From positions 1 through 64,000 of the forward strand of contig JAYMGJ010000026.1 of NCBI GenBank assembly GCA_037178675.1: 64,000 nt of DNA. Direction: 5' to 3'. Below are positions 1 through 64,000 of the stretch, piece after piece. A program made the position numbers and the translations under genes. The notes beneath the pieces are model-generated. The model was not told the origin of the DNA. It did not search any database and saw nothing but the letters and a program-made list of their open reading frames with translations. Within the stretch, counting starts at the first letter, position 1. The number at the start of each line of letters is the position of its first letter. Origin of the DNA: Scleroderma bovista. Lineage: Eukaryota > Basidiomycota > Agaricomycetes > Boletales > Sclerodermataceae.

Positions 1-70
1 GCCATGTACTGGCAGAAGTGGTGCGATCCTGGATTACCCATCACATCGAATAGGCTGACCAATCTCGCAG

Positions 71-696
71 GCAATTCTGGAGCGATTACTTGGCACATGT
101 AACAAGCACGGGCTGGTGATGCAGGTTCCCACGGTTGCAGCCCAAGTGATGGAATGGGTTTCTGTTGGGGACCCGGATGCACGAACTTTGATGGGCCAGA
201 TCAAAACCATTGACATCTTCAAGGTTTATCCCGTGGAAGCTAGAGTCCAAAGTACACAGGCCACACCTGGGGTGTGGTGGGTATGGGGTGTCCCCTGCAA
301 TGTTGTACCATGGACAACACTCCGCCAGCTGGTCACAGAGGCACAGGAATTCTTTCCACAGACCCAGGTGAGTTCACAGGGTTATGCAAACAAATTTCTA
401 ATCAGCATTCTTTGCAGCCCAGGGATTATGGAATTCCGACCCTATTCAATGTCCAGGAAACCCCAGGCATGAGGATCGAAGATATCAAATTACACACGCA
501 GCATCTCTTGAAAGAAGTCGATGAGAAGATCTTCCATCAAAATACACTATTACATCATCTCATCGACCGCATGACCATGGTGGAATATCTAACTGATTCT
601 CCCGACGAGCTGGAAGAGAAGTGGTGGTGTCCGCGGATAAACTTTGGAGGGGAAAGGACAATTGAATGGTGTTCCATAATTGCATGTAAATTGTAG
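71..696 (+). CDS. 3' end of an unrecognised gene, tail to tail with KDZ transposase
   Basis: Two exons read as one protein. The first opens after a possible acceptor (CTCGCAG) at 61-70 and runs to 367. A clean GTGAGT donor at 368 and TTTGCAG acceptor ending at 417 join it in frame to an exon ending with TAG at 694-696. The product has a W-rich stretch (GVWWVWGVP), then an amphipathic segment (HLLKEVDEKIFHQNTLLHHL) that may be a short coiled coil. The 5' part lies upstream of or near the window edge, so length and start are unknown. I do not recognise the family. It ends 48 bp from the stop codon of the convergent KDZ gene, so it may be a partner gene on the same transposon (inference). Confidence 0.45.
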
Positions 697-744
697 AACT
701 AGTATGCATTGTTTGTGCCTTGGGTGATATTTTAACACAAATAA

Positions 745-3700
745 TCATTGACAGAGTTTGCTCAATTTGTTGTACATGTCATATTGCCTTGCTGCATAGC
801 ATGCCATCCCGCGGTCAAAGTCCAATCCCAATTTTGCTGCTTTTTCCTCCCAGAAATTTGCCCGGTTCCTGAAGAAGTTGTGTGTCCAACCCTGTTCTGA
901 AATTATGAGGTCCACCTCTTCAGTCCATCGATCTTGTTTTGCCTTCGCCCATAACCAATGAACCTGGTAAACTATTTGGAATCATTAAGTAGGTATATAT
1001 GACCAAAGATTACAAAGCTTACACTCTGACATCCAATCATTTTTATTTGTGTCCTTTGGAATGTCCATAGTCCAGAACCATGCCAAGGAGTCATGGCGAT
1101 GGCCCCTTGCATTCGGATCGGACACTGCGGTACTCACTGTGAGATCCTTCTTGTTCAGTATTTGATACCGGTCAAGAATGCTTTGGTTGGCTCCCAAAGC
1201 AACCATTTGCTTTCGGCACCGATTATAAATCGCGGAATATCTTTTGACCAATGTGTCCAGGTCCAATACCTTTTTCCAAGCGTGGGTTGTCACAGCATAG
1301 TTTCTGCCATGTCGGACCTTGGTGCGAAATAAAACTGCCTTGTCTGCAAGAGCAAGTTGTATTTCATGCAAAGCATCATTGGCCTGACCTTGTCTGAGCT
1401 GGAGTTCTTCCTCTACGAGGCCATTCAGCTCCAATGCACCACACCGTGGCAAACCTATATAGGAAGGCAGTGGCAGTATGGCATATTCTGCATTCCCAGG
1501 GGATACAGTAATGAAGGTACCATCTTCATCACTCCCTGAGTCACCATGTGCGCAGGCATCAAGTCCACTGTCCCAGTCAGCTCCCACAAATGTTGCCGTG
1601 GTCTGCACCAAGCCATTGATTTGAGACTGTAGCCTGTCACGACGGCAGGAAATGTCAAGCCTTTGGCTTTCGGTAGTTCTTGAATCGATCCTGCGTGCAT
1701 CCAATAAGAGCACTATCTGAGACTCCTCCACCTTCAGGGCCCTTGCCATCCATGTGGCGGATCCTCGCAGTACCCCTACCACAGATTGCATTCCTATGAG
1801 GCTAATCTCAATGGATTTAATGCTCGGTGCTTTCCATGTCATTTCAGCCTTTTTCTGTACTTGTTGCCATAGGACCTACCCTTTTCCAACTGGACTTCGA
1901 ATATATCCATGGCCTTTGCATTGGATAACCTCTCCGCAAGTGCATTCCTCTCTTGGGCCTTCCAAATATTATGAATGTCTTCAGGCACAGTTTCATCCAA
2001 ATTTGCAAAGGTATCACGAGAGGATGCCAGATTTCTTTGTGCAGCAACCAGTTTCCTCTTCAAAGACAGAGCTGGAATGCATGAATGCGGTCGCAATATC
2101 CCATATTTAGCATCACTCACGCATGCGGACCATCTTCAAGAAATTACTGTCGTTCATTTGGAAGTCCAGCATTTCCTGCCGATGAGGTGCAGCCATTCCC
2201 CAGGTGGAGGGGGAAATAATATTTAAGGACAACCAGAGAGTCTCCATTATTTCCCCGTCCACATTGCCTACTCCTGGAATGAAATTAGGGGAATACCTGA
2301 CAAAACATTCCGATTGATGTCCATGGACATGCCATATACCAATGCCCAGTTGAATCTTTAGTCCAGGTGGGAGAGACACAAACTGGTTCCCTTCTATACG
2401 CCGATACAGGTTTTTGCTGTATTGACAATTGATGTCATAGAAGTTTACCACCTGCTGTTGGTGGTCCATTCTGTGATGCACTGCATGCACCAAGGAATAA
2501 TCCATGTTGACTTGCCTACCCACGGGTCAATAAAGCTCTTTATTTTGGAGCCACGGACACACTGCTCTCCCTTTTGGAAATCAACCATTGCATGAGGAAC
2601 AAAGCACCCATGTCTGGCACAGGCACAACCACCAATTCCAGTTGATGCCAACTGACTTCTACTAGTATTTGCCTGATTGACTGCACGGTGATTGCTACAG
2701 TCCGATTTCTAACCGCAGCATCAGAAATTACCACGGCATGCGTCAAGGATATCATACCTCCACTCTATTTGCACTTCCTGCTAAATAGGATTTATAAGGC
2801 TCCGATGTTACCATGAATCCTTTTCCATCCATCAACCAGACCTCGTTTGGAGCTTGTTTGAGCAACATATGTTCGGCTTTGAAATTTCCGTCCATGGCAA
2901 TGACCCTCGAATACTTCCAACTGTCCAGATTAGTCATATATGTAAATTATGGAATAATTACAACCCATACTCACTGTGTGAGATCCACCTCTCCCACGGG
3001 TGGCATATTGACCCCGGGTTGGGGACATGCCAGGCAAAAGAGGACCAGTTCCCCTTTTTGTTAGATGGCTCATGCACAGGGAACTAGCTCAGAGGCAAAC
3101 TCAGTGTCTGGTGTGGAACACTAGATATATAACTGACCTAGCTCAGAGGCAAACTAAGTAAGTTAGTACTAAGTAAATGAAAGTGTGACTAGATGTCTTA
3201 CCTCAGTGTCTGGTGTGGAACACTGAGGTGAAAAGAGTCCTCGAGCGGATGAAAAATCCTCCGTGCTTACATAAGGATACTCGTCGCACAAATAAGGAAA
3301 CTAACAGTAAACCTAGAGAATGGTAGTGACGAAGTAGGTCTTTCAACACCCCTGGCCCTGGTTCTTCCGACATTCCATAGAATCCTTTCCACTTGAGAAG
3401 CTTCAAAAGTCTCCATGCCCTGGACAATCTCAGAAGCTCCCTGTACCTATTCTATCTCATCCACGGTGTCAATGCCATGGTCAACAAAAGGTTACTTCAC
3501 TTACCGGCACTGCATGTGGGAATGCATTGGATGTCAGTCTCTGCAACTTACTATAGTAGTTCATTGCAGTGGTGCCGCATTCCACATTGTCCTGGATAAA
3601 ATCATCCAGCACCTGGAAGGTAAATGCAGTCCTGGGACTTTTTGTTGTCGCAGGGAAAAGGCCAGCCATCATAAGTTGTAGATGTGAGTCCTCTGAACCA

Positions 3701-4545
3701 TCGCAGCTGCAGTATCGAATGTCACAAAAGTGCACCCCATTAGTGTGCACCACAGTTAGGCAACTTCTGTCCCGCGGTCTAGCTAGATGAGGTGGGCTCC
3801 CATCGTCCTCCACATCTTCCCAAGCATCTTCATCATCACTTGCATGATTACCACGGCTATATCCTCCGCTAGGACATGGTTTTCCACCGTGGCCCAAGTG
3901 CATCAAAAATCCAATCTGCTTTATTAATTACCATGTGGATATGGTGAAGAACTGACCCACCAGGTGAAGAGAGAAATCCTCAAAGAAGGTTCCAGTCCAC
4001 CTCTGAATCCGATGGAAGGGACCGAGCTGGTGTGTATCAAGGCAACAGTTGGTGCAGAAGAGTGGCCTATGAGCACAGTCAGTGCACCTAATTGCCCCAT
4101 CCTTTCCACACCGCATACAGATCCTGGATGCAGGGGGTGCCTCCATTTCCAGGAGCACTGACAAATATTTGCCTTTCCAGGGCAGCCAGTCTCGCAGATA
4201 GTGGTCCTATGATTGGATGAGATATATATTTAGAGTGTGGAAGGTGCATCAGACCTGGTTCCTTGGCAATCTACATGCTCACAGGGGTGGATCATCTGTC
4301 ATAGAATATGCCTCTACAGGCTCATCTGGAAAGAAACTGGTGTGCTCCAATGCCGATGAACCAGCTCGAGTAGGAGACTGATCATCAGCTCTTTCAATGC
4401 GTGCCTTTTTCCGGGGTGGAGCCTTGATGATCTTGTCCTTGGATTGTCTACCAGATCTTACTGTCTTCCATGTCACCTGCATTACAGGTGTAGAGGGGCC
4501 CACTTTTACTACCTTGGACTTCCCCATGACTGTCTCTGGATGCAA
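745..4545 (-). CDS. KDZ transposase with N-terminal CxC2-type cysteine cluster
   Basis: This multi-exon gene reads from about 4545 (MGKSKVVKVGPS at 4527 is an alternative start) down to TGA at 745-747. In order it shows a basic disordered N-terminus and a CxC2-like cluster (CMRCGKDGAIRCTDC ... LFCTNCC, about 4120-4000). HTNGVHFCDIRYCSC and a conserved block ending ECGTTAMNYYSKLQRLTSNAF follow (about 3770-3510). The core has the acidic residues expected in KDZ transposases: AMDGNFKAEH near 2890, FYDINCQYSKN near 2440 and VDGEIMETLW near 2250. The C-terminal helical region contains RQGQANDALHEIQLALADKA (about 1400). The last exon (about 970-745) joins at a GTAAGC donor and ends YDMYNKLSKLCQ. 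Damage is visible: a roughly 280-bp insertion near 3065-3350, and no in-phase splice that I could find between the first two exons. It catalyses DNA transposition if intact; I think this copy is decaying. Confidence 0.85.
3085..3228. repeat. Imperfect direct repeats inside an insertion in the KDZ gene
   Basis: A block close to CTCAGTGTCTGGTGTGGAAC occurs near 3100 and near 3203. GCTCAGAGGCAAACT occurs near 3087 and near 3140. The block lies between the exon ending about SEEPGPG and the exon beginning about KGELVLFCLACPQPG, which are adjacent in related KDZ proteins as I remember them. It is probably a small insertion or an expanded intron; no terminal repeats were identified. Confidence 0.4.
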
Positions 4546-4739
4546 AGCTCACAACACGACCACTTTTGACCTTGAAATGCCTCATTGCAATACCTTGAAC
4601 TTGACCAACTGCATCAGATTGGGATCCTCTGGTGTCAATCCACTCGGTCGGGACCGCGATCAGGCACAAATGGAACCCTACCAACTATGGACTGAGATCT
4701 TGAGATTGGCACATAAGCGTTGTCAAAATGGACCCTGAG

Positions 4740-5142
4740 CAACATGGACCTTTCCATCTATGGTAAGATCTTTGCAAATACCCATGGAATCTTACCAAAT
4801 ATTCCTCGGGCGCCATATTGCATCTGCCCATACATGGTAAAGTAAGATCAAGGGTCCTTGTGACATGTGAAGAAAGTGACCGCTGTCACGCACCAAACAG
4901 GTTTGGTACAGTGAACATGGAAGATAACGTCTATATCGAATGATCCTTATGCGAAGGATAAGCATGACGGACCCTCATCGTAGCCATCTATCGCACAAAA
5001 AGACTATCCTGATGCCAGAGATGATTGCCAACACTGACAGTCATCACTCGCACAAGAACCGCCAAGAAGCAGAAGAAACTGAAGGAATAACGTCTATTAT
5101 GGTATGAGAAAGGAATGCACACTATCACAGTCCAACTCCCAT
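4740..5142. other. Intergenic, no gene seen
   Basis: Upstream flank of the KDZ gene. No open frame with coding character and no convincing terminal repeat was found. It holds the 8-bp target sequence ACCAGAAC (5143-5150) at its end. Confidence 0.5.
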
Positions 5143-5468
5143 ACCAGAACTAGTGTTTTAAGGTCCGTTCCGGTCCGGTCCTTGGCCCTAATTTAGGTAG
5201 GACCAGGACCAGGACTGGTCCTAGAATTTTTCAATTTTGCAAGGACTGAGACTGGACCGTCAAGGACCGGTCCCCATCGGTCCCTACATGTTGTTTGGAC
5301 CGGTTTGGACCGGTCTTTTTGGGAACCAGTCCAAACTTGATGAAGAACCGAACAAAGGACCGATCAAATACCTAATAGACCACACCAATGGTGCATGTAT
5401 TCCACATTTGACAGTAATATAACAGTGTCTCTACAAAAACCTCTCTTCACCTTCTCCCATCCACTGAT

Positions 5469-5741
5469 ATGGCAGAGCCTCGAAAGTCATCGTGGAAAAA
5501 GGCACCTAGTGCAAAGGCACATGAAGGAGGAAGTCAGAAAGCGAAAAAAACAAGTGTTCGTTCACGGGCACCAAAGTCCAAAGCTTCTCCAAAAACACGG
5601 AAACGGAAGACTCATTCAGACAATACTAGTGACTGTGGGTCAGAAGAGGATGATGGAGAGGAAGGGGTTGCAAGTATCTCAAAGAAACATCAACGGAAGA
5701 GGAAACACCAGCGCCATAGGAGCCCTAGTATACATGTTTAA
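5469..5741 (+). CDS. Small Lys/Arg-rich frame inside the hAT-like element
   Basis: It encodes a 90-residue basic protein beginning MAEPRKSSWKKAPSAKAHEG, followed by further Lys/Arg runs, one acidic patch (SEEDDGEEG) and a basic tail. It has no recognisable domain. The composition resembles the nuclear-localising N-terminal tail of DNA-binding proteins or transposases. It lies just inside the left end of the element and before the tandem array, so a deleted transposase N-terminus is my preferred reading. It could also be a chance frame. Confidence 0.35.
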   Translation: MAEPRKSSWKKAPSAKAHEGGSQKAKKTSVRSRAPKSKASPKTRKRKTHSDNTSDCGSEEDDGEEGVASISKKHQRKRKHQRHRSPSIHV

Positions 5742-5774
5742 AGGGCACAGAACACATCCATCAAATTGTCTGCA

Positions 5775-7145
5775 GAGTATACCCTATAGTTAACCTGCAA
5801 ACCTTTGTACACTTTGTTCACAATGGTTCGCAACACTCTACATAGTTGGTACAATAGTATAAAGGCTTGTACATGTGTTTACAAGGTGCAGAACATGACT
5901 ATCAAATCATCAGCAGAGTATACCCTATAGTTGACCTGCAAACCTTTGTACACTTTGTTCGCAGTTGTTCGCAACACTCTACCTAGTTGGTACAATAGTA
6001 TAAAGGCTGGTACACATGTTTACAAGGTGCAAAACATGACTATCAAATCATCAGCAGAGTATACCCTATAATCGACCTAAAAACCTTTGTACACTTTGTA
6101 CACTTTGTTCGCAGCTGTTCGCACCACTCTACCTAGTTGATACAATAGTATAAAGGCTGGTACACATGTTTACAAGGTGCAAAACATGACTATCAAATCA
6201 TCAGCAGAGTATACCCTATAGTCAACCTGAAAACCTTTGTACACTTTGTTCGCAGTTGTTCGCAGCTGTTCGCACCACTCTACCTAGTTAGTGCAATAGT
6301 ATAAAGGCTGGTACACATGTTTACAAGGTGCAAAACATGACTATCAAATCATCAGTAGAGTATACCCTATAGTCGACCTGAAAACCTTTGTACACTTTGT
6401 ACACTTTGTTTGCAGTTGTTCGCAGCTGTTCGCAACACTCTACCTAGTTGGTACAATAGTATAAAGGCTGGTACACATGTTTACAAGGTGCAAAACATGA
6501 CTATCAAATCATCAGCAGAGTATACCCTATAGTCGACCTGAAAACCTTTGTACACTCTGTACACTTTGTTTGCAGTTGTTTGCAGCTGTTTGCAACACTC
6601 TACCTAGTTTGTACAATAGTATAAAGGCTGGTACACATGTTTACAAGGTGAAAGACATGACTATCAAATCATCAGCAGAGTATACCCTATAGTCGACCTG
6701 AAAACCTTTGTACACTCTGTACACTTTGTTCGCAGTTGTTCGCAGCTGTTTGCAACACTCTACCTAGTTTGTACAATAGTATAAAGGCTGGTACACATGT
6801 TTACAAGGTGAAAGACATGACTATCAAATCATCAGCAGAGTATACCCTATAGTCGACCTGAAAACCTTTGTACACTTTGTTCGCAGCTGTTCTCAATGCT
6901 CTACATAGTTGGTACAATAGTGCAAATGCTTGTACAGGTGTTTACAAGGTTCAGAACACAACCATCAAATCATCAGCAGAGTCTACCCCTATAGTCAACC
7001 CCACAACCTTTGTACACTTTGTTTGCAGCTGTTCTCAGCTGTTCTCAGCACTCTACCTAGTTGAGTCAATAGCATGAAGTCTTATTCAGGTATTTACAAG
7101 GTGTAGAACATGTCATCACATCATCACCAGAGTCTACCCCTATAG
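5775..7145. repeat. Tandem array, about nine copies of a 140-160 bp unit
   Basis: Each unit runs from TACCCTATAGTCGACCTGAA through CTTTGTACACTTTGT, a run of TGTTCGCAGC sub-repeats, CACTCTACCTAGTTGG, GTATAAAGGCTGGTACACA and ATCAAATCATCAGCAGAG. Copies begin near 5779, 5921, 6061, 6210, 6361, 6521, 6681, 6841 and 6985. Unit length varies mainly by the number of TGTTCGCAGC and GTACACTTT sub-repeats. The outer copies are the most diverged, as expected if the array grew by unequal exchange in the middle. Confidence 0.9.
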
Positions 7146-7620
7146 TCAAGCCCCTGGGTAAACCTGTTACAGGTCAGCACCCTTACACCCATGGAAAAGA
7201 CTCACACCCTTGGGTGTATGTGTGCAGGTGTCATGCAGGTTGGGGTGCAGGTATGTACTCAGACTGGTCTTTGAATTACCTGGTTGCAACCAGTTTTGAT
7301 ATGTTTTTTCACTTAGCTCTCGAATGCTTTGAACTGCAACCATGGTCTGGTCCTTTTTTGGTCCAGTTCAGTCTGGTTTGTGGACTTTGTGTGGTCCTGC
7401 AACTGGACTTTAAGACACTATCTATGCCCAAAAAAGACCGGTCCAGACCGGTCCTGCATCGGTCCTTGACCCCAGCACCAATCTACCAGGACTGGGACCA
7501 CACTTGGCAGGACCTTGGGCAGGACCAGGACTGCAGTCCAGTCCTAAATTGGTCCGGTCCCAGTCCGGTCCTCGGTCTTTCATCGGTCCTAGGACCGGAC
7601 CTTTAAACACTAACCAGAAC

Positions 7621-8751
7621 GAGCAAAGAAGCTGAAGAATTGAAGGAGAAACGAAGGAAAGAAGAGAAGAAACGATTTTAGCGCCGAAATGTCATTTTTA
7701 GGTGCCCAGTGCTGGCATTCCGATATTTTGAATAGCTCCACCATTTCTGAAGCTATCAGGCACGTGACTATACCGTCAGAGAGCCTAGAGTGTGGTCTAT
7801 CTGCCTGTCAAGTTCCGACGTAAATCCGTTCATTTCCCACGGAGATATTCCCCCCGCAATCCAGACACTCGTCTCATCGCTCACTATGGAGTCCGTATTT
7901 TCTCTGGATCATTTCTCCACTATTGCTGCAGATCTCCACTATGTCCTGCTCTTAGGACAGCCTCTCCCTGAGTTCCCGTGCACTGCCTGGCACATATCTT
8001 CCCAGCCTGCTCCCTCAGTCCCCCTCGTTCTCGGTCAGCGCGTTCTCCTTGTCAATCCCCCTATTAATCCCAGATCTTCCTCATTGTTGTCCCATCAAGT
8101 TCTTGATGGTACACAGCCTCCCATCAAACTTCTTAGGCTGTGCATCAATGACTCCCTTCTGCTGTGCAGTGACTCATCCCTTGCTTACTGATGCTCTCTT
8201 GTCATCAGTATTACTCTATCCCTTTCGCATTTTTGGTATATTACTCAGCTGATGACTCACTCCCTTACCAATCAATCTTGTCATGCAGCTTACTCATTCC
8301 TTTACTCAGCAGCTTATTCATGCTCCCTATGCTTACTCATTTCTGCTTATGCCTTGCTTACTGATCGCTTACAAACCCCTTACAAAGCTCTTACCAATCC
8401 CTTACCAATCCTTGACAAATTCTGCTTACTCCCTTCTCTTTTTGTACTTTAATGCTGTGCCCCCCCATGTATTTAAACCCCTGGGCTCAGCCCAGTGAAA
8501 AGAGAGCCGAATTGCACGAAATTATCCCTCTCTCAGTCCCTCTCAATCAGTATCCCCTCAGTTCTTTGAGTCTTGTAGGCTTCAGTGAAGGTCTAAAGAC
8601 TCTGATATTCAAGTTTTATCCAATCTATTCAAGTCCAAGTCTTTCCCTAGGCTCAAGTGGAGTCTAGCCTGTCTATCCTTCATATCCCATTGCTTCTGGA
8701 CGTCAGGAGCCCCCTTGCCCCTCTGCTGCACCAATCTCTAGGTGTAGTATC
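7621..8751 (+). other. Possible retroelement LTR sequence, left part (interrupted)
   Basis: After a purine-rich stretch (7621-7690) there is CT-rich sequence with a TATA-like GTATTTAAACC near 8468, then many short CTTACTC/CCCTCTCAGTC tracts. This composition resembles the R-U5 part of fungal LTRs. The 133-residue open frame at 7790-8191 has no domain I recognise and I do not call it a gene. The sequence appears to resume at 13622 after the foldback element. No second LTR copy was seen, so the assignment is weak. Confidence 0.3.
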
Positions 8752-9009
8752 CACTTCAGTCAACCACCATTTAGGACCTATTAGGTTTGTATATTTCTAC
8801 AGATGTATCTACCTATGAGGTCCTGACAGGTTGGAAATTCCCAGCTGCCCATGGAGATTCTCCATTCTCCAGCACCATGCATGGGGATTCTCCAGAGCCC
8901 TATTATAATTCTCCAGCACTATGCTTGGAGATTCTCCATAGCCCTATTTTACATCATTGGAGAAATGTATTTATCCATAATTATTATATTTAATTAATTA
9001 TTTAGCAGG

Positions 9010-9540
9010 TGGCTGGGGTCCAAATTGGACTTTCTCCAGGGCTAAATAGGCCTTTCTTTGAGTGCATATGGGACTTTCTCCAGGATTAAATGGGCCTTAC
9101 TTTGGGTGCATATGAGACTTTCTCCAAGGCTAAATAGGCCTTACTTTGGGTGCATATGAGACTTTCTCCAGGCTAAACAGGCCTTTTGTTGAGTGAATAT
9201 GAGATCTTCTCCAGGGTTAAATGGGTGTTACTTTGGGTGCATATGGGACTTTCTCCAGGACTAAATTGACCTTTCTGTGGGTATAAATTGGACTTTCTCC
9301 TGGGTTAAATAGGCCTTTCTTTGTGTGCAAATAGAGGCATTCTCCAGAGTAATTGGGCCATTTTCTGAGCATCAATAGGACTTTCTGTGGGGTTAAGTGG
9401 GCCTTTTTCTGTGTGCAAATAAGACTTTCTTCAGGCATAATAGGACCATTTTGAAGTGCAAAAGGGACTTTCTCCACACTAACTAGGATCTTTTCTGAGC
9501 ACAAATGGGACTTCCTATGAGTTAATGGAGAATTCCCAAG
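9010..9540. repeat. Foldback arm zone 1: units of about 45 bp
   Basis: Roughly a dozen diverged units of the form GGACTTTCTCCAGG, GTTAAATGGGCCTTT, TTGGGTGCATATG. The mirror zone in the right arm is about 12916-13345 and lacks two of the units, which accounts for the 90-bp arm-length difference. Confidence 0.85.
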
Positions 9541-9845
9541 GTGGTATGGAGAATCTCCAGGGTGGTGTGGAGAATTGCCAGGGTGGTGTGGAGAATTGGG
9601 GAGAATGTACATGGTCATGCAGAGAATCTTCATAACAATGTGGAGAATCTCCTTGGTGGTGTGGAGAATCTCCATGGTGGTGTGGAGAATCCCCATCATG
9701 GTGTGGAGAATCTCCATGGTGGTACAGAGAATCTCCATGACAGTGTGGAGAATCTCCATGGCAGTGTGGAGAATCCCCATCATGGTGTGGAGAATCTCCA
9801 TGATGGTGTGGAGAATCTCCTTGGCAGGGTGGAGAATCCCCAATC
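9541..9845. repeat. Foldback arm zone 2: units of about 18-21 bp
   Basis: Units close to GTGTGGAGAATCTCCATGGT repeat about fourteen times. GGAGAATCTCC is itself a near palindrome. The mirror zone lies at 12611-12915. The long open frames crossing this zone on both strands are a by-product of the repeat length and not genes. Confidence 0.9.
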
Positions 9846-10069
9846 CAAGGTTAGATGTAGTCTAGCAAAAAACTTTTCGCATCACAGTTTTTTGTTTTGA
9901 TCATAACACTAGTAAATCTTCACCAATTGCTTAGGTAAGACCGCTACTGGATTTGTATAATCAGTGGCTACAACTTTTAGTAAGGCAACAAAGCATACAA
10001 ATAACACATACAAACATGTACAAATAGCCCCTATCTATATATGATCCAATATTTATCTTCACAAATTTG

Positions 10070-10950
10070 ACCCCCTGATTAGCTAATGTTGTGTAGTGTT
10101 TGACTACCAAAAATGCGGACCCCTGATTAGCTAATGTTGTGTAGTGTTGACTACCAAAAATGCGGACACCTGATTAGCTAATGTTGTGTAGTGTTGACTA
10201 CCAAAAATGCGGACCCCTGATTAGCTAATGTTGTGTACTGTTGGTATTGTAGTGTTGATTACCAAAAATGCGGAATATTGATTAGTGTTGTCTAGTGTTT
10301 GTGTGATAGTATTGATTAGCAAATGTTGTGTAGTGTTTATGTACTACTGTTGATTACCAAAAATGTGTAGTGTTAGTGTTGTAGTGTTGTAGTGTATTGT
10401 TTGTTACCAAAAATGCGGAGTATTGATTAGCAAATGTTGTGTAGTGTGTGTGGTGTAGCTTATTACCAAAAATGCGTAGTATTGATTAGCAAATGTTGTG
10501 TAGTGTGTGTGGTGTAACTTATTACCAAAAATGTGTAGTGTTGTGTAGTGTTTGTGGTGCATTGTTTATTACCAAAAATGCGTAGTATTGATTAGGAAAT
10601 GTTGTGTAGTGCATGTGGTGTAGTGCTTTTTACCAAAAATGTGTAGTGTTGTGTAATATTTGTTGAGTAGTGTTCATTACCAAACATGTGTAGTAGTGAT
10701 TAGGAAATATTTTGTAGTGTTTGTGGTGTATTGTTTATTACCAAAAAGCGTAGTATTGATTAGGATATGTTGTGTAGTTTGTTTGTGGGGTAGTGTTCAT
10801 TACGAAAAATGCGTAGTATTGATTAGGAAATGTTGTGTACTGTTTGTGGTGTAGGGTTGATTACCAAAAATGCGGAGCATTCATTAGCAAAGGTTGTGTA
10901 GTGTTGATTACCAAAAATGCATAGTATTGATTAGCAAATGTAGGGTGCCT
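10070..10950. repeat. Foldback arm zone 3: TACCAAAAATGCG / TTGTGTAGTG repeats
   Basis: About twenty irregular units combine ATTACCAAAAATGCG, GTATTGATTAGCAAATG and TTGTGTAGTGT. The mirror zone is 11506-12386. No coding content. Confidence 0.9.
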
Positions 10951-13621
10951 TGATTAGATAAGGTCCAGAAGCACCACTACTCCCAGAATATTACTATATT
11001 TGGTCACAAAAAACATATGGAAGGCGTGGGAAAATACCCCACAAAATGCGGAGATTGACAAAAACTTGCTATATCACACAACACAAAGCCTATCCTGGCC
11101 AATAAATGCTGCCAACAGGCTACTAACACCCCACAAGGCTTATATACTGCTGTTCCTGGGATGGTTAGAGGCACACCATCCAAAATGTAAAAAAAGCGAA
11201 AATGTGCATCATATTAGGACACTTTGTCCAATGCTGCAGTATGCATGGTCAGTAACAACAGCTTAAGGGTCCAGACTAGTTGTGCCTCTAACCATCCCAG
11301 GAACAGCAGTATATAAGCCTTGTGGGGTGTTAGTAGCCTGTTGGCAGCATTTATTGGCCAGGATAGGCTTTGTGTTGTGTGATATAGCAAGTTTTTGTCA
11401 ATCTCCGCATTTTGTGGGGTATTTTCCCACGCCTTCCATATGTTTTTTGTGACCAAATATAGTAATATTCTGGGAGTAGTGGTGCTTCTGGACCTTATCT
11501 AATCAAGGCACCCTACATTTGCTAATCAATACTATGCATTTTTGGTAATCAACACTACACAACCTTTGCTAATGAATGCTCCGCATTTTTGGTAATCAAC
11601 CCTACACCACAAACAGTACACAACATTTCCTAATCAATACTACGCATTTTTCGTAATGAACACTACCCCACAAACAAACTACACAACATATCCTAATCAA
11701 TACTACGCTTTTTGGTAATAAACAATACACCACAAACACTACAAAATATTTCCTAATCACTACTACACATGTTTGGTAATGAACACTACTCAACAAATAT
11801 TACACAACACTACACATTTTTGGTAAAAAGCACTACACCACATGCACTACACAACATTTCCTAATCAATACTACGCATTTTTGGTAATAAACAATGCACC
11901 ACAAACACTACACAACACTACACATTTTTGGTAATAAGTTACACCACACACACTACACAACATTTGCTAATCAATACTACGCATTTTTGGTAATAAGCTA
12001 CACCACACACACTACACAACATTTGCTAATCAATACTCCGCATTTTTGGTAACAAACAATACACTACAACACTACAACACTAACACTACACATTTTTGGT
12101 AATCAACAGTAGTACATAAACACTACACAACATTTGCTAATCAATACTATCACACAAACACTAGACAACACTAATCAATATTCCGCATTTTTGGTAATCA
12201 ACACTACAATACCAACAGTACACAACATTAGCTAATCAGGGGTCCGCATTTTTGGTAGTCAACACTACACAACATTAGCTAATCAGGTGTCCGCATTTTT
12301 GGTAGTCAACACTACACAACATTAGCTAATCAGGGGTCCGCATTTTTGGTAGTCAAACACTACACAACATTAGCTAATCAGGGGGTCAAATTTGTGAAGA
12401 TAAATATTGGATCATATATAGATAGGGGCTATTTGTACATGTTTGTATGTGTTATTTGTATGCTTTGTTGCCTTACTAAAAGTTGTAGCCACTGATTATA
12501 CAAATCCAGTAGCGGTCTTACCTAAGCAATTGGTGAAGATTTACTAGTGTTATGATCAAAACAAAAAACTGTGATGCGAAAAGTTTTTTGCTAGACTACA
12601 TCTAACCTTGGATTGGGGATTCTCCACCCTGCCAAGGAGATTCTCCACACCATCATGGAGATTCTCCACACCATGATGGGGATTCTCCACACTGCCATGG
12701 AGATTCTCCACACTGTCATGGAGATTCTCTGTACCACCATGGAGATTCTCCACACCATGATGGGGATTCTCCACACCACCATGGAGATTCTCCACACCAC
12801 CAAGGAGATTCTCCACATTGTTATGAAGATTCTCTGCATGACCATGTACATTCTCCCCAATTCTCCACACCACCCTGGCAATTCTCCACACCACCCTGGA
12901 GATTCTCCATACCACCTTGGGAATTCTCCATTAACTCATAGGAAGTCCCATTTGTGCTCAGAAAAGATCCTAGTTAGTGTGGAGAAAGTCCCTTTTGCAC
13001 TTCAAAATGGTCCTATTATGCCTGAAGAAAGTCTTATTTGCACACAGAAAAAGGCCCACTTAACCCCACAGAAAGTCCTATTGATGCTCAGAAAATGGCC
13101 CAATTACTCTGGAGAATGCCTCTATTTGCACACAAAGAAAGGCCTATTTAACCCAGGAGAAAGTCCAATTTATACCCACAGAAAGGTCAATTTAGTCCTG
13201 GAGAAAGTCCCATATGCACCCAAAGTAACACCCATTTAACCCTGGAGAAGATCTCATATTCACTCAACAAAAGGCCTGTTTAGCCTGGAGAAAGTCTCAT
13301 ATGCACTCAAAGAAAGGCCTATTTAGCCCTGGAGAAAGTCCAATTTGGACCCCAGCCACCTGCTAAATAATTAATTAACTAATAATTATGGATAAATACA
13401 TTTCTCCAATGATGTAAAATAGGGCTATGGAGAATCTCCAAGCATAGTGCTGGAGAATTATAATAGGGCTCTGGAGAATCCCCATGCATGGTGCTGGAGA
13501 ATGGAGAATCTCCATGGGCAGCTGGGAATTTCCAACCTGTCAGGACCTCATAGGTAGATACATCTGTAGAAATATACAAACCTAATAGGTCCTAAATGGG
13601 GGTTGACTGAAGTGTAGTATC

Positions 13622-14760
13622 GCTGTTTCAGTCTCAGTCAATCCAATCCCCGCTTTGACACTTCCTAGGCTATAGGAAGAGTCCAGACACCTATCCCCTT
13701 CGTCCTCTATTACTCCTGTACCCCAGGAGTATCCTGCATCATCGTCTGCATCACCCTGTTGGTGTAGATCCCCTCTTCCCCTCCTCAGCATATCCTCTCT
13801 GGACACCGCGGAGGTAAACCACCACTCGCACATTTTCGTAGTCCTTTGTTGGTGTTGTGTTTGGGTTGTTGTTCCGACCCAAATCCACACTTTGACTCAC
13901 ACCGGCTGTGTGGGTAGTTGTTTGATTTTGTTGCGACTTACATCCAAGATCTCTAGGGATGGCACCACGGTCAACTGCAGTATAATTAGAAGAAGGGGGT
14001 GCATGACAAGAAGTACGATACATACAACTTCAGGGAAGACAGAAATTGTTGTTCTTCAGGTTGAGATATCTGAGGCTCGACAAGAGTGCGAAGGCAGTTG
14101 GCAAGGTTGCCAGTTGGTTGTATCCCAGGCCCCAGGGCAATTCTGGACACAGGATAACTGCACGTTAATGAGGAGTTCAAACGTGTCAAGTGAAGCAGAG
14201 ACATACCTTGTTATTGAACAAAGGATCATGACACAGAAAGATATTGGCACAGACTCCATCCCGTGATTGCAGCTGTGCATACTTGGACATGTTGTCAACA
14301 TGATGGTGATGGTAGCTGTGCTGGACCCTGGCCCTGGTAGCATTAGGGTATGGCAGTGTTGGGCGTGTTGGTCATTGTGGGTGGTGAGCATTGTTGTAAT
14401 GAGTGACGAAAACAACGGCCAAGGCAGCCAAGGCAAAGTCGCAGTCGTGGTTGAAGTTGGCCTGAGTTTGTAACTTCCCTGATGGGTTGTAAAATGACTC
14501 AAATGACACAGCATGTGCAGGAAAACAAAGTGCAATAATGAGGCTACGGTACCGACTACCAAGAGAGGCCTTGGAATGACAAACCAACCAAAGTTTCAAA
14601 CCAAAGACTACAATACAAAGGAGCACACCACTGAGAGTCTGAGTCTGCAACAGTGAGAACTAGAGCTAAGAGTGATGAAAAGGAAAATGTCAAGAACTAA
14701 CAATAACTTACCTTGGTGTCGGCTTGGAACACCATGAATGCTCTCACTAGTGGCCAAACT
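13622..14760. other. Possible retroelement sequence, right part; no gene supported
   Basis: CT-rich sequence directly after the foldback element (about 13622-13890) resembles the left flank in composition and could be the other half of an interrupted LTR. From 13900 to 14760 there are open frames on both strands but none has family motifs or consistent splice structure. I see no primer-binding site that I can name. Confidence 0.3.
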
Positions 14761-15117
14761 TCAAATGGGAGGTGGAGGAAGATTGTTGATCGTCACATTT
14801 GGGCGGGCAAGTGCAGCTTTGAGGGTACTGTATGAATGTCCCGCCAAGAAGGCGGCCCTGAGCAAGGGTGATCTCACTTGCCATCCTTCTTCTTCAAGCT
14901 TAGCACCGTAGAGTACCGTGTGTTTCGATTCCAGGTGAACACGAAGCGTAGTGTTCGAACACTTGGGGCCGAAACAACTCTTGACACTAGCGAGTGGTCC
15001 ATCACCCCCACTGTTTGTAGATTGTGCAGCGAGAGACCTAGACTGACCATGCATGAGTAAAACTACATCACAACTCACAAACATGGAAGAAGAGGGACTT
15101 ATGCACAGAGGAGACAT
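14761..15117 (-). pseudogene. hAT transposase N-terminal fragment
   Basis: The translation contains KCSNTTLRVHLESKH, then EEEGWQVRSPLLRAAFLAGH, YSTLKAALARP and NNLPPPP. The same order occurs in the hAT transposase at 16269-19553 (LRSHIERCH, NNWVVYLENVKEALRIGYN, YSTLHQALSLP, CSLPPPP). It therefore looks like a second, diverged copy of the same N-terminal region, including the histidine end of a BED-type zinc finger. No downstream RNase H-like core follows, so it is a fragment. Confidence 0.6.
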
Positions 15118-16200
15118 GTAGTATACTCACGTCCACTGGTGAAAAGTAATGGATATCTTGTGTCGGCTGAGACATAGGATAAGGGACAAGACTTGAACCT
15201 CTCGAGGTGGACTGTGGACACGAGAAGGGTCAAAATCTCACCTTTTGTACATGTCAGAAGCGGGCCGTTATGCAAGGCAACCGATCTGGCTGAGCGTGAA
15301 TTACTCGTGAATTAAGCTGGCACGAGTGTGTATACCCATATGGGGTGTCTACGTACGCTTACCATGCTGATGCGGCGTCACTGTTGGCGTCATTGTTGTT
15401 ATTGTGCTCGTTGTCTGTGTCGTGCAAGTAACGGTGGTGCCACCATTGACGTTCGTTGTTGTCATTGTGCTGGTGTTGGGGGGGTGATGGTGGGGTTGCC
15501 GTTATTGATGTTTGATGACGACTGCATTGGGGTGTGAGATGGCACATGTGTGGCCAGTGGGTGCATAGACGTACCTTATGTTGGCACCAGTCGAGGCTCT
15601 GTGGAGCACAAGTCATACGTTTGCATTTGGATCGGAAATGGGTAAGTACGCAGGTGTCCAGTTTCTGACCTGTACAGATGCTTTTGCGTAGTTGAAGCTA
15701 ATACATGGGAAAAGAATTTCGTCAGTCATTACGAAGGTTTCACCTGGGATGTCACACATTCATTTTGACATTTGCAGAAGAGATATGTGCTATGGTTGCC
15801 TTCAATGTGCTAGAGAATGGCATTATTGTAGCTGTTGAGGTCACCGTAGTGGGGCCTGTGCAGCAACATGAGGATGAAACAAACCTGATGATGGGTGACT
15901 TTGATGTGTTGGAGGTGGGGATAGACAAAATGCATTGATGATGTCTGTGCGTGAAACATATCATCAGCACTGCCGATCAGGCCTAAGCAAAGATGCACAC
16001 AGTTGGCTCTGGCATTGATAGATTGCTATGTGAGAGGTATGAATGAAAATACATGTGAGACAAGTGGTGAAAGATGTGACGACTGAAGACATCATTGACA
16101 TGTGACGCAGAAATCAAGCAATAAGAACGGCTGCACAGAGAGAGGCAGACAAAACATAGTCAAAGAAAAGCGGGACATATGCTTTAATATACGAGTAATA
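15118..16200. other. No gene seen; GTT/GTC-rich low-complexity tract
   Basis: 15370-15540 is dominated by TTGTTGTTATTGTGC and GTTGTCATTGTGC-like triplet runs. Comparable tracts occur near 23400 (complementary sense), 56660 and 62880. The rest shows no coding signal. Confidence 0.5.
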
Positions 16201-16268
16201 CAAGTAATCAGAGTGAACTATAGACAGGATGTACTACTGATCTGCAGTAGAGTAGTATGTGAATAGAG

Positions 16269-19200
16269 TCAGAAAACTTCAGGTACTTCTGTGAGTTCAT
16301 CCCCTTCCTCATCGCCAATGAAGTATATAATATCATTGAGTGCTCCCTGTAGACCCACACGATCCACACTGAGGTTTGCCTCAACAATTGTGGCAAGTAT
16401 ATCATCGTCGGCAACATTGACCATCATGTCCACCTGTGAGGTAGACCATCCTTTTGTGCAATTCAATTGTTCTTTTTTGAAGAAGAACTTGAGCATTTGC
16501 AATGCTTCCATTAGGATGGGACTAATCCGGTTGCATCTTTTGGTCGTTGTTTCAGCTGAAGACGAAAAGACATGTTCACATGGAACTGCCGATGCTTGAA
16601 TCGGCAAGTAATCCATTGCGATACAGTAAAGTGTTGGATACGTCGACTTAGACACCTGAGAAACCCACCAACGAGCTTGTCGGGTCACCTACAAGGAATG
16701 AAAGTCTAATCTGACTTACCGCCCAGAATGAAAGTGGGTCCGTTCCTTCAGGGGGAACAGGATGCAGTAGCATAGGATGCGAGTTCTTGTTCAACGGTCT
16801 GCTCGTTGTTTGCTGGCCATTGTGTATGCATAGTAGGTAGGCGGTATCATGCTGCGAGTTTGGTGGAGGCGGCAGCTCAGCAGTTAGCAGGTTGGGTGTT
16901 TGGGGGCTGTTGTGGTTGATTCAGTTCAGGTGAACCAGATTGGGGCCTTGCTAGCCTTCTGTGCTCGGTCATCTGGAGTTGAAAGTGGAAAGATAAGCAA
17001 TAGATAATGACATAGTAGATCAAACTTACCAGCTTTATAATGACTTTCTTTGCCTCTCGGATGTCTGATTCCTCCCAGTTTGACTCAATCCAACTAAAGC
17101 AGATGCTTGGGTCTACAACTATCCAGTGCGAACAGTGTGTTATTCAAATCCAAGTCCATAAAATACTCACGCATCGCAATCACATATGCATTGGTCTCTC
17201 CCATCTGGTGGTAATACTTTCTTGCATGCCAGAGACCAATTTTGATGTATGGAGCAAAACGAGGCTCATTCAAGGAGAGCTGCTCCCATTGGGCAATGAA
17301 CGTTTCGAATGCTGGGACTGCACATGAGAGCAATGGCAAGCTCTCGCTTGACATGCTCTGTTGGGGCTGAATGAGGTATCTGGGTGTGGTCATGAGCCAA
17401 CAGTCCACGTCAGTATCATAATCTGAACATTCACCTTGAGGACTACTTCGAGATCTTGTAAGACTTGCCACTCCATGTCAGTTAACTGTTTGTTAGCAAT
17501 AGTTGTCGTGCAAGGAAGAAATAATGTAATGCCTGGAAACAGGAATTAGAACATGGGTCATGAAAGAGATGAAAGAATACCTGTCTCAGAATGCAAAGTC
17601 GATTAATCATGTAATATATTGAATCCCAACGCGATTTCACATCATGAAGAAGTTCCACAATTGGTAATGTGATTGGATCGTTATCTTCGTCCACAAACCA
17701 ATTGTTCTCGTTGCCTGACTTGAGTGTGTCAGCAAAGGCCTCACGGCAGAGCTGGAGGCACGGACTACACAAACAATGTCATGACCAAGTGTGATAGGGT
17801 CATGGCGGAGGGCTTCAATATAGGTATCCTTGTCAATGACTTTGCTGCTGTCAAGTGCATCGACCCAAGCTTCACTGATAGAAGTAAAGTCAGCTTCAGT
17901 GTATTCATTAGCGACGTGACCAGAACAGATATTGAGGATGTAGGGGAAACATATAATATGCCGATCAACTGGATCGAAAGGAATCCCATGGTTGCCAAGA
18001 AGGTGAGATAACTCTTGCATTGCAGCATCATTGTTGCGAGCATTGTTGAGAGTAAAGTGGCCGATCTATTATAAGTTGGGGATTAATAAGAAGTTGATAT
18101 GAGAGGAAATATACACACTTTCTCAGCAACCCCAGCACGCTCTAGAAGACGATGGATTGTTTCTGCGAGGTTCGTTCCTGTATGATTTCCTGGTATGTGG
18201 TGAAACGTGATCAGGCCTGCTTTTATCTCGAGGGTTCCAGGCTGGTTGCCCTTTGAGATCCAGTGGGCGGTGATTGCAAGAAATGGCCGGTAATTTTCAT
18301 CCGACCAGATGTCGCTAGTGAACAATATTCTTCCCTCAGCTTTCTGTAGTAGAAGTCAGTTCTAGCTTCAACGCCTAGCTTGATCAACACACCATGAGGT
18401 TGTCTTTAAGAACAATGAAGTATTGCCGCCATGCTTCAATGACAAGTTCGCGCATCTTGGTCCTGTGAGGTATTTGAGAGTCTTTGAGATCCTGGCGAAG
18501 AAGTAGGAGAAGGTGCCGAAACTCTGGACACTTGATAACATGAATTGACTGTAGACAGTGGTAAAAATGTTCTGCAATAAGATACAAGCATTGAGCACTT
18601 GCCTGATCATTGCTAACGATGAACTTCACTAAGTATTGATGCATAGCCGCAAGTGAAAATGGTGGAAGGCCACTCTTGGTCTCTGGTACACCTGTGGGTG
18701 ATGAATCAGCCTGGCACGATTGAGGCGGAGGTGGGAGTGAACAAATATTAGCATTGGGAAGGCTGAGAGCCTGGTGAAGAGTCGAATAGTTGTAACCAAT
18801 CCGAAGGGCCTCTTTGACATTCTCCAAATAGACCACCCAGTTGTTTTCCTCAGCTTCCACCAGAAAAGAATCGAGATGACACCTTTCAATGTGCGAACGG
18901 AGACTCCAGTTGGAAGTTGATTCAGAATATACAAAATTTTGATCTTTAGGGAATGCAGCGCCCTTCTCCTCTTTCTCCTTTCTGGACAATGAAATGGGAT
19001 CAGTCGACATTTCCTTGTAGGAGTGAGCCACATACTGGCAAACCTTGCATACAGACTCTTGACCCTTACCCTTCGTAAAGAAGAACAAAACATCAACAGC
19101 GGCAGTTCGAGAAGTCTGTGCTGTCACCAGTGGGTCAGTGGTAGCCATGTTCAGTGCTGAATTCCTAGTGTTGAAACTGTAACGGCCTCTGGCTCTGGGA

Positions 19201-19553
19201 ATGGGTGCTTCCTCCTCCTCCTCCTCACTAATGGCATCAATGTCGAAGTTTTCTGCATCATCGTTAGCATCACCACAAGTTGCCTGAGTGGGTGGAGGAG
19301 CGTTGGGAGAAGTAGCAGCAGTATGGGTGGAAGCACCAGTCTGGCTCGAAGGATCATCATAGTGGCAAGGAGGACATCAGGCACGGGCAGGACGCGCATT
19401 AATGCCATTTTGTTGGGGCTCGGTTACAGGACATGCCTCAGGCACATCATGGGGAGGAACACACTGCTCAGCAAGCGTAGATGGTACAGTCTGGGTGGGA
19501 GAGGGAGGCTGAGCAGAGGTGTCTGCGTTGTGTGGGCGTGCACGTCGACGCAT
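16269..19553 (-). CDS. hAT-family transposase, nearly complete
   Basis: The reading starts at MRRRARPHNADTS (19553), passes through an acidic disordered stretch (DIDAISEEEEEEAPIPRARG) and reaches a BED-like zinc finger (SVCKVCQYVAHS ... LRSHIERCH, about 19050-18880). The RNase H-like region has MFTSDIWSDENYRPFLAITA (18325-18260), then DPVDRHIICFPYILNICSGH and ELLHDVKSRWDSIYYMINRL. The C-terminal hAT dimerisation block is typical: WWVSQVSKSTYPTLYCIAMD, then QASAVPCEHVFSSSAETTTK and RISPILMEALQMLKFFFKK (about 16660-16450). Introns of about 50-60 nt with GTAAGT/CAG borders join the segments, for example after DPLSFWA near 16725. It would cut and paste its own element. I did not find its terminal repeats, so its present mobility is unknown. 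Some exon borders are unresolved. Confidence 0.8.
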
Positions 19554-19789
19554 CTGAAAGCTGGGGGTCAAGTATTCGAGAGCAACCCAACTTTTATCGT
19601 GGAACGGGCATGCTGTGGTTAGGAAGCTGTATGGCAACGGTCAGTTTCTGAGTCATAGGCCACATTGCACAACTGTGCGCTGAGCTTGAGATCAGCCATC
19701 ATGGTGACATGATGTGATGAATTCAGCTAAAAACATGTATACACGATTGCAAGTTTATACAAAGCCCATACCTGCACGACAGCGCCACT

Positions 19790-20927
19790 TCATTTAGTAG
19801 ACCTAGGACGCACACTACGACCACCTGGTACGATCCGTTTAGCAGCAGCATGGGCTGGAGGACTGGGGGAATCTTCATCATCAGATGGCACATATTCCTC
19901 CATATCGTGTGAGGGCTTGGTGCCCCGGAATGACTTTTGGAACCAGTCTGTATAGCAGGAATAAGCAGTCAACGCAGCTCCTTTCTTCAAGTCGTCACAA
20001 AAGGACTCCCAGGATGTCGGGAAGGAGGTGACGTGATTTTTCAGTCGAGTGAGATCAGCGGGGATGTCCAAAACACGCATTTCTTGCATGCAGAATGTAA
20101 TAAGTGATGTGTGGACCATGTCCAGGCCCTGAACAATCCTCTCTTTGATGTCATCCATTCCAACATTCTGGGGCATGGACTACAAAAAGACACGATAAGG
20201 TAAATAAAAGTTATGGATACGAGGAATTTACCCCATATGCGTTGTATTTCCTGGCCCCAGAGAACTCTATATCGAGCACACCGTTGGAGGGATCCCTAAG
20301 CCAAACGTAGTAGTCTACCTTTGTAATCGAGCACCATGTGTGATTGGCAACAATAATCAGATCATAAAATGTGGTGCTCAACCAGCCTGTTGGAATGGAC
20401 ATGGAGCTGAACTGCTCCAATGACAGCAGAGATGAATGCGTGGAAAGAGAGTTCCATGCTTTGCTTCCAGGTGATGGACTTGAGAAATCCAGCGATTCCT
20501 TGATGTTTATGAGTATTGCCATCAGGATGCTGGCATTGCTTTCAACAACGCCTTTGATTATGCCCAAGGCATCGTCAAGTGGTTCCGAGAATGCAATCTG
20601 GCAGATGACAGGATGGATAACCTTGGAAATAAGACCCTTAGAATACAACTGGATGCAAAGGTCGGGGATGACTGTGCCCCCAGCTGGGAGCTTCAGCTGC
20701 GTGTTGTGACCGAGGGTAACGTTGACAATATTGCTAGGGTAGTCTAACATTTCTACCCCCCGAGTAAATATGTGATCGAGAGAACCGATGGGGGCTTTGT
20801 GGATGGCACTTGGCCATCGAAAAATTAAGATTTTGTCTTTGGCAAGGTATGAAAAACTGCAAGCGTTCAGCAAGGCACCCACAGGGGAAAGTATGCTTAC
20901 CGCGGCTTTCCCATAACGCTCGCCCAA
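19790..20927 (-). CDS. Unknown protein with PD-(D/E)XK-like motif lacking the acidic E (copy A)
   Basis: Two exons join cleanly: one ending RKYNAYG before a GTAAAT donor near 20231, and one starting SMPQNVGMDD after TTTGTAG near 20182. The frame shows GGTVIPDLCIQL (PD at about residues 88-89) followed by VICQIAFSEPLDDALGIIK. In copy B (61565-62517) the equivalent position is a glutamate (WLMESAFSQS). This order, PD then E-x-A-F-S-Q-S then a K...Y helix, recalls Uma2-like PD-(D/E)XK nucleases, but that is inference. Here the glutamate is replaced by glutamine, so nuclease activity would be lost. The C-terminus ends with AALTAYSCYTDWFQK, an acidic linker and a basic tail. An upstream exon may exist around 21133-21345 (TVMECNILAKILGEIEKENP). 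It is divergent from the CK1-like gene. Confidence 0.55.
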
Positions 20928-21132
20928 TGGTTAAGGATCCTATTGGTGTTGTGGAACGCTTCCAATGTTATACTAGCCAATTTCTGTTAGGGTCGTTAGA
21001 TGTGCGTGCAACACTTCATCTACAACAACACACCAGCGACCTGGGACCTGCTTGCAGTTGTGTGGTAGTGAAGTGAGTGTACAATTGTTCAACAATCATC
21101 TTCAAAGCTTTAAAGTTTGCAATGATAGTGGG

Positions 21133-21345
21133 TCAACAGCCAATACACAGACTGGACAGACACTTACTGATAGAGCCTGGATTTTCTTTCTCGATTTCAC
21201 CAAGGATCTTCGCAAGGATGTTGCATTCCATTACAGTAGGAGCTGCCTCTTGGGCGGTGATAACAGCCGCTGCTGCTTGAATGGCAGGCGAGGGGGATGC
21301 AACCTTTGAAGCTGTTGCATCTGAGTTAGCTTTCGATACCCTCAA
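21133..21345 (-). other. Possible upstream exon or relic of the PD-(D/E)XK-like gene
   Basis: The frame reads an Ala/Ser-rich start, then APTVMECNILAKILGEIEKE and ISKCLSSLCIGC, and after one stop continues in the same frame with PTIIANFKALKMIVEQLYTH. The helical, charged composition looks coding. The in-frame stop suggests damage or a missed intron. No known domain. Confidence 0.3.
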
Positions 21346-21393
21346 ATTGGTGGAGGAGCCATCTCAAGCTGCCGCACAGGGCTCTTTGATGCT

Positions 21394-21594
21394 TCAACAT
21401 GGATAGGTGAGACCCAGGAACAAATAGAGAAAGGTTCGCTCCCGATAACGGCGGTCAATGGCATGAGTTTGGTGGTAAGTAGCTGCAGTGTACTTGAAGA
21501 ACAACATGAGGGTGGGGGGACACAAGGTGACCTGCTTCTGGAGTGCGACATCTTCCAATTGGCCAGCATACATTCCAGCTTCCAAGTGCTTCAT
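21394..21594 (-). other. Short coding-like frame, unrecognised
   Basis: It contains KHLEAGMYAGQLEDVALQKQ and then LMLFFKYTAATYHQTHAIDRR. It looks like genuine protein composition rather than a shadow frame, but there is no start context, no family match that I know, and it ends abruptly at a stop. It may be a relic of a longer gene. Confidence 0.25.
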
Positions 21595-21733
21595 TTATGG
21601 GCATGGTGGCCACTGATTTCAGTGATTTGGATCCGATGGGAATGCATAGCACTAGAATTGGTAATGCCATCAATTTGGAAGGCCGACCGCTAAGAATATT
21701 ATCCTGCCCAACAAGATTGCAGCATGCTCAAAA

Positions 21734-22920
21734 ATGTCCCCCCAGGCCCAACTTAACCAGGATTGCAGTGGTGTTCCTCCCCGAGTGGATGGGAGATACA
21801 GTTTACAAGAATTCCTTGGATCAGGGTCATATGGTCAGTCAGCACAGCTTCTGTGTTCAGAACTTGGTGAGGCTGAGCAGAAATTTCAGTGACTGTTTAC
21901 AGAGCGCTCAACATCATCAACTGCCAGAGTTACGCAGTAAAACTAGAAGCTTGTTCTGATGTGGACACATCATCGATCAAATGGGAATACAACATCCTAA
22001 GACAACTCTCTTCAGGTACATCGAATACTGGCATCCCCAATGTCCATTGGTTCGGCCGAGAGTCGAATTTCGACGCCATTGTCATCGACCTCCTTGGTCC
22101 CTTGCTGTACAACCTCATTTCAACCCAGGGAACTTTCAATCAGCTCACCGTACATTATATTGGTGAGCAGATGGTGAGCAGTCTGTAACTATGTAGATCG
22201 AGCTCAGTACTACTGATTTTTCTTCAGCTGTCTCGAATTCAATACATTCATTCGTGTGGTTATGTCCACAGTGATATCCAACCACAAAACATACTCATGG
22301 GGCTCGACGATCAGTCGCTCACAGCGTTCATCATCGACTTCGGTGTTTCCAAGCCGTTTTCCCACACCCTGACTGACTCTCATGGAACCCATCAAGCATC
22401 AGGTCTAATCGGCACGCCAGCTTTCGCTTCTATTAACAGTCATCTCGGTTTGGAATTAGGTCAGTGGGATGACCTTGAATCCCTCGTTTATGTCTTAATT
22501 TATCTCTCTTTTGGCTCTCTTCCATGGCTCCAATCCAACAAACGTAACTCGAGGAGTTCCAAACAGAAATCATCAACAATACTCGAGCACAAACGAATGA
22601 TACCTGTCGAGCAGTTGTGCGGTGAACTCCCAGAGTTATCCACTCTACTCCTCTACACATGCATGCTGTCCTTTTCAGAGACTCCCAACTACGATACATG
22701 TGCTCTTTACTTCATAAGGTCAGTGGTGGTTGGCATCTTTCAATTGATGACGCTCAGGTCATCAAGCAAGACCTTCACCCAGAGGTTTCCAATGGTCTCA
22801 GCACTCCCCATAGACCCCACCCTTCTGCATCTGGGCCTGCAAGTGTACAGTGCCTGTCTCCAGTCCCTTCCAGGTCTCGTCGAGGATGCACATCCACACG
22901 CTGCGGCCTGGACTCTTTAG
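21734..22920 (+). CDS. Casein kinase 1-like protein kinase
   Basis: The start ATG at 21734 gives MSPQAQLNQDCSG, then GRYSLQEFLGSGSY, the glycine-rich loop. An intron (GTCAGT donor at 21834, TTTCAG ending 21889) leads to TVYRALNIINCQSYAVKLEA, which carries the ATP-binding lysine. SSIKWEYNILRQLS, PNVHWFGRESNFDAIVIDLL and GEQM follow. A second intron (about 22174-22228) joins to LSRIQYIHSCGYVHSDIQPQ, where HSD stands in for the catalytic loop HRD, and then IIDFGVSKPFS, the DFG metal site. GTPAFASINSHLG and DDLESLVYVLIYL match the CK1 activation and helical regions. The C-terminal part after about 22715 may be spliced differently (possible intron about 22719-22757). It is a Ser/Thr kinase; mushrooms carry many such copies. 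All key residues are present. Confidence 0.8.
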
Positions 22921-24680
22921 TCGCCAAGACACCCTTGAGAGTGGCACGGGGATCACAAGCTATTCAGATGTTGATGAAGCGATAGAGTATCATTCTCGTA
23001 AGTTTGCATTTGCATTAGATATTTCCACTCCTTCCTGATTTCTTAAGCTGTAGATATGTTTTTGAACATTCGGTTGTGTGCATAGTCCTCATGTTCATTG
23101 TGTTCGAGTTCCTATCTACATGCTGTTGTACGGTACAGTTTAAAATATTTTGTACTGCTCGAACATGCTTGGAGTCAGCTAAAAGTCAGCTTAAGTCGAC
23201 ACGTGTACCAATTGGCTATGAGCCAGCTAAGCGCTGATGCAGAGCCTGTGCCGAGGCGACCGCATTGCCTAGACTATGTTGACTAGCCGAGTTCCCACGT
23301 CAGCCGTCATTAGCTGAAGTCAGCTCCATATTAGCCAAGTTATGGCAACACTACCCCCACCATCAACATCATCGATGTGGCCATCAATGCTAACCATGAC
23401 GACGACGACGACAGCCCCACCACCATCCCCAGCCTCAACGGCAGTGATGCAACCACCCACATCACCAGCATCATCAACCTGGCCACCAATGACAATGACA
23501 ACGACCCCCCGTCACCATCCCCGGCATCAACACAACATATATTATTTAGTTATTCATGATGTATTTTGTAGTTTTCAATAGAACTAATATACTTATTTTT
23601 TTTACTCTACTGAATACTTGAATGGAGTGACCAGTGGGAACCAGACTGGCACGGAGTTGGACAGACTTGCACAGAGTTGGACAGGCTGGGTGGTCGGCTA
23701 AGTGCTGTCAAGTGCTGTCAGCTCGGCTAATCGGAAGGGCTGGTTTGCTGATGATCAAAATCAAGATATCTATTAAGATTTATGGTAGTTCTGTGTATGA
23801 TGAGCACCTCAAGTGTGGTGGTAGCTCAATTGGAATCAAGCAGGATGCACAGAATGAGCAAAGTTGTCATCTTATTTCAAATGTCGGGCCATAGTATTTA
23901 TGCAATATCTCTACTATGACATCATGCCGGATGACTCAGTTCAGCTTTGGTGGCTGTCTCTGACTTGCCATCTAGCTATGGTCTTAACAATATCAACAGG
24001 AAGGTCTGAAGGCCCACCATGCCTTCTTGAGCAGAAAAGCTTCATCTCGGAAGGATGACAATGTACACAATAACACGTCAGCACTGCTGAGTTCAGCATT
24101 GGACACAGCAGACAGATATATGCCATGATGTGGTGGAAGGCAATGGTGCTGCAATTTGAACTTGAGCACTGTGCACAGGCCTGCAGTAGCACTTTGGTGT
24201 GCCAGAAGGAAGGACAATGAATCTACAATCATTGGCACCCTACATCACAATGATTGATGATGACATCACTCATGCAGACAAAGTGACTGCACTGAAAAGA
24301 CAACAAAGATGGTCCTGTGCAGAAGGAGGACACCTGCCACCAGCACTATCATGATAATAGTAGTAGAAATAAATAGATGAAAATACAAAAACACAACATA
24401 GTGGACACAAATTCATGCCAGCACCTCACCTGTGCACTCAGCAATCCAAAATCAAACCCTACATTACAGTTACAATTTTCACCTGTTGCCATGTGCATTG
24501 TAATACCAAGTAGTATGCTATTGTAATATATTGTAATGATGTTAAAATTGCATGTCATTTTCTGAAAAATGATTAGATTGAATCTTCCTGCAGTCCTGTA
24601 TTTAACTCAAGTCTTACTAATGCTGATGCTATCCTAAAGGGTTAATTAGCCCTTGACTGCACTACTGCAGAAAGACTACA
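22921..24680. other. No gene seen; CCACCA/ACG-rich tract at 23345-23535
   Basis: 23345-23535 is a low-complexity run of ACC, ATC and GAC triplets that is open in several frames by composition only. Short AGTCAGCT/AGCCAGCT motifs recur at 23170-23340 and 23690-23740 and might be the ends of a degraded element, but no target duplication was found. Confidence 0.4.
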
Positions 24681-24851
24681 AGTGTATTTACTGATGCTGG
24701 CATGCCATGCTGTGGTAATAATATGTGTTCACTTATCAATACACTGTATGGAGAGCTACTTGACCCAACACATGATCATACTTTACCAAACAATTGCTTT
24801 GTGGGATTGTACCATTCTCTCTGCCAAAAATGTTGTGGTCAATGAAAGTTC

Positions 24852-25127
24852 TTGCATCATTTACTAGCAAAATTGAAGGAGTTGAAGGTGGTGATAACAA
24901 TATTACTGTGCTCATTCCATGAATGGCCTTGGAGGCCCTGGAGGATGAGTTTCCAGTCTCACTTTGATGCTTTTGCAATGGCCATCAATAAATCTCAGGG
25001 CCAGAGTGTCAAATGTAGGACTACTAGATTTACATACCCCTGTTTTTTTTCATGTAGTCAACTTTATGTGGCTCTTTCCAGATGTGCCCATCCTCACCAT
25101 GTTAAGCCCATTTTTCTCAAGGACTGA
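24852..25127 (+). pseudogene. C-terminal remnant of a Pif1/Helitron-type helicase
   Basis: The frame contains FDAFAMAINKSQGQSVK and then SQLYVALSRCAHPHHVKPIF. INKSQGQ and QLYVALSR are the conserved last motifs of Pif1-family helicases, including those of Helitrons. Between them the usual PVFSHG-like stretch is degraded (YPCFFSC). A trace of the preceding motif (ILSAKNVVVNES) lies in another frame at about 24820. Only the tail is present, with frame breaks, and no replication-initiator domain or Helitron 3' hairpin was seen. Confidence 0.6.
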
Positions 25128-25330
25128 ATAATACTAAGACTACAATTGTTGTATTTACTGAAGTGCTTAGAGATTTCATTTGATTCATTGATTTTTTTTG
25201 TGATTGAAATTGAAAATGTTTAAGAATGTCTGAAAGGTATTGTGATTTTATCCTTATTATCCCTGGCAAAAATAGGATAAGCATTGCCCAGCACTGCCTG
25301 CTGAAGGCAGGCACCAGTGCTAGCTGGTTT

Positions 25331-28300
25331 ACCATACATGTATACTAAATATGAGATTAAATCTGTGTAATTCTCATTTTTGACACCCAATTTTAGCATA
25401 CATGTATAATAAATATGATGGAGAATTCATGTGATTTCTGACATTAAGGTCAGTCAATTTAGCATACATGTATACTAAAATATAACATAAAACTCAAGTG
25501 AGTTGCATATTTAACAGGTATATTTTATTACATTAATTATAACTTCTATATAAGGAAGGTACCAAATATTGACAAATATTTGTCACTCACAAATATATAT
25601 ACCTTTGAAATGACAAATTGCAATTTTCACAACTTGACCATTAACCATCACCTTCCTCATTTGGACAATATTTGTCTCTATTTGTACTCTTCAAAATGGC
25701 TAAACATATCACAAAGGTTACAAACAAGGTCAAACAATCAATATTATATAATTCATCCTTTATTTACTAATGTTTATTGTAGGTCACAGCTAATGTAACC
25801 AAAAAGGTTAGTTTTATTTTGTTTTCAGTCACCAAATAGCATACATGTATGCTATTTGGCCTGTTTGTTTTTTGCTTTCCAGTCACCAAATGGCCTGTCT
25901 TTTTTCTATTCTCAGTCACTGGCCTGTTCTCTTTTCATGTCCAGTTATCAAATAGCATACGTGTATGCTATTTGGCCTGTCTTGTTTCCATGTCCAGTCT
26001 CCATTCAATAATCATCTGGCTAACCATTTATCATTCATTAGGAAGCCCTCATGATGAGTCAACAGCTTGCCAGTGAAAGGCTTCGTGATGAGCTTCTCAC
26101 TCATCGCATTGGTTATGGCCTTGTCTGTATTGCCTCACCTGACAACAATGATCTTGGCAGAGGACCCACCTTTGTTCGCCAGACCATGAATCCCCGTCCC
26201 ATCGATCAAGCTATTATCAAGAAAATCAAATCTGATCACATTGCTAATGGTCTCAAAAGTCGAGAGGTCAAATATGCTGTTCAAGTGACTGTAAAACGGT
26301 CCTTGATTGCTGGAGGTGTTGTCAATGAGATCAAGGATGGCGACTACACCAATTTTGTTAAGTGGACTGACAATGCTCCTGGTCAAAAATGTCAGGTTGC
26401 CAATGGAAATCATCGTATCACATTTATGGAGGACAAGTATGCTCTCGAGATCTTCAAGTTAAAGGTGGCACAGGGCCCAGGAACTTCAAAGGACACTCCT
26501 CGCATGCTCACTGAGCGTGCTAATGATATTACCAGCCTTAAAGAAATCTTGCAGAGAGAGGCCATATGGTTGGTTGAATTTTATGATGAAGGTAGGCACC
26601 CTCTTATTAGCATACATGTATGCTAAATTGCATTCACAGATTCCATCTCAGCCAGCCCAACTTCTGGAAGTCTCTTGCATGCTCTCGCCACCAATTATAC
26701 CAAGCCAAGCAAGGATGACAATGAGACAGATCGTCTCAAACTATTACTCAGGAGTCTGCGGGCAAAACCTGTTGATCAACGTGATCATGTTCACAACACT
26801 ATAGCTGCCAGCTGGTCCAGCAAAGAATCTGGCCTCATTCGACCTGCTTTTGTTGCATCTCACTCCGGAATTCTTGATTTCCTAATGCATGCATTTGCCT
26901 TCCCCCATCTCGAATCATCAGCTCGTCTTTCTGTGACATTCTTTTATAGCAATCTAAACCCATACTTTACTGGGGTAAACTTACTCTTCTTTTTAGCATA
27001 CACATATGCTAATCAACTCAACAGCTTTTCCTCACCCTTTTTTCTCCCATGGTTGCCATCCTTGAATACTTGGTTTGCCCCTATATCATGCCTGATGTCT
27101 ATGATGTCACCATCATGGCCTTGGGCAAGGCCACAGACCTGCGCCCCAATACCTCTGACTGCACAAAGGCTCTTGAACATCTCTATGATCATCATCTAGA
27201 CCATGTTCTCAAATCCATGAAAGCACCATTCACACAGCTGTTGGATTCTGGAGAAGATGGTGAAAGTTTGTTTTTTGCTTGGGATCTTGCCTTTTCCGAT
27301 CACCTTTCTCCCTACATGCACCTCTTTGGCTCTGTCGATTCTGAGGAAGCCCAACAATATTGGGAGGCTTTTGATGCTTATTTCGATCAGGTTCTCAGTG
27401 CAACCAGCAAATTTGTCCAGAACCTAATCAGCATTCAAAACTATGCTGTTGATGCTGATATCACTCAGCCTGTACTCCAGAATATGGAGGCAAAACTTAC
27501 GTGGTGGCACCTTGGATTTTATCCAGCTCATGATACCATGATAAATCTCGCCACACCAATGCCCCTTTTTACAGAGTCAACTGTCACTGCCTTCATGATG
27601 AACTGGAACACTAAACACCTCGGTTTGTCTGCTGTAAAAAATTCCAAGTTGGATCACTGCATCTATAGTGACACTGTTTGCGAGGTTAGTCCTCATTTTA
27701 GCATACGTGTATGCTATATCACTCATTTGTTTCTCAGATTATTGAGTGGTTTGCCCCACTCATCAAATTTCCTATCACTGGCAGCAACCAGCGGGGCAAG
27801 AACAAGGGTTGGTCTTGTGCATGGGAGGGTGTTGAAATGTGGTTGAAGAATCGGATGCGTATCACTGATGAGGGTATTCGAAAGTCCTGTCTGCGTCAGG
27901 TAAGCCCCTACAATTCTCACACTCTCCCATCCTCAAAACATATTCAGTTCATGACATTTATGTTGGAGAGGCGCCGCACTGTGCTTCCCCAGATCAAACT
28001 CGTTTACGAGACCATCTTTTCTGGTACACAATTGACCACCACTGCCGATAAATACAAGGCCCTGTTCACCAATGAACAATGGGTGAGCGACCTCAAGGCC
28101 TTTATAAACATATGGGGCAATCAGGTCAAGCTGGCAAATTCCGCTGGCACAGATTCATCCATTCTTCGCCCTGCATGTCCTGATGATCATTTGCAAAACA
28201 TGCTTACGAGTTCCACGTCAGAAGAGTTGAAGAATGCATTTCGAGGTGCCTATCGAGTTTTGAGAGCCACAGGCATCCAGTGGCAGCTATTCACTACGGC

Positions 28301-30012
28301 ACAGCTGACACAAACATTTCTTCTTGCCACTGTTCAAGCTGGACACTACAACCGTCTTCGTCGTACCATGTGGGAGATGCCCACAATGTGGGTCATACGA
28401 CAGGAGCTTGAATCCATGCTGTCCACATTTGCTAAACAAGGCCAGCTCTCCAGTCCATCCTTTGAATGGTGGGATGGCATTGTTGAGCCTCCTACTCTGC
28501 TTGAAAACAACCCGCTTCTCAATGTCCTACCCATTCATAACAATGCAGAGTCCATGGGCACTTATGTCCAGCGTGCTGTCATTGCTCAACAGCTCGAGTC
28601 CAATAACAAGGACACTCTTACAACAATTTATAACCTCGCTCTCAAGGAAGGGTTGGGGACCATTGAAGTCAATGGCAGGCAGTATGTCGATCCGAAACTA
28701 CATGAAGCCACCATTGATTATGTGAATGTGAGTGCCTGCCCCTTTTCTGACCCTACATCATAGCATACACGTATGCTAAATCACTTGCTAATCCAGGCTC
28801 TCGCTGCGATCTCCTACAAACAAGTGAAGCGAGTGAAGGAACCTATGTATGATCTCACAGAGCGTGTCGAGCGTGATGATGTTCGAAACGTCATCCAAAG
28901 CTTAGGCTTTGGTGTTGCTCTCGAAAGAAATCCAAGGAGCATCCCTGTTGCTTCTGCAGAGCAGGCTGCAGAGTATTGGAGGGCGAGAACTGAAGAAGAG
29001 TTGGAGTCTGCTGGCCTTCCCAAAGGCAAGGGAACCACATCACATACACAAAATGCCCAAAAACAAAAAGTGCGGCAGGCAAATATTGTTGCTGCTCAGA
29101 TGCAGCATATGTCCAAGGTCTCTACGGCCTCGGTGATCAGAAAACGTGGGGCATGTCACATGAACTCCAATCTCAACAATCAGGAGATCACAGACACTAG
29201 TGCCAGCTCATCCAGAAAGAAAGGTCAGTAATTCAAAGTTAAAGCATAACTTCTTTCCATTTGACTTCTTTTTTACAGGGCGACATGACACTAGCAACAA
29301 TCTTAGTTCTTCGGTGTCTCCCATCGGTAAGTAGATTTTAATGGCATGTGCATGTCCTCAATTTCTTCTCACCATATAGTACAAAACACTCCATGGGCAA
29401 AGAAATTTGGGTCTTCTGAGTTTCTCAGAAATGTGACCATTCTCAATCAACTGGAGTCCACAACGATAAATAGAGACCCCACTGCCTGGAAGACCATTGT
29501 CTCTGCCCTACATCATGAAGAGACTTGCCCTCCAAACTCGCCAGATCTCATCCAGTTATTGTTCGACTTGCACGAAAGTATCATAGATGAAGGCAAGGAG
29601 CTACTGGTGGCATGGTGTGATGGCCTCAATGACTATCCTAATGATTTAAGGCTGGTGCGCTATTTGATCACATGGAAAGACTTTGAGGCAGAAGATAGTA
29701 AGACCATGCTGACTGAGGGACTTGACAAGTGGAGGCATAAGGTCAATAGCAAAGGCAAAGGCAAAGGTCGTCAAGAGAGTTCTGATGATGAGTTTGATGA
29801 TACTGATGGTGGCACTGGAAATGAGATGGATGTCAGTGATGATTAGTGCATAGTATTTGTTCATAACTTGTGCTATATTTTTGTGTTGTGTACGATAGCT
29901 GACATGAAATCCATGTGTTGATGTTGATGCTTGATATTCATTCCCATGCAGAAGGCAAATAGTTGTCATCAATGATCATTTTGGTAATTGATTTAGTATA
30001 CATGTATGCTAA
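25331..30012. repeat. Family of ten TAGCATAC(R)TGTATGCTA palindromes in and around one gene
   Basis: Copies lie at 25331-25350, 25394-25411, 25460-25477, 25832-25859 (a perfect 28-bp palindrome), 25949-25974, 26607-26626 (perfect over 20 bp), 26993-27012, 27699-27716, 28761-28778 and 29993-30012. The fourth to ninth have an intact outer TAGCATA/TATGCTA frame and vary only in the centre (ACATGT, ACGTGT, ACACAT, ACACGT). Four copies sit in introns 1, 2, 3 and 5 of the ParB-like gene and none is in an exon. In the introns the right half supplies TGCTAAT/TGCTAAA, which fits a fungal branch-point site. Confidence 0.9.
26051..29846 (+). CDS. Eight-exon gene with ParB/Srx-like N-terminal motif, otherwise unknown
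   Basis: Exons at 26051-26591, 26640-26974, 27025-27684, 27738-27899, 27948-28727, 28797-29223, 29279-29326 and 29380-29846 join in frame (3420 nt, 1139 residues), all with GT/AG introns of 48-69 nt. The N-terminal region reads TMNPRPIDQAIIKKIKSDHI, NGL, KYAVQVTVKRSLI and then CQVANGNHRITFM. That resembles the ParB/sulfiredoxin-fold pattern (NPR..I......I...GL ... GxHR), where the HR segment binds nucleotide; this is inference. The remaining 900 residues are helical and unrecognised (for example WWHLGFYPAHDTMINLATPM, FEWWDGIVEPPTLLENNPLL). The tail has a basic KGKGKGRQE segment and an acidic end (EFDDTDGG). No frame damage was seen, so the gene is probably functional. Four of seven introns carry the palindrome described above. 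Confidence 0.7.
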
Positions 30013-32300
30013 ATCTAAGAAGAACTGGACAACACCTGAGAATTTTTCTTTACCACAACTTCTTTCACTTCAAGCACATGGGGTTCCTTTTTGGGTCATC
30101 AAAACCACATGGCATCACACTGCCATGGTCTCCATCTAGTGCTACTATAGAAAGGTGGTGGTTTGCACAGGGCAGGTCTAGCCTAAAGGAAGGGAGAAGG
30201 AGGAGATCTGTAGGTAACCTCAGTATGCTGGCAAGCTACTGAGGGAACTAAGGTACTAGGACTCTACTGTAGTGCGATGCATGCTTATGTAAGTAGGTAA
30301 ATATACCACAACAATCTGTTTATACTCCAACAGCTACAGCAAGCAGCAATCTCCAACTCCTCCCTTCCTTCCTCCCTCATCCCCCACTGCACCACATCAT
30401 TTGTAGTCTATATAGTCTATTTGATTGAATTTGATTTGAGTGAACATATCAAGCTTGATAAGCCTTGAATAACATATCTCTCCCCTATCCTGGCACATTT
30501 TTGGCATTTTTTTGCCGTTTCCTGTCACCAACACCCTCAGTCTGTCACCTGAAGGTCTGTGCCCTATTACCTCATCACATTTCCTTGGATTATGACCATA
30601 TATATCTTATTTTTCGCATTTTTTGCACTTTTCCACCACATTTGGCCCCAGTCTCTGTTAGAATCCACAGGCTGGGGTGATCAGGGTGACCACAATGGGT
30701 GGATGGGTGTGAACCAGGTCCAAATGCGATGGTTATACACAGTACAACTATGCACTATTTATCTCATAGGTAGAATGATCAATATATCAAAACTAATAAC
30801 TGTAATTAGTCTTGTAAGTTTGCCACATAGTGGCCATATATTCTGACAGTCTCCTTTGGAACAACTATTATCAGGCTCATTGAGGGTATGTACCATTCAT
30901 ATGAGATGTTTCCTTGCCTTCTGATCATACCAGAAAATATTGCTGTCATGGACAGCAGGCACCTTGTCCAGGGACATGGCATGTTTGTGTAGATACCAGA
31001 AACAATCAATACCAATAGAAAGGGAAGATTCATCTATGAGAAGGGCCATACTGTATGTAGCAATGTAGAGTATGGTTGGTAGGTACTATCCCTTACACCA
31101 TTGTTGGCACCCCCACCCATGATTGAATACTGCATTGTAGACATTGGAATGCCTCCTACTGGATGACTCACATCCTTCAATGCATACATTGCTCTCTTGC
31201 GAAGCCATGGGAAAACTCTTGAAAAAAGTGTGGTGTGGGTTGCTGCAGTGGACCTAAAGGTCAGAAGAGCTGTAGGAGGAAGTTGGTAACTCTGTGGTGA
31301 CCTCAGTAGATGTTCAAGCTACTTTATTAAAGTAGTACTTGTAGTGACTACTACAAGTGAGTAAGTGTAAAAAGGAGTGTGTAAAGGACTACTTACCCTC
31401 AGTAGATGTTCAAGCTACTGAGGGACTAACAGGAAATACTACTGTGTATGTATGCAGCACCTAGTAATGCATGCTGGTTAATTTACAACATGCTCCCTTA
31501 AACTGTACGAGCTAATAGGGACAGTAGGAAAATCAAATCAAATCAAATCAAAGGTGTTAAATATCAAATGAATGAATACTCAATGATTCCAAATAGAATG
31601 TGTAGTCTGTTGCTCGAGAGTCCAAGTCTTGTTGATGCAAAGGTTTTGTGACTCCTGTGTTGTTACCCAATTTGGTAAGTCATGTCGCGCTGATATTGAT
31701 GTATTTGCACTCAGGTGCATGCTTGATGCGATAGACTTGTCATTGTCACAGCTAACATTTTGCAGGTCCTTCTTCAAGCTCTGGGGGCTGTATTGAAGAC
31801 CTCCAGTGGACATTGATCATGGGGGATCATCCGTATTGAGTGGTAGGGGGTGTATGGGCTTGTACAGGCTATAGTGTCATATTGATGCATCAATCAATGA
31901 CAACTATAGGGCACCTGTGATGCAAGAACACCTAGGACTAGCTTTGGGTTCTCTTGCATCACTCCAATGTAAAGTAATGCATCACTAGTCCTGATGCAAT
32001 CCATTCCCCTTTAGGTTCCCTTCCCCACACAATCCTCAATTGTTTTTCCCTTCCCTTGTCTGCATTTTAGATGATTACATAAACCTTCCAAAAGCGCCAC
32101 TACTCCCAAAACATGTCCACATTTAGTCAATAGCTGAATTACAATAGGGGACTTCAAAGCTGGTTTTCACAAGCAGTTTTGGAGTGGTTTTGGAGTTGAT
32201 TTTGGGCAGTAGTTTTCGTTGTTGTTGTATCGAAAACCAGTGGCTGGTTTTTGCCTGGTTTTTGCAGCACATAGTCAGACTTTGAATTCACTGTGTCACC
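29847..32300. other. No gene seen; scattered short repeats
   Basis: CTCAGTAGATGTTCAAGCTACT occurs near 31302 and again near 31400, with a related CTCAGTATGCTGGCAAGCTACT near 30217. All three are close to the word ACTGAGGGA or to CTACTACAAGTGAGTAAGT. 30330-30600 has the pyrimidine-rich look of a retroelement LTR (TCCCTTCCTTCCTCCC, then ATTTGATTTGAG). I could not define element borders. The sequence near 32092 (GCCACTACTCCCAAAA) resembles a stretch of the foldback element at 10973. Confidence 0.4.
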
Positions 32301-32331
32301 ATACAGTGTTGCCCAACTTGACCACAATACC

Positions 32332-32535
32332 ATGCCTAAAGTACCTAAAAATTGTTCTAATACAGTCTCTCCTTCACTCTCTGGTCCATTGGACAAGTCT
32401 GGGTGCTCCAAAAAGGTAACCACACAGAAGACAAGTGGACAACCAACTGAAAAGGGAAAGAAGGATCCATTGCAAGGAAGTGGCAACAAGAAGCCACATG
32501 TTTTTATCTCATACAGTTGTGTTTGCTCAAAATAG
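32332..32535 (+). other. Short Lys/Ser-rich frame, doubtful
   Basis: It reads MPKVPKNCSNTVSPSLSGPL, then KKVTTQKTSGQPTEKGKK. The composition is like the disordered N-terminal tail of fungal transposases. It has no downstream domain. The preceding sequence (32160-32275) is rich in CTGGTTTT/CCTGGTTTTTGC, similar in style to the MITE at 34895-35466, so a decayed hAT-like element is possible. Confidence 0.2.
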
Positions 32536-34175
32536 GCAACTCAACTATAGACAACAACAAAATCTTAACTACACCTTCAATATTGCACAATCTGGTATTT
32601 TAACTATATGACTGTACTTTAGTAGCTTATAGCTTGAAGATTATCAGGAAAGATATTTGAAATTTAAAGATCTCAGTAGTCGACCCCCCAAAAAAGTGAA
32701 CTTAATGCGGAGTTAGTCGGAGTTACCATATATAGCGATCAGAGTTACCTTTTATAGACATAGCGAATTAAGTAATTCTCAGTTAATTAATATTCCAACA
32801 TTCATCATGAGTGTTGGACCACAGCACCTGTGCGACTTGTATTGTTTGACAGCAAACTCTGCTTGGTGTGCATTGAGCCCCTTTCTGTGAACAGGTGAGG
32901 TTGAGTGAGGTTAAAAAATTTGTATTTTGTACCTGTAAGCATCCATGTAGCGCCAAGTTTTGCAAAAAAAAGCACAGATTGTCTTCACTGGACAATCATT
33001 TAAGATCTCTGAAACAAGATGCTTTGCTGTCTGAAATGTGCTGTCAGCCACCATCCGGAAGCCTGCGGTGAAGTTGCGGCCCATCAAGATCAGTTCCCAC
33101 CATCCACACAGTTCAATGCTGAACACTCACGCACTTTCATCCACCCCCAATACATTTCAATTGGATTCAACTCGCAGTGAAACTTGGGCAAAAACCAACA
33201 TTTGTGCCCTGCCGCTTCAATCACCAGCTGTACAAGTGGTTTCTCTTCTTTGAAGTCTTGCTGATTCATGAGCATTTTCCGCATACAGCAATTGATCCTC
33301 AAGGATTCCTGAACAATGTCAAAATTGCTCTCACCCGGCTCATCACCTCCTTCAGCTGCTGCCTGTGCTTCATGGCGCATCTGATCTTGTGCCTCACGAG
33401 ACAGTTTACAGGTCTGACACTCCCCAACTGCTTTCCTGCCATTCACTGCCTGCAAAACTGATATCAGGCCACACTCCTCCAAAACACAGTGCATCCCCTT
33501 CGCCTGTCCACGGAATGCGAAGTCGGGATGGTGTGGTGGAAGGTCTGATGGGAAGACCATCACCTGCTGCCTTCCACGCAATTCAGGATTTGGGTTGTCC
33601 ACTGGAATAAAGGTGTCATGCATCAAACACTGTTTTCCGCCCAGTCTAACATTCATATCTTTTGCATTCAGGGCATTTTTTGCAAATGTGCCATGTGCTG
33701 ACAACTGGTCGAAGACAAATTCGGCGACCACATTTGGGTACTTCCGTTCAAAAATTGGAATCATTCGTTTTACCTTATGCAACATTCTGTAAGTATCTCT
33801 TCACACAGAATAATAAGACATCATGACTCACTTGTTCAACAAGTTTTTCGTTTGTCCAGAATCCATTGTTATTCTTTCCAGGGTAAATGATCTCACAAGC
33901 ATCCAAAGAGCCCTTGAGTTGACGCTCTGCCAGTAAGCTTGCATTTTCTTTTATTTTGCTTTCTGACAATGCCAGTTGCCCAGTTTGTTCAATGATAAAG
34001 TCCGAAATATGGACTGCACGGCCCTGGCCCTTTTTCCGTAAAGGCATCTTGCCATCATGCACATAAACCTGACGGTGGAGCTCATTTGCATGAACAATGC
34101 TCTCATCGTGCATGATCGGTACATGAAGCTGTTCACCAGGTCCAAGCTGTGGCTTGATTGGCTCAAGACTGTTGT

Positions 34176-34815
34176 CTCTGTATGTGCATCGTAACCTAGT
34201 AATATCTCACTATAAAAATATCCATGTGGTAACAAAGAGCTTAGGCCGTGGGCATCAGTGAAAATATACGTGGCTGTGCAGGGGGGAACAACATATAGGT
34301 TCCGATGAACTTGTCACTGTAGAATAATACATGGCGCTCAAGGATACGCGGCTTTGCAGGACGAATCAGGACGTATATCGAAAGTGGGGGAGCATAGTTG
34401 TTGGCAGGAATCGGACTGGGCATGTGGACGGTGAACCCCGAGAGTAAGGTGCACATTACAACTGGTACATGGTGTGCTGGGATAACCATGGCAGGTGACT
34501 GTGTACATAGTAAGTACCCGTCAAGCACGCTGTGGATTTGTCTACACCTAACAGCGATGAGGCGGGCAAGGGAGGAGAGATTGGCATCAATTGCTGTGCT
34601 ACTACTAGTAACCACATACTAGTAGGTGTGCCAGTGTGTGTGGGTTTGATCGGATCATGCGGCGGTGGTTATGACTGATACATTTGATAGCTGCGCGCGA
34701 ATGGCACACAGTGGTTTTCCATCCAACGTGTATGTACCCTGCTGTACAGTGTATACACCCACTGTGACTTTGGGGCCAGTTTCGAACTCACCCATGTGAT
34801 ACACAGCACCTTACC
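34176..34815. other. Unusually long intron or second insertion in the transposase
   Basis: On the minus strand, FGQNERK is followed by a GTAAGG donor near 34815 and the frame resumes with DNSLEPIKPQLGPGEQLHVP near 34180. Other introns in this window are about 50-70 nt, so 640 nt suggests inserted DNA. It contains related short blocks (ACGTGGCTGTGCAGG near 34270, ACGCGGCTTTGCAGG near 34347). I found no terminal repeats. Confidence 0.4.
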
Positions 34816-34894
34816 TTTCATTCTGACCAAACTTATCCAGGAACTCTTTGCGGTATGCAACCACATCTTCCTGCTCATGGCCATCAACATAGAT

Positions 34895-35466
34895 TAGTGT
34901 TTTAAAGTCCGGTCCAGTCCAGTTTTTTTCCCTTTTTTGGAGGCAACCGGACCAAAACTGGTTGCAAAGATTTCAAATCTTGCTAGGACCGCAACTGAAC
35001 TGATGGCAACTGGTTGTGTATGGTTGCTTGGAGCAGTTGCAACTGGTTGCAACTGGTTTTTCATACATTTTCTTAATGTTTGTACTTATGACTCAAAAAT
35101 GTGCAAAATGAGCACCTGTCAATTTGCGCATTTTGACAGGGTGCTCATTTTGCGCATTTTTGATAGTTTGGATCATGTATTATTATTGATAATATCAATA
35201 ACTGGGCTTTAAAACTATCACAAACACACAAAATTAGCATAGTGTATTACAGATTTCCCTGTATTTTATTTAAAGACCGGTTGCTTAAAAGACCGGTTGC
35301 AACCAGTTGCAACTGGTCTTTTATTTTTTCCTGAGCAGATGCAACTGCAACCACATGGATTGAGGACCCCCCAGGACTGGCAACTGCAGTCCGGTCCAAA
35401 TCGGTTGTGGTCCAGTTCACAGTTGCCGGTTTTTTCGTTTGGTTGCAACTGGACTTTGGAACACTA
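34895..35466. mobile_element. 572-bp hAT-like MITE with 8-bp target duplication
   Basis: The ends are TAGTGTTTTAAAGTCC and the inverse of TAGTGTTCCAAAGTCC (14 of 16 match). ACATAGAT flanks the element at 34887-34894 and 35467-35474. Subterminal regions are filled with GGTTGCAACTGG and its complement. Near the middle a hairpin (35103-35152) pairs GCAAAATGAGCACC with GGTGCTCATTTTGC. There is no coding content. The first bases match those of the larger element at 5151-7612, so the two belong to one family. It sits inside a codon run of the Tc1/mariner-like gene. Removing the element and one ACATAGAT restores the expected reading frame. Confidence 0.9.
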
Positions 35467-36929
35467 ACATAGATACCTTTTTTACATTCCTTTAACTTGT
35501 ATCCAAGTTTTCTGAGCCATCTGCGAGCTGCACCATCTGATATTTTTTCACCTGCAGCATCAAGACCCAAGGATGGAAGAATAACGGTATTGACCTGCTT
35601 CTGATGAAGCAGTGGAGTGATCTGGTGAAACTGAGGTAAGAGAAATTCCCCAATGAAATATATATGTATCTCACCTTGCCATCACGAAGTACTGTTAGGT
35701 ATCGACAGACAGCTTGTGCAACATGCTCATCATTTAGTAGTGATGGATGGGCGTGATGCTTCCCTGTGCTTAGGGGAGGTAGTATTCAAAATTGGGCGAC
35801 ATATTGGTACAACTTGCGGATCTTGCGAGCAAAATAGGGCCCTTTTCTGACTGAGGTGGAAATGGTATGGCTGGCCTTGACCATTGGTGCTTTAATCCTT
35901 GGATTTTGCTTATATTTCTCCCAGAGTTCGATGAATTGCTGGAGTGAATTTAAGTGGAATAGTGCTGTAAATGACCTGTACTTTTTGGCATCATGCATGA
36001 GCCTTTGATGCTTTTGATGACAGAGATTGACTCTGCCACATCATTGTTATCCTCGGTCACATCCAAAAAATCAGTGGCCAATATTGCCACTTCGCCCGCA
36101 TCAGGTTCAGGTATAGGTAATGCATTGTCTGACTTATCTGAGCGAGTTGCTGGTTGGGAATCAGCCAGGGGCCTGGATTGAAGTTGAGAGCTGTGGTGTG
36201 GGTGGGACACAGCTGGCTCGGGAGGGCATTCAACAGTAGTGGCTTGTCCCATGCTAATGTGGGGCTCACCATTTCCTACTGTCTGCTTTCGTGTGGGGAC
36301 GAAAAATGCGGTGATTTTATGGTTATTTTGGGCAGCCCGTCATAAAGCTCGCTCTCGCAGGTAGGTTCTGGTCCTCCCAGCTCCAGGATATGTCGGCATG
36401 GCAGTCTTTGGGAGTTTTATTGGCCATTTACCCTGAGAGAAGGTATCCTGTCTCACATGAATCCTAAGGTCAGGTTCGAGTGTGAACCTTGGACTCACAG
36501 AAGTCATGACACTTGCCCAGAATCTCTGTGCATGTGTTGCAGCCTTTCGTGCACACATCTCCACATAATCTGGGGTAGCTTCAATTTCAAACTCAGTGAG
36601 AATGTCTTCTTGATGTTTTCATTTTTCACCTGTGCAAATATCACTTTCAGACTCATCAGAGCTCCAATGATCTGATTCACTTCCATCTGACTCTTGTACA
36701 TTGCAGTCCAGAAGGCTGAATGACATGGAACAATCAGAATCAGTTGCATTGAAGTCATCTTCAGAGTCCAGTGGTTGATAGTTGGGGTCCAGAGTGAGGT
36801 CCAATAAGTCATCAACTAGACCATTATCAAAGTACTTGGTCCCAGAAGTGTGTTGGCGCTTGGCTTGCTTCTGCCGCTTTGTTAGAGGGGGCATTTCACT
36901 GCAATATCCCATGTTTCAGTTTTTCCCAC

Positions 36930-37620
36930 CCTTGGCACCACTTTTGAGCGGTTCCCACGGCCTCTAGGCCCAGTTTCTTTGCACGCATGAATAGGCCTCA
37001 GAGGCCCTTCCAGATTTTGAGGGTTCCTGCCAATCCCAAAGATGGATGGCCCTTCTCCGTGAGCATTTTCACCGATACTCCGCTATCTACTGGGATAATC
37101 CTGTGCACCTCGCGTGACCTTTTTATGAGCCTCACGCAGACTTAACCTCCTCGTTATGAGGGTGTCATTATCCATCGCGTGACGGTTTTCGAACAGTATT
37201 CCAACCATTCACGGATGCTTTGACCTTCTGTTTCTTTTGGATTAGCAGTACTTTCCGTAGTACAAGGTATTTCATATGTTTTCCAGAATGGTTTCAACAT
37301 CATCTTGAGGGTGTTATTATCCGTCGTGTGATGGTTTCTAAACCATGTCTTGACCACGGACAGAGGCTCGGATCTTCTGTTTCTTCTTTAATTTGCTGGA
37401 CTTTTCGCACTCCTAAGTGATATGTTTTCCGGATTGAATTGAGCGCTGCGCTAAATATAAGTCCTGGAACCTTTGATTGATCGCACTGCAACCTCTACAT
37501 AACATACATGGTATAGGATGTAAGACATCAATTCGGGTGCACCGTAGGAGGCGCGAGAGCGCACATGAAAAGAGAATCGGAAAGTGGCGCGCACGCAAAG
37601 TAACTGAAGTAGTCCGTTAG
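36930..37620. other. No gene seen; one diverged tandem duplication
   Basis: About 37158-37303 and 37304-37440 are diverged copies of one another: GAGGGTGTCATTATCC against GAGGGTGTTATTATCC, then TTCTGTTTCTT and GATATGTTTTCCGGA-like blocks in the same order. Period is about 148 bp. No open frame has coding character. Confidence 0.45.
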
Positions 37621-37621
37621 A

Positions 37622-40600
37622 TCAAGCATTCTGTTGGGTATCCTGGTGTTGCACTTCCTTGTCACCTCCGGTATCGTTTTGAGGGCGTGCACCGAGTAAG
37701 GGGGCTGCATGGCCATCTGGATGCGAGACAATACCAGCACGCGGTTGAGGAGGGGGGGGAGGATAGTATGGATGGTGTGGATGGCCTGGATAGGAAGAGT
37801 ACGAGTCATTCACACCATTATAATATGTATCGTGATATCGCGATACGTTAGGGTCGCCAGGTGCTGCATGCTCCGACTGAGGATGGAATGGAGGGCCATG
37901 AGGGTTGCCAGGAGGGTATGGATGATGGTAGTGCGCTGGGATGTATGGCATTGGCGGGTAGGGTCCGTGCCGTGGAGGGTACCAGCCAGTGTTGTACTTT
38001 GTGGAGCCGTCCCCTTGGCTTACATCTGGCTGCGGTGGGTAGAATGGATATACACCTGGCCCAGTGTGTGGCTCAGGAAGGCGCTCAGGTGGCGGCGGAG
38101 GACGTGCAAACGGATTGGCAGCGTCGTACGATGTACTGGGAGGATTGGGGGAGCGTGTCTCTTGATGACCAGACACCTCCAATGACGGTTGTCGGTCAGA
38201 ACGAACTCCCGGTATCAAAGCTTGAGCCGGACCAATAAGACCTTCCTCTGCAGCCACAAGCCGCGCAGATGTGGTGGATACGGTAGTCATTTCCTCGACA
38301 GCGGCGGGGCCAGTCAGATAGATTCTTGAACGCATGTTGAATGCGTTGTCAGTATCGGATCGTTGTGCGCCACCTGATGCGTTGTGCACTACTCTGGGCT
38401 TCGGACGTTGATTCTGGCCACCCGAGCTGTTAGAATGAGTTTCGGGCGGGCGGGCAGCTTGGCCTGGCACTGAAATGACTGTCACTGACAGTCCAATGAT
38501 GAACGAATAATAACTCACACATCTGGACATCCTTTGGATGGTGAGTGGCCGCTTCGGTTCCTTTCCACTCAACCTCTCCAGGTACTGCTGTCGTTTCATT
38601 CTCTAAGGTGGAAGGCTGTCTGGGAGGAGCATCGGAACTAGGTGCTGGTATAGGGCATGGCTGCGACAGAGCCACCGAATACGATATGGGTTTGATGAGA
38701 TCCTCCGACGTCGCTGAAATGAGTTCAGTTGCACGAAACGCAATGGTAAGATGGGGTATACGTACCGCGAGTCTTAGACGATACCTGAGGGCGCGAGACA
38801 GCAGTATAAAATGGTAGGTCCTCAGCTGAAGAGGCTTCGAAGGCAGGCACTGGTTGTGTATGGTGCTCTGAAGTCTGATCATCTGCCTCCGCACCTAACG
38901 GCTGAGCGTCCTGCTTAGAAGACAGTTGCTTGGATTGCACTGAAGGCACCTTGCGTGCAACGTCTTGGTGTAGTGCAGGACCCTCATCCGAGGGTGGCGG
39001 GGAGGTTGGGAGACGACGAATGGTTCGCTTCCGGCCAACTGCCAGAGCAGGCTGCTTGCCTTTCGATGACTTGACCGGTGGTCGCTCTTCATCGAGTTCT
39101 TCCGCAGCAACTTTCTTGGCCTTTCGGGCAGGGGGAGTAACCTTTGGCTTGCGTTTGCGTGATGTCGACGCTTGCTCATATTCCGTCTCTGCAGAACTAG
39201 CCTCCGAATCCAGAGTCCCTCCGTCGCTGCCTTTGATTTTGACGTCATCCTTTGGCTTGTAGCTCGATGTAGGCGAAGACATGGAGCCGCTCGAAAGTGA
39301 GATAACCGAAGGTTGTTTCTTCGATGGATCGGATGAAAATATTCGAACATGCTTGTGAGGGTAGGTAGGACGGTTCTGTATGTGATGCAAATTCGGCTTG
39401 GTATCTTCTGGAACATCCACGTCCGAGTCGTCGATTATAAGTGCCTCAGGGCTATTTTTGGCCACGGCCTTATTTTTCTTCACCACCCGGGTTGCTGCCT
39501 TGTTCTGGAGGTGCCTGGGGCCCTCCCGATCAGTCTTGAGATTGCAGAACATCCGTTTGCCTCGAGGGTGGTGAGAATCATACGGAGGCGCAGCGCCTAT
39601 TATCACGGGTTCCTCGGAACTGATTAGCGCTGCTGTGTAACTGTCAGCATAATTGTGGCATTTGGCACAAAATACATTACACACTTTTATGTGAAACACG
39701 TCGGATGCGCAGGCCAGTCTTGCCTGGATCATTCAAGGCTGCTATGAGCTTTGAACACTCTGAACGGCTAAGGTCAGAGATGCCTTTGGGCACGCTACGG
39801 GAGGCAGGTTCCTCGCCTGGAAACATCACACCCTCTGGCCAGTTAACTAAAACTAGTCCAGATGATGCCAAACGGGGAAGCATCTGTTTCCAGGGGAAAA
39901 GCTTGCCAGATCCCCATGATTGGCCATGGTCCTCTGTTATAATGTTAGTAGGATGGGTTTAACAGAGTAGTATGACGTACCGAACAAGCCACGCAAGCGG
40001 AGTTTGACCTGGTCGTGATCCTCTCTGTCATCGGAGCCAGGCTGGGTAGACCTGTCCCTCGGATTAGATATTTCCTCCACTTCACTGGCACTGTCGTTCT
40101 TTGCCGAGTCCACGCCGTCAAAGGCCTGCTCTATCGCCTGCAATGATTCATGATTGCTATATTTACCGATTAACAAACAGTAGACTGCTTTATGATGAAC
40201 TCACTAGATGTGCGCCTTAAAATGAGCAAGGATCTGCTCATCATTTGCTCGACAACGTTCAGCAAAAAACTTTGACACACTTTAACATCTTAATGATTCA
40301 GTAATTCAGAGGACATACCTTCTCTGCACCAGGTGTTGTAAATACATGTCCAACTCCACCATCTTGGTTGACAACTCCCCCAGCAAGAAGATAGGCACCT
40401 TCAAAGCCATGCGCTTTGCTCACTGCAAAGAACTAAAAAGCATTTTTAAGTAGAATCCACAGGGTAAACAAATAGCAACGTACAGTGTGATTGAGGTCCT
40501 TTATGGTCTTATCGAAGAGTTGCCGCCGCTGGGCAACTGTGCCCCCCATGTTCTCCATTGCATGCGCATCCTTCCATGTTTCTAGAATGATGGGGTACGT

Positions 40601-41975
40601 GTCTTTATATTCTGCCTTGAAGAGGTCATAGCAACGCTTTCGGACGTCATGCGAGGGAGACGATACAACTTCTTCATCTTTGGGCAGACGAGCAAGCTCC
40701 TGCTCTGTATTCTTGGCGAAATATTTCAAGTATATATTCCAGTTGTTGGGAGCATGGGTATGTGTGTGCGAGCGAATGTAGCGGGCAACTACTTGGTGAA
40801 AAGGCAATTTCACGTGTGCAGCTAGCTTGCTTAACTTTATATCAATCTCGTCGAAGCCTTCCGTAAGGATCGCGGAAACTGAATCAGGAATACGACCCAT
40901 TACCGATGCCTCACCGTCCTTGTTGGAGAGGGTCACACGGTTGGTCTCTGTGGAGTTGAGAGCAGCCAAATTACAAGAAGGTCCCGGGCTTGCAGCAGGG
41001 GAAGGCGAGACAAAGTGAGAGGGTGCAATCGGAGTTGGAGGGATAATTTTCATCGTCGGAACCTTCTTCGTTGCTTGCAGCTGCTGTAGAACTAGTTAGT
41101 CGAAGAGAAAGAAGACACCAGTATCTGTACATACCGTATTCACCATGTGACTTGCTGGCTCAAAGCCTGATCTGTTAGGACCAGTAGATGGTGCAAGACG
41201 AAAGGGTGGAGGCGACGGCAAAGAAGGATAGATACAATTTGCTGGCTCGGTGGCTAACAGGTCAAGGCTGGTGGATGGCCGAGATGGAACGGTACTCGAT
41301 GCTCGAGAGTGGGATCCCCGATGCTCTACAGTAGGCTCTTGCGTTGGCGCTCTTGGTCCATTCCCACTTTGCCGGGGAGTGTTGTCACTGTCTTCGTTGG
41401 GTAATGTGCCATCCGCAGGCGTAGCGTCACGAATGGATCCCTCGTGACAGCCCTCAGAAGGTGTGGGTTGACGACCAATATTTCCCTGGACTTTGCAAGG
41501 GGGATCAGACGGACCATCTGTATCCAGGGAAACTATAAATTTGAATCGAGCACAAGAAATAAGACACACCTTGGTCATGGTCACTTTGGTTTGTGCTCCC
41601 AGATGGTGGAAGTAAGGTTGGCGGTTGCTGAGAGCCTCTACTAGGTTGTATAACAGGTTCTGAGAGAAAGGGATCATCATCTAAACCCATCTGCCCAAGC
41701 GGAGGGGCTGGTATGGGCAGCTGACGTCGGCGGACAGGTGCATCTCGAACTTGGCCAGTGTCCTTTGGGGTAGCTTTGTTTCTTGGCCGTAAAGTTCGTG
41801 TGGGTGTAACAACGACATGGGATGATGGCGCCCGACGGCCGCCCCCGACCTGTACTACATGAACATAGTCGTCAGTAGTAGACGTGGATATATTGGATAT
41901 ATCATATGCCCCACTCGGCGTGTCTATCTCCATGGATTGGTCGAGGGTGACACTGCGTCTGTTTTCGGAGGTCAT
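37622..41975 (-). CDS. Large, mostly disordered protein of an uncharacterised Agaricomycete family
   Basis: Several exons on the minus strand appear to form one gene starting MTSENRRSVTLDQSMEIDTP (41975). An N-terminal Pro/Ser-rich part precedes a conserved-looking block: EGFDEIDIKLSKLAAHVKLP, NNWNIYLKYFAKNTEQELAR, then WKDAHAMENMGGTVAQRRQL (about 40900-40510). After an intron come KAHGFEGAYLLAGG and VNQDGGVGHVFTTPGAEK (40430-40320). Next is LASSGLVLVNWPEGVMFPGE followed by PKGISDLSRSECSKLIAALN (39880-39720). The rest is charged and disordered (RKRKPKVTPPARKAKKVAAE) and ends in a Pro/His/Tyr-rich tail (PPMPYIPAHYHHPYPPGNPH). I have seen this block order in mushroom genomes as a multi-copy hypothetical family, possibly transposon-linked. 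Function is unknown. Exon borders are only partly resolved, and a second gene for the C-terminal part cannot be excluded. Confidence 0.55.
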
Positions 41976-42059
41976 CTAAAAATGAAGCAGTAGTATCGAC
42001 GAAGTATACAAAACAATAACTGGCAAGATGTGGAGGTGAGTAAAATGGGGTGGGAAGGA

Positions 42060-42900
42060 AGAAAACCAACCGCGAGTGAAGTTCAGGGTTGATATAGGAC
42101 CATCGTTTGATGGATAAGATCGACGATCTACATGCTAAAAAAATAAGTGAGAAGCCCAACATTTTTCAGTAAATAACATCACCTGATGGTTGTTAGCAAT
42201 ATAGCATAAATTCTATGAAATGAAGATGAGGAAGGAAATTATTGAGTAAAGGGAAACGCCGAGAAGGCGGGCATGGAGGGTCTAATGAGACTCTGAAGAG
42301 CGCCTGCAGAGATTATTAGCTGCATCTAAGGGTAGGGCATAAGTAAGACATACGTTCGAAGGGAGTCACAGTGGCTTAGATCAATGGTCTGGCCGTGTGC
42401 TCACAAAACGAGTGAGAAGTCAAACATTATATTAGCAATGACGTACTGAATATATGACAATGCAACGAGCAGCGCCAGCACCGTTTGATGGGAAATCCGG
42501 CCGAGATCAACAATCTGGCTGCATGCAGACAAAACAGGTGAGAAGTCGAATGTTTTATTGGCAATGGCTTACAGAGCGGAGGCGAGCAGCGCTAGAGCAC
42601 TATGAAATTGCCATTTGATGGGAACTGGACTTAGACCGACGATCCGGTTGCACACTAACAAAACGAACGAGAAGTCGACCATTTTGGCAATGACGATAAT
42701 CTCACAGTTGTTGGTAATATAGCGTTATGAGCAAAGAATCTTGGGAACACGAAATGAAATAAAGATAAAGATTGAAGGAAAGGGAAGCGCTGGGAGGGTG
42801 TGGACGGAGGGTTAGATGAGGGTCTCTGGAGCGCCTGCTGAGATTTTAGTTGTATATGAAAGTACATACGGTGTGAGTAAGACATACGCCCTAAGCGGAT
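42060..42900. repeat. Interleaved diverged repeats upstream of the large gene
   Basis: A block close to CAAAACGAGTGAGAAGTCAA followed by ATTTTATTGGCAATGAC recurs near 42140, 42405, 42530 and 42658. A longer block (GAAGGAAA ... GGAGGGTCTAATGAGACTCT ... GAGTAAGACATACG) occurs at about 42225-42355 and again at about 42770-42890. This suggests tandem segmental duplication. No gene was identified here or in 42900-43640. Confidence 0.6.
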
Positions 42901-43649
42901 AAAAGGAAGCATTTTGCTTGTCGGTATATTGCGTCAATGTGCTAGGCGGTGGGGCGGCATACCGGTAGTCGCCAGCTGGCCATCGACAACCACAAATTAT
43001 AAAACGAAGAAGAAGGAAAAGAAATTTACTTACCGGGCATATTGGCGTTGATACGCTAGGGACGGCGAGGTCTAGAGTATTGTAGACAACGCACATATGA
43101 TCTTAGCCAACAGATCCTCGATGCCAATGGGGGTTGAGGGTGATGAAGAGGGTGATGATATTGAATACAACGGCGACGGGGTCTGCAGCGAGAAATTGAT
43201 TCTGCAGGAGGGGTGAAATGGATTGCAGAGGGTGGAAAAGTCGACCTCTTCGTTGACGGGAGAATGTAGGTTGGATAAGGACCAACGCTCGCCAGCATGA
43301 ACGTAGAGACGAAGAGGCTATGGCTGAATGAGCCCCGTGCGGTTGGAGCACGCGCCTTGGACCGATAGAGGACGAGAGCTACAAAGGCGACGAGGGTGTA
43401 ACTTGGTGCGGTAAATGGCATAGGCAAAGAAATGCGGAGGTTTGACGGTGGATCCGGACGACATCGGGAGGGCTCGGAGCAAGCGAAGAGGTCTCAGCAG
43501 ACTTGGAACACAGGTGGGCGTAGACATCGTCATCGGTAGTAGTGATTGTCGCCAGTCATTGCTGGTAGCCGTTGTAGTGGATAGTGAGGGCAGAACGAAA
43601 CTTGAGACAAATAAATTGGAGTTGTGATTTGTAATCACTGCAACATACA

Positions 43650-44040
43650 GTCTGGCCAGCCAATGGGAATGCGAATAAGCGTCATACTGACTTTAAAACA
43701 TATCCGATGCCTGTTAAGCCCTGTTTTCAAAGGTTCGGATCGTTGTAGGATCGTCTCATGAGCCCCCCGCATTTCCTGGTAGTGAAACCATTCAGGGTTG
43801 AACCTTAGATCTACACAGAACTGGCACCAAAATCTATCTATGGGTCTATTGTAACAACTCGTATTGCTCAAGAATTTCACCTAAACGACCGAAGGAAAAC
43901 CAAGTCCATCTCTCGCCAAAAAAAGGAACAGTTGACAGGCACCAGTATGATTTCAAGTATCATGGGTTGATGAGCTCGATATTTTAGTCTTGCAGAAAGG
44001 TGAGCGGCACAGAAAGCTCGCTATACAGATTCTTGATCAG
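43650..44040 (+). pseudogene. Decayed tandem copy of the promoter and start of the next gene
   Basis: The segment aligns block by block with 44060-44460: CAGCCAATGGGAATGCGAAT against CAGCCAATGGGGACGCGAAT, TTGTAGGATCGTCTCATGAG against TTGTAGGATGGTTGTATGAG, GTCTATTGTAACAACTCG against GTCTATTGTAACCAGTTA, and GCTCGATATTTTAGTCTTGC against GCTCAATATCTTAGCCTTGC. The copy reaches into the first coding exon, but its reading frame is broken soon after ATGGG. Confidence 0.7.
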
Positions 44041-44367
44041 ACGCTGATCTTATGCCAGTGAAGTCCCCAGCCAATGGGGACGCGAATAATCGTCCTACTG
44101 AATTTAAAACATAAATGGCCCTCAACAAGGGCTGTTTTCGGATGATCGGATGATTGTAGGATGGTTGTATGAGCTCCCCCCACATCAACTAATCGAGAAA
44201 CGAGCCAATGACAAGCCTCAGACGCTACACGGAACGAGCATCAAGCCTGGTCTATTGTAACCAGTTATTTTGCTCGTGTTTCGCACAAACGACCTAAAGA
44301 GGATCACCTCAATCAATTCCATCCCTCGTCAAAAAAAACTAGTAGTCAACTGGACTGGTATAGCTCC

Positions 44368-45096
44368 ATGGGGCGCCGAGCTCAATATCTTAGCCTTGCG
44401 GAAGGGCGGATTGCAGAGCGTGCGCGGAAAGCTCGCTACGCAGATTCTCCTCGGTACTGTACATATTTGTCGTGATACTGGTACACCGTTGCTCATCTGG
44501 TTCGTAGGGGTAGATCGAAGCGACAGAGTCAGAATGCTAAGGCATATCAAAAGAAACGCGGACGTCATGAAAGCAGGTCGTCGCTACTAGGATCCGACCC
44601 ACTCAAGCACCTCCCTCCTCTGCCATCGTCTCTATCGTCTTTTGCGACGAAGTCATTGCCCACATCCGATCTATTTCGCTCAGCATCGCGCAGTGCAGAT
44701 GCATTAGATGAATCCGAGCTCTACCTCTGGGAACAAGACCCTCCATACAACTACATAGAGCCCGCCATCACGCCATACGAGGAGTGTTTCACTAAGAACA
44801 TGGTAGATGTTTTACTTGGTCGGCGCTGGAGGATGGCTAAAGCGAAGAAGGATGAACGTGCGCTGCGCTTCATAAATGGAGAAGTACTACAGGACATCCT
44901 AGATGAGATAACTGTTGATCTTGTTGGTCGTATACACAGGTGGGCGAAGGTAGCTACACACGTCGCAGGCATGGAGGACAGCGGCAGAAATACGGCGATG
45001 GCAAAATGCTGGCTGCATTGGCAGGCGCGCGACATACTCGCAGACACCGAGGAGGCGAAAGCACTCAAAGGTGGAGACAATCCTTACTGTATCTAA
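44368..45096 (+). CDS. 224-residue unknown protein, possible partner gene of the KDZ element
   Basis: ATG at 44368 begins MGRRAQYLSLAEGRIAERAR, a basic helical start, and continues KARYADSPR. A 54-nt intron (GTACTG donor at 44454, TTCGTAG ending 44507) joins in frame to GRSKRQSQNAKAYQKKRGRH. The rest contains LYLWEQDPPYNYIEPAITPY, EECFTKNMVDVLLGRRWRMA and WLHWQARDILADTEEAKALK, ending NPYCI. No catalytic motif was found. The basic N-terminus suggests DNA or RNA binding (inference). The TAA stop ends at 45096, and the stop codon of the convergent KDZ/Ulp1 gene begins at 45097, with no base between them. That tight packing suggests both belong to one transposon. Its promoter region is duplicated just upstream. 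Confidence 0.65.
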
Positions 45097-48000
45097 CTAG
45101 TGGCCGAGTACTACAGGAATCCTACCTATAAGGACATGTAGATAATACCGAAACAGAGACATATCATTTTCACCCAAACCAGTAACATGAAACCCTCTTA
45201 GAACAGCCGCTATCTGTGCTAGAACCCAGAGACCACAGTCATAGTCATTGCTTTGGATAGGTTGAGTCTTTGCTTGTCAGCACAAAGACACAAAAGAAAT
45301 GTGGATGACTTACAACAACCGGCTGCGCAAACCACGCATCAAGGTCTCTGGGAGGAGCCATAACCCTCTGCGAGGCAATGTGTACCAAGCGACTGATAAG
45401 CTGTGCGATATCCTAATGATATTTCAGTATCTTGCTAACAAGATAAATTACAATTATACCCTAATGTCTTTCTTCCAGGATGTTCGATCAGCGAGGCTGT
45501 CAAAAAGGAATATTTGCTTGAATGAAAAATCGATGGTGCATACGACCCAGTGGCCAATGCAGGACGGTCTGTGGATCGGGAGGATCCATATGTCCTTCTC
45601 CCAGTATCGGGTCCACGAGATATTTCGCCAAAGAACATCATCAGCTGCATTATAGCGAGCACGTGGTAAGTCGTGAGTTGAGAGGATGGCACATCACTGG
45701 GCATCAGGGGAGAGGAAAGCAGAATATAGAAGGCTTCCGCAGCCGTTAATACACGTATCGTCCAGGCGCGCATTTGCTGTAGAAAGCAGTCTAATATGGT
45801 CTGGCTCGAATGTCTGTCGGGGAAACCCGTCGCAAGCAGGTCGAATGTATCGGGTGATCGTAGCACACGGATAGCAGGTCGTGGTAGTGGAAATGTCGAT
45901 GTTCAAATCAACCCGGAGCGGCTAGGGAAATATGGTTAGCGACTTCCAGGCAAATATCATGCACTCACCGATGGGATTTGCCAGTCCAGCGATATTGTCA
46001 TGGGCTCCACCTCCTCCTCATCCTTGTTGACCAGTAAATCGATGTTGTTACCTTCGTTCTCGAGAAGGTGATCTGTCAGCGCAATCTCGCCTAGGTCTTC
46101 AGGTTCAGCATCCAATATTGTGTCTTGGTCACCAGCCTCTGAAACATGGCCGTCAGACGGTAGCTCACATACGACAGGGCTAAGCCACTGTAATGCATGT
46201 GGGATTGGAGTTCCGGAAAGGGAGGCTGCAAGCTCAGATGCGGCACGAGCCTCACCAGTATAACGGACGATGGAGGCAAGAGGGTTTGGCCACCGTTCTT
46301 GTAAAGTCGATATATATTCATGCCGTTGCTTCAGAATGAGGTAATATATAGAATCTAAAATGAAGTTCGAAGTTACGAACAGAAATAACGAAGCACTGGA
46401 ACTTACGTTGTGGTTGTTGCAATGCAAATTCGACCGCACAAAGTTCGCGCCCAAACCACCGGCACATATTATCGGCTTCCATCCCAAGCCGACATTGTTC
46501 TTCATGGCAACGGTCTAACTTGAGAAGGGCTCGAATCCCTGATCTAACATCACGATCCCCAAGCCATAATGGGGTTTCGCCCTCAGGTGACCGTGTGATC
46601 CAAACGTCTTCGAGAAGCGTCTGGTCATTACGGAGTTCCGCCAGCTTGGTCGGGAGGGGTGTCGGTAGCGGTATGGCGTATGTTGGATTGTACAGTTCCT
46701 CGAGGCGAGCACAGTAACTATTGAATTTACCTATAGCAGACATCAATGCTGGCTGTCGTTTGGCGATAGCCTTGCGTGTCTGCTGGTGGAGTTTCGTGCC
46801 TGGGATCCACTGTCAAGAAGGCCAACCTAACTTCAAAAGAGCCTACCTAATGCCTTCTGTTTCCCACCGACGGCGCGATCGAGTTTGTCCCACTCGAAGA
46901 AACTTCCTATTGCCCGCTTACGGATGTTGATTTTCAGATCGCGAGCAAGGAGAAGGGTTTGTACGAACTCAAAGCCGACGCCATCTAAGTCGGGAAACCT
47001 CACCGGAATGTCCAGCGAGGAATAAAGAGCGTCGACTTTGCATAACAGTTGCTCATGACCGTGTTCGAGGCTCGCCAGAGCATCACGGGCACCTTGGGAT
47101 GCTGGACCTCTGTCAAGCATGACGCGGATTTTTTGTAACACTTTGTCGGAACTATCAAGCTCAGCTTGTAGAACAAGAACGGCATCGAGTTCTTTCTTCA
47201 GTCGAATGGGTGCATCTGCAGCAGAGTTTTAGTTCATGAGTCCGCCGCTGTAAACTCATAGTGACGTACGCGCTCTGATAGAGAGCTGAGCAGAACGTTG
47301 ATCCGACCATTGCTTACGAAGTTCCACAGCGCCAAGCTCGCATTGGTCTAGACCCTCCTGTGCAGCAGAACCTTGCTCCTCAATACCTTTTTTGAGCCGG
47401 CGCCTGAGCCAATCTCCAAGGTCAGCAACCATCTCTTTGGCAACAGCGCCAGCATGACGATCGATGAGCCAAATGCGGCGTTGGCGCTGGAAATAATAAT
47501 GTGAGACAATCATAATAGTCTAATTATATTGACCTACTGAAGATGCGCGCTGGATACCGATAAGCTTGATGAAACGCGACCACAACCTCTCCGTGCCTTC
47601 ACCATCTGACAAGCCCAAACCTTGGATAAGTCGAGGGTTATAGACGAGCTGGCATGCCCACTCGTGCCCATAAGCATGCATTGCAGTCGTAGCAAAGCGG
47701 ATGCGGGAGGTGATAAACGGACTGAGAATACTATACTGGGAATTGTTAATAGAACCCAATCAAATGAGGGATGTATATGTACCTTCATCAGTGAGCGTGC
47801 CAGCACACACCCAATGTCGTACAGTACGACAACATTGCACCCGAGAGGGATAAGAGAAAAGAAGTGTTCGATCAGCGCCACACTATATTTTTGTTGCTCA
47901 CCAGGAGTGTGGATGTTCGCGAAGAACAGAGGGATGTCATGGCGACAGATGAGCGCCATGATGCCGGTATCATCGAAGCTATCCATAGCCGCCTTCTGCT

Positions 48001-49368
48001 TCTTGCCGTCTGCTGCTTCGTACGAGGTTTCACATTGGTCGACCGCTTCGTCAGGTACAGCAACTTTGTATTGTTGTGGAGGATGCTTGCGTGCAGCATT
48101 GATTCGTTTGCTGGCTTCATCGACCTGCAATTTAGGAAGGAAGTAGATGGGATCATAAAACAGTGGGCAGTCTCCTGCGGAACATCGATGCCAATGGTGA
48201 AAGTTCCCATCCATGGCGACATGGACATCCCCACCACTATCCAAGGGCCGCCCAAAATCTTGACCACCAAAGCACGCAGGGCATCGTTGCACTAGGATCG
48301 GTGCACAGAAACCTCGCGTAAGGGCTAGGTTGTTCTTGGTTGGCGAAGATGAAGGCGATGCGAGAGACGAAGATTCTGGAGGTACCTTGGCAGCGAGGGT
48401 AATGTCCCGGCACTCTTGCAGTATCTTGTCTACAGAGTTCTCTATCTCAACTTGTAAGATATCGTACCACTGAATGGCATGCCCGAGGCTCCGACGGAAC
48501 GGTTCAAGAATAGCTCCTCCCTATTCGCTTAGTGTTAGATACGGCTAAAAAAATACTTAAGCATGTACCTCTTTGTTCGTGACATGGAATCCCCGTCGTG
48601 TGTAATGCGTGTGCAGCGCAGAGGCGAGAGCGTTGACAGCATCACATGAGCGCTCGAAAAGAGCACGATAAAAGGCTAGAAGTTCAATAGATACCGCGAT
48701 GCGAGGTTGGAATGGAGCAGTGGGGAATAAACCGTTGCGAACGAGCAGCTGGGGAAGCGCGACACATTGACAGTGCCAAACTGTGATGGACGAAAATGCT
48801 AATCAATGTTCAGTATCGTATCAGCGCTCACAGGGAATAGTGAAAAATACTTACAATCGAAATACAAGCAAGTGATGTTGGTTGACCGTTTATCACAATC
48901 GCATGAGCAGATGGAAAGCGAGGATGGGTGTGAAGGAAGCGGCTTTCCAAGTGTCTCACTAAGGTATTCTAAGTGAGGACGAACCAGGGTTGGGATGACC
49001 GACTTCCAATGACTGAAAAGGTGGTGAACGCGAGCCCGTTGGATGGGAGGAGGATGATCAGTGGGCGCATGGTCGTCGGTGTCTTCCACGTCCATAATCT
49101 CTATCGTTTCCGTTTCCGGGGTGGGACTCTCTGGAGCAACATCCAGGCCCATTTCACATCCGGGGGGTCCACATGCTGTCCTGTGATTAAGGAGATCATC
49201 GAGGCGGTCGAGGAGGCGTTGGCGCTTGATAGCCAGACCTGGAAAAGAAACAAGAGTTTGAGCCTTCCGCGGGTTTTTCTTTTTTTTCGGAGAAGCGAAA
49301 TGGTGGCCCAATCCCTTTGTCGTGCTGGGGAGAGCTCCCCGCGTACCAGGGAGGGGCTTTGGGGTCAT
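45097..49368 (-). CDS. KDZ transposase with CxC1 cluster and C-terminal Ulp1-like protease
   Basis: The start MTPKPLPGTRGALPSTTKGL (49368) leads to a CxC1-type cysteine cluster (SICSCDCDKRSTNITCLYFD, later WHCQCVALPQLLVRNGLFPT). The KDZ core follows: CPACFGGQDFGR, HVAMDGNFHHWHR (first Asp, about 48205), VVVLYDIGCVLARS (second Asp) and GLSDGEGTERLWSRFIKLIG (Glu, about 47600). A long helical region runs to about 45960. After a short intron a C48 (Ulp1/SENP) domain begins: ARLDDTCINGCGSLLYSAFL, WILPIHRPSCIGHWVVCTID (His), IFLFDSLADRT (Asp) and, after another intron, QSNDYDCGLWVLAQIAAVL (Gln and catalytic Cys). The gene ends VVLGH at 45097. All motifs look intact across about ten short introns, so this copy may be functional. 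The protease could process SUMO or a transposon protein (inference). Confidence 0.85.
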
Positions 49369-49672
49369 GGAGTAGATTGAAGGCGAACGTACCGTAAGTA
49401 ACCAACGGTTGCCACGGTGGTGGCAAGCGACCAAACAGAAGACACCAACAGCATCGACAACGCTCTGAAGAGGGGGGGGATGGCGGTCGGAGGGTTCCAA
49501 GACGATGAGTACACCATCGACGGATGGATGAGAGGGGCGTGGAGGGTGCGTGGAGGTAAAGGGCAAGGGTGCGAAAGTTATTACAAAGCATTCGGGGATT
49601 GCCGGGGCGGATGGTTGGCCTGTGAGGCCACTTCTTCACGGTAAAGAAACCCTACCTACTAGACCACTATTG

Positions 49673-51457
49673 CTACCGAAAACTAGTGCCTGAGGTGGCG
49701 ATGGCCGACTGACTGTCCGAATGCAAAGGCGTCGGATGCACGAGCGGGTGGAAAACTTCTTCGACGAGTCGGCGGAGCCAAATCCCTTCCTTGGCAGCGT
49801 GCGTGGCAGCGACATATTCGGCTTCTGTAGTCAAGAGAGTGACTAACTCCTGTTTCTTCGACGCCCAGCTGACGGCTCCTCCGTCAAGGATGTACGCATA
49901 CCCTGAGATCGCGTGGCGATGTTCTTGGCTCGCTCCGTCTGCGTCAGTAAAGCCCTCGAGACCCTGCTTACCCGCTCCGAAAGTAAGTGCCAGTCTCTTC
50001 GTACCCAACAGATACCTGTAGATGCGCTTGACAGCTTCCCAGTGCTCGGGTCCAGGATCCTGAGAGAACTGAGCGACGGTTGAGACAGCGAAGGCGATGT
50101 CGGGACGAGTGGCGACGGCCAAGTACATGAGCGAGCCCACAGCTGCCCTGTATGGAATACTCTTCATGCGAGCGGTATCAGCGATGGACATGGGACGGGT
50201 GCGCGATAGTTGGACGTTGGGATCCATAGGAATCGAGATGGGCTTAAGGTCAGAGAAATTGTACTTAGCGATGATGGCGTCAATATAAGGCTCTTGAGAC
50301 AGGGAGACGGTCCGGATGACGCGATCTCGGACGACCTTCATGCCTAGTACCCAGCTGATTGGGCCTAAGTCAGTAATCTTGTACCTAGCCCGGATCTCGT
50401 CCTTGAACAGACCCATAAGTTCGCGTGAGCTTCCAGTGAGCGTGCAATCGTCAACGTGGCTCGCGAGAATGAGTGTATCGCGTCCGATATGAGCGTAGAA
50501 CACTCCCCAGTCCGAATGCGCACGCTTAAGTCCGAGTTCTCTAAGTGACCCGCAGAGCTCTAAGTACCACCTCAAAGCTCCTTGCTTCGAACCGTAGAGG
50601 GCGACTCGGAGTTTCGCGACGGCGTTGTAACCAGGTGGGAGCTCCATATACAGATCTTTGCCCTTGTCTAATTTCCCATTCAGGAACGCGCTCTGGAAGT
50701 CGAACACGTCAACGTCCCAGTCGTTTCGGGCGGCGATAGCGAGGATTGTGCGTAGGGAAGAGAGTCGAGCCACAGGTGCGTAAGTCTCGTCGTAGTCAAC
50801 GCCCTGAACCTGTGAGTAACCCTTCGCTACGAGGCGTGCCTTATACTTATCGATCTCCCCGGCAGCATTCCTCTTTATCTTGAACACCCATTTGCATCCG
50901 ATAACGTTCACGCCCTTCGGGCACTCGATGACGTCCCATGTGCGTGCAGCCTCGAGACTGGTGAGTTCTTTTGAGATCGCCTCCTCCCACTTCGCCCAGT
51001 CGGGTCTCGCGCGCGCCTCGTCGATCGTCGATGGATCAAGGCCTTCCGCCTCGCTGACCCTCGCAACCATAGCATAGACAAGGTCATCATCATCTGGTGA
51101 CTCCCCCTCGCTCCTGCCTCCATGCAGTACCTCTGAGAGCGCTGCTGTAGGAGTTTCCTTGGATTGCTTGCCGTCAACCGTTCCTTCGCCTTCGCGCAAT
51201 CACCTGAAGTATTCCGACTCGAAGCGTTGACGTGTGGAGCGACGTGGAAGTGGTTGAGGATCGGGACTCTCGAAGTTGGGGCCAAGATGGTCTGTGTTGG
51301 CATTGGAAAGCGCAGGTGCAGGTGCGTTGTCTGCTGTCTCTGAAGGCAATGCGAGCTGATTGTCCGTGCGTGGTGGGCTCTCGACACTCTCGATGCGTGA
51401 GCTCTCGACGCTGACGGCCTTTTGTTGCTCCCCCTGCACGCTTCTCGGTCTGACCAC
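49673..51457 (-). pseudogene. Ty1/Copia polyprotein fragment (reverse transcriptase and RNase H)
   Basis: Within the reading are WEEAISKELTSLEAARTWDV and GCKWVFKIKRNAAGEIDKYK, then KARLVAKGYSQVQGVDYDET, the start of a Copia-type RT. LILASHVDDCTLTG follows, the catalytic box with SHVDD where YVDD is usual. RNase H motifs include GFTDADGASQ, SWASKKQELVTLLTTEAEYV and LHSDSQSAI. Upstream, from 51457, a Ser/Pro-rich linker ends PRRSTRQRFESEYFR at an in-frame TGA (51200-51202), then the same frame continues LREGEGTVDGK. Integrase, protease and Gag are missing, the last part of RNase H is cut at 49673, and no LTRs were seen. It is a dead, double-truncated copy. Confidence 0.9.
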
Positions 51458-51459
51458 AT

Positions 51460-53790
51460 TACTTGCATCGCATTATTCTTGCAGGAACCGCCACCGTCGA
51501 ACAGCCTGCGTACACTAGTCATGCCTATGGGGTGCCACCGCTGGTGCATGAAGTACGTCTGCCTCTGCGCCTACTCCGGCCCCCACAGCTGCGACTTGAT
51601 CTGACCCCAGTATGTTTGGACTCTGCCTCATTTATGCGCACACCGGTTCTGACACTTAATATCCGATACCTAATATAGACGGGCAGCCAGCTCTCCCTCC
51701 CCGTATCCCCGGTCTGACCATTCACATGTCACTCCTCTTCGGCTTCTTGCCCTGTTTCCCTCCTGATCTCCTCCTGTCACACGCATCCATGACCGCGCCT
51801 ACATCCCAGAAACAGCCCATCTCATAGGTACACTCTCCTGCATGCTCCATCTTCGTTCTGCGTAGCATTAGGACAGCTGGAGTTTATCCTGTAAACTGGC
51901 GAGCCGGATGAAATCGTGCACAGCCTTAATCTGCGTGCGAGTGCGGGAACAAGTATATATGTGAGTGATTGCAGAGCGGACGAAATGGAAAAATGGATGA
52001 CGCCATTTGCGGGAGATCAGGATAGTGTTACAAGTTCTAGCTTGTTCACCGCAGCCGGTGGTCTGGTTGAAGTCTGGTCCGCCCACGGCCCTCATGACCA
52101 TGACTCGTTACCTGATCCCTACTCGCATCTCCCTCTGCACTTCCTCCGCCATGTTCCTTACATAGATTCATCATGATAATGTAAGAGGGTCGTGTTGAGA
52201 TTGGGGCAAAGGATTGATTTTTCTGCTACTCTACTCAGGCTATATATCTATCAAGTCTTGCGACGTTGGGATGATTTACTTAATTATGAGTGTTCAGCGC
52301 GAGCAGAGGGGCAGCAAAAAACCAAATTTAGGCGCTTTGCCTATTACATAAATACCTTGATGAATGATACCGACGGCCAGCGATGGCTGAACAAAGCAGC
52401 ACAAGTTATTAGTCTCCGCATGAGCACAGAAGAGCGACGACGTAACCTGGAACAGCAGAAATGCCCACCTTGTGAGAAGTGGAAAGCAGGCTGCTCAACT
52501 ACAGTACGTGCTGCCCCTTCCTGACTCCTGCACCACGGGTATATCATAATCATACCGCGAACAGGTCCCAAAGTCGTATTCAGGCTCAACCACCTCCGTC
52601 TGCCATGCTGCCCCATCCCACCCTCCAGCATCATCTGTGCCCCGTGCGACCCCACCGCTCCGGCGGATTTCATCCCGCAGGTGCAATAGTCCTCTGCCGA
52701 GGTCATTTCGGGAGCAAGAAACACATGGAAGATACACTTGCACATGTACGTTCATTGTAAGTTTAACGTAGATTGGCAGAATTTGCGGCATCATGCTTGT
52801 AGTGAGGTGCGTAGTTCGTGACATGCGCGTGTGCGTGGAGGTATACGTGTATTCGGTGCTGATGAATACGTGGATAGATCCGCGCGAACGGTCTTATGTA
52901 GTGGGGAGTGCAGATACATGCGTGAGCTGGGCCGGGAATACTGTCGTTCTCGAAGCAGCATCAGGTATAGTGTCCGCGCATCACTCTGATAACGACTAAT
53001 GTATGCTCTATTCCCTTGCCCACAGGCATGTATTCGCCGCCGTGCGATCCTCTCTGCCTGTGCAAATTCAGCATGTCCAGATGCTGCATCAGCCAAATGT
53101 GCTCTCAACAAAATCTGGGAGAGCTGCTTCAGCGACACAAGGCCGTTTGATGAGGTGCATGTGTCTCCCTGTCGGACGGTGCGTTTGCTAGATCTATGAG
53201 TATTAACCCACTTATTACCTCGGAACTCGGGATCAGTAGCAATTTTGCCATGGAAAACGTGACAGTTAACATCCTCCCTTATTAGTGTTTTATTTATTGT
53301 TGTTCGTACCTCAGTTGACACTCAACAGTAGTACAGTTCATTATCTCATAATGCATTGTGTCGTGCTGCATAAATATCATACTGCATGAAATTTTCGTCA
53401 GCCTGAGTTGGGGTGGGCTCGGGCGCCAGGGATTTGGGTAAAGTGGTAGAATCATTCCTGCGGGGAGCAGGTGAGGATGGCGTTGACATTGTCAGCGATA
53501 TTGGATGGTGAGGATTGGGGTATCGATTGGGAGATCACTGATCACTGACAATTTAAACCTCACCTTGGCTCCTCTTCCATCTCCGAGTCGTTTTTCAACT
53601 CCGAGTGATAGTCAGCGTCCACTTGAATCATGTCGTCTTGGACAGTGCCAGTTCAAACAATACGCGCGACGCCATCACATGACTTGTCCACCTACACTTA
53701 TGTAATCAGCTTCCTTTCCCCGTTTCTTCGTCCCTCTGCGGGCTGACGAGGTATCTACATTTGTTTCCCATCCTCGTACTCGCAATCACC
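51460..53790. other. No confident gene; one coding-like frame at 52192-52524
   Basis: The plus-strand frame 52192-52524 contains WDDLLNYECSARAEGQQKTK, FRRFAYYINTLMNDTDGQRW and MSTEERRRNLEQQKCPPCEK. It has convincing amino-acid composition but no family that I know and no resolved start. The remaining open frames overlap on both strands without motifs. Confidence 0.3.
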
Positions 53791-53837
53791 CAGGATTGAT
53801 AGCACGGTATTTTGCTAATTCAGTATCACCCTTCCAC

Positions 53838-55139
53838 ATGAATCCACGAGGCATGGACGAATCAACAACAGACGACGATAATGCATCCCAGACGACTGAA
53901 GATGACCCGCAAATACCCGCACCTGCACTTGTTCATTTCACCCAGCAGTTCCGCCGCCACCTCCCGGTGCACAGATCCAAGCTGCTCCACGCGAAAGACC
54001 GAACTACAGACTGCGACATACACTCAGGGGACATACCCAGTCTGTATCTGCAGTCAAGTTTAGTCCTGACGGGACCCTTCTCGCTTCGTGTGGTACGTTC
54101 GAATGCTTGAGCTTCTTGTGTGTGGAGTTGCTCACGTCTTGTGATATGTTTCGCGACACATGTAGCTGCGGACAATGTTATCAAAATATGGTCGCCTCTC
54201 ACAGGAGAACTGATCCGCAACCTCAGTGGGCACACAAAGGGTCTCTCAGACATCTCATGGTCGAGCGATGGGACATACCTGGCTTCCGCATCGGACGATA
54301 CAAGTATACGAATATGGAACGTCGAAACTGTACGTTCGTCTCTACTACCCATGTATAGCCCATGGAAATGATCGGTGTGGCCCTCAGGGCTTGACAAGAA
54401 AACATCTACGGGGACGTACAAGTTTCGTGTTCTGCGTCAACTACAACACTGCGTCGACCTTATTAGTCTCCAGTGGGCGGGAAGGCGACGTGCGTATATG
54501 GAACATCGCCAGAGGCATTTTCATGTGGTCTTCCCTTTGGATCGAGAATGCTCATGGTTACAGGAAAATGCATTAAAACACTTAATGCCCATCTCGACTA
54601 CGTCACTGCCGTGCACTCCAATCGCGACGCATCCCTGATCATGTCGTGCTCTCTTGATAGGTTAATGTACGTCCCTTTTGGCTTTATCCATCCCCTGTCG
54701 TAGAACCTGCGATAACCATGTGCAGACGGATATGGAACACAAACGACAGGGCAATGTCTCAAGACCTTTGCAGAGGGACACAACGCTGTATGGTGTGCCC
54801 CGTTCTTCCTCCACGTCACGCTGATAGACCCCGCCCAACCACAAATCCTAGCCAACATGTCCAATTTTCTCCCAACTTAGAATACATTCTGTCGACTGCC
54901 CACGACAGCGCGATCGAGCTGTGGGACTACCACACTTCGCGTTGCCTCAAGACATACATTGGGCCACCGCAACGAGAAATGTTGCATCGCTGCCTGTTTC
55001 AGTGTCACAGGAAGAAAATGGATTGTCTGTGGGTAGTGAAGATAATAAGGTGTACATTCGGGATTTGCAGAGTAAAGAAGTTGTGCAAATGAATAAATCC
55101 CCCGTACATTTTTGTACTGCAGCGCGATGGTGCGAGTGA
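53838..55139 (+). pseudogene. WDR5-like WD40 gene, last repeat cut off
   Basis: After a Ser/Asp/Pro-rich start (MNPRGMDESTTDDDNASQTT) the repeats read PNYRLRHTLRGHTQSVSAVK, FSPDGTLLASC, then DNVIKIWSPLTGELIRNLSG, ISWSSDGTYLASASDDTSIR and [22 protein letters not shown] and [20 protein letters not shown] follow, then CQHVQFSPNLEYILSTAHDS, AIELWDYHTSRCLKTYIG and RKWIVCGSEDNKVYIRDLQS, ending KEVVQ. Order and spacing match WDR5, the beta-propeller scaffold of SET1/MLL-type histone methyltransferase complexes, including the late LWDY.. KCLKTY-like repeat. Short introns separate the repeats. After KEVVQ (55088) similarity stops: the seventh repeat is missing and an unrelated 16-residue tail follows. 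Some exon joins (near 53940 and 54380) are unclear. I regard it as truncated and probably not functional. Confidence 0.65.
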
Positions 55140-55803
55140 TGGCAGATTTCCCCCTGCCGGCCTGGCCGTAAAGCCAGAAGATCCGCAGCACATGAAACGG
55201 TTGGGATCGTTAATCCAATCAATGATTTCTTTCAAAATTTCCACCCTCGTTCCATCCATGCATTTCTTTCTTGTATCAACCCCCGCCGCCATCTGCATAC
55301 ACCATACCATCTAGGCTCAGATCCTCGAGGATATCGAGGACACGATGTACGTTGACGTGCGTGTCACGTATGGCACGATCGCGGAATTCTTGCATCAAGT
55401 CATCCAACGCCTTGTTGCATTCGTCAACGACGGACTGTGATTCGGAAAGAATATTCTTTGTGGCTCGTTTCCCTGAGATGATACCTAGTTAGAAGAGGGT
55501 TATGGAAGTATTCGGCGTGGCGTACAGAAGTTCTTGGTTTCGGCAGTTTTCAATAAACTGGACATAGCTACTGACCACCTGGGCGATGCGCGCCAGTGTA
55601 TCTTTCATCGTATCCAGGTTGGCCTTGGTATCCTCGTCAAGTAGGAACTCGTAAACACTTTGAATCTTTGAAAGTAGGCTGGAGACCGAGTTGTCTAGGT
55701 TTGCTTGCCTGATGTCATCACCTGACAGTGATGTGAGATGCATGAGCCAACCAGAAGGCGCACCTGGGCGGCACCGGTGAGTATGACGCTGCAACTGTAA
55801 CAA
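55090..55803 (-). pseudogene. N-terminal fragment of a STAND NTPase (NACHT) with frame breaks
   Basis: The N-terminal helical part reads LDNSVSSLLSKIQSVYEFLL, then TMKDTLARIAQVVSSYVQFI. After an intron NILSESQSVVDECNKALDDL and MQEFRDRAIRDTHVNVHRVL follow, then DILEDLSLDGMVYADGGGG before a stop. In other frames come GVDTRKKCMDGTRVEILKEI and FWLYGQAGRGKSAITRTIAL, the Walker A P-loop. This order is standard in mushroom NACHT proteins, which act in non-self recognition and programmed cell death. At least two frame shifts (near 55290 and 55225) break the gene. It ends about 12 codons after the P-loop at about 55090, where the opposite-strand WD40 gene is also cut. Confidence 0.7.
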
Positions 55804-55807
55804 AATA

Positions 55808-55945
55808 AAATGCGGAATTTAAATCGACAGCGCGGAATTTTGGTCTGTCCCAGTGCGGAATTTCACTCAACAGTGCGTCAGTGCGGAATTTTCAGTCGAG
55901 TCAGTGCGGAATTTCCAGTCATTGTCACCGCAGAAATTTATATTC
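55808..55945. repeat. Short minisatellite, AGTGCGGAATTT units
   Basis: TGCGGAATTT-like words recur about six times (near 55811, 55831, 55853, 55882, 55906) with spacer CAGTC/CAGTG of varying length, just upstream of the NACHT fragment. No function is evident. Confidence 0.6.
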
Positions 55946-57153
55946 TGCATATATAATTGTCACTCGAACTACGTACGGACAACTACACGGGATACACATG
56001 TTCTCTGTAGTAAAGCAATGAAATGGCCAGGGATAACTTTAGACATGCTGCTGCCGTGTGGCAAACACTTGATTATCGAGGATGAGCTACCTAGATCCTG
56101 TGTCTGAGCATCTGCTTATCCAGATGAGGCTCAGCAACATTGTTCAGTGATCTGCAAGTGGTGGCTGGCTGGCCGTCATGTCTTCGTCGTCTTCGTCAGT
56201 ATGCCCAAGTAAGGTTGGTTGCTGTCATATCCCTCTTTGAGGCCGAGGTCATAGCTGTTCAGTTGTCCCCCATGTGTTCAAGCAATGTCGTAATCGATCT
56301 TGTCATCGTGCCCATCCTTGTTGTCATCGTGCCTATCGTCATCCATTCCCCCTCATTGTCGGGTCGTCATTACTGGAAACGTCAGTTCTATTATGTTCGG
56401 CAATCGGTATTTTTTTTCTTTCCTGGCAGCCGATACCAGCTGAAGGGGAAGGGAAGTCAGCGGGTATACAGGAGTGAAGGAGTGAAGGATCGATACATGC
56501 GCACTGTTGTGTGTGGCCTTGGGCATGGTAAGTGGAAAGCTTTGAACGAGAGCGCAGTCAACAGGACCTCATCTACACAAAGAGAGACAACACGGAGGAC
56601 GACAAAGAAACTACAAATGATGAGACAGATGGTCAGGTAGAAACACTTAGAGTGGTGGGGTGGTCGTGGTGTTAGCGGATGTCATTGTCGTTGTCGTATG
56701 GCGTTGTAGGTCAGTGCGATAGTGGCAGTGGTGGTGTTGGTGACCGTGTCACGTCCCAAGTCGATGGTGTACGGCTAGTTGAAGAGAGTCAATGCGTCGG
56801 TCAAGATTAGCAATTGCGAGACGACAACGTACCTGTGTCCCCTCGTGCACGGGTGATCGTGGTGGCACGTTGTCATCGTTTCGCGTAATGTTCCACGTCA
56901 ACAGTGGCCGTACGTGGGCGTCGTTGTCGTCAGGCGTGCCTCTGCAGGTGGGCGTCGTCGGGGTCGTCCGGACACTGGACAAAAAATGTGCGGTTGTGTA
57001 ACAAGAAGCATCACGTGCTGGGTGCGCAATCAGCGCCAGCCAGGCTGACTCGACCAAAGAACAACTGATCTGCGTGAGAGGCCTCTCAGTGACAGAACCA
57101 TCTGTGAGATCATTCGAGACAATGTGTATGACACCTCTAAAACAGCTCTAGTC
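55946..57153. other. No gene seen; GTC/GTT-rich tract at 56640-56990
   Basis: Open frames across 56140-56640 lack motifs and are rich in Val/Ile from GTC/ATC triplet runs. 56640-56990 is another example of the GTCGTTGTC/GGTGGTGTTGG low-complexity type found near 15400 and 62880. Confidence 0.4.
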
Positions 57154-58785
57154 TCATGTGCTATCTAAATTAAGATCATGGAAAGTAACATAGCTAAGAT
57201 TGACTCCACCAACGAAATAATCATCCGACCATGAGTTAATGGATGGGACAGTGGTATCTGGATCAATGAGAGAACCAAATGGACTGATTAACTTAATGAA
57301 TTCATGAGGAAGACCAACGCGTAGAGGGGCAGTGCTGGTGACTACTAAGTAAGAGGTCCCATTGAATGACTTTTGCTTACCCAGCTATGTTCCTCTCTCT
57401 CTTTGCTCGTGGGGAGACAGATAACTCTTTCATGTAGTCAGGAAGCGAAGCATCCAAGTATTCACTATTCAACCGGAGGAAAACTGTAAAGATGTTCTGA
57501 GTCAGCATGGCAGAGAATCAAAAGTCTAATAAAACGTACATGGCTGGTTGCTTGACCCTTCCACAAATTCAGGCTTCAAGTCCTCAGAGGGACTTGCAAC
57601 GGGGGTATCGGAATCATCTGAAATGGATATAACTTCACCTTTGAGCCGTTTGGCCATTGGTTGATCTGGATGGATGAAGTTAGTTTGCCTAACTAGAATG
57701 AACTGATGTACTCTTATATGATTGTTGTGTCCATTTTTGTGGCGTTGTATAGCTTTCATCATCAGTACTCTCAAGGTCATCCACTGGAGGCTTATAGTTT
57801 GGGTCCCAGGACGCAAATACTTCTTCGGGAATGGGGGTTCGAAGGGCTGTGGAAGAATTCCATAAAGGGAGATAGCATTATATCAATGGACTATACGTAC
57901 CAATGATCACATTTGTTGTTGCTACTGAAGGCTTTGAACTCCCCCGAAAGAAGTGTAGTTGTTTCCCGCCGGGATTCTCCGTCGTCACAAGGTGATAATG
58001 GTGTTTCTCTTTGCTAATCAACATCCATAGACACTCCGAATCTGCATTTTTCCCCTTGTTGAGAGAAGTGACATAAGCAAATGGCCGTGGAAAGATGTTT
58101 TCGAAGAAAGCATTAGCCTGTAGGTGCGTCCAATCCTTGCGGAGGTCGTACGCTTCTGCAGCATCGTCAAAGTAGGCACACCCGCGCTTTTCCAGCATCT
58201 CTCTCTCGACTCGGTTCAAACATGTTGTATGCGTCAAAGCACTGCCAGTCCTCTATATTCATGTTTAGTAGGTATTCCTGTAGTCCCAATCAACTTACAT
58301 TTAGAAAATTGATGAGAACCATCAACGAGCCAACTCGGAACACGTTGGGATCCGCCTGCTTCTGCTTGGAGGGTACTCGCTGTGTTGAGCTCCCAGCATG
58401 ATTCTAATATATTGTCATGTAAGTGGCAACCTACGCATAATGAAGCAACCTAAATTACCTTTGTTGGTTTGGAAGGTACACGTTGTGTGCCACGACCAGG
58501 GCGATATGCTCCGAGGACTTCATTGCGTACTGCGGATTCGAAGCGACCACCACCCCATGAGGCCTGAGTTTGTCGCGAGTTGATGAGGTCGAGTATCCTT
58601 TGCTCAGAGTCCTGTTCCGCTTTCACCGTAGTACCAGCTCTAATATGTTTGCTGTATCCGTGGCCACATTCCCGGCAACAGTATGCTGCGTTGCTCTCGA
58701 CAGGCGGTGTGAATAATTCACATTTGCACCGGGTCCCATTTTCAAGGAAGTCACGGCAATATTGCTCTCCTGGCTCTGACATCAA
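57154..58785 (-). CDS. Unknown protein with an N-terminal cysteine cluster
   Basis: Minus-strand exons begin MSEPGEQYCRDFLENGTRCK, followed by AAYCCRECGHGYSKH, so a Cys/His cluster that could bind zinc. After RQTQASWGGGRFESAVRNEV a short intron leads to ADPNVFRVGSLVDGSHQFSK. Then come LTHTTCLNRVEREMLEKRGC, AYFDDAAEAYDLRKDWTHLQ and FPRPFAYVTSLNKGKNADSE. Later exons give KRLKGEVISISDDSDTPVAS, LNSEYLDASLPDYMKELSV and a well-formed last exon containing GTSYLVVTSTAPLRVGLPHE and NSWSDDYFVGGVNLSYVTFH, with TGA at 57154-57156. I do not recognise the family. The ISISDDSD segment resembles a SUMO-interaction motif, which is only suggestive. It lies next to and in the same direction as the integrase gene. 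Confidence 0.5.
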
Positions 58786-58934
58786 AAACGTCTGCTGAAT
58801 GTCGAGACTGGCATAAGAGTGTCAAGCTGAAGTATTAGGTAGAGCAGAAAGGACGAGACAGTTCAAATGTCAAGCGAAACATCCACTTTAAATTTATGCT
58901 CGGCTAATCACAGTGAATTACATGTTCTACCAAA

Positions 58935-60966
58935 CTATGCAGTGAAATGGTGTCTAGTCTCAAACGCAGTAAATGTAGCAAGGGCCTGGCACCAGATTTT
59001 TGCCCGTGTTGCCCATACTGGCTCTGCTAATGATATAGTGACAAACCGTGTACCACGTTGACCAATTGGAATGTATTCTGTCGCTGGCTCTCCGTCTTCT
59101 TCAGCAAACTCCTCTGGCAACAACCCATATCCTGTTGGTGCAATGTCTTCAAGTATTACACACTCTAGCACGGACCAAAATTCAGCCTCATCTTGGGCAC
59201 ATGCAAAGGGCGATCTATTGTGCGGGACTTCCACTGCTTGGTGATGGACCTGGTTCTGCAGGTCAGCTTCAAGTCTTTGTAGAATACCATCACGTCGGTC
59301 CACAGCGTCGTTGTCATCATCCAACCCTGGGTCCTCGTCAGGAGGATGTCCTGCACCAGTCTGGCCATGCCGAGGGATCCGTTCATGTCCATCAACACCA
59401 TAATATCGTTCAATTGTCAGGGGGTGGATCCTAACACAGTCATCCTGGTACTCCCCTAGCATAACACAACTGATGAGACGTAAATCCTTGGTATCGCAAA
59501 AATCCAGTACGATCCATCACATAAATGATACAACAGCGTACCTGTGGAGATTTATTATTTGTCATGGGCCCACTGATGGGATGGATGTTCCACTCTTCTT
59601 GAAACTCCTCGCAATCAGTGTTGATGGCGCCGAGAAAAAGTTTTTGAATGAGCCACAGGTGGTTCCTATTCTCAACATCAAGCCGGTGACGCCTTTCACA
59701 CCGAACAAAAAAGCCCCGCCATCGGCGAGCAAATTGAGTTCCAACTTCAATCCACAGGCGCTCGATCCTCGAGTTTCGCGTCGACCTGCAGTACAGACAT
59801 CAAAAAGTAACCACGAACAATAGTAACGATTAACTTACGATCCCCACAAGAATGATCCACGGTTGGGACCCCGCCTGGCCACCACATACATAGCTACATT
59901 GATGTTTTCGCCCCCTCGATCACCTCTCATGCGCGACGGCATACCATATTTTGCTTTTGCATCGAGGAATAAGTTGAGGACTGTTGACGCATAGTTGTTC
60001 GTACTCGCTCGTAAGCCAGTGATCTTAAGAAAGTTAGCAACACGACCTGCCAGTGTGCAGATACACACCGTTCGACAGTAGCCGTCAATGATTCCGTGAA
60101 TCACAAATCCCCATCGGATGAGTTTGTGATGTCCGTCAACATGCCAGAGTGCATTTGACCTTGCGACGCGATATACCCTGCGTTGAATAGCACGGCGCTC
60201 TCGTAAACGCTGACCCAACCTGTCCACTCGACGCAACGACCTCCATATCCGCTTTTGTTGAACTCGAATCCCGTGACGCCATAAGTGCCCAAGTAAATAA
60301 CGGAAGCCGGACTCTGGTTTGCGCTTCTTGAATGCCTTCACGAGGACGTCCAGCTCGTCATCGCTTATCAAAGTGTAGCTCCACTTCAGGTCATGTTTCC
60401 GCATGGTTCGCCAAAGCGTCATGCGGCTAACTCCAAGGATACGGGCGAGTTCACTGAGATTAATGTGATGGCTATTGTTCGTAATAGCCTCAGTGAGGAA
60501 GTCAAGGCAAACGGACTTCTGAGGTCGTCCTCGCCAACCATTCTGGAGTTCTATTACAAGTTCAGGAATACTAACACCTTGCTGTTCACTACGCAATATA
60601 TCAGCACCGCTCCTTAACAGATAAATGGGAAAACTGGACGAACAGCATGTTAACGACATGCGCCATATCCTGGAGATCTTGCACTGCCTGTCCAAAGAGC
60701 CTTGCAGCATCCATTAACCATTCGTGAGGCAGAGACTCATCCTCATGGATGGTGCCAATGGGGATAAGTGCTTCAAGGATAGGAAGGGCTGTTGAAGTGA
60801 GTGCATCAACATGGAATGAGACGCGAATGGGATCGGGAAGCCCATCAGATCGGAGGACGTCAAGGGCTTGTTCATATGTTCTCTTCATGATTTCATGAGT
60901 GGCACAGATATCAGCTGGCCATCCGTTACGGTGCCATGGAAGGGGAGGAAATAGGGTGGTGGCCAT
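58935..60966 (-). CDS. Ginger-like / rve-type integrase with intact DDE residues
   Basis: The likely start is MATTLFPPLPWHRNGW (60966), then a helical N-terminus (YEQALDVLRSDGLPDPIRVS). After an intron near 60610 the frame has ELVIELQNGWRGRPQKSVCL and an HTH-like INLSELARILGVSRMTLWRT. The integrase core shows SNALWHVDGHHKLIRWGFVI (first Asp), RASTNNYASTVLNLFLDAKA and RMRGDRGGENINVA (second Asp), up to NRGSFLWGS. The next exon (about 59800-59545) continues NSRIERLWIEVGTQFARRW, which supplies the Glu. The last exon has HPLTIERYYGVDGHERIPRH and PVWATRAKIWCQALATFTAF. The family is recurrent in mushroom genomes and resembles Ginger-type DNA transposon integrases. All three catalytic residues and the splice sites look sound. 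No terminal repeats were found. Confidence 0.75.
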
Positions 60967-61564
60967 GTCTAAGTAGTACCAACTTGCTGAAGCTGATATA
61001 AGCAAGCCACTCTTAACCAGTATCCAAAAGGTCGCAACGCTGAGGAGTGAACAAGTGAACAAAGGATGGGGAAAATAACCCGGAGGACTACTTGTTCTCC
61101 ACTAACTGCGTTGAAACGTTTCCCTACCACACATCTTATGCCTGGTGTTCGGAAGGGTTTTTCCATTTCACCCCCTGTGAAACCCGACACACATCCTTCA
61201 CCGGTGCATTCGAACGACTTGCTACATGGTGGTAAGGGTGTGAAGAGTATACCTTCAAAGTCCTGCGACTGATATTTTGAAGAAAAACACTGGGATATTC
61301 TCAAGATCCTTGATGAAGCCCAAGAAGAATGCTTTGTGGTAGGCCAGAACGATTCCATCGTTTCAAGGAGTTGACGGATAGTCGAGCACAGCTGGAAGGT
61401 GTATCCTTCACCGATTACATACATATCTTGACCCAGTTGGAAACTGATGGGTATAAGAAAGCATGGAAGAGGTGCGCTACTGATCAGTGTTATCACACGC
61501 ATTCGATGACTAAACGCCCTATCTCAACTTCAGTTTATCCTTTTTCTCAAACCTCCAATGCCTG

Positions 61565-62517
61565 ATGATCTCATCTCCCACTGCCGCTCACGAATCTATT
61601 TTGACTGCTATTATCTGGCAGCTTAGCAGTGTTCTTGCCACTATCCCCCTCCCCAAAGGCATCCTTACTTACCGAACCCATGGCAACAGGCATATCCAAG
61701 GCCAAACAATATGCGGTATCCCAGATCTAACGATAATGATGGTCACCGAGGGCGGTCTCGAAGATCGACCCATTTGGTTGATGGAGAGCGCTTTTTCTCA
61801 AAGTGATGCTGATGTCATGGAGAAACTGCGTGCTTACATCGAAGATCACCCAGATTTATTGGTCGTTGGCAAGGTTCTCCTTAAGCAGAATGGGAAGTAC
61901 TCCAGCCCTGGCGCAAACGGCTCTCTTGCGACAAGCCTTCGCTCTTCAGAGCTATTGTCGCGGAGAAAGTGGAGGGGTAGCCTTGGGGTCGATGAATTTG
62001 CGCACGTGGACATCGATCATCACATTTGGTTTTCCCTCTCTTCCGTCGAAATCCATTTATGGATCCGTCAGGCCAGCGGGTTGGATATAGATCGTAAGGA
62101 TGGCGATGGGTATGCATTCGGGGTGCGTTGGTTATTTTGTGGAAATATGTGACTGACCACAGTGTACTCTAGACACTTTATCCCATTGTCAATATTTCCA
62201 GTATTGACGACACTTTTCTGCGGGGCCTTGCGCTTGTTAAGGAGGCCGCTCTCCGTGAGCTAGAGATCACCCCTGACAGCCAGGATTTTTACAATCATAT
62301 GAAAACTTGGTCGCCCCCTCCTTCTTTCTTTGATCTAGATGCGTTGAAGACTGCCCTCGTGAATGGTGCATGGGCGACAGCCTATGGTCGTTATTTCCAA
62401 TGGTACAAGGATCAAGTGAAAAAGCCCTACAATATAACGCACGATCGCTCTTGCAGCAAGTCCAGCCATGGGTCTCGTGGTGTAAGTATCCCGATCGAAC
62501 TTTGTGAATTCGTCTAA
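61565..62517 (+). CDS. Unknown protein with PD-(D/E)XK-like motif (copy B)
   Basis: From MISSPTAAHESILTAIIWQL the frame reaches HIQGQTICGIPDLTIMM (Pro-Asp at residues 53-54) and PIWLMESAFSQSDADVMEKL (Glu at 74), then RAYIEDHPDLLVVGKVLLKQ. This order resembles Uma2-like PD-(D/E)XK nucleases (inference). A 50-nt intron (GTGCGT donor near 62122) follows GDGYAFG, and the next exon reads LYPIVNISSIDDTFLRGLAL and AWATAYGRYFQWYKDQVKKP. Copy A at 19790-20927 has the same plan, the same intron position (YNAYG before the intron) and AALTAYSCYTDWFQK near the end. A start further upstream (61506) is possible. The gene is divergent from the integrase. Here the motif keeps its glutamate, so this is the copy more likely to be active. 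Confidence 0.55.
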
Positions 62518-63706
62518 CTTGATTGCAGCTTCGTGAACACGCATAAAATCTGAACTGCACACATTTTTTTGTTCTTTTTCACGTACATACACTGAGTTGC
62601 TACTTGTATTTCTGTCGTCCATCATTGATCGGTCATCCATCATGTACAATATATGTTGTGTTGAAGCTAAAGTCTGTTTGTACACACCAACTCCTACCAA
62701 CGCTAATGACAGAACCTGTGTTCTCATACATCGCGGCTCAACTCGTCAATGCCCATCGGGCCGGGCCCATGATGGACTTGCTGACTGGTTAGCAGTCAAA
62801 GGAGAGACCGGCAGCAAAGAAACTACAAACGACGCACATTTGAAATGTCATCCATAGTTGCCATCTTCGTGGAGGTATGGTGGTGGTGGTGGTGGTGGTC
62901 GCCATGTGTGGTTTGGGTGGCCATCGTCGTCGTGTAGAGGTGCCAGTGGGGGGAACATCATCATTGCACCGCTGGCTGGACATTGGTAGTGGAGGGGTCG
63001 CTATGGCGCCTGTTGCACGATGTTGGTCATGCTTTGGTGTGTACTGGGGCGTCGTCAGTTTGGTAATACGATCGAGGTTGGTGGTGGCAGTGAAGTGCTT
63101 GTACCGGAGACGGTCATCGTTGTCCCTCTGAAAGCTGGAGTGGACGCTGTGGTTCTCGTCGTGCAGGTGGTGGAAATAGTAGGGGAAGTCGTGGCCGTGC
63201 AGGGAGGGTGGCGTCGTGTTGACGTGCCACGGCAGCCATAGTCGTATAGTGGGCGTTGGCGTTGTCTGGCCCTGCGAGTTATCATTGTGCTGTGGTGGTA
63301 ATAGTCGTCAACATTGGGGTGCTGGTCTAATTGTCTTCGTTGAGGCACAGGCACTGGTGATGGTCACCGTGTCGTCTTCGTCTTGAGCTTGTGGTCGTGT
63401 GGGATAGCTGGCCTTGACTAATTGGGGCCATCAAGCAGAGCTGTGCCGTCTCATCAGTCTCGAGAACTGGTGAGAAAGCTGGTGATGCGTTAGTAATGGT
63501 GATAGGTAGTGTAGGGACTTACGAGTGCAGGCGTCGTGGTCATGGCCGTGGGCGGTGGTAGTGGTCACAGTGATGGCGAACGGTAGAGCGCGGGGTGAGA
63601 TACAAACGAAGTGACGTCGTCATGTGACACCCCGTGAGCAAAGCCTGCGACAAATATTAACAAATAGTCAGTGTTCCTTTGCAATAGCACCAGCTCGTTC
63701 CAAAAA
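62518..63706. other. No gene seen; GGT/GTC-rich low-complexity tract at 62870-63560
   Basis: The stretch starts with about nine GGT triplets near 62877 and continues as GTCGTCGTGT, GGTGGTGGCAGTG and similar runs. The frames open across it are Val/Gly-rich by composition. It is the longest of four such tracts in the window. Confidence 0.45.
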
Positions 63707-64000
63707 ATGATGCCTGCTCCTCGACACCATCAAATGTTCTATTATTTTGATGGCACGCATGTAATCCAGGTTAGTTACCTCTCTTCTTCTATTCATTGCT
63801 TTTTCTAATGGCATTCCACAGATTGAAAACATACTTTTCAAAGTCCACAGCAGTGTCCTTTCAGACAAATCCCTCCTTTTCAAGGACATGTTTGAGGTCA
63901 GCCAGGATCACAGGCTCGTCCAGACCGAAGGAAGTAGTGACGAGGACCCAATCCTCTTCGAGGGCATCATGGTGGAAAGCTTTGAGTTGTTTCTCTCGGT
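63707..64000 (+). CDS. BTB/POZ domain protein, 3' end beyond the window
   Basis: ATG at 63707 gives MMPAPRHHQMFYYFDGTHVI. A 52-nt intron (GTTAGT donor near 63771, CCACAG acceptor near 63822) joins to IENILFKVHSSVLSDKSLLF, then KDMFEV, EDPILFEGIMVESFELFLS. FKVH..VLS..S..F.DMF is the conserved opening of BTB/POZ domains, and this short layout is common in mushroom BTB proteins. Such domains dimerise or recruit cullin-3. The rest is outside the window. Confidence 0.75.

Follow-up and report, generated by a model that had tools for sequence, protein, structure and literature searches.

The question raised by this locus is why one short palindrome should recur around and inside a single gene of Scleroderma bovista. 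The window, a 64-kb stretch comprising positions 1 to 64,000 of contig JAYMGJ010000026.1 (C26), carries a ParB-like gene on the forward strand at 26051..29846. Its splice model has eight exons (26051-26591, 26640-26974, 27025-27684, 27738-27899, 27948-28727, 28797-29223, 29279-29326 and 29380-29846), and removal of seven GT-AG introns leaves one open, uninterrupted frame of 1139 aa. The label "ParB-like" refers to an NGNHR (GxxR-type) motif in exon 1 that was seen by eye. The whole 1139-aa protein had no match in Pfam, exon 1 had none in NCBIfam, none of 7996 scored candidates in the search for relatives had E <=0.001, and the first 512 aa found no confirmed relative in viral contigs. Within the genome, the protein matched only its own locus on C26 and contig C498.

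The window was searched for the 18-letter near-palindrome TAGCATACNNGTATGCTA, in which the arms TTTAGCATA and TATGCTAAA stand around an NNNN centre, with up to 3 mismatches allowed. Written out as a duplex it is TTTAGCATACATGTATGCTAAA, and the full duplex length is 24 bp. Ten copies lie at 25330-30011 (4.7 kb), where 0.14 were expected, and none was found elsewhere in the 64 kb at this threshold, as the first-pass annotation had noticed; the maximum among 100 shuffled windows was 2. Two 4-mismatch matches at 14338 and 46734 were excluded from the alignment of 31 copies described below. Five copies are located upstream of the ATG at 26051, all on the forward strand. Copy 1 (25330..25347, TACCATACATGTATACTA) begins 1-2 bp past the end of a dispersed repeat, and copies 2 (25394..25411, TAGCATACATGTATAATA) and 3 (25460..25477, TAGCATACATGTATACTA) are part of an upstream array. 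Copy 4 (25832..25859, core 25837-25854) is indeed perfect across 28 bp, and copy 5 (25949..25974, core 25953-25970) spans 26 bp with a GT centre; the upstream units at 25817-25987 occur both with and without the palindrome. The gene model also confirmed the reported copies in introns 1, 2, 3 and 5 and their absence from exons: copy 6 (26608-26625) is in intron 1 (26592..26639), copy 7 (26994-27011) in intron 2 (26975..27024), copy 8 (27699-27716) in intron 3 (27685..27737) and copy 9 (28761-28778) in intron 5 (28728..28796), all on the forward strand. Introns 4 (27900..27947), 6 (29224..29278) and 7 (29327..29379), likewise forward, carry none. Copy 10 (29994..30011, minus strand, reading TAGTATACATGTATGCTA on the plus strand) is reversed and stands 148 bp past the stop codon. 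Four copies are thus intronic, and six of the ten are extra-intronic (five upstream, one post-stop).

A search of the 51.8-Mb genome, whose figures rest on the best-scored candidates and the matches listed, placed the exact pattern at 10 places, five at C26 and five on contig C465. With up to one mismatch, 19 copies were among the places listed (8 at the window locus and 11 at C465), and no third locus with 0-1 mismatch was among them. The possibility, raised in the first-pass annotation, that the motif is equally frequent throughout the genome did not hold in this range. Background level is reached at 3 mismatches, with 204 places against 121 for a reversed control, about 33 of the 204 being copies named here. 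When the two loci were compared, 504 of 520 shared 12-mer pairs fell inside palindromes (6-bp margins included); 16 pairs remained, and six control stretches of the window gave 2-14.

The motif is not confined to the ParB-like gene, as the gene on C465, with 18 copies, is unrelated. It encodes a RecQ-like helicase (Pfam DEAD 1.9e-17, Helicase_C 1.3e-12), and its pieces matched helicase domains and a sub-threshold C2H2 only. Paralogy with the window gene was considered and rejected, since the window protein matches only C26 and C498. The model has 15 introns and one frame break. Seventeen of its copies have up to 2 mismatches, and one (12890), with 4, was retained because it is located in intron 8. 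Fourteen of the 15 introns carry the palindrome (13 if 12890 is dropped), intron 15 lacks it, and four copies lie upstream. In both genes together, 18 of 22 modelled introns (window 4/7, C465 14/15) and the upstream DNA (five and four copies) bear it; ten copies are outside modelled introns (6 window, 4 C465), one of them reversed. Introns 1-9 and 12-14 of the C465 gene are related end to end and represent tandem duplications within one gene, with mini-exons. Tandem multiplication is also seen in an upstream 81-bp unit (2 copies). By eye, the middle region of the protein resembles a tyrosine recombinase; no recombinase profile in Pfam or NCBIfam matched exon 11. A KDZ transposase fragment was noted about 5 kb downstream on C465, and no transposase was found by Pfam in the scanned gene pieces (window protein and C465 pieces). 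The presence of the palindrome in the upstream DNA and most introns of both genes, with close copies nearly absent elsewhere, suggests a dedicated control site for these two genes.

Relics of the two genes provide a view of what is retained. The 20-letter version of the motif, with 0-1 mismatch, occurred outside the two loci only in relics on C498, C263 and C633 among the places listed. Both genes are present once, with one relic apiece, and form no multiplying family. In the decayed paralog C498, both comparable window copies (2/2) are kept: that of intron 5 at C498:153225 and post-stop copy 10 at C498:154440, immediately beyond which the alignment fades. Of the 41 arm and edge bases in these copies, 40 are preserved, where background identity is 0.78 (p 0.0005; p 0.05 when four changed centre bases are included). 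Two isolated 14-mer matches on C134 and C150 were rejected as extra sites, as two equals the control count and the C134 context is unrelated. Telomere repeats (TTAGGGTTAGGG, both strands) were absent from the window and from the C465, C498 and C263 stretches. A similar motif was found in four phage contigs and in two bacterial MAGs, where four stretches have it around a different centre (CTAG, CTGG); these matches are read as convergence.

The alignment (A1) comprised 31 copies: 10 from the window, 18 from C465, 2 from C498 and 1 from C263. Omitted were C465 11353 and 11494 (upstream, 4 mismatches), C465 14506 (coding exon 11, 3 mismatches), and the second C263 copy and the C633 copy, which are identical in sequence to the first C263 copy. 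The left arm is identical in 18/18 intronic copies. Identity around the C465 sites is 0.55 in the mini-exons between introns and 0.40-0.72 in the DNA beside the palindromes, so that the arms are much better conserved than the surrounding intron DNA. The right arm is altered in 16 of 31 copies versus 4 for the left, and intronic right halves drift to TACTAA. The nine upstream copies, where splicing is not known, show the same bias (right arm altered in 7, left in 1). With regard to the centre, 30 of 31 copies fit decay of two CpGs (CGCG), the sole exception being c12455 (CACC). Compensatory change at the centre was therefore rejected, and the variation looks like CpG decay. CpGs are about six times as dense in the sites, with 9 in 504 bp vs 9 in 2977 bp (p 0.0004). 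This excess has a confounder, in that the motif probably started out with two CpGs of its own; C465 upstream DNA alone has 1 in sites and 5 outside, and the window 3' flank alone 0 and 2.

Judging from these sequence patterns, we give about an even chance to the reading that the palindrome is a putative DNA binding site for a single dedicated protein and has multiplied in non-coding DNA of a system made up of two genes. A locus-specific protein would bind the double-stranded palindrome at the ParB-like gene and the RecQ-like helicase gene, and sites would have accumulated in DNA free to hold them, namely upstream regions and introns, in part through tandem duplication of intron and mini-exon units. 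In introns the right half may double as the branch-point region, a double use that would explain its drift to TACTAA and the fixity of the left half, for which no splicing role is obvious. Among the three ideas of the first-pass annotation (protein-binding site, splicing hairpin, mobile palindrome), the putative binding site fits best, because of the two-locus confinement at 0-1 mismatch among the places listed, the combination of upstream and intronic copies, and arms conserved without RNA pairing. The ParB-like protein itself, named in that annotation as one candidate for such an operator, may or may not be the binder. From this we infer protein binding, a dedicated binder and, by analogy with VANC proteins and their target motifs, a role that may let a selfish system of two genes control itself or counter its silencing. 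On the other hand, the right-arm bias (16 vs 4 of 31) counts against a binding site, since a simple dimer site should lack a preferred direction, and so does the 3-mismatch background. Against a selfish system stand the single copies with one relic each, the C465 frame break and the lack of a transposase in the scanned pieces.

RNA-level splicing control, in which a pre-mRNA hairpin or a sequence covering the branch point sets intron retention jointly in both genes, has a small chance of being right. It would agree with the palindrome in 18 of 22 introns, with a distance of 10-24 nt from the end of the right arm to the 3' splice site, with oriented copies that run nearly all along the gene direction, and with the resemblance of TACTAA/TGCTAA to a branch site. 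The branch-point fit claimed earlier was upheld in introns 1, 2 and 5 (TGCTAAA/TGCTAAT) and not in intron 3 (TGCTATA). However, the hairpin is not conserved. Stem pair C4-G15 is unformed in 15 of 31 copies, covariation on the 31 copies was 0.066 against 0.065 ± 0.010 in shuffles (232 of 500 as high), and no compensatory base changes above shuffle level occurred in the stem, so that the compensating symmetry described earlier is not supported. In minimum-energy folds, which took in 16 of the 18 introns with a palindrome (all but introns 5 and 7 of C465), the stem was intact in 9, interrupted in 2 and absent in 5, and z was below -2 in 3. Moreover, the better-conserved arm is the one without the branch site, and ten copies, one reversed, are outside modelled introns. 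A splicing-control hairpin is thus disfavoured, and overlap with the branch point is secondary.

A tiny mobile palindrome, or a template-switching copy, that landed in the non-coding DNA of both genes is unlikely. Non-homologous introns do have 18-24 bp in common and little besides, and the units at 25817-25987 are filled and empty, but such units fit deletion equally, and no target duplication was seen by eye. The near-exact motif keeps to the two loci and their relics among the places listed, and 2/2 comparable positions are unaltered since the paralog split; the intron-preferring element proposed at first is not supported.

We regard as improbable a eukaryotic ParB-type system, in which the predicted ParB-like protein would load at parS-like palindromes of its own promoter and introns and of the partner helicase gene, spread, and prevent silencing (VirB-like) or hold and segregate both genes, with introns as landing strips. 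VirB is a ParB-like regulator that acts in anti-silencing. As in ParB-parS, palindromes are clustered (ten in 4.7 kb) around a gene whose protein shows, by eye, a GxxR-type motif; unlike it, the window gene has introns, no HTH or partner was recognised, and the greater number of sites is at another gene, which is not ParB-like. Parts of PMC12704722 describe ParB folds as often linked to mobile elements and present in eukaryotes.

The spread of introns themselves as introner-like elements, with the palindrome carried along, is very unlikely. Such elements, together with symmetric stwintrons, have been described in fungi (PMC8469720) as whole introns that occur across many genes and have terminal inverted repeats of 45-55 nt; there, as here, symmetric sequence lies over the splicing signals of short fungal introns. 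C465 introns 1-9 and 12-14 are related over their full length, and independent introns are slightly similar outside the motif (mean 12.1 vs 10.9 shuffled, reached in 1/500 shuffles). Yet this relatedness within C465 reflects tandem duplication in one gene; the present site is short, restricted to two genes among the places listed and extra-intronic in ten copies, and independent introns differ outside it. That the C465 protein uses the palindromes as sites of recombination or replication is highly improbable: the protein is a helicase with a recombinase-like middle by eye and many sites are directly oriented, but exchange between intronic sites would remove coding exons and exon 11 has no recombinase profile match. 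A functionless remnant of shared ancestry and tandem duplication is highly unlikely. Local duplication does account for a large share of the copies on C465, but the genes themselves are unrelated, a number of the copies lie in introns that have no relationship to one another, and the arms remain identical where neighbouring DNA diverges.

The dedicated binding site has its nearest parallel in plants. Parts of PMC5735166 and PMC10398659 describe VANC anti-silencing proteins and YAGTATTAY-type target motifs of Arabidopsis VANDAL transposons, and VANC21 sites are found in introns as well as upstream regions and expand via tandem repeats (PMC5735166). In these accounts, as here, a short element-confined motif occupies introns and upstream DNA of few element genes and is multiplied by tandem repeats that also remodel exon/intron structure. 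Unlike VANDAL, where a MULE-type transposase stands beside the binder, the pieces scanned here contained no MULE (the C465 fragment some 5 kb downstream is of KDZ type), and an 18-24 bp near-palindrome is common to two single-copy genes on separate contigs. Agaricomycetes also have transposon-borne TET/JBP dioxygenases, a precedent in mushrooms for selfish elements with a presumed role against DNA methylation (PMC12730594); those are enzymes, unlike a putative binding site. Literature on fungal-intron palindromes, telomere-linked helicases, RecQ with tyrosine recombinase and fungal ParB, judged by titles and abstract openings, offered no comparable two-gene motif.

Our data indicate that 14 of 15 introns of one gene can hold a site that falls at the branch-point region although RNA structure is not conserved. 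If the binding-site reading is right, the palindrome would be a private cis-code that joins two unrelated genes and is sited within their introns, a fungal counterpart to the plant VANC target motifs. Alternatively, if the ParB-type reading is right, it would be, to our knowledge, the first parS-like cluster around a eukaryotic ParB-like gene.

Ten copies of the near-palindrome (left arm TAGCATA, four-base centre, right arm TATGCTA) lie within about 4.7 kb of the window (25330-30011), against 0.14 expected in shuffles, which bears out the cluster reported in the first-pass annotation. The splice model of the ParB-like gene (26051-29846, plus strand), built from the sequence, removes seven introns to leave 1139 codons; on this model the copies do lie, as proposed, one each in introns 1, 2, 3 and 5, with none in the exons. 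Of the other six, five begin 98-721 bp ahead of the ATG and the last begins 148 bp past the stop. The first copy is directly preceded by a dispersed repeat that ends at about 25328, and a second dispersed repeat spans about 30145-30333. The former terminates in CTAGCTGG (25320-25330), much as Helitrons terminate in CTRR, and looks as if it had been inserted at the edge of the palindrome. The upstream region also contains two overlapping AT-rich palindromes, CAAATATTGACAAATATTTG and TGACAAATATTTGTCA (25563-25585).

In the whole genome (51.8 Mb, 850 contigs), the exact pattern was found at 10 places, five in the window and five on contig C465, and with up to one mismatch at 19 places (eight and eleven, respectively), with no others among the matches listed. 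Allowing three mismatches gave 204 places, whereas the reversed control had 121; copies named in this analysis account for about 33 of the 204, and most others lie outside the matches listed. A degenerate 20-mer with 0-1 mismatches added matches solely at C498, C263 and C633 among those listed, the last two being one duplicated sequence about 70% similar to C465:11143-11301. Among the matches listed, near-exact copies are limited to few loci, and the ParB-like gene is not their sole carrier. Of the 520 identical 12-mer pairs between the window and C465, 504 lie inside palindromes with 6-bp margins; six control stretches give 2-14 pairs against the remaining 16. Inverted duplications were seen in the window (9116-11175 and 11281-13340; two 2060-bp arms of 99.85% identity, separated by about 105 bp) and, similarly, in C263 (stretch L020; 3.04-kb arms, 99.5%); either they are recent or the assembly folded there. 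Several copies of TAGCATACATGTATGCTA occur in phage contigs whose flanks are alike (L040 at 3383, 4222, 4697, 4933 and 6072; also L041 and L042), some just ahead of a gene start; they have the look of an operator-type repeat that arrived at these letters by convergence. A Doudnabacteria MAG has TAGCATACTAGTATGCTA, with a different centre, at L035 2923, L036 1387 and 3345, and L038 6537 (three exact, one with two mismatches).

The window gene has no copy on C465, as the window protein matches only its own contig and C498. The locus holds one modelled gene (start 11983) encoding a helicase (Pfam DEAD 1.9e-17, Helicase_C 1.3e-12), whose best NCBIfam match is the RecQ family (5.5e-17), yet under its curated cut-off. 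Its N terminus has Cys/His pairs (zf-C2H2, E 0.1, under the cut-off), and its long middle region gave no profile match and one match within the genome; this region may resemble tyrosine recombinases and fungal telomere-linked helicases. The palindrome is present in 14 of the 15 modelled introns, once as a four-mismatch form, and the upstream DNA has four further copies together with two degenerate ones. The mini-exons, eight of 30-45 nt (introns 1-9) and two of 33 nt (introns 12-14), are all multiples of three; units of intron plus mini-exon arose here by tandem duplication. In the model the reading frame is broken in exon 10, and this break is real, an assembly error or a missed intron. Introns 12-14 (15778-16014) start in the model with GC rather than GT. 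A KDZ transposase fragment (C465:22842-23899, stretch L006 8852-9909; Pfam 1.1e-43) lies about 5 kb downstream. Such a transposase, together with the short introns, suggests a mushroom-type fungus. A repeated minus-strand gene occupies C465:6972-11143, 30851-34984 and sites on other contigs; its other copies (C617, C8, C36, C314, C444, C465) are 88-98% identical per piece, and three pieces gave no Pfam match. Its end at C465:11143 is the start of the similarity to C263. Related tandem arrays, with units of about 150-160 bp roughly 65% alike, occur at window 5735-7154 and, inside this repeat, at C465:7199-8797.

The 3' half of the window gene has a decayed relative at C498:152.6-154.3 kb, with 53-64% identity to the window protein per piece, stops in most pieces, and 0.78 DNA identity over 1817 bases. 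Two palindromes, those of intron 5 and the 3' flank, fall within the alignment and both are kept; the alignment fades, by eye, just beyond the 3' copy. Counted post hoc, 40 of 41 arm and edge bases agree, which has p 0.0005 against a background of 0.78; adding the four centre bases raises p to 0.05. The centre had been thought to vary with compensating symmetry; 30 of the 31 aligned copies instead fit decay of two neighbouring CpGs (CGCG). The centres of all 31 are CATG (14), CACG (7), CACA (4), CGTG (2), TGTG (2), TGCA (1) and CACC (1), all but CACC derivable from CGCG with each CpG kept or changed to TpG or CpA. The copies at 29994 and C498:154440 have CATG and TGCA, both two steps from CGCG, so their ancestor plausibly had both CpGs. 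Non-coding DNA at these loci has lost CpG (observed/expected 0.04 at 25000-26050, 0.19 upstream on C465, 0.01 in the C498 relic). The sites contain 9 CpGs over 504 bp and the surrounding DNA 9 over 2977 bp, a higher density in the sites (p 0.0004); the excess is not found in every region, and the motif is itself CpG-prone.

The arms would be explained by a sequence-specific double-strand site. The left arm is identical in all 18 intronic copies and the right is altered in eight; among the 31 copies these arms are altered in 4 and 16, respectively, with TATGCTA changed to TATACTA in 11 of the 16. For the surroundings, C465 mini-exons are 0.55 identical and palindrome-adjacent DNA 0.40-0.72. The right-over-left bias also appears in 7 of 9 upstream copies, so the direction is partly unexplained by a double-strand site. 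By itself the branch point does not account for the site, because the varying half is the one with the branch-site-like CTAA, drifting to TACTAA, and the half without an obvious splicing role is fixed. A conserved RNA hairpin likewise fails to explain it: pair C4-G15 is unformed in 15 of the 31 copies, the covariation score does not exceed shuffles, and of 16 folded palindromic introns the stem is full in 9, interrupted in 2 and absent in 5, with z below -2 in 3 of 16 versus 0 of 4 other introns.

We favour a putative dedicated protein that would bind palindromes filling the non-coding DNA of two partners, the ParB-like gene and the C465 helicase gene. In a bolder variant the binder would be the ParB-like protein itself, whose NGNHR motif agrees with the GxxR box as given in PMC12704722, but which had no profile match in Pfam (whole protein) or NCBIfam (exon 1); a full ParB-type system built on it seems improbable. 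VANC21 offers the nearest working model. Its short motif, according to PMC5735166 and PMC10398659, is found within introns of VANC21 and VANB21 as well as upstream of VANA21; it has spread through tandem repeats and has an anti-silencing function. Mushroom transposons carry TET/JBP enzymes, as stated in PMC12730594, and anti-silencing may thus be a plausible pressure in mushrooms.
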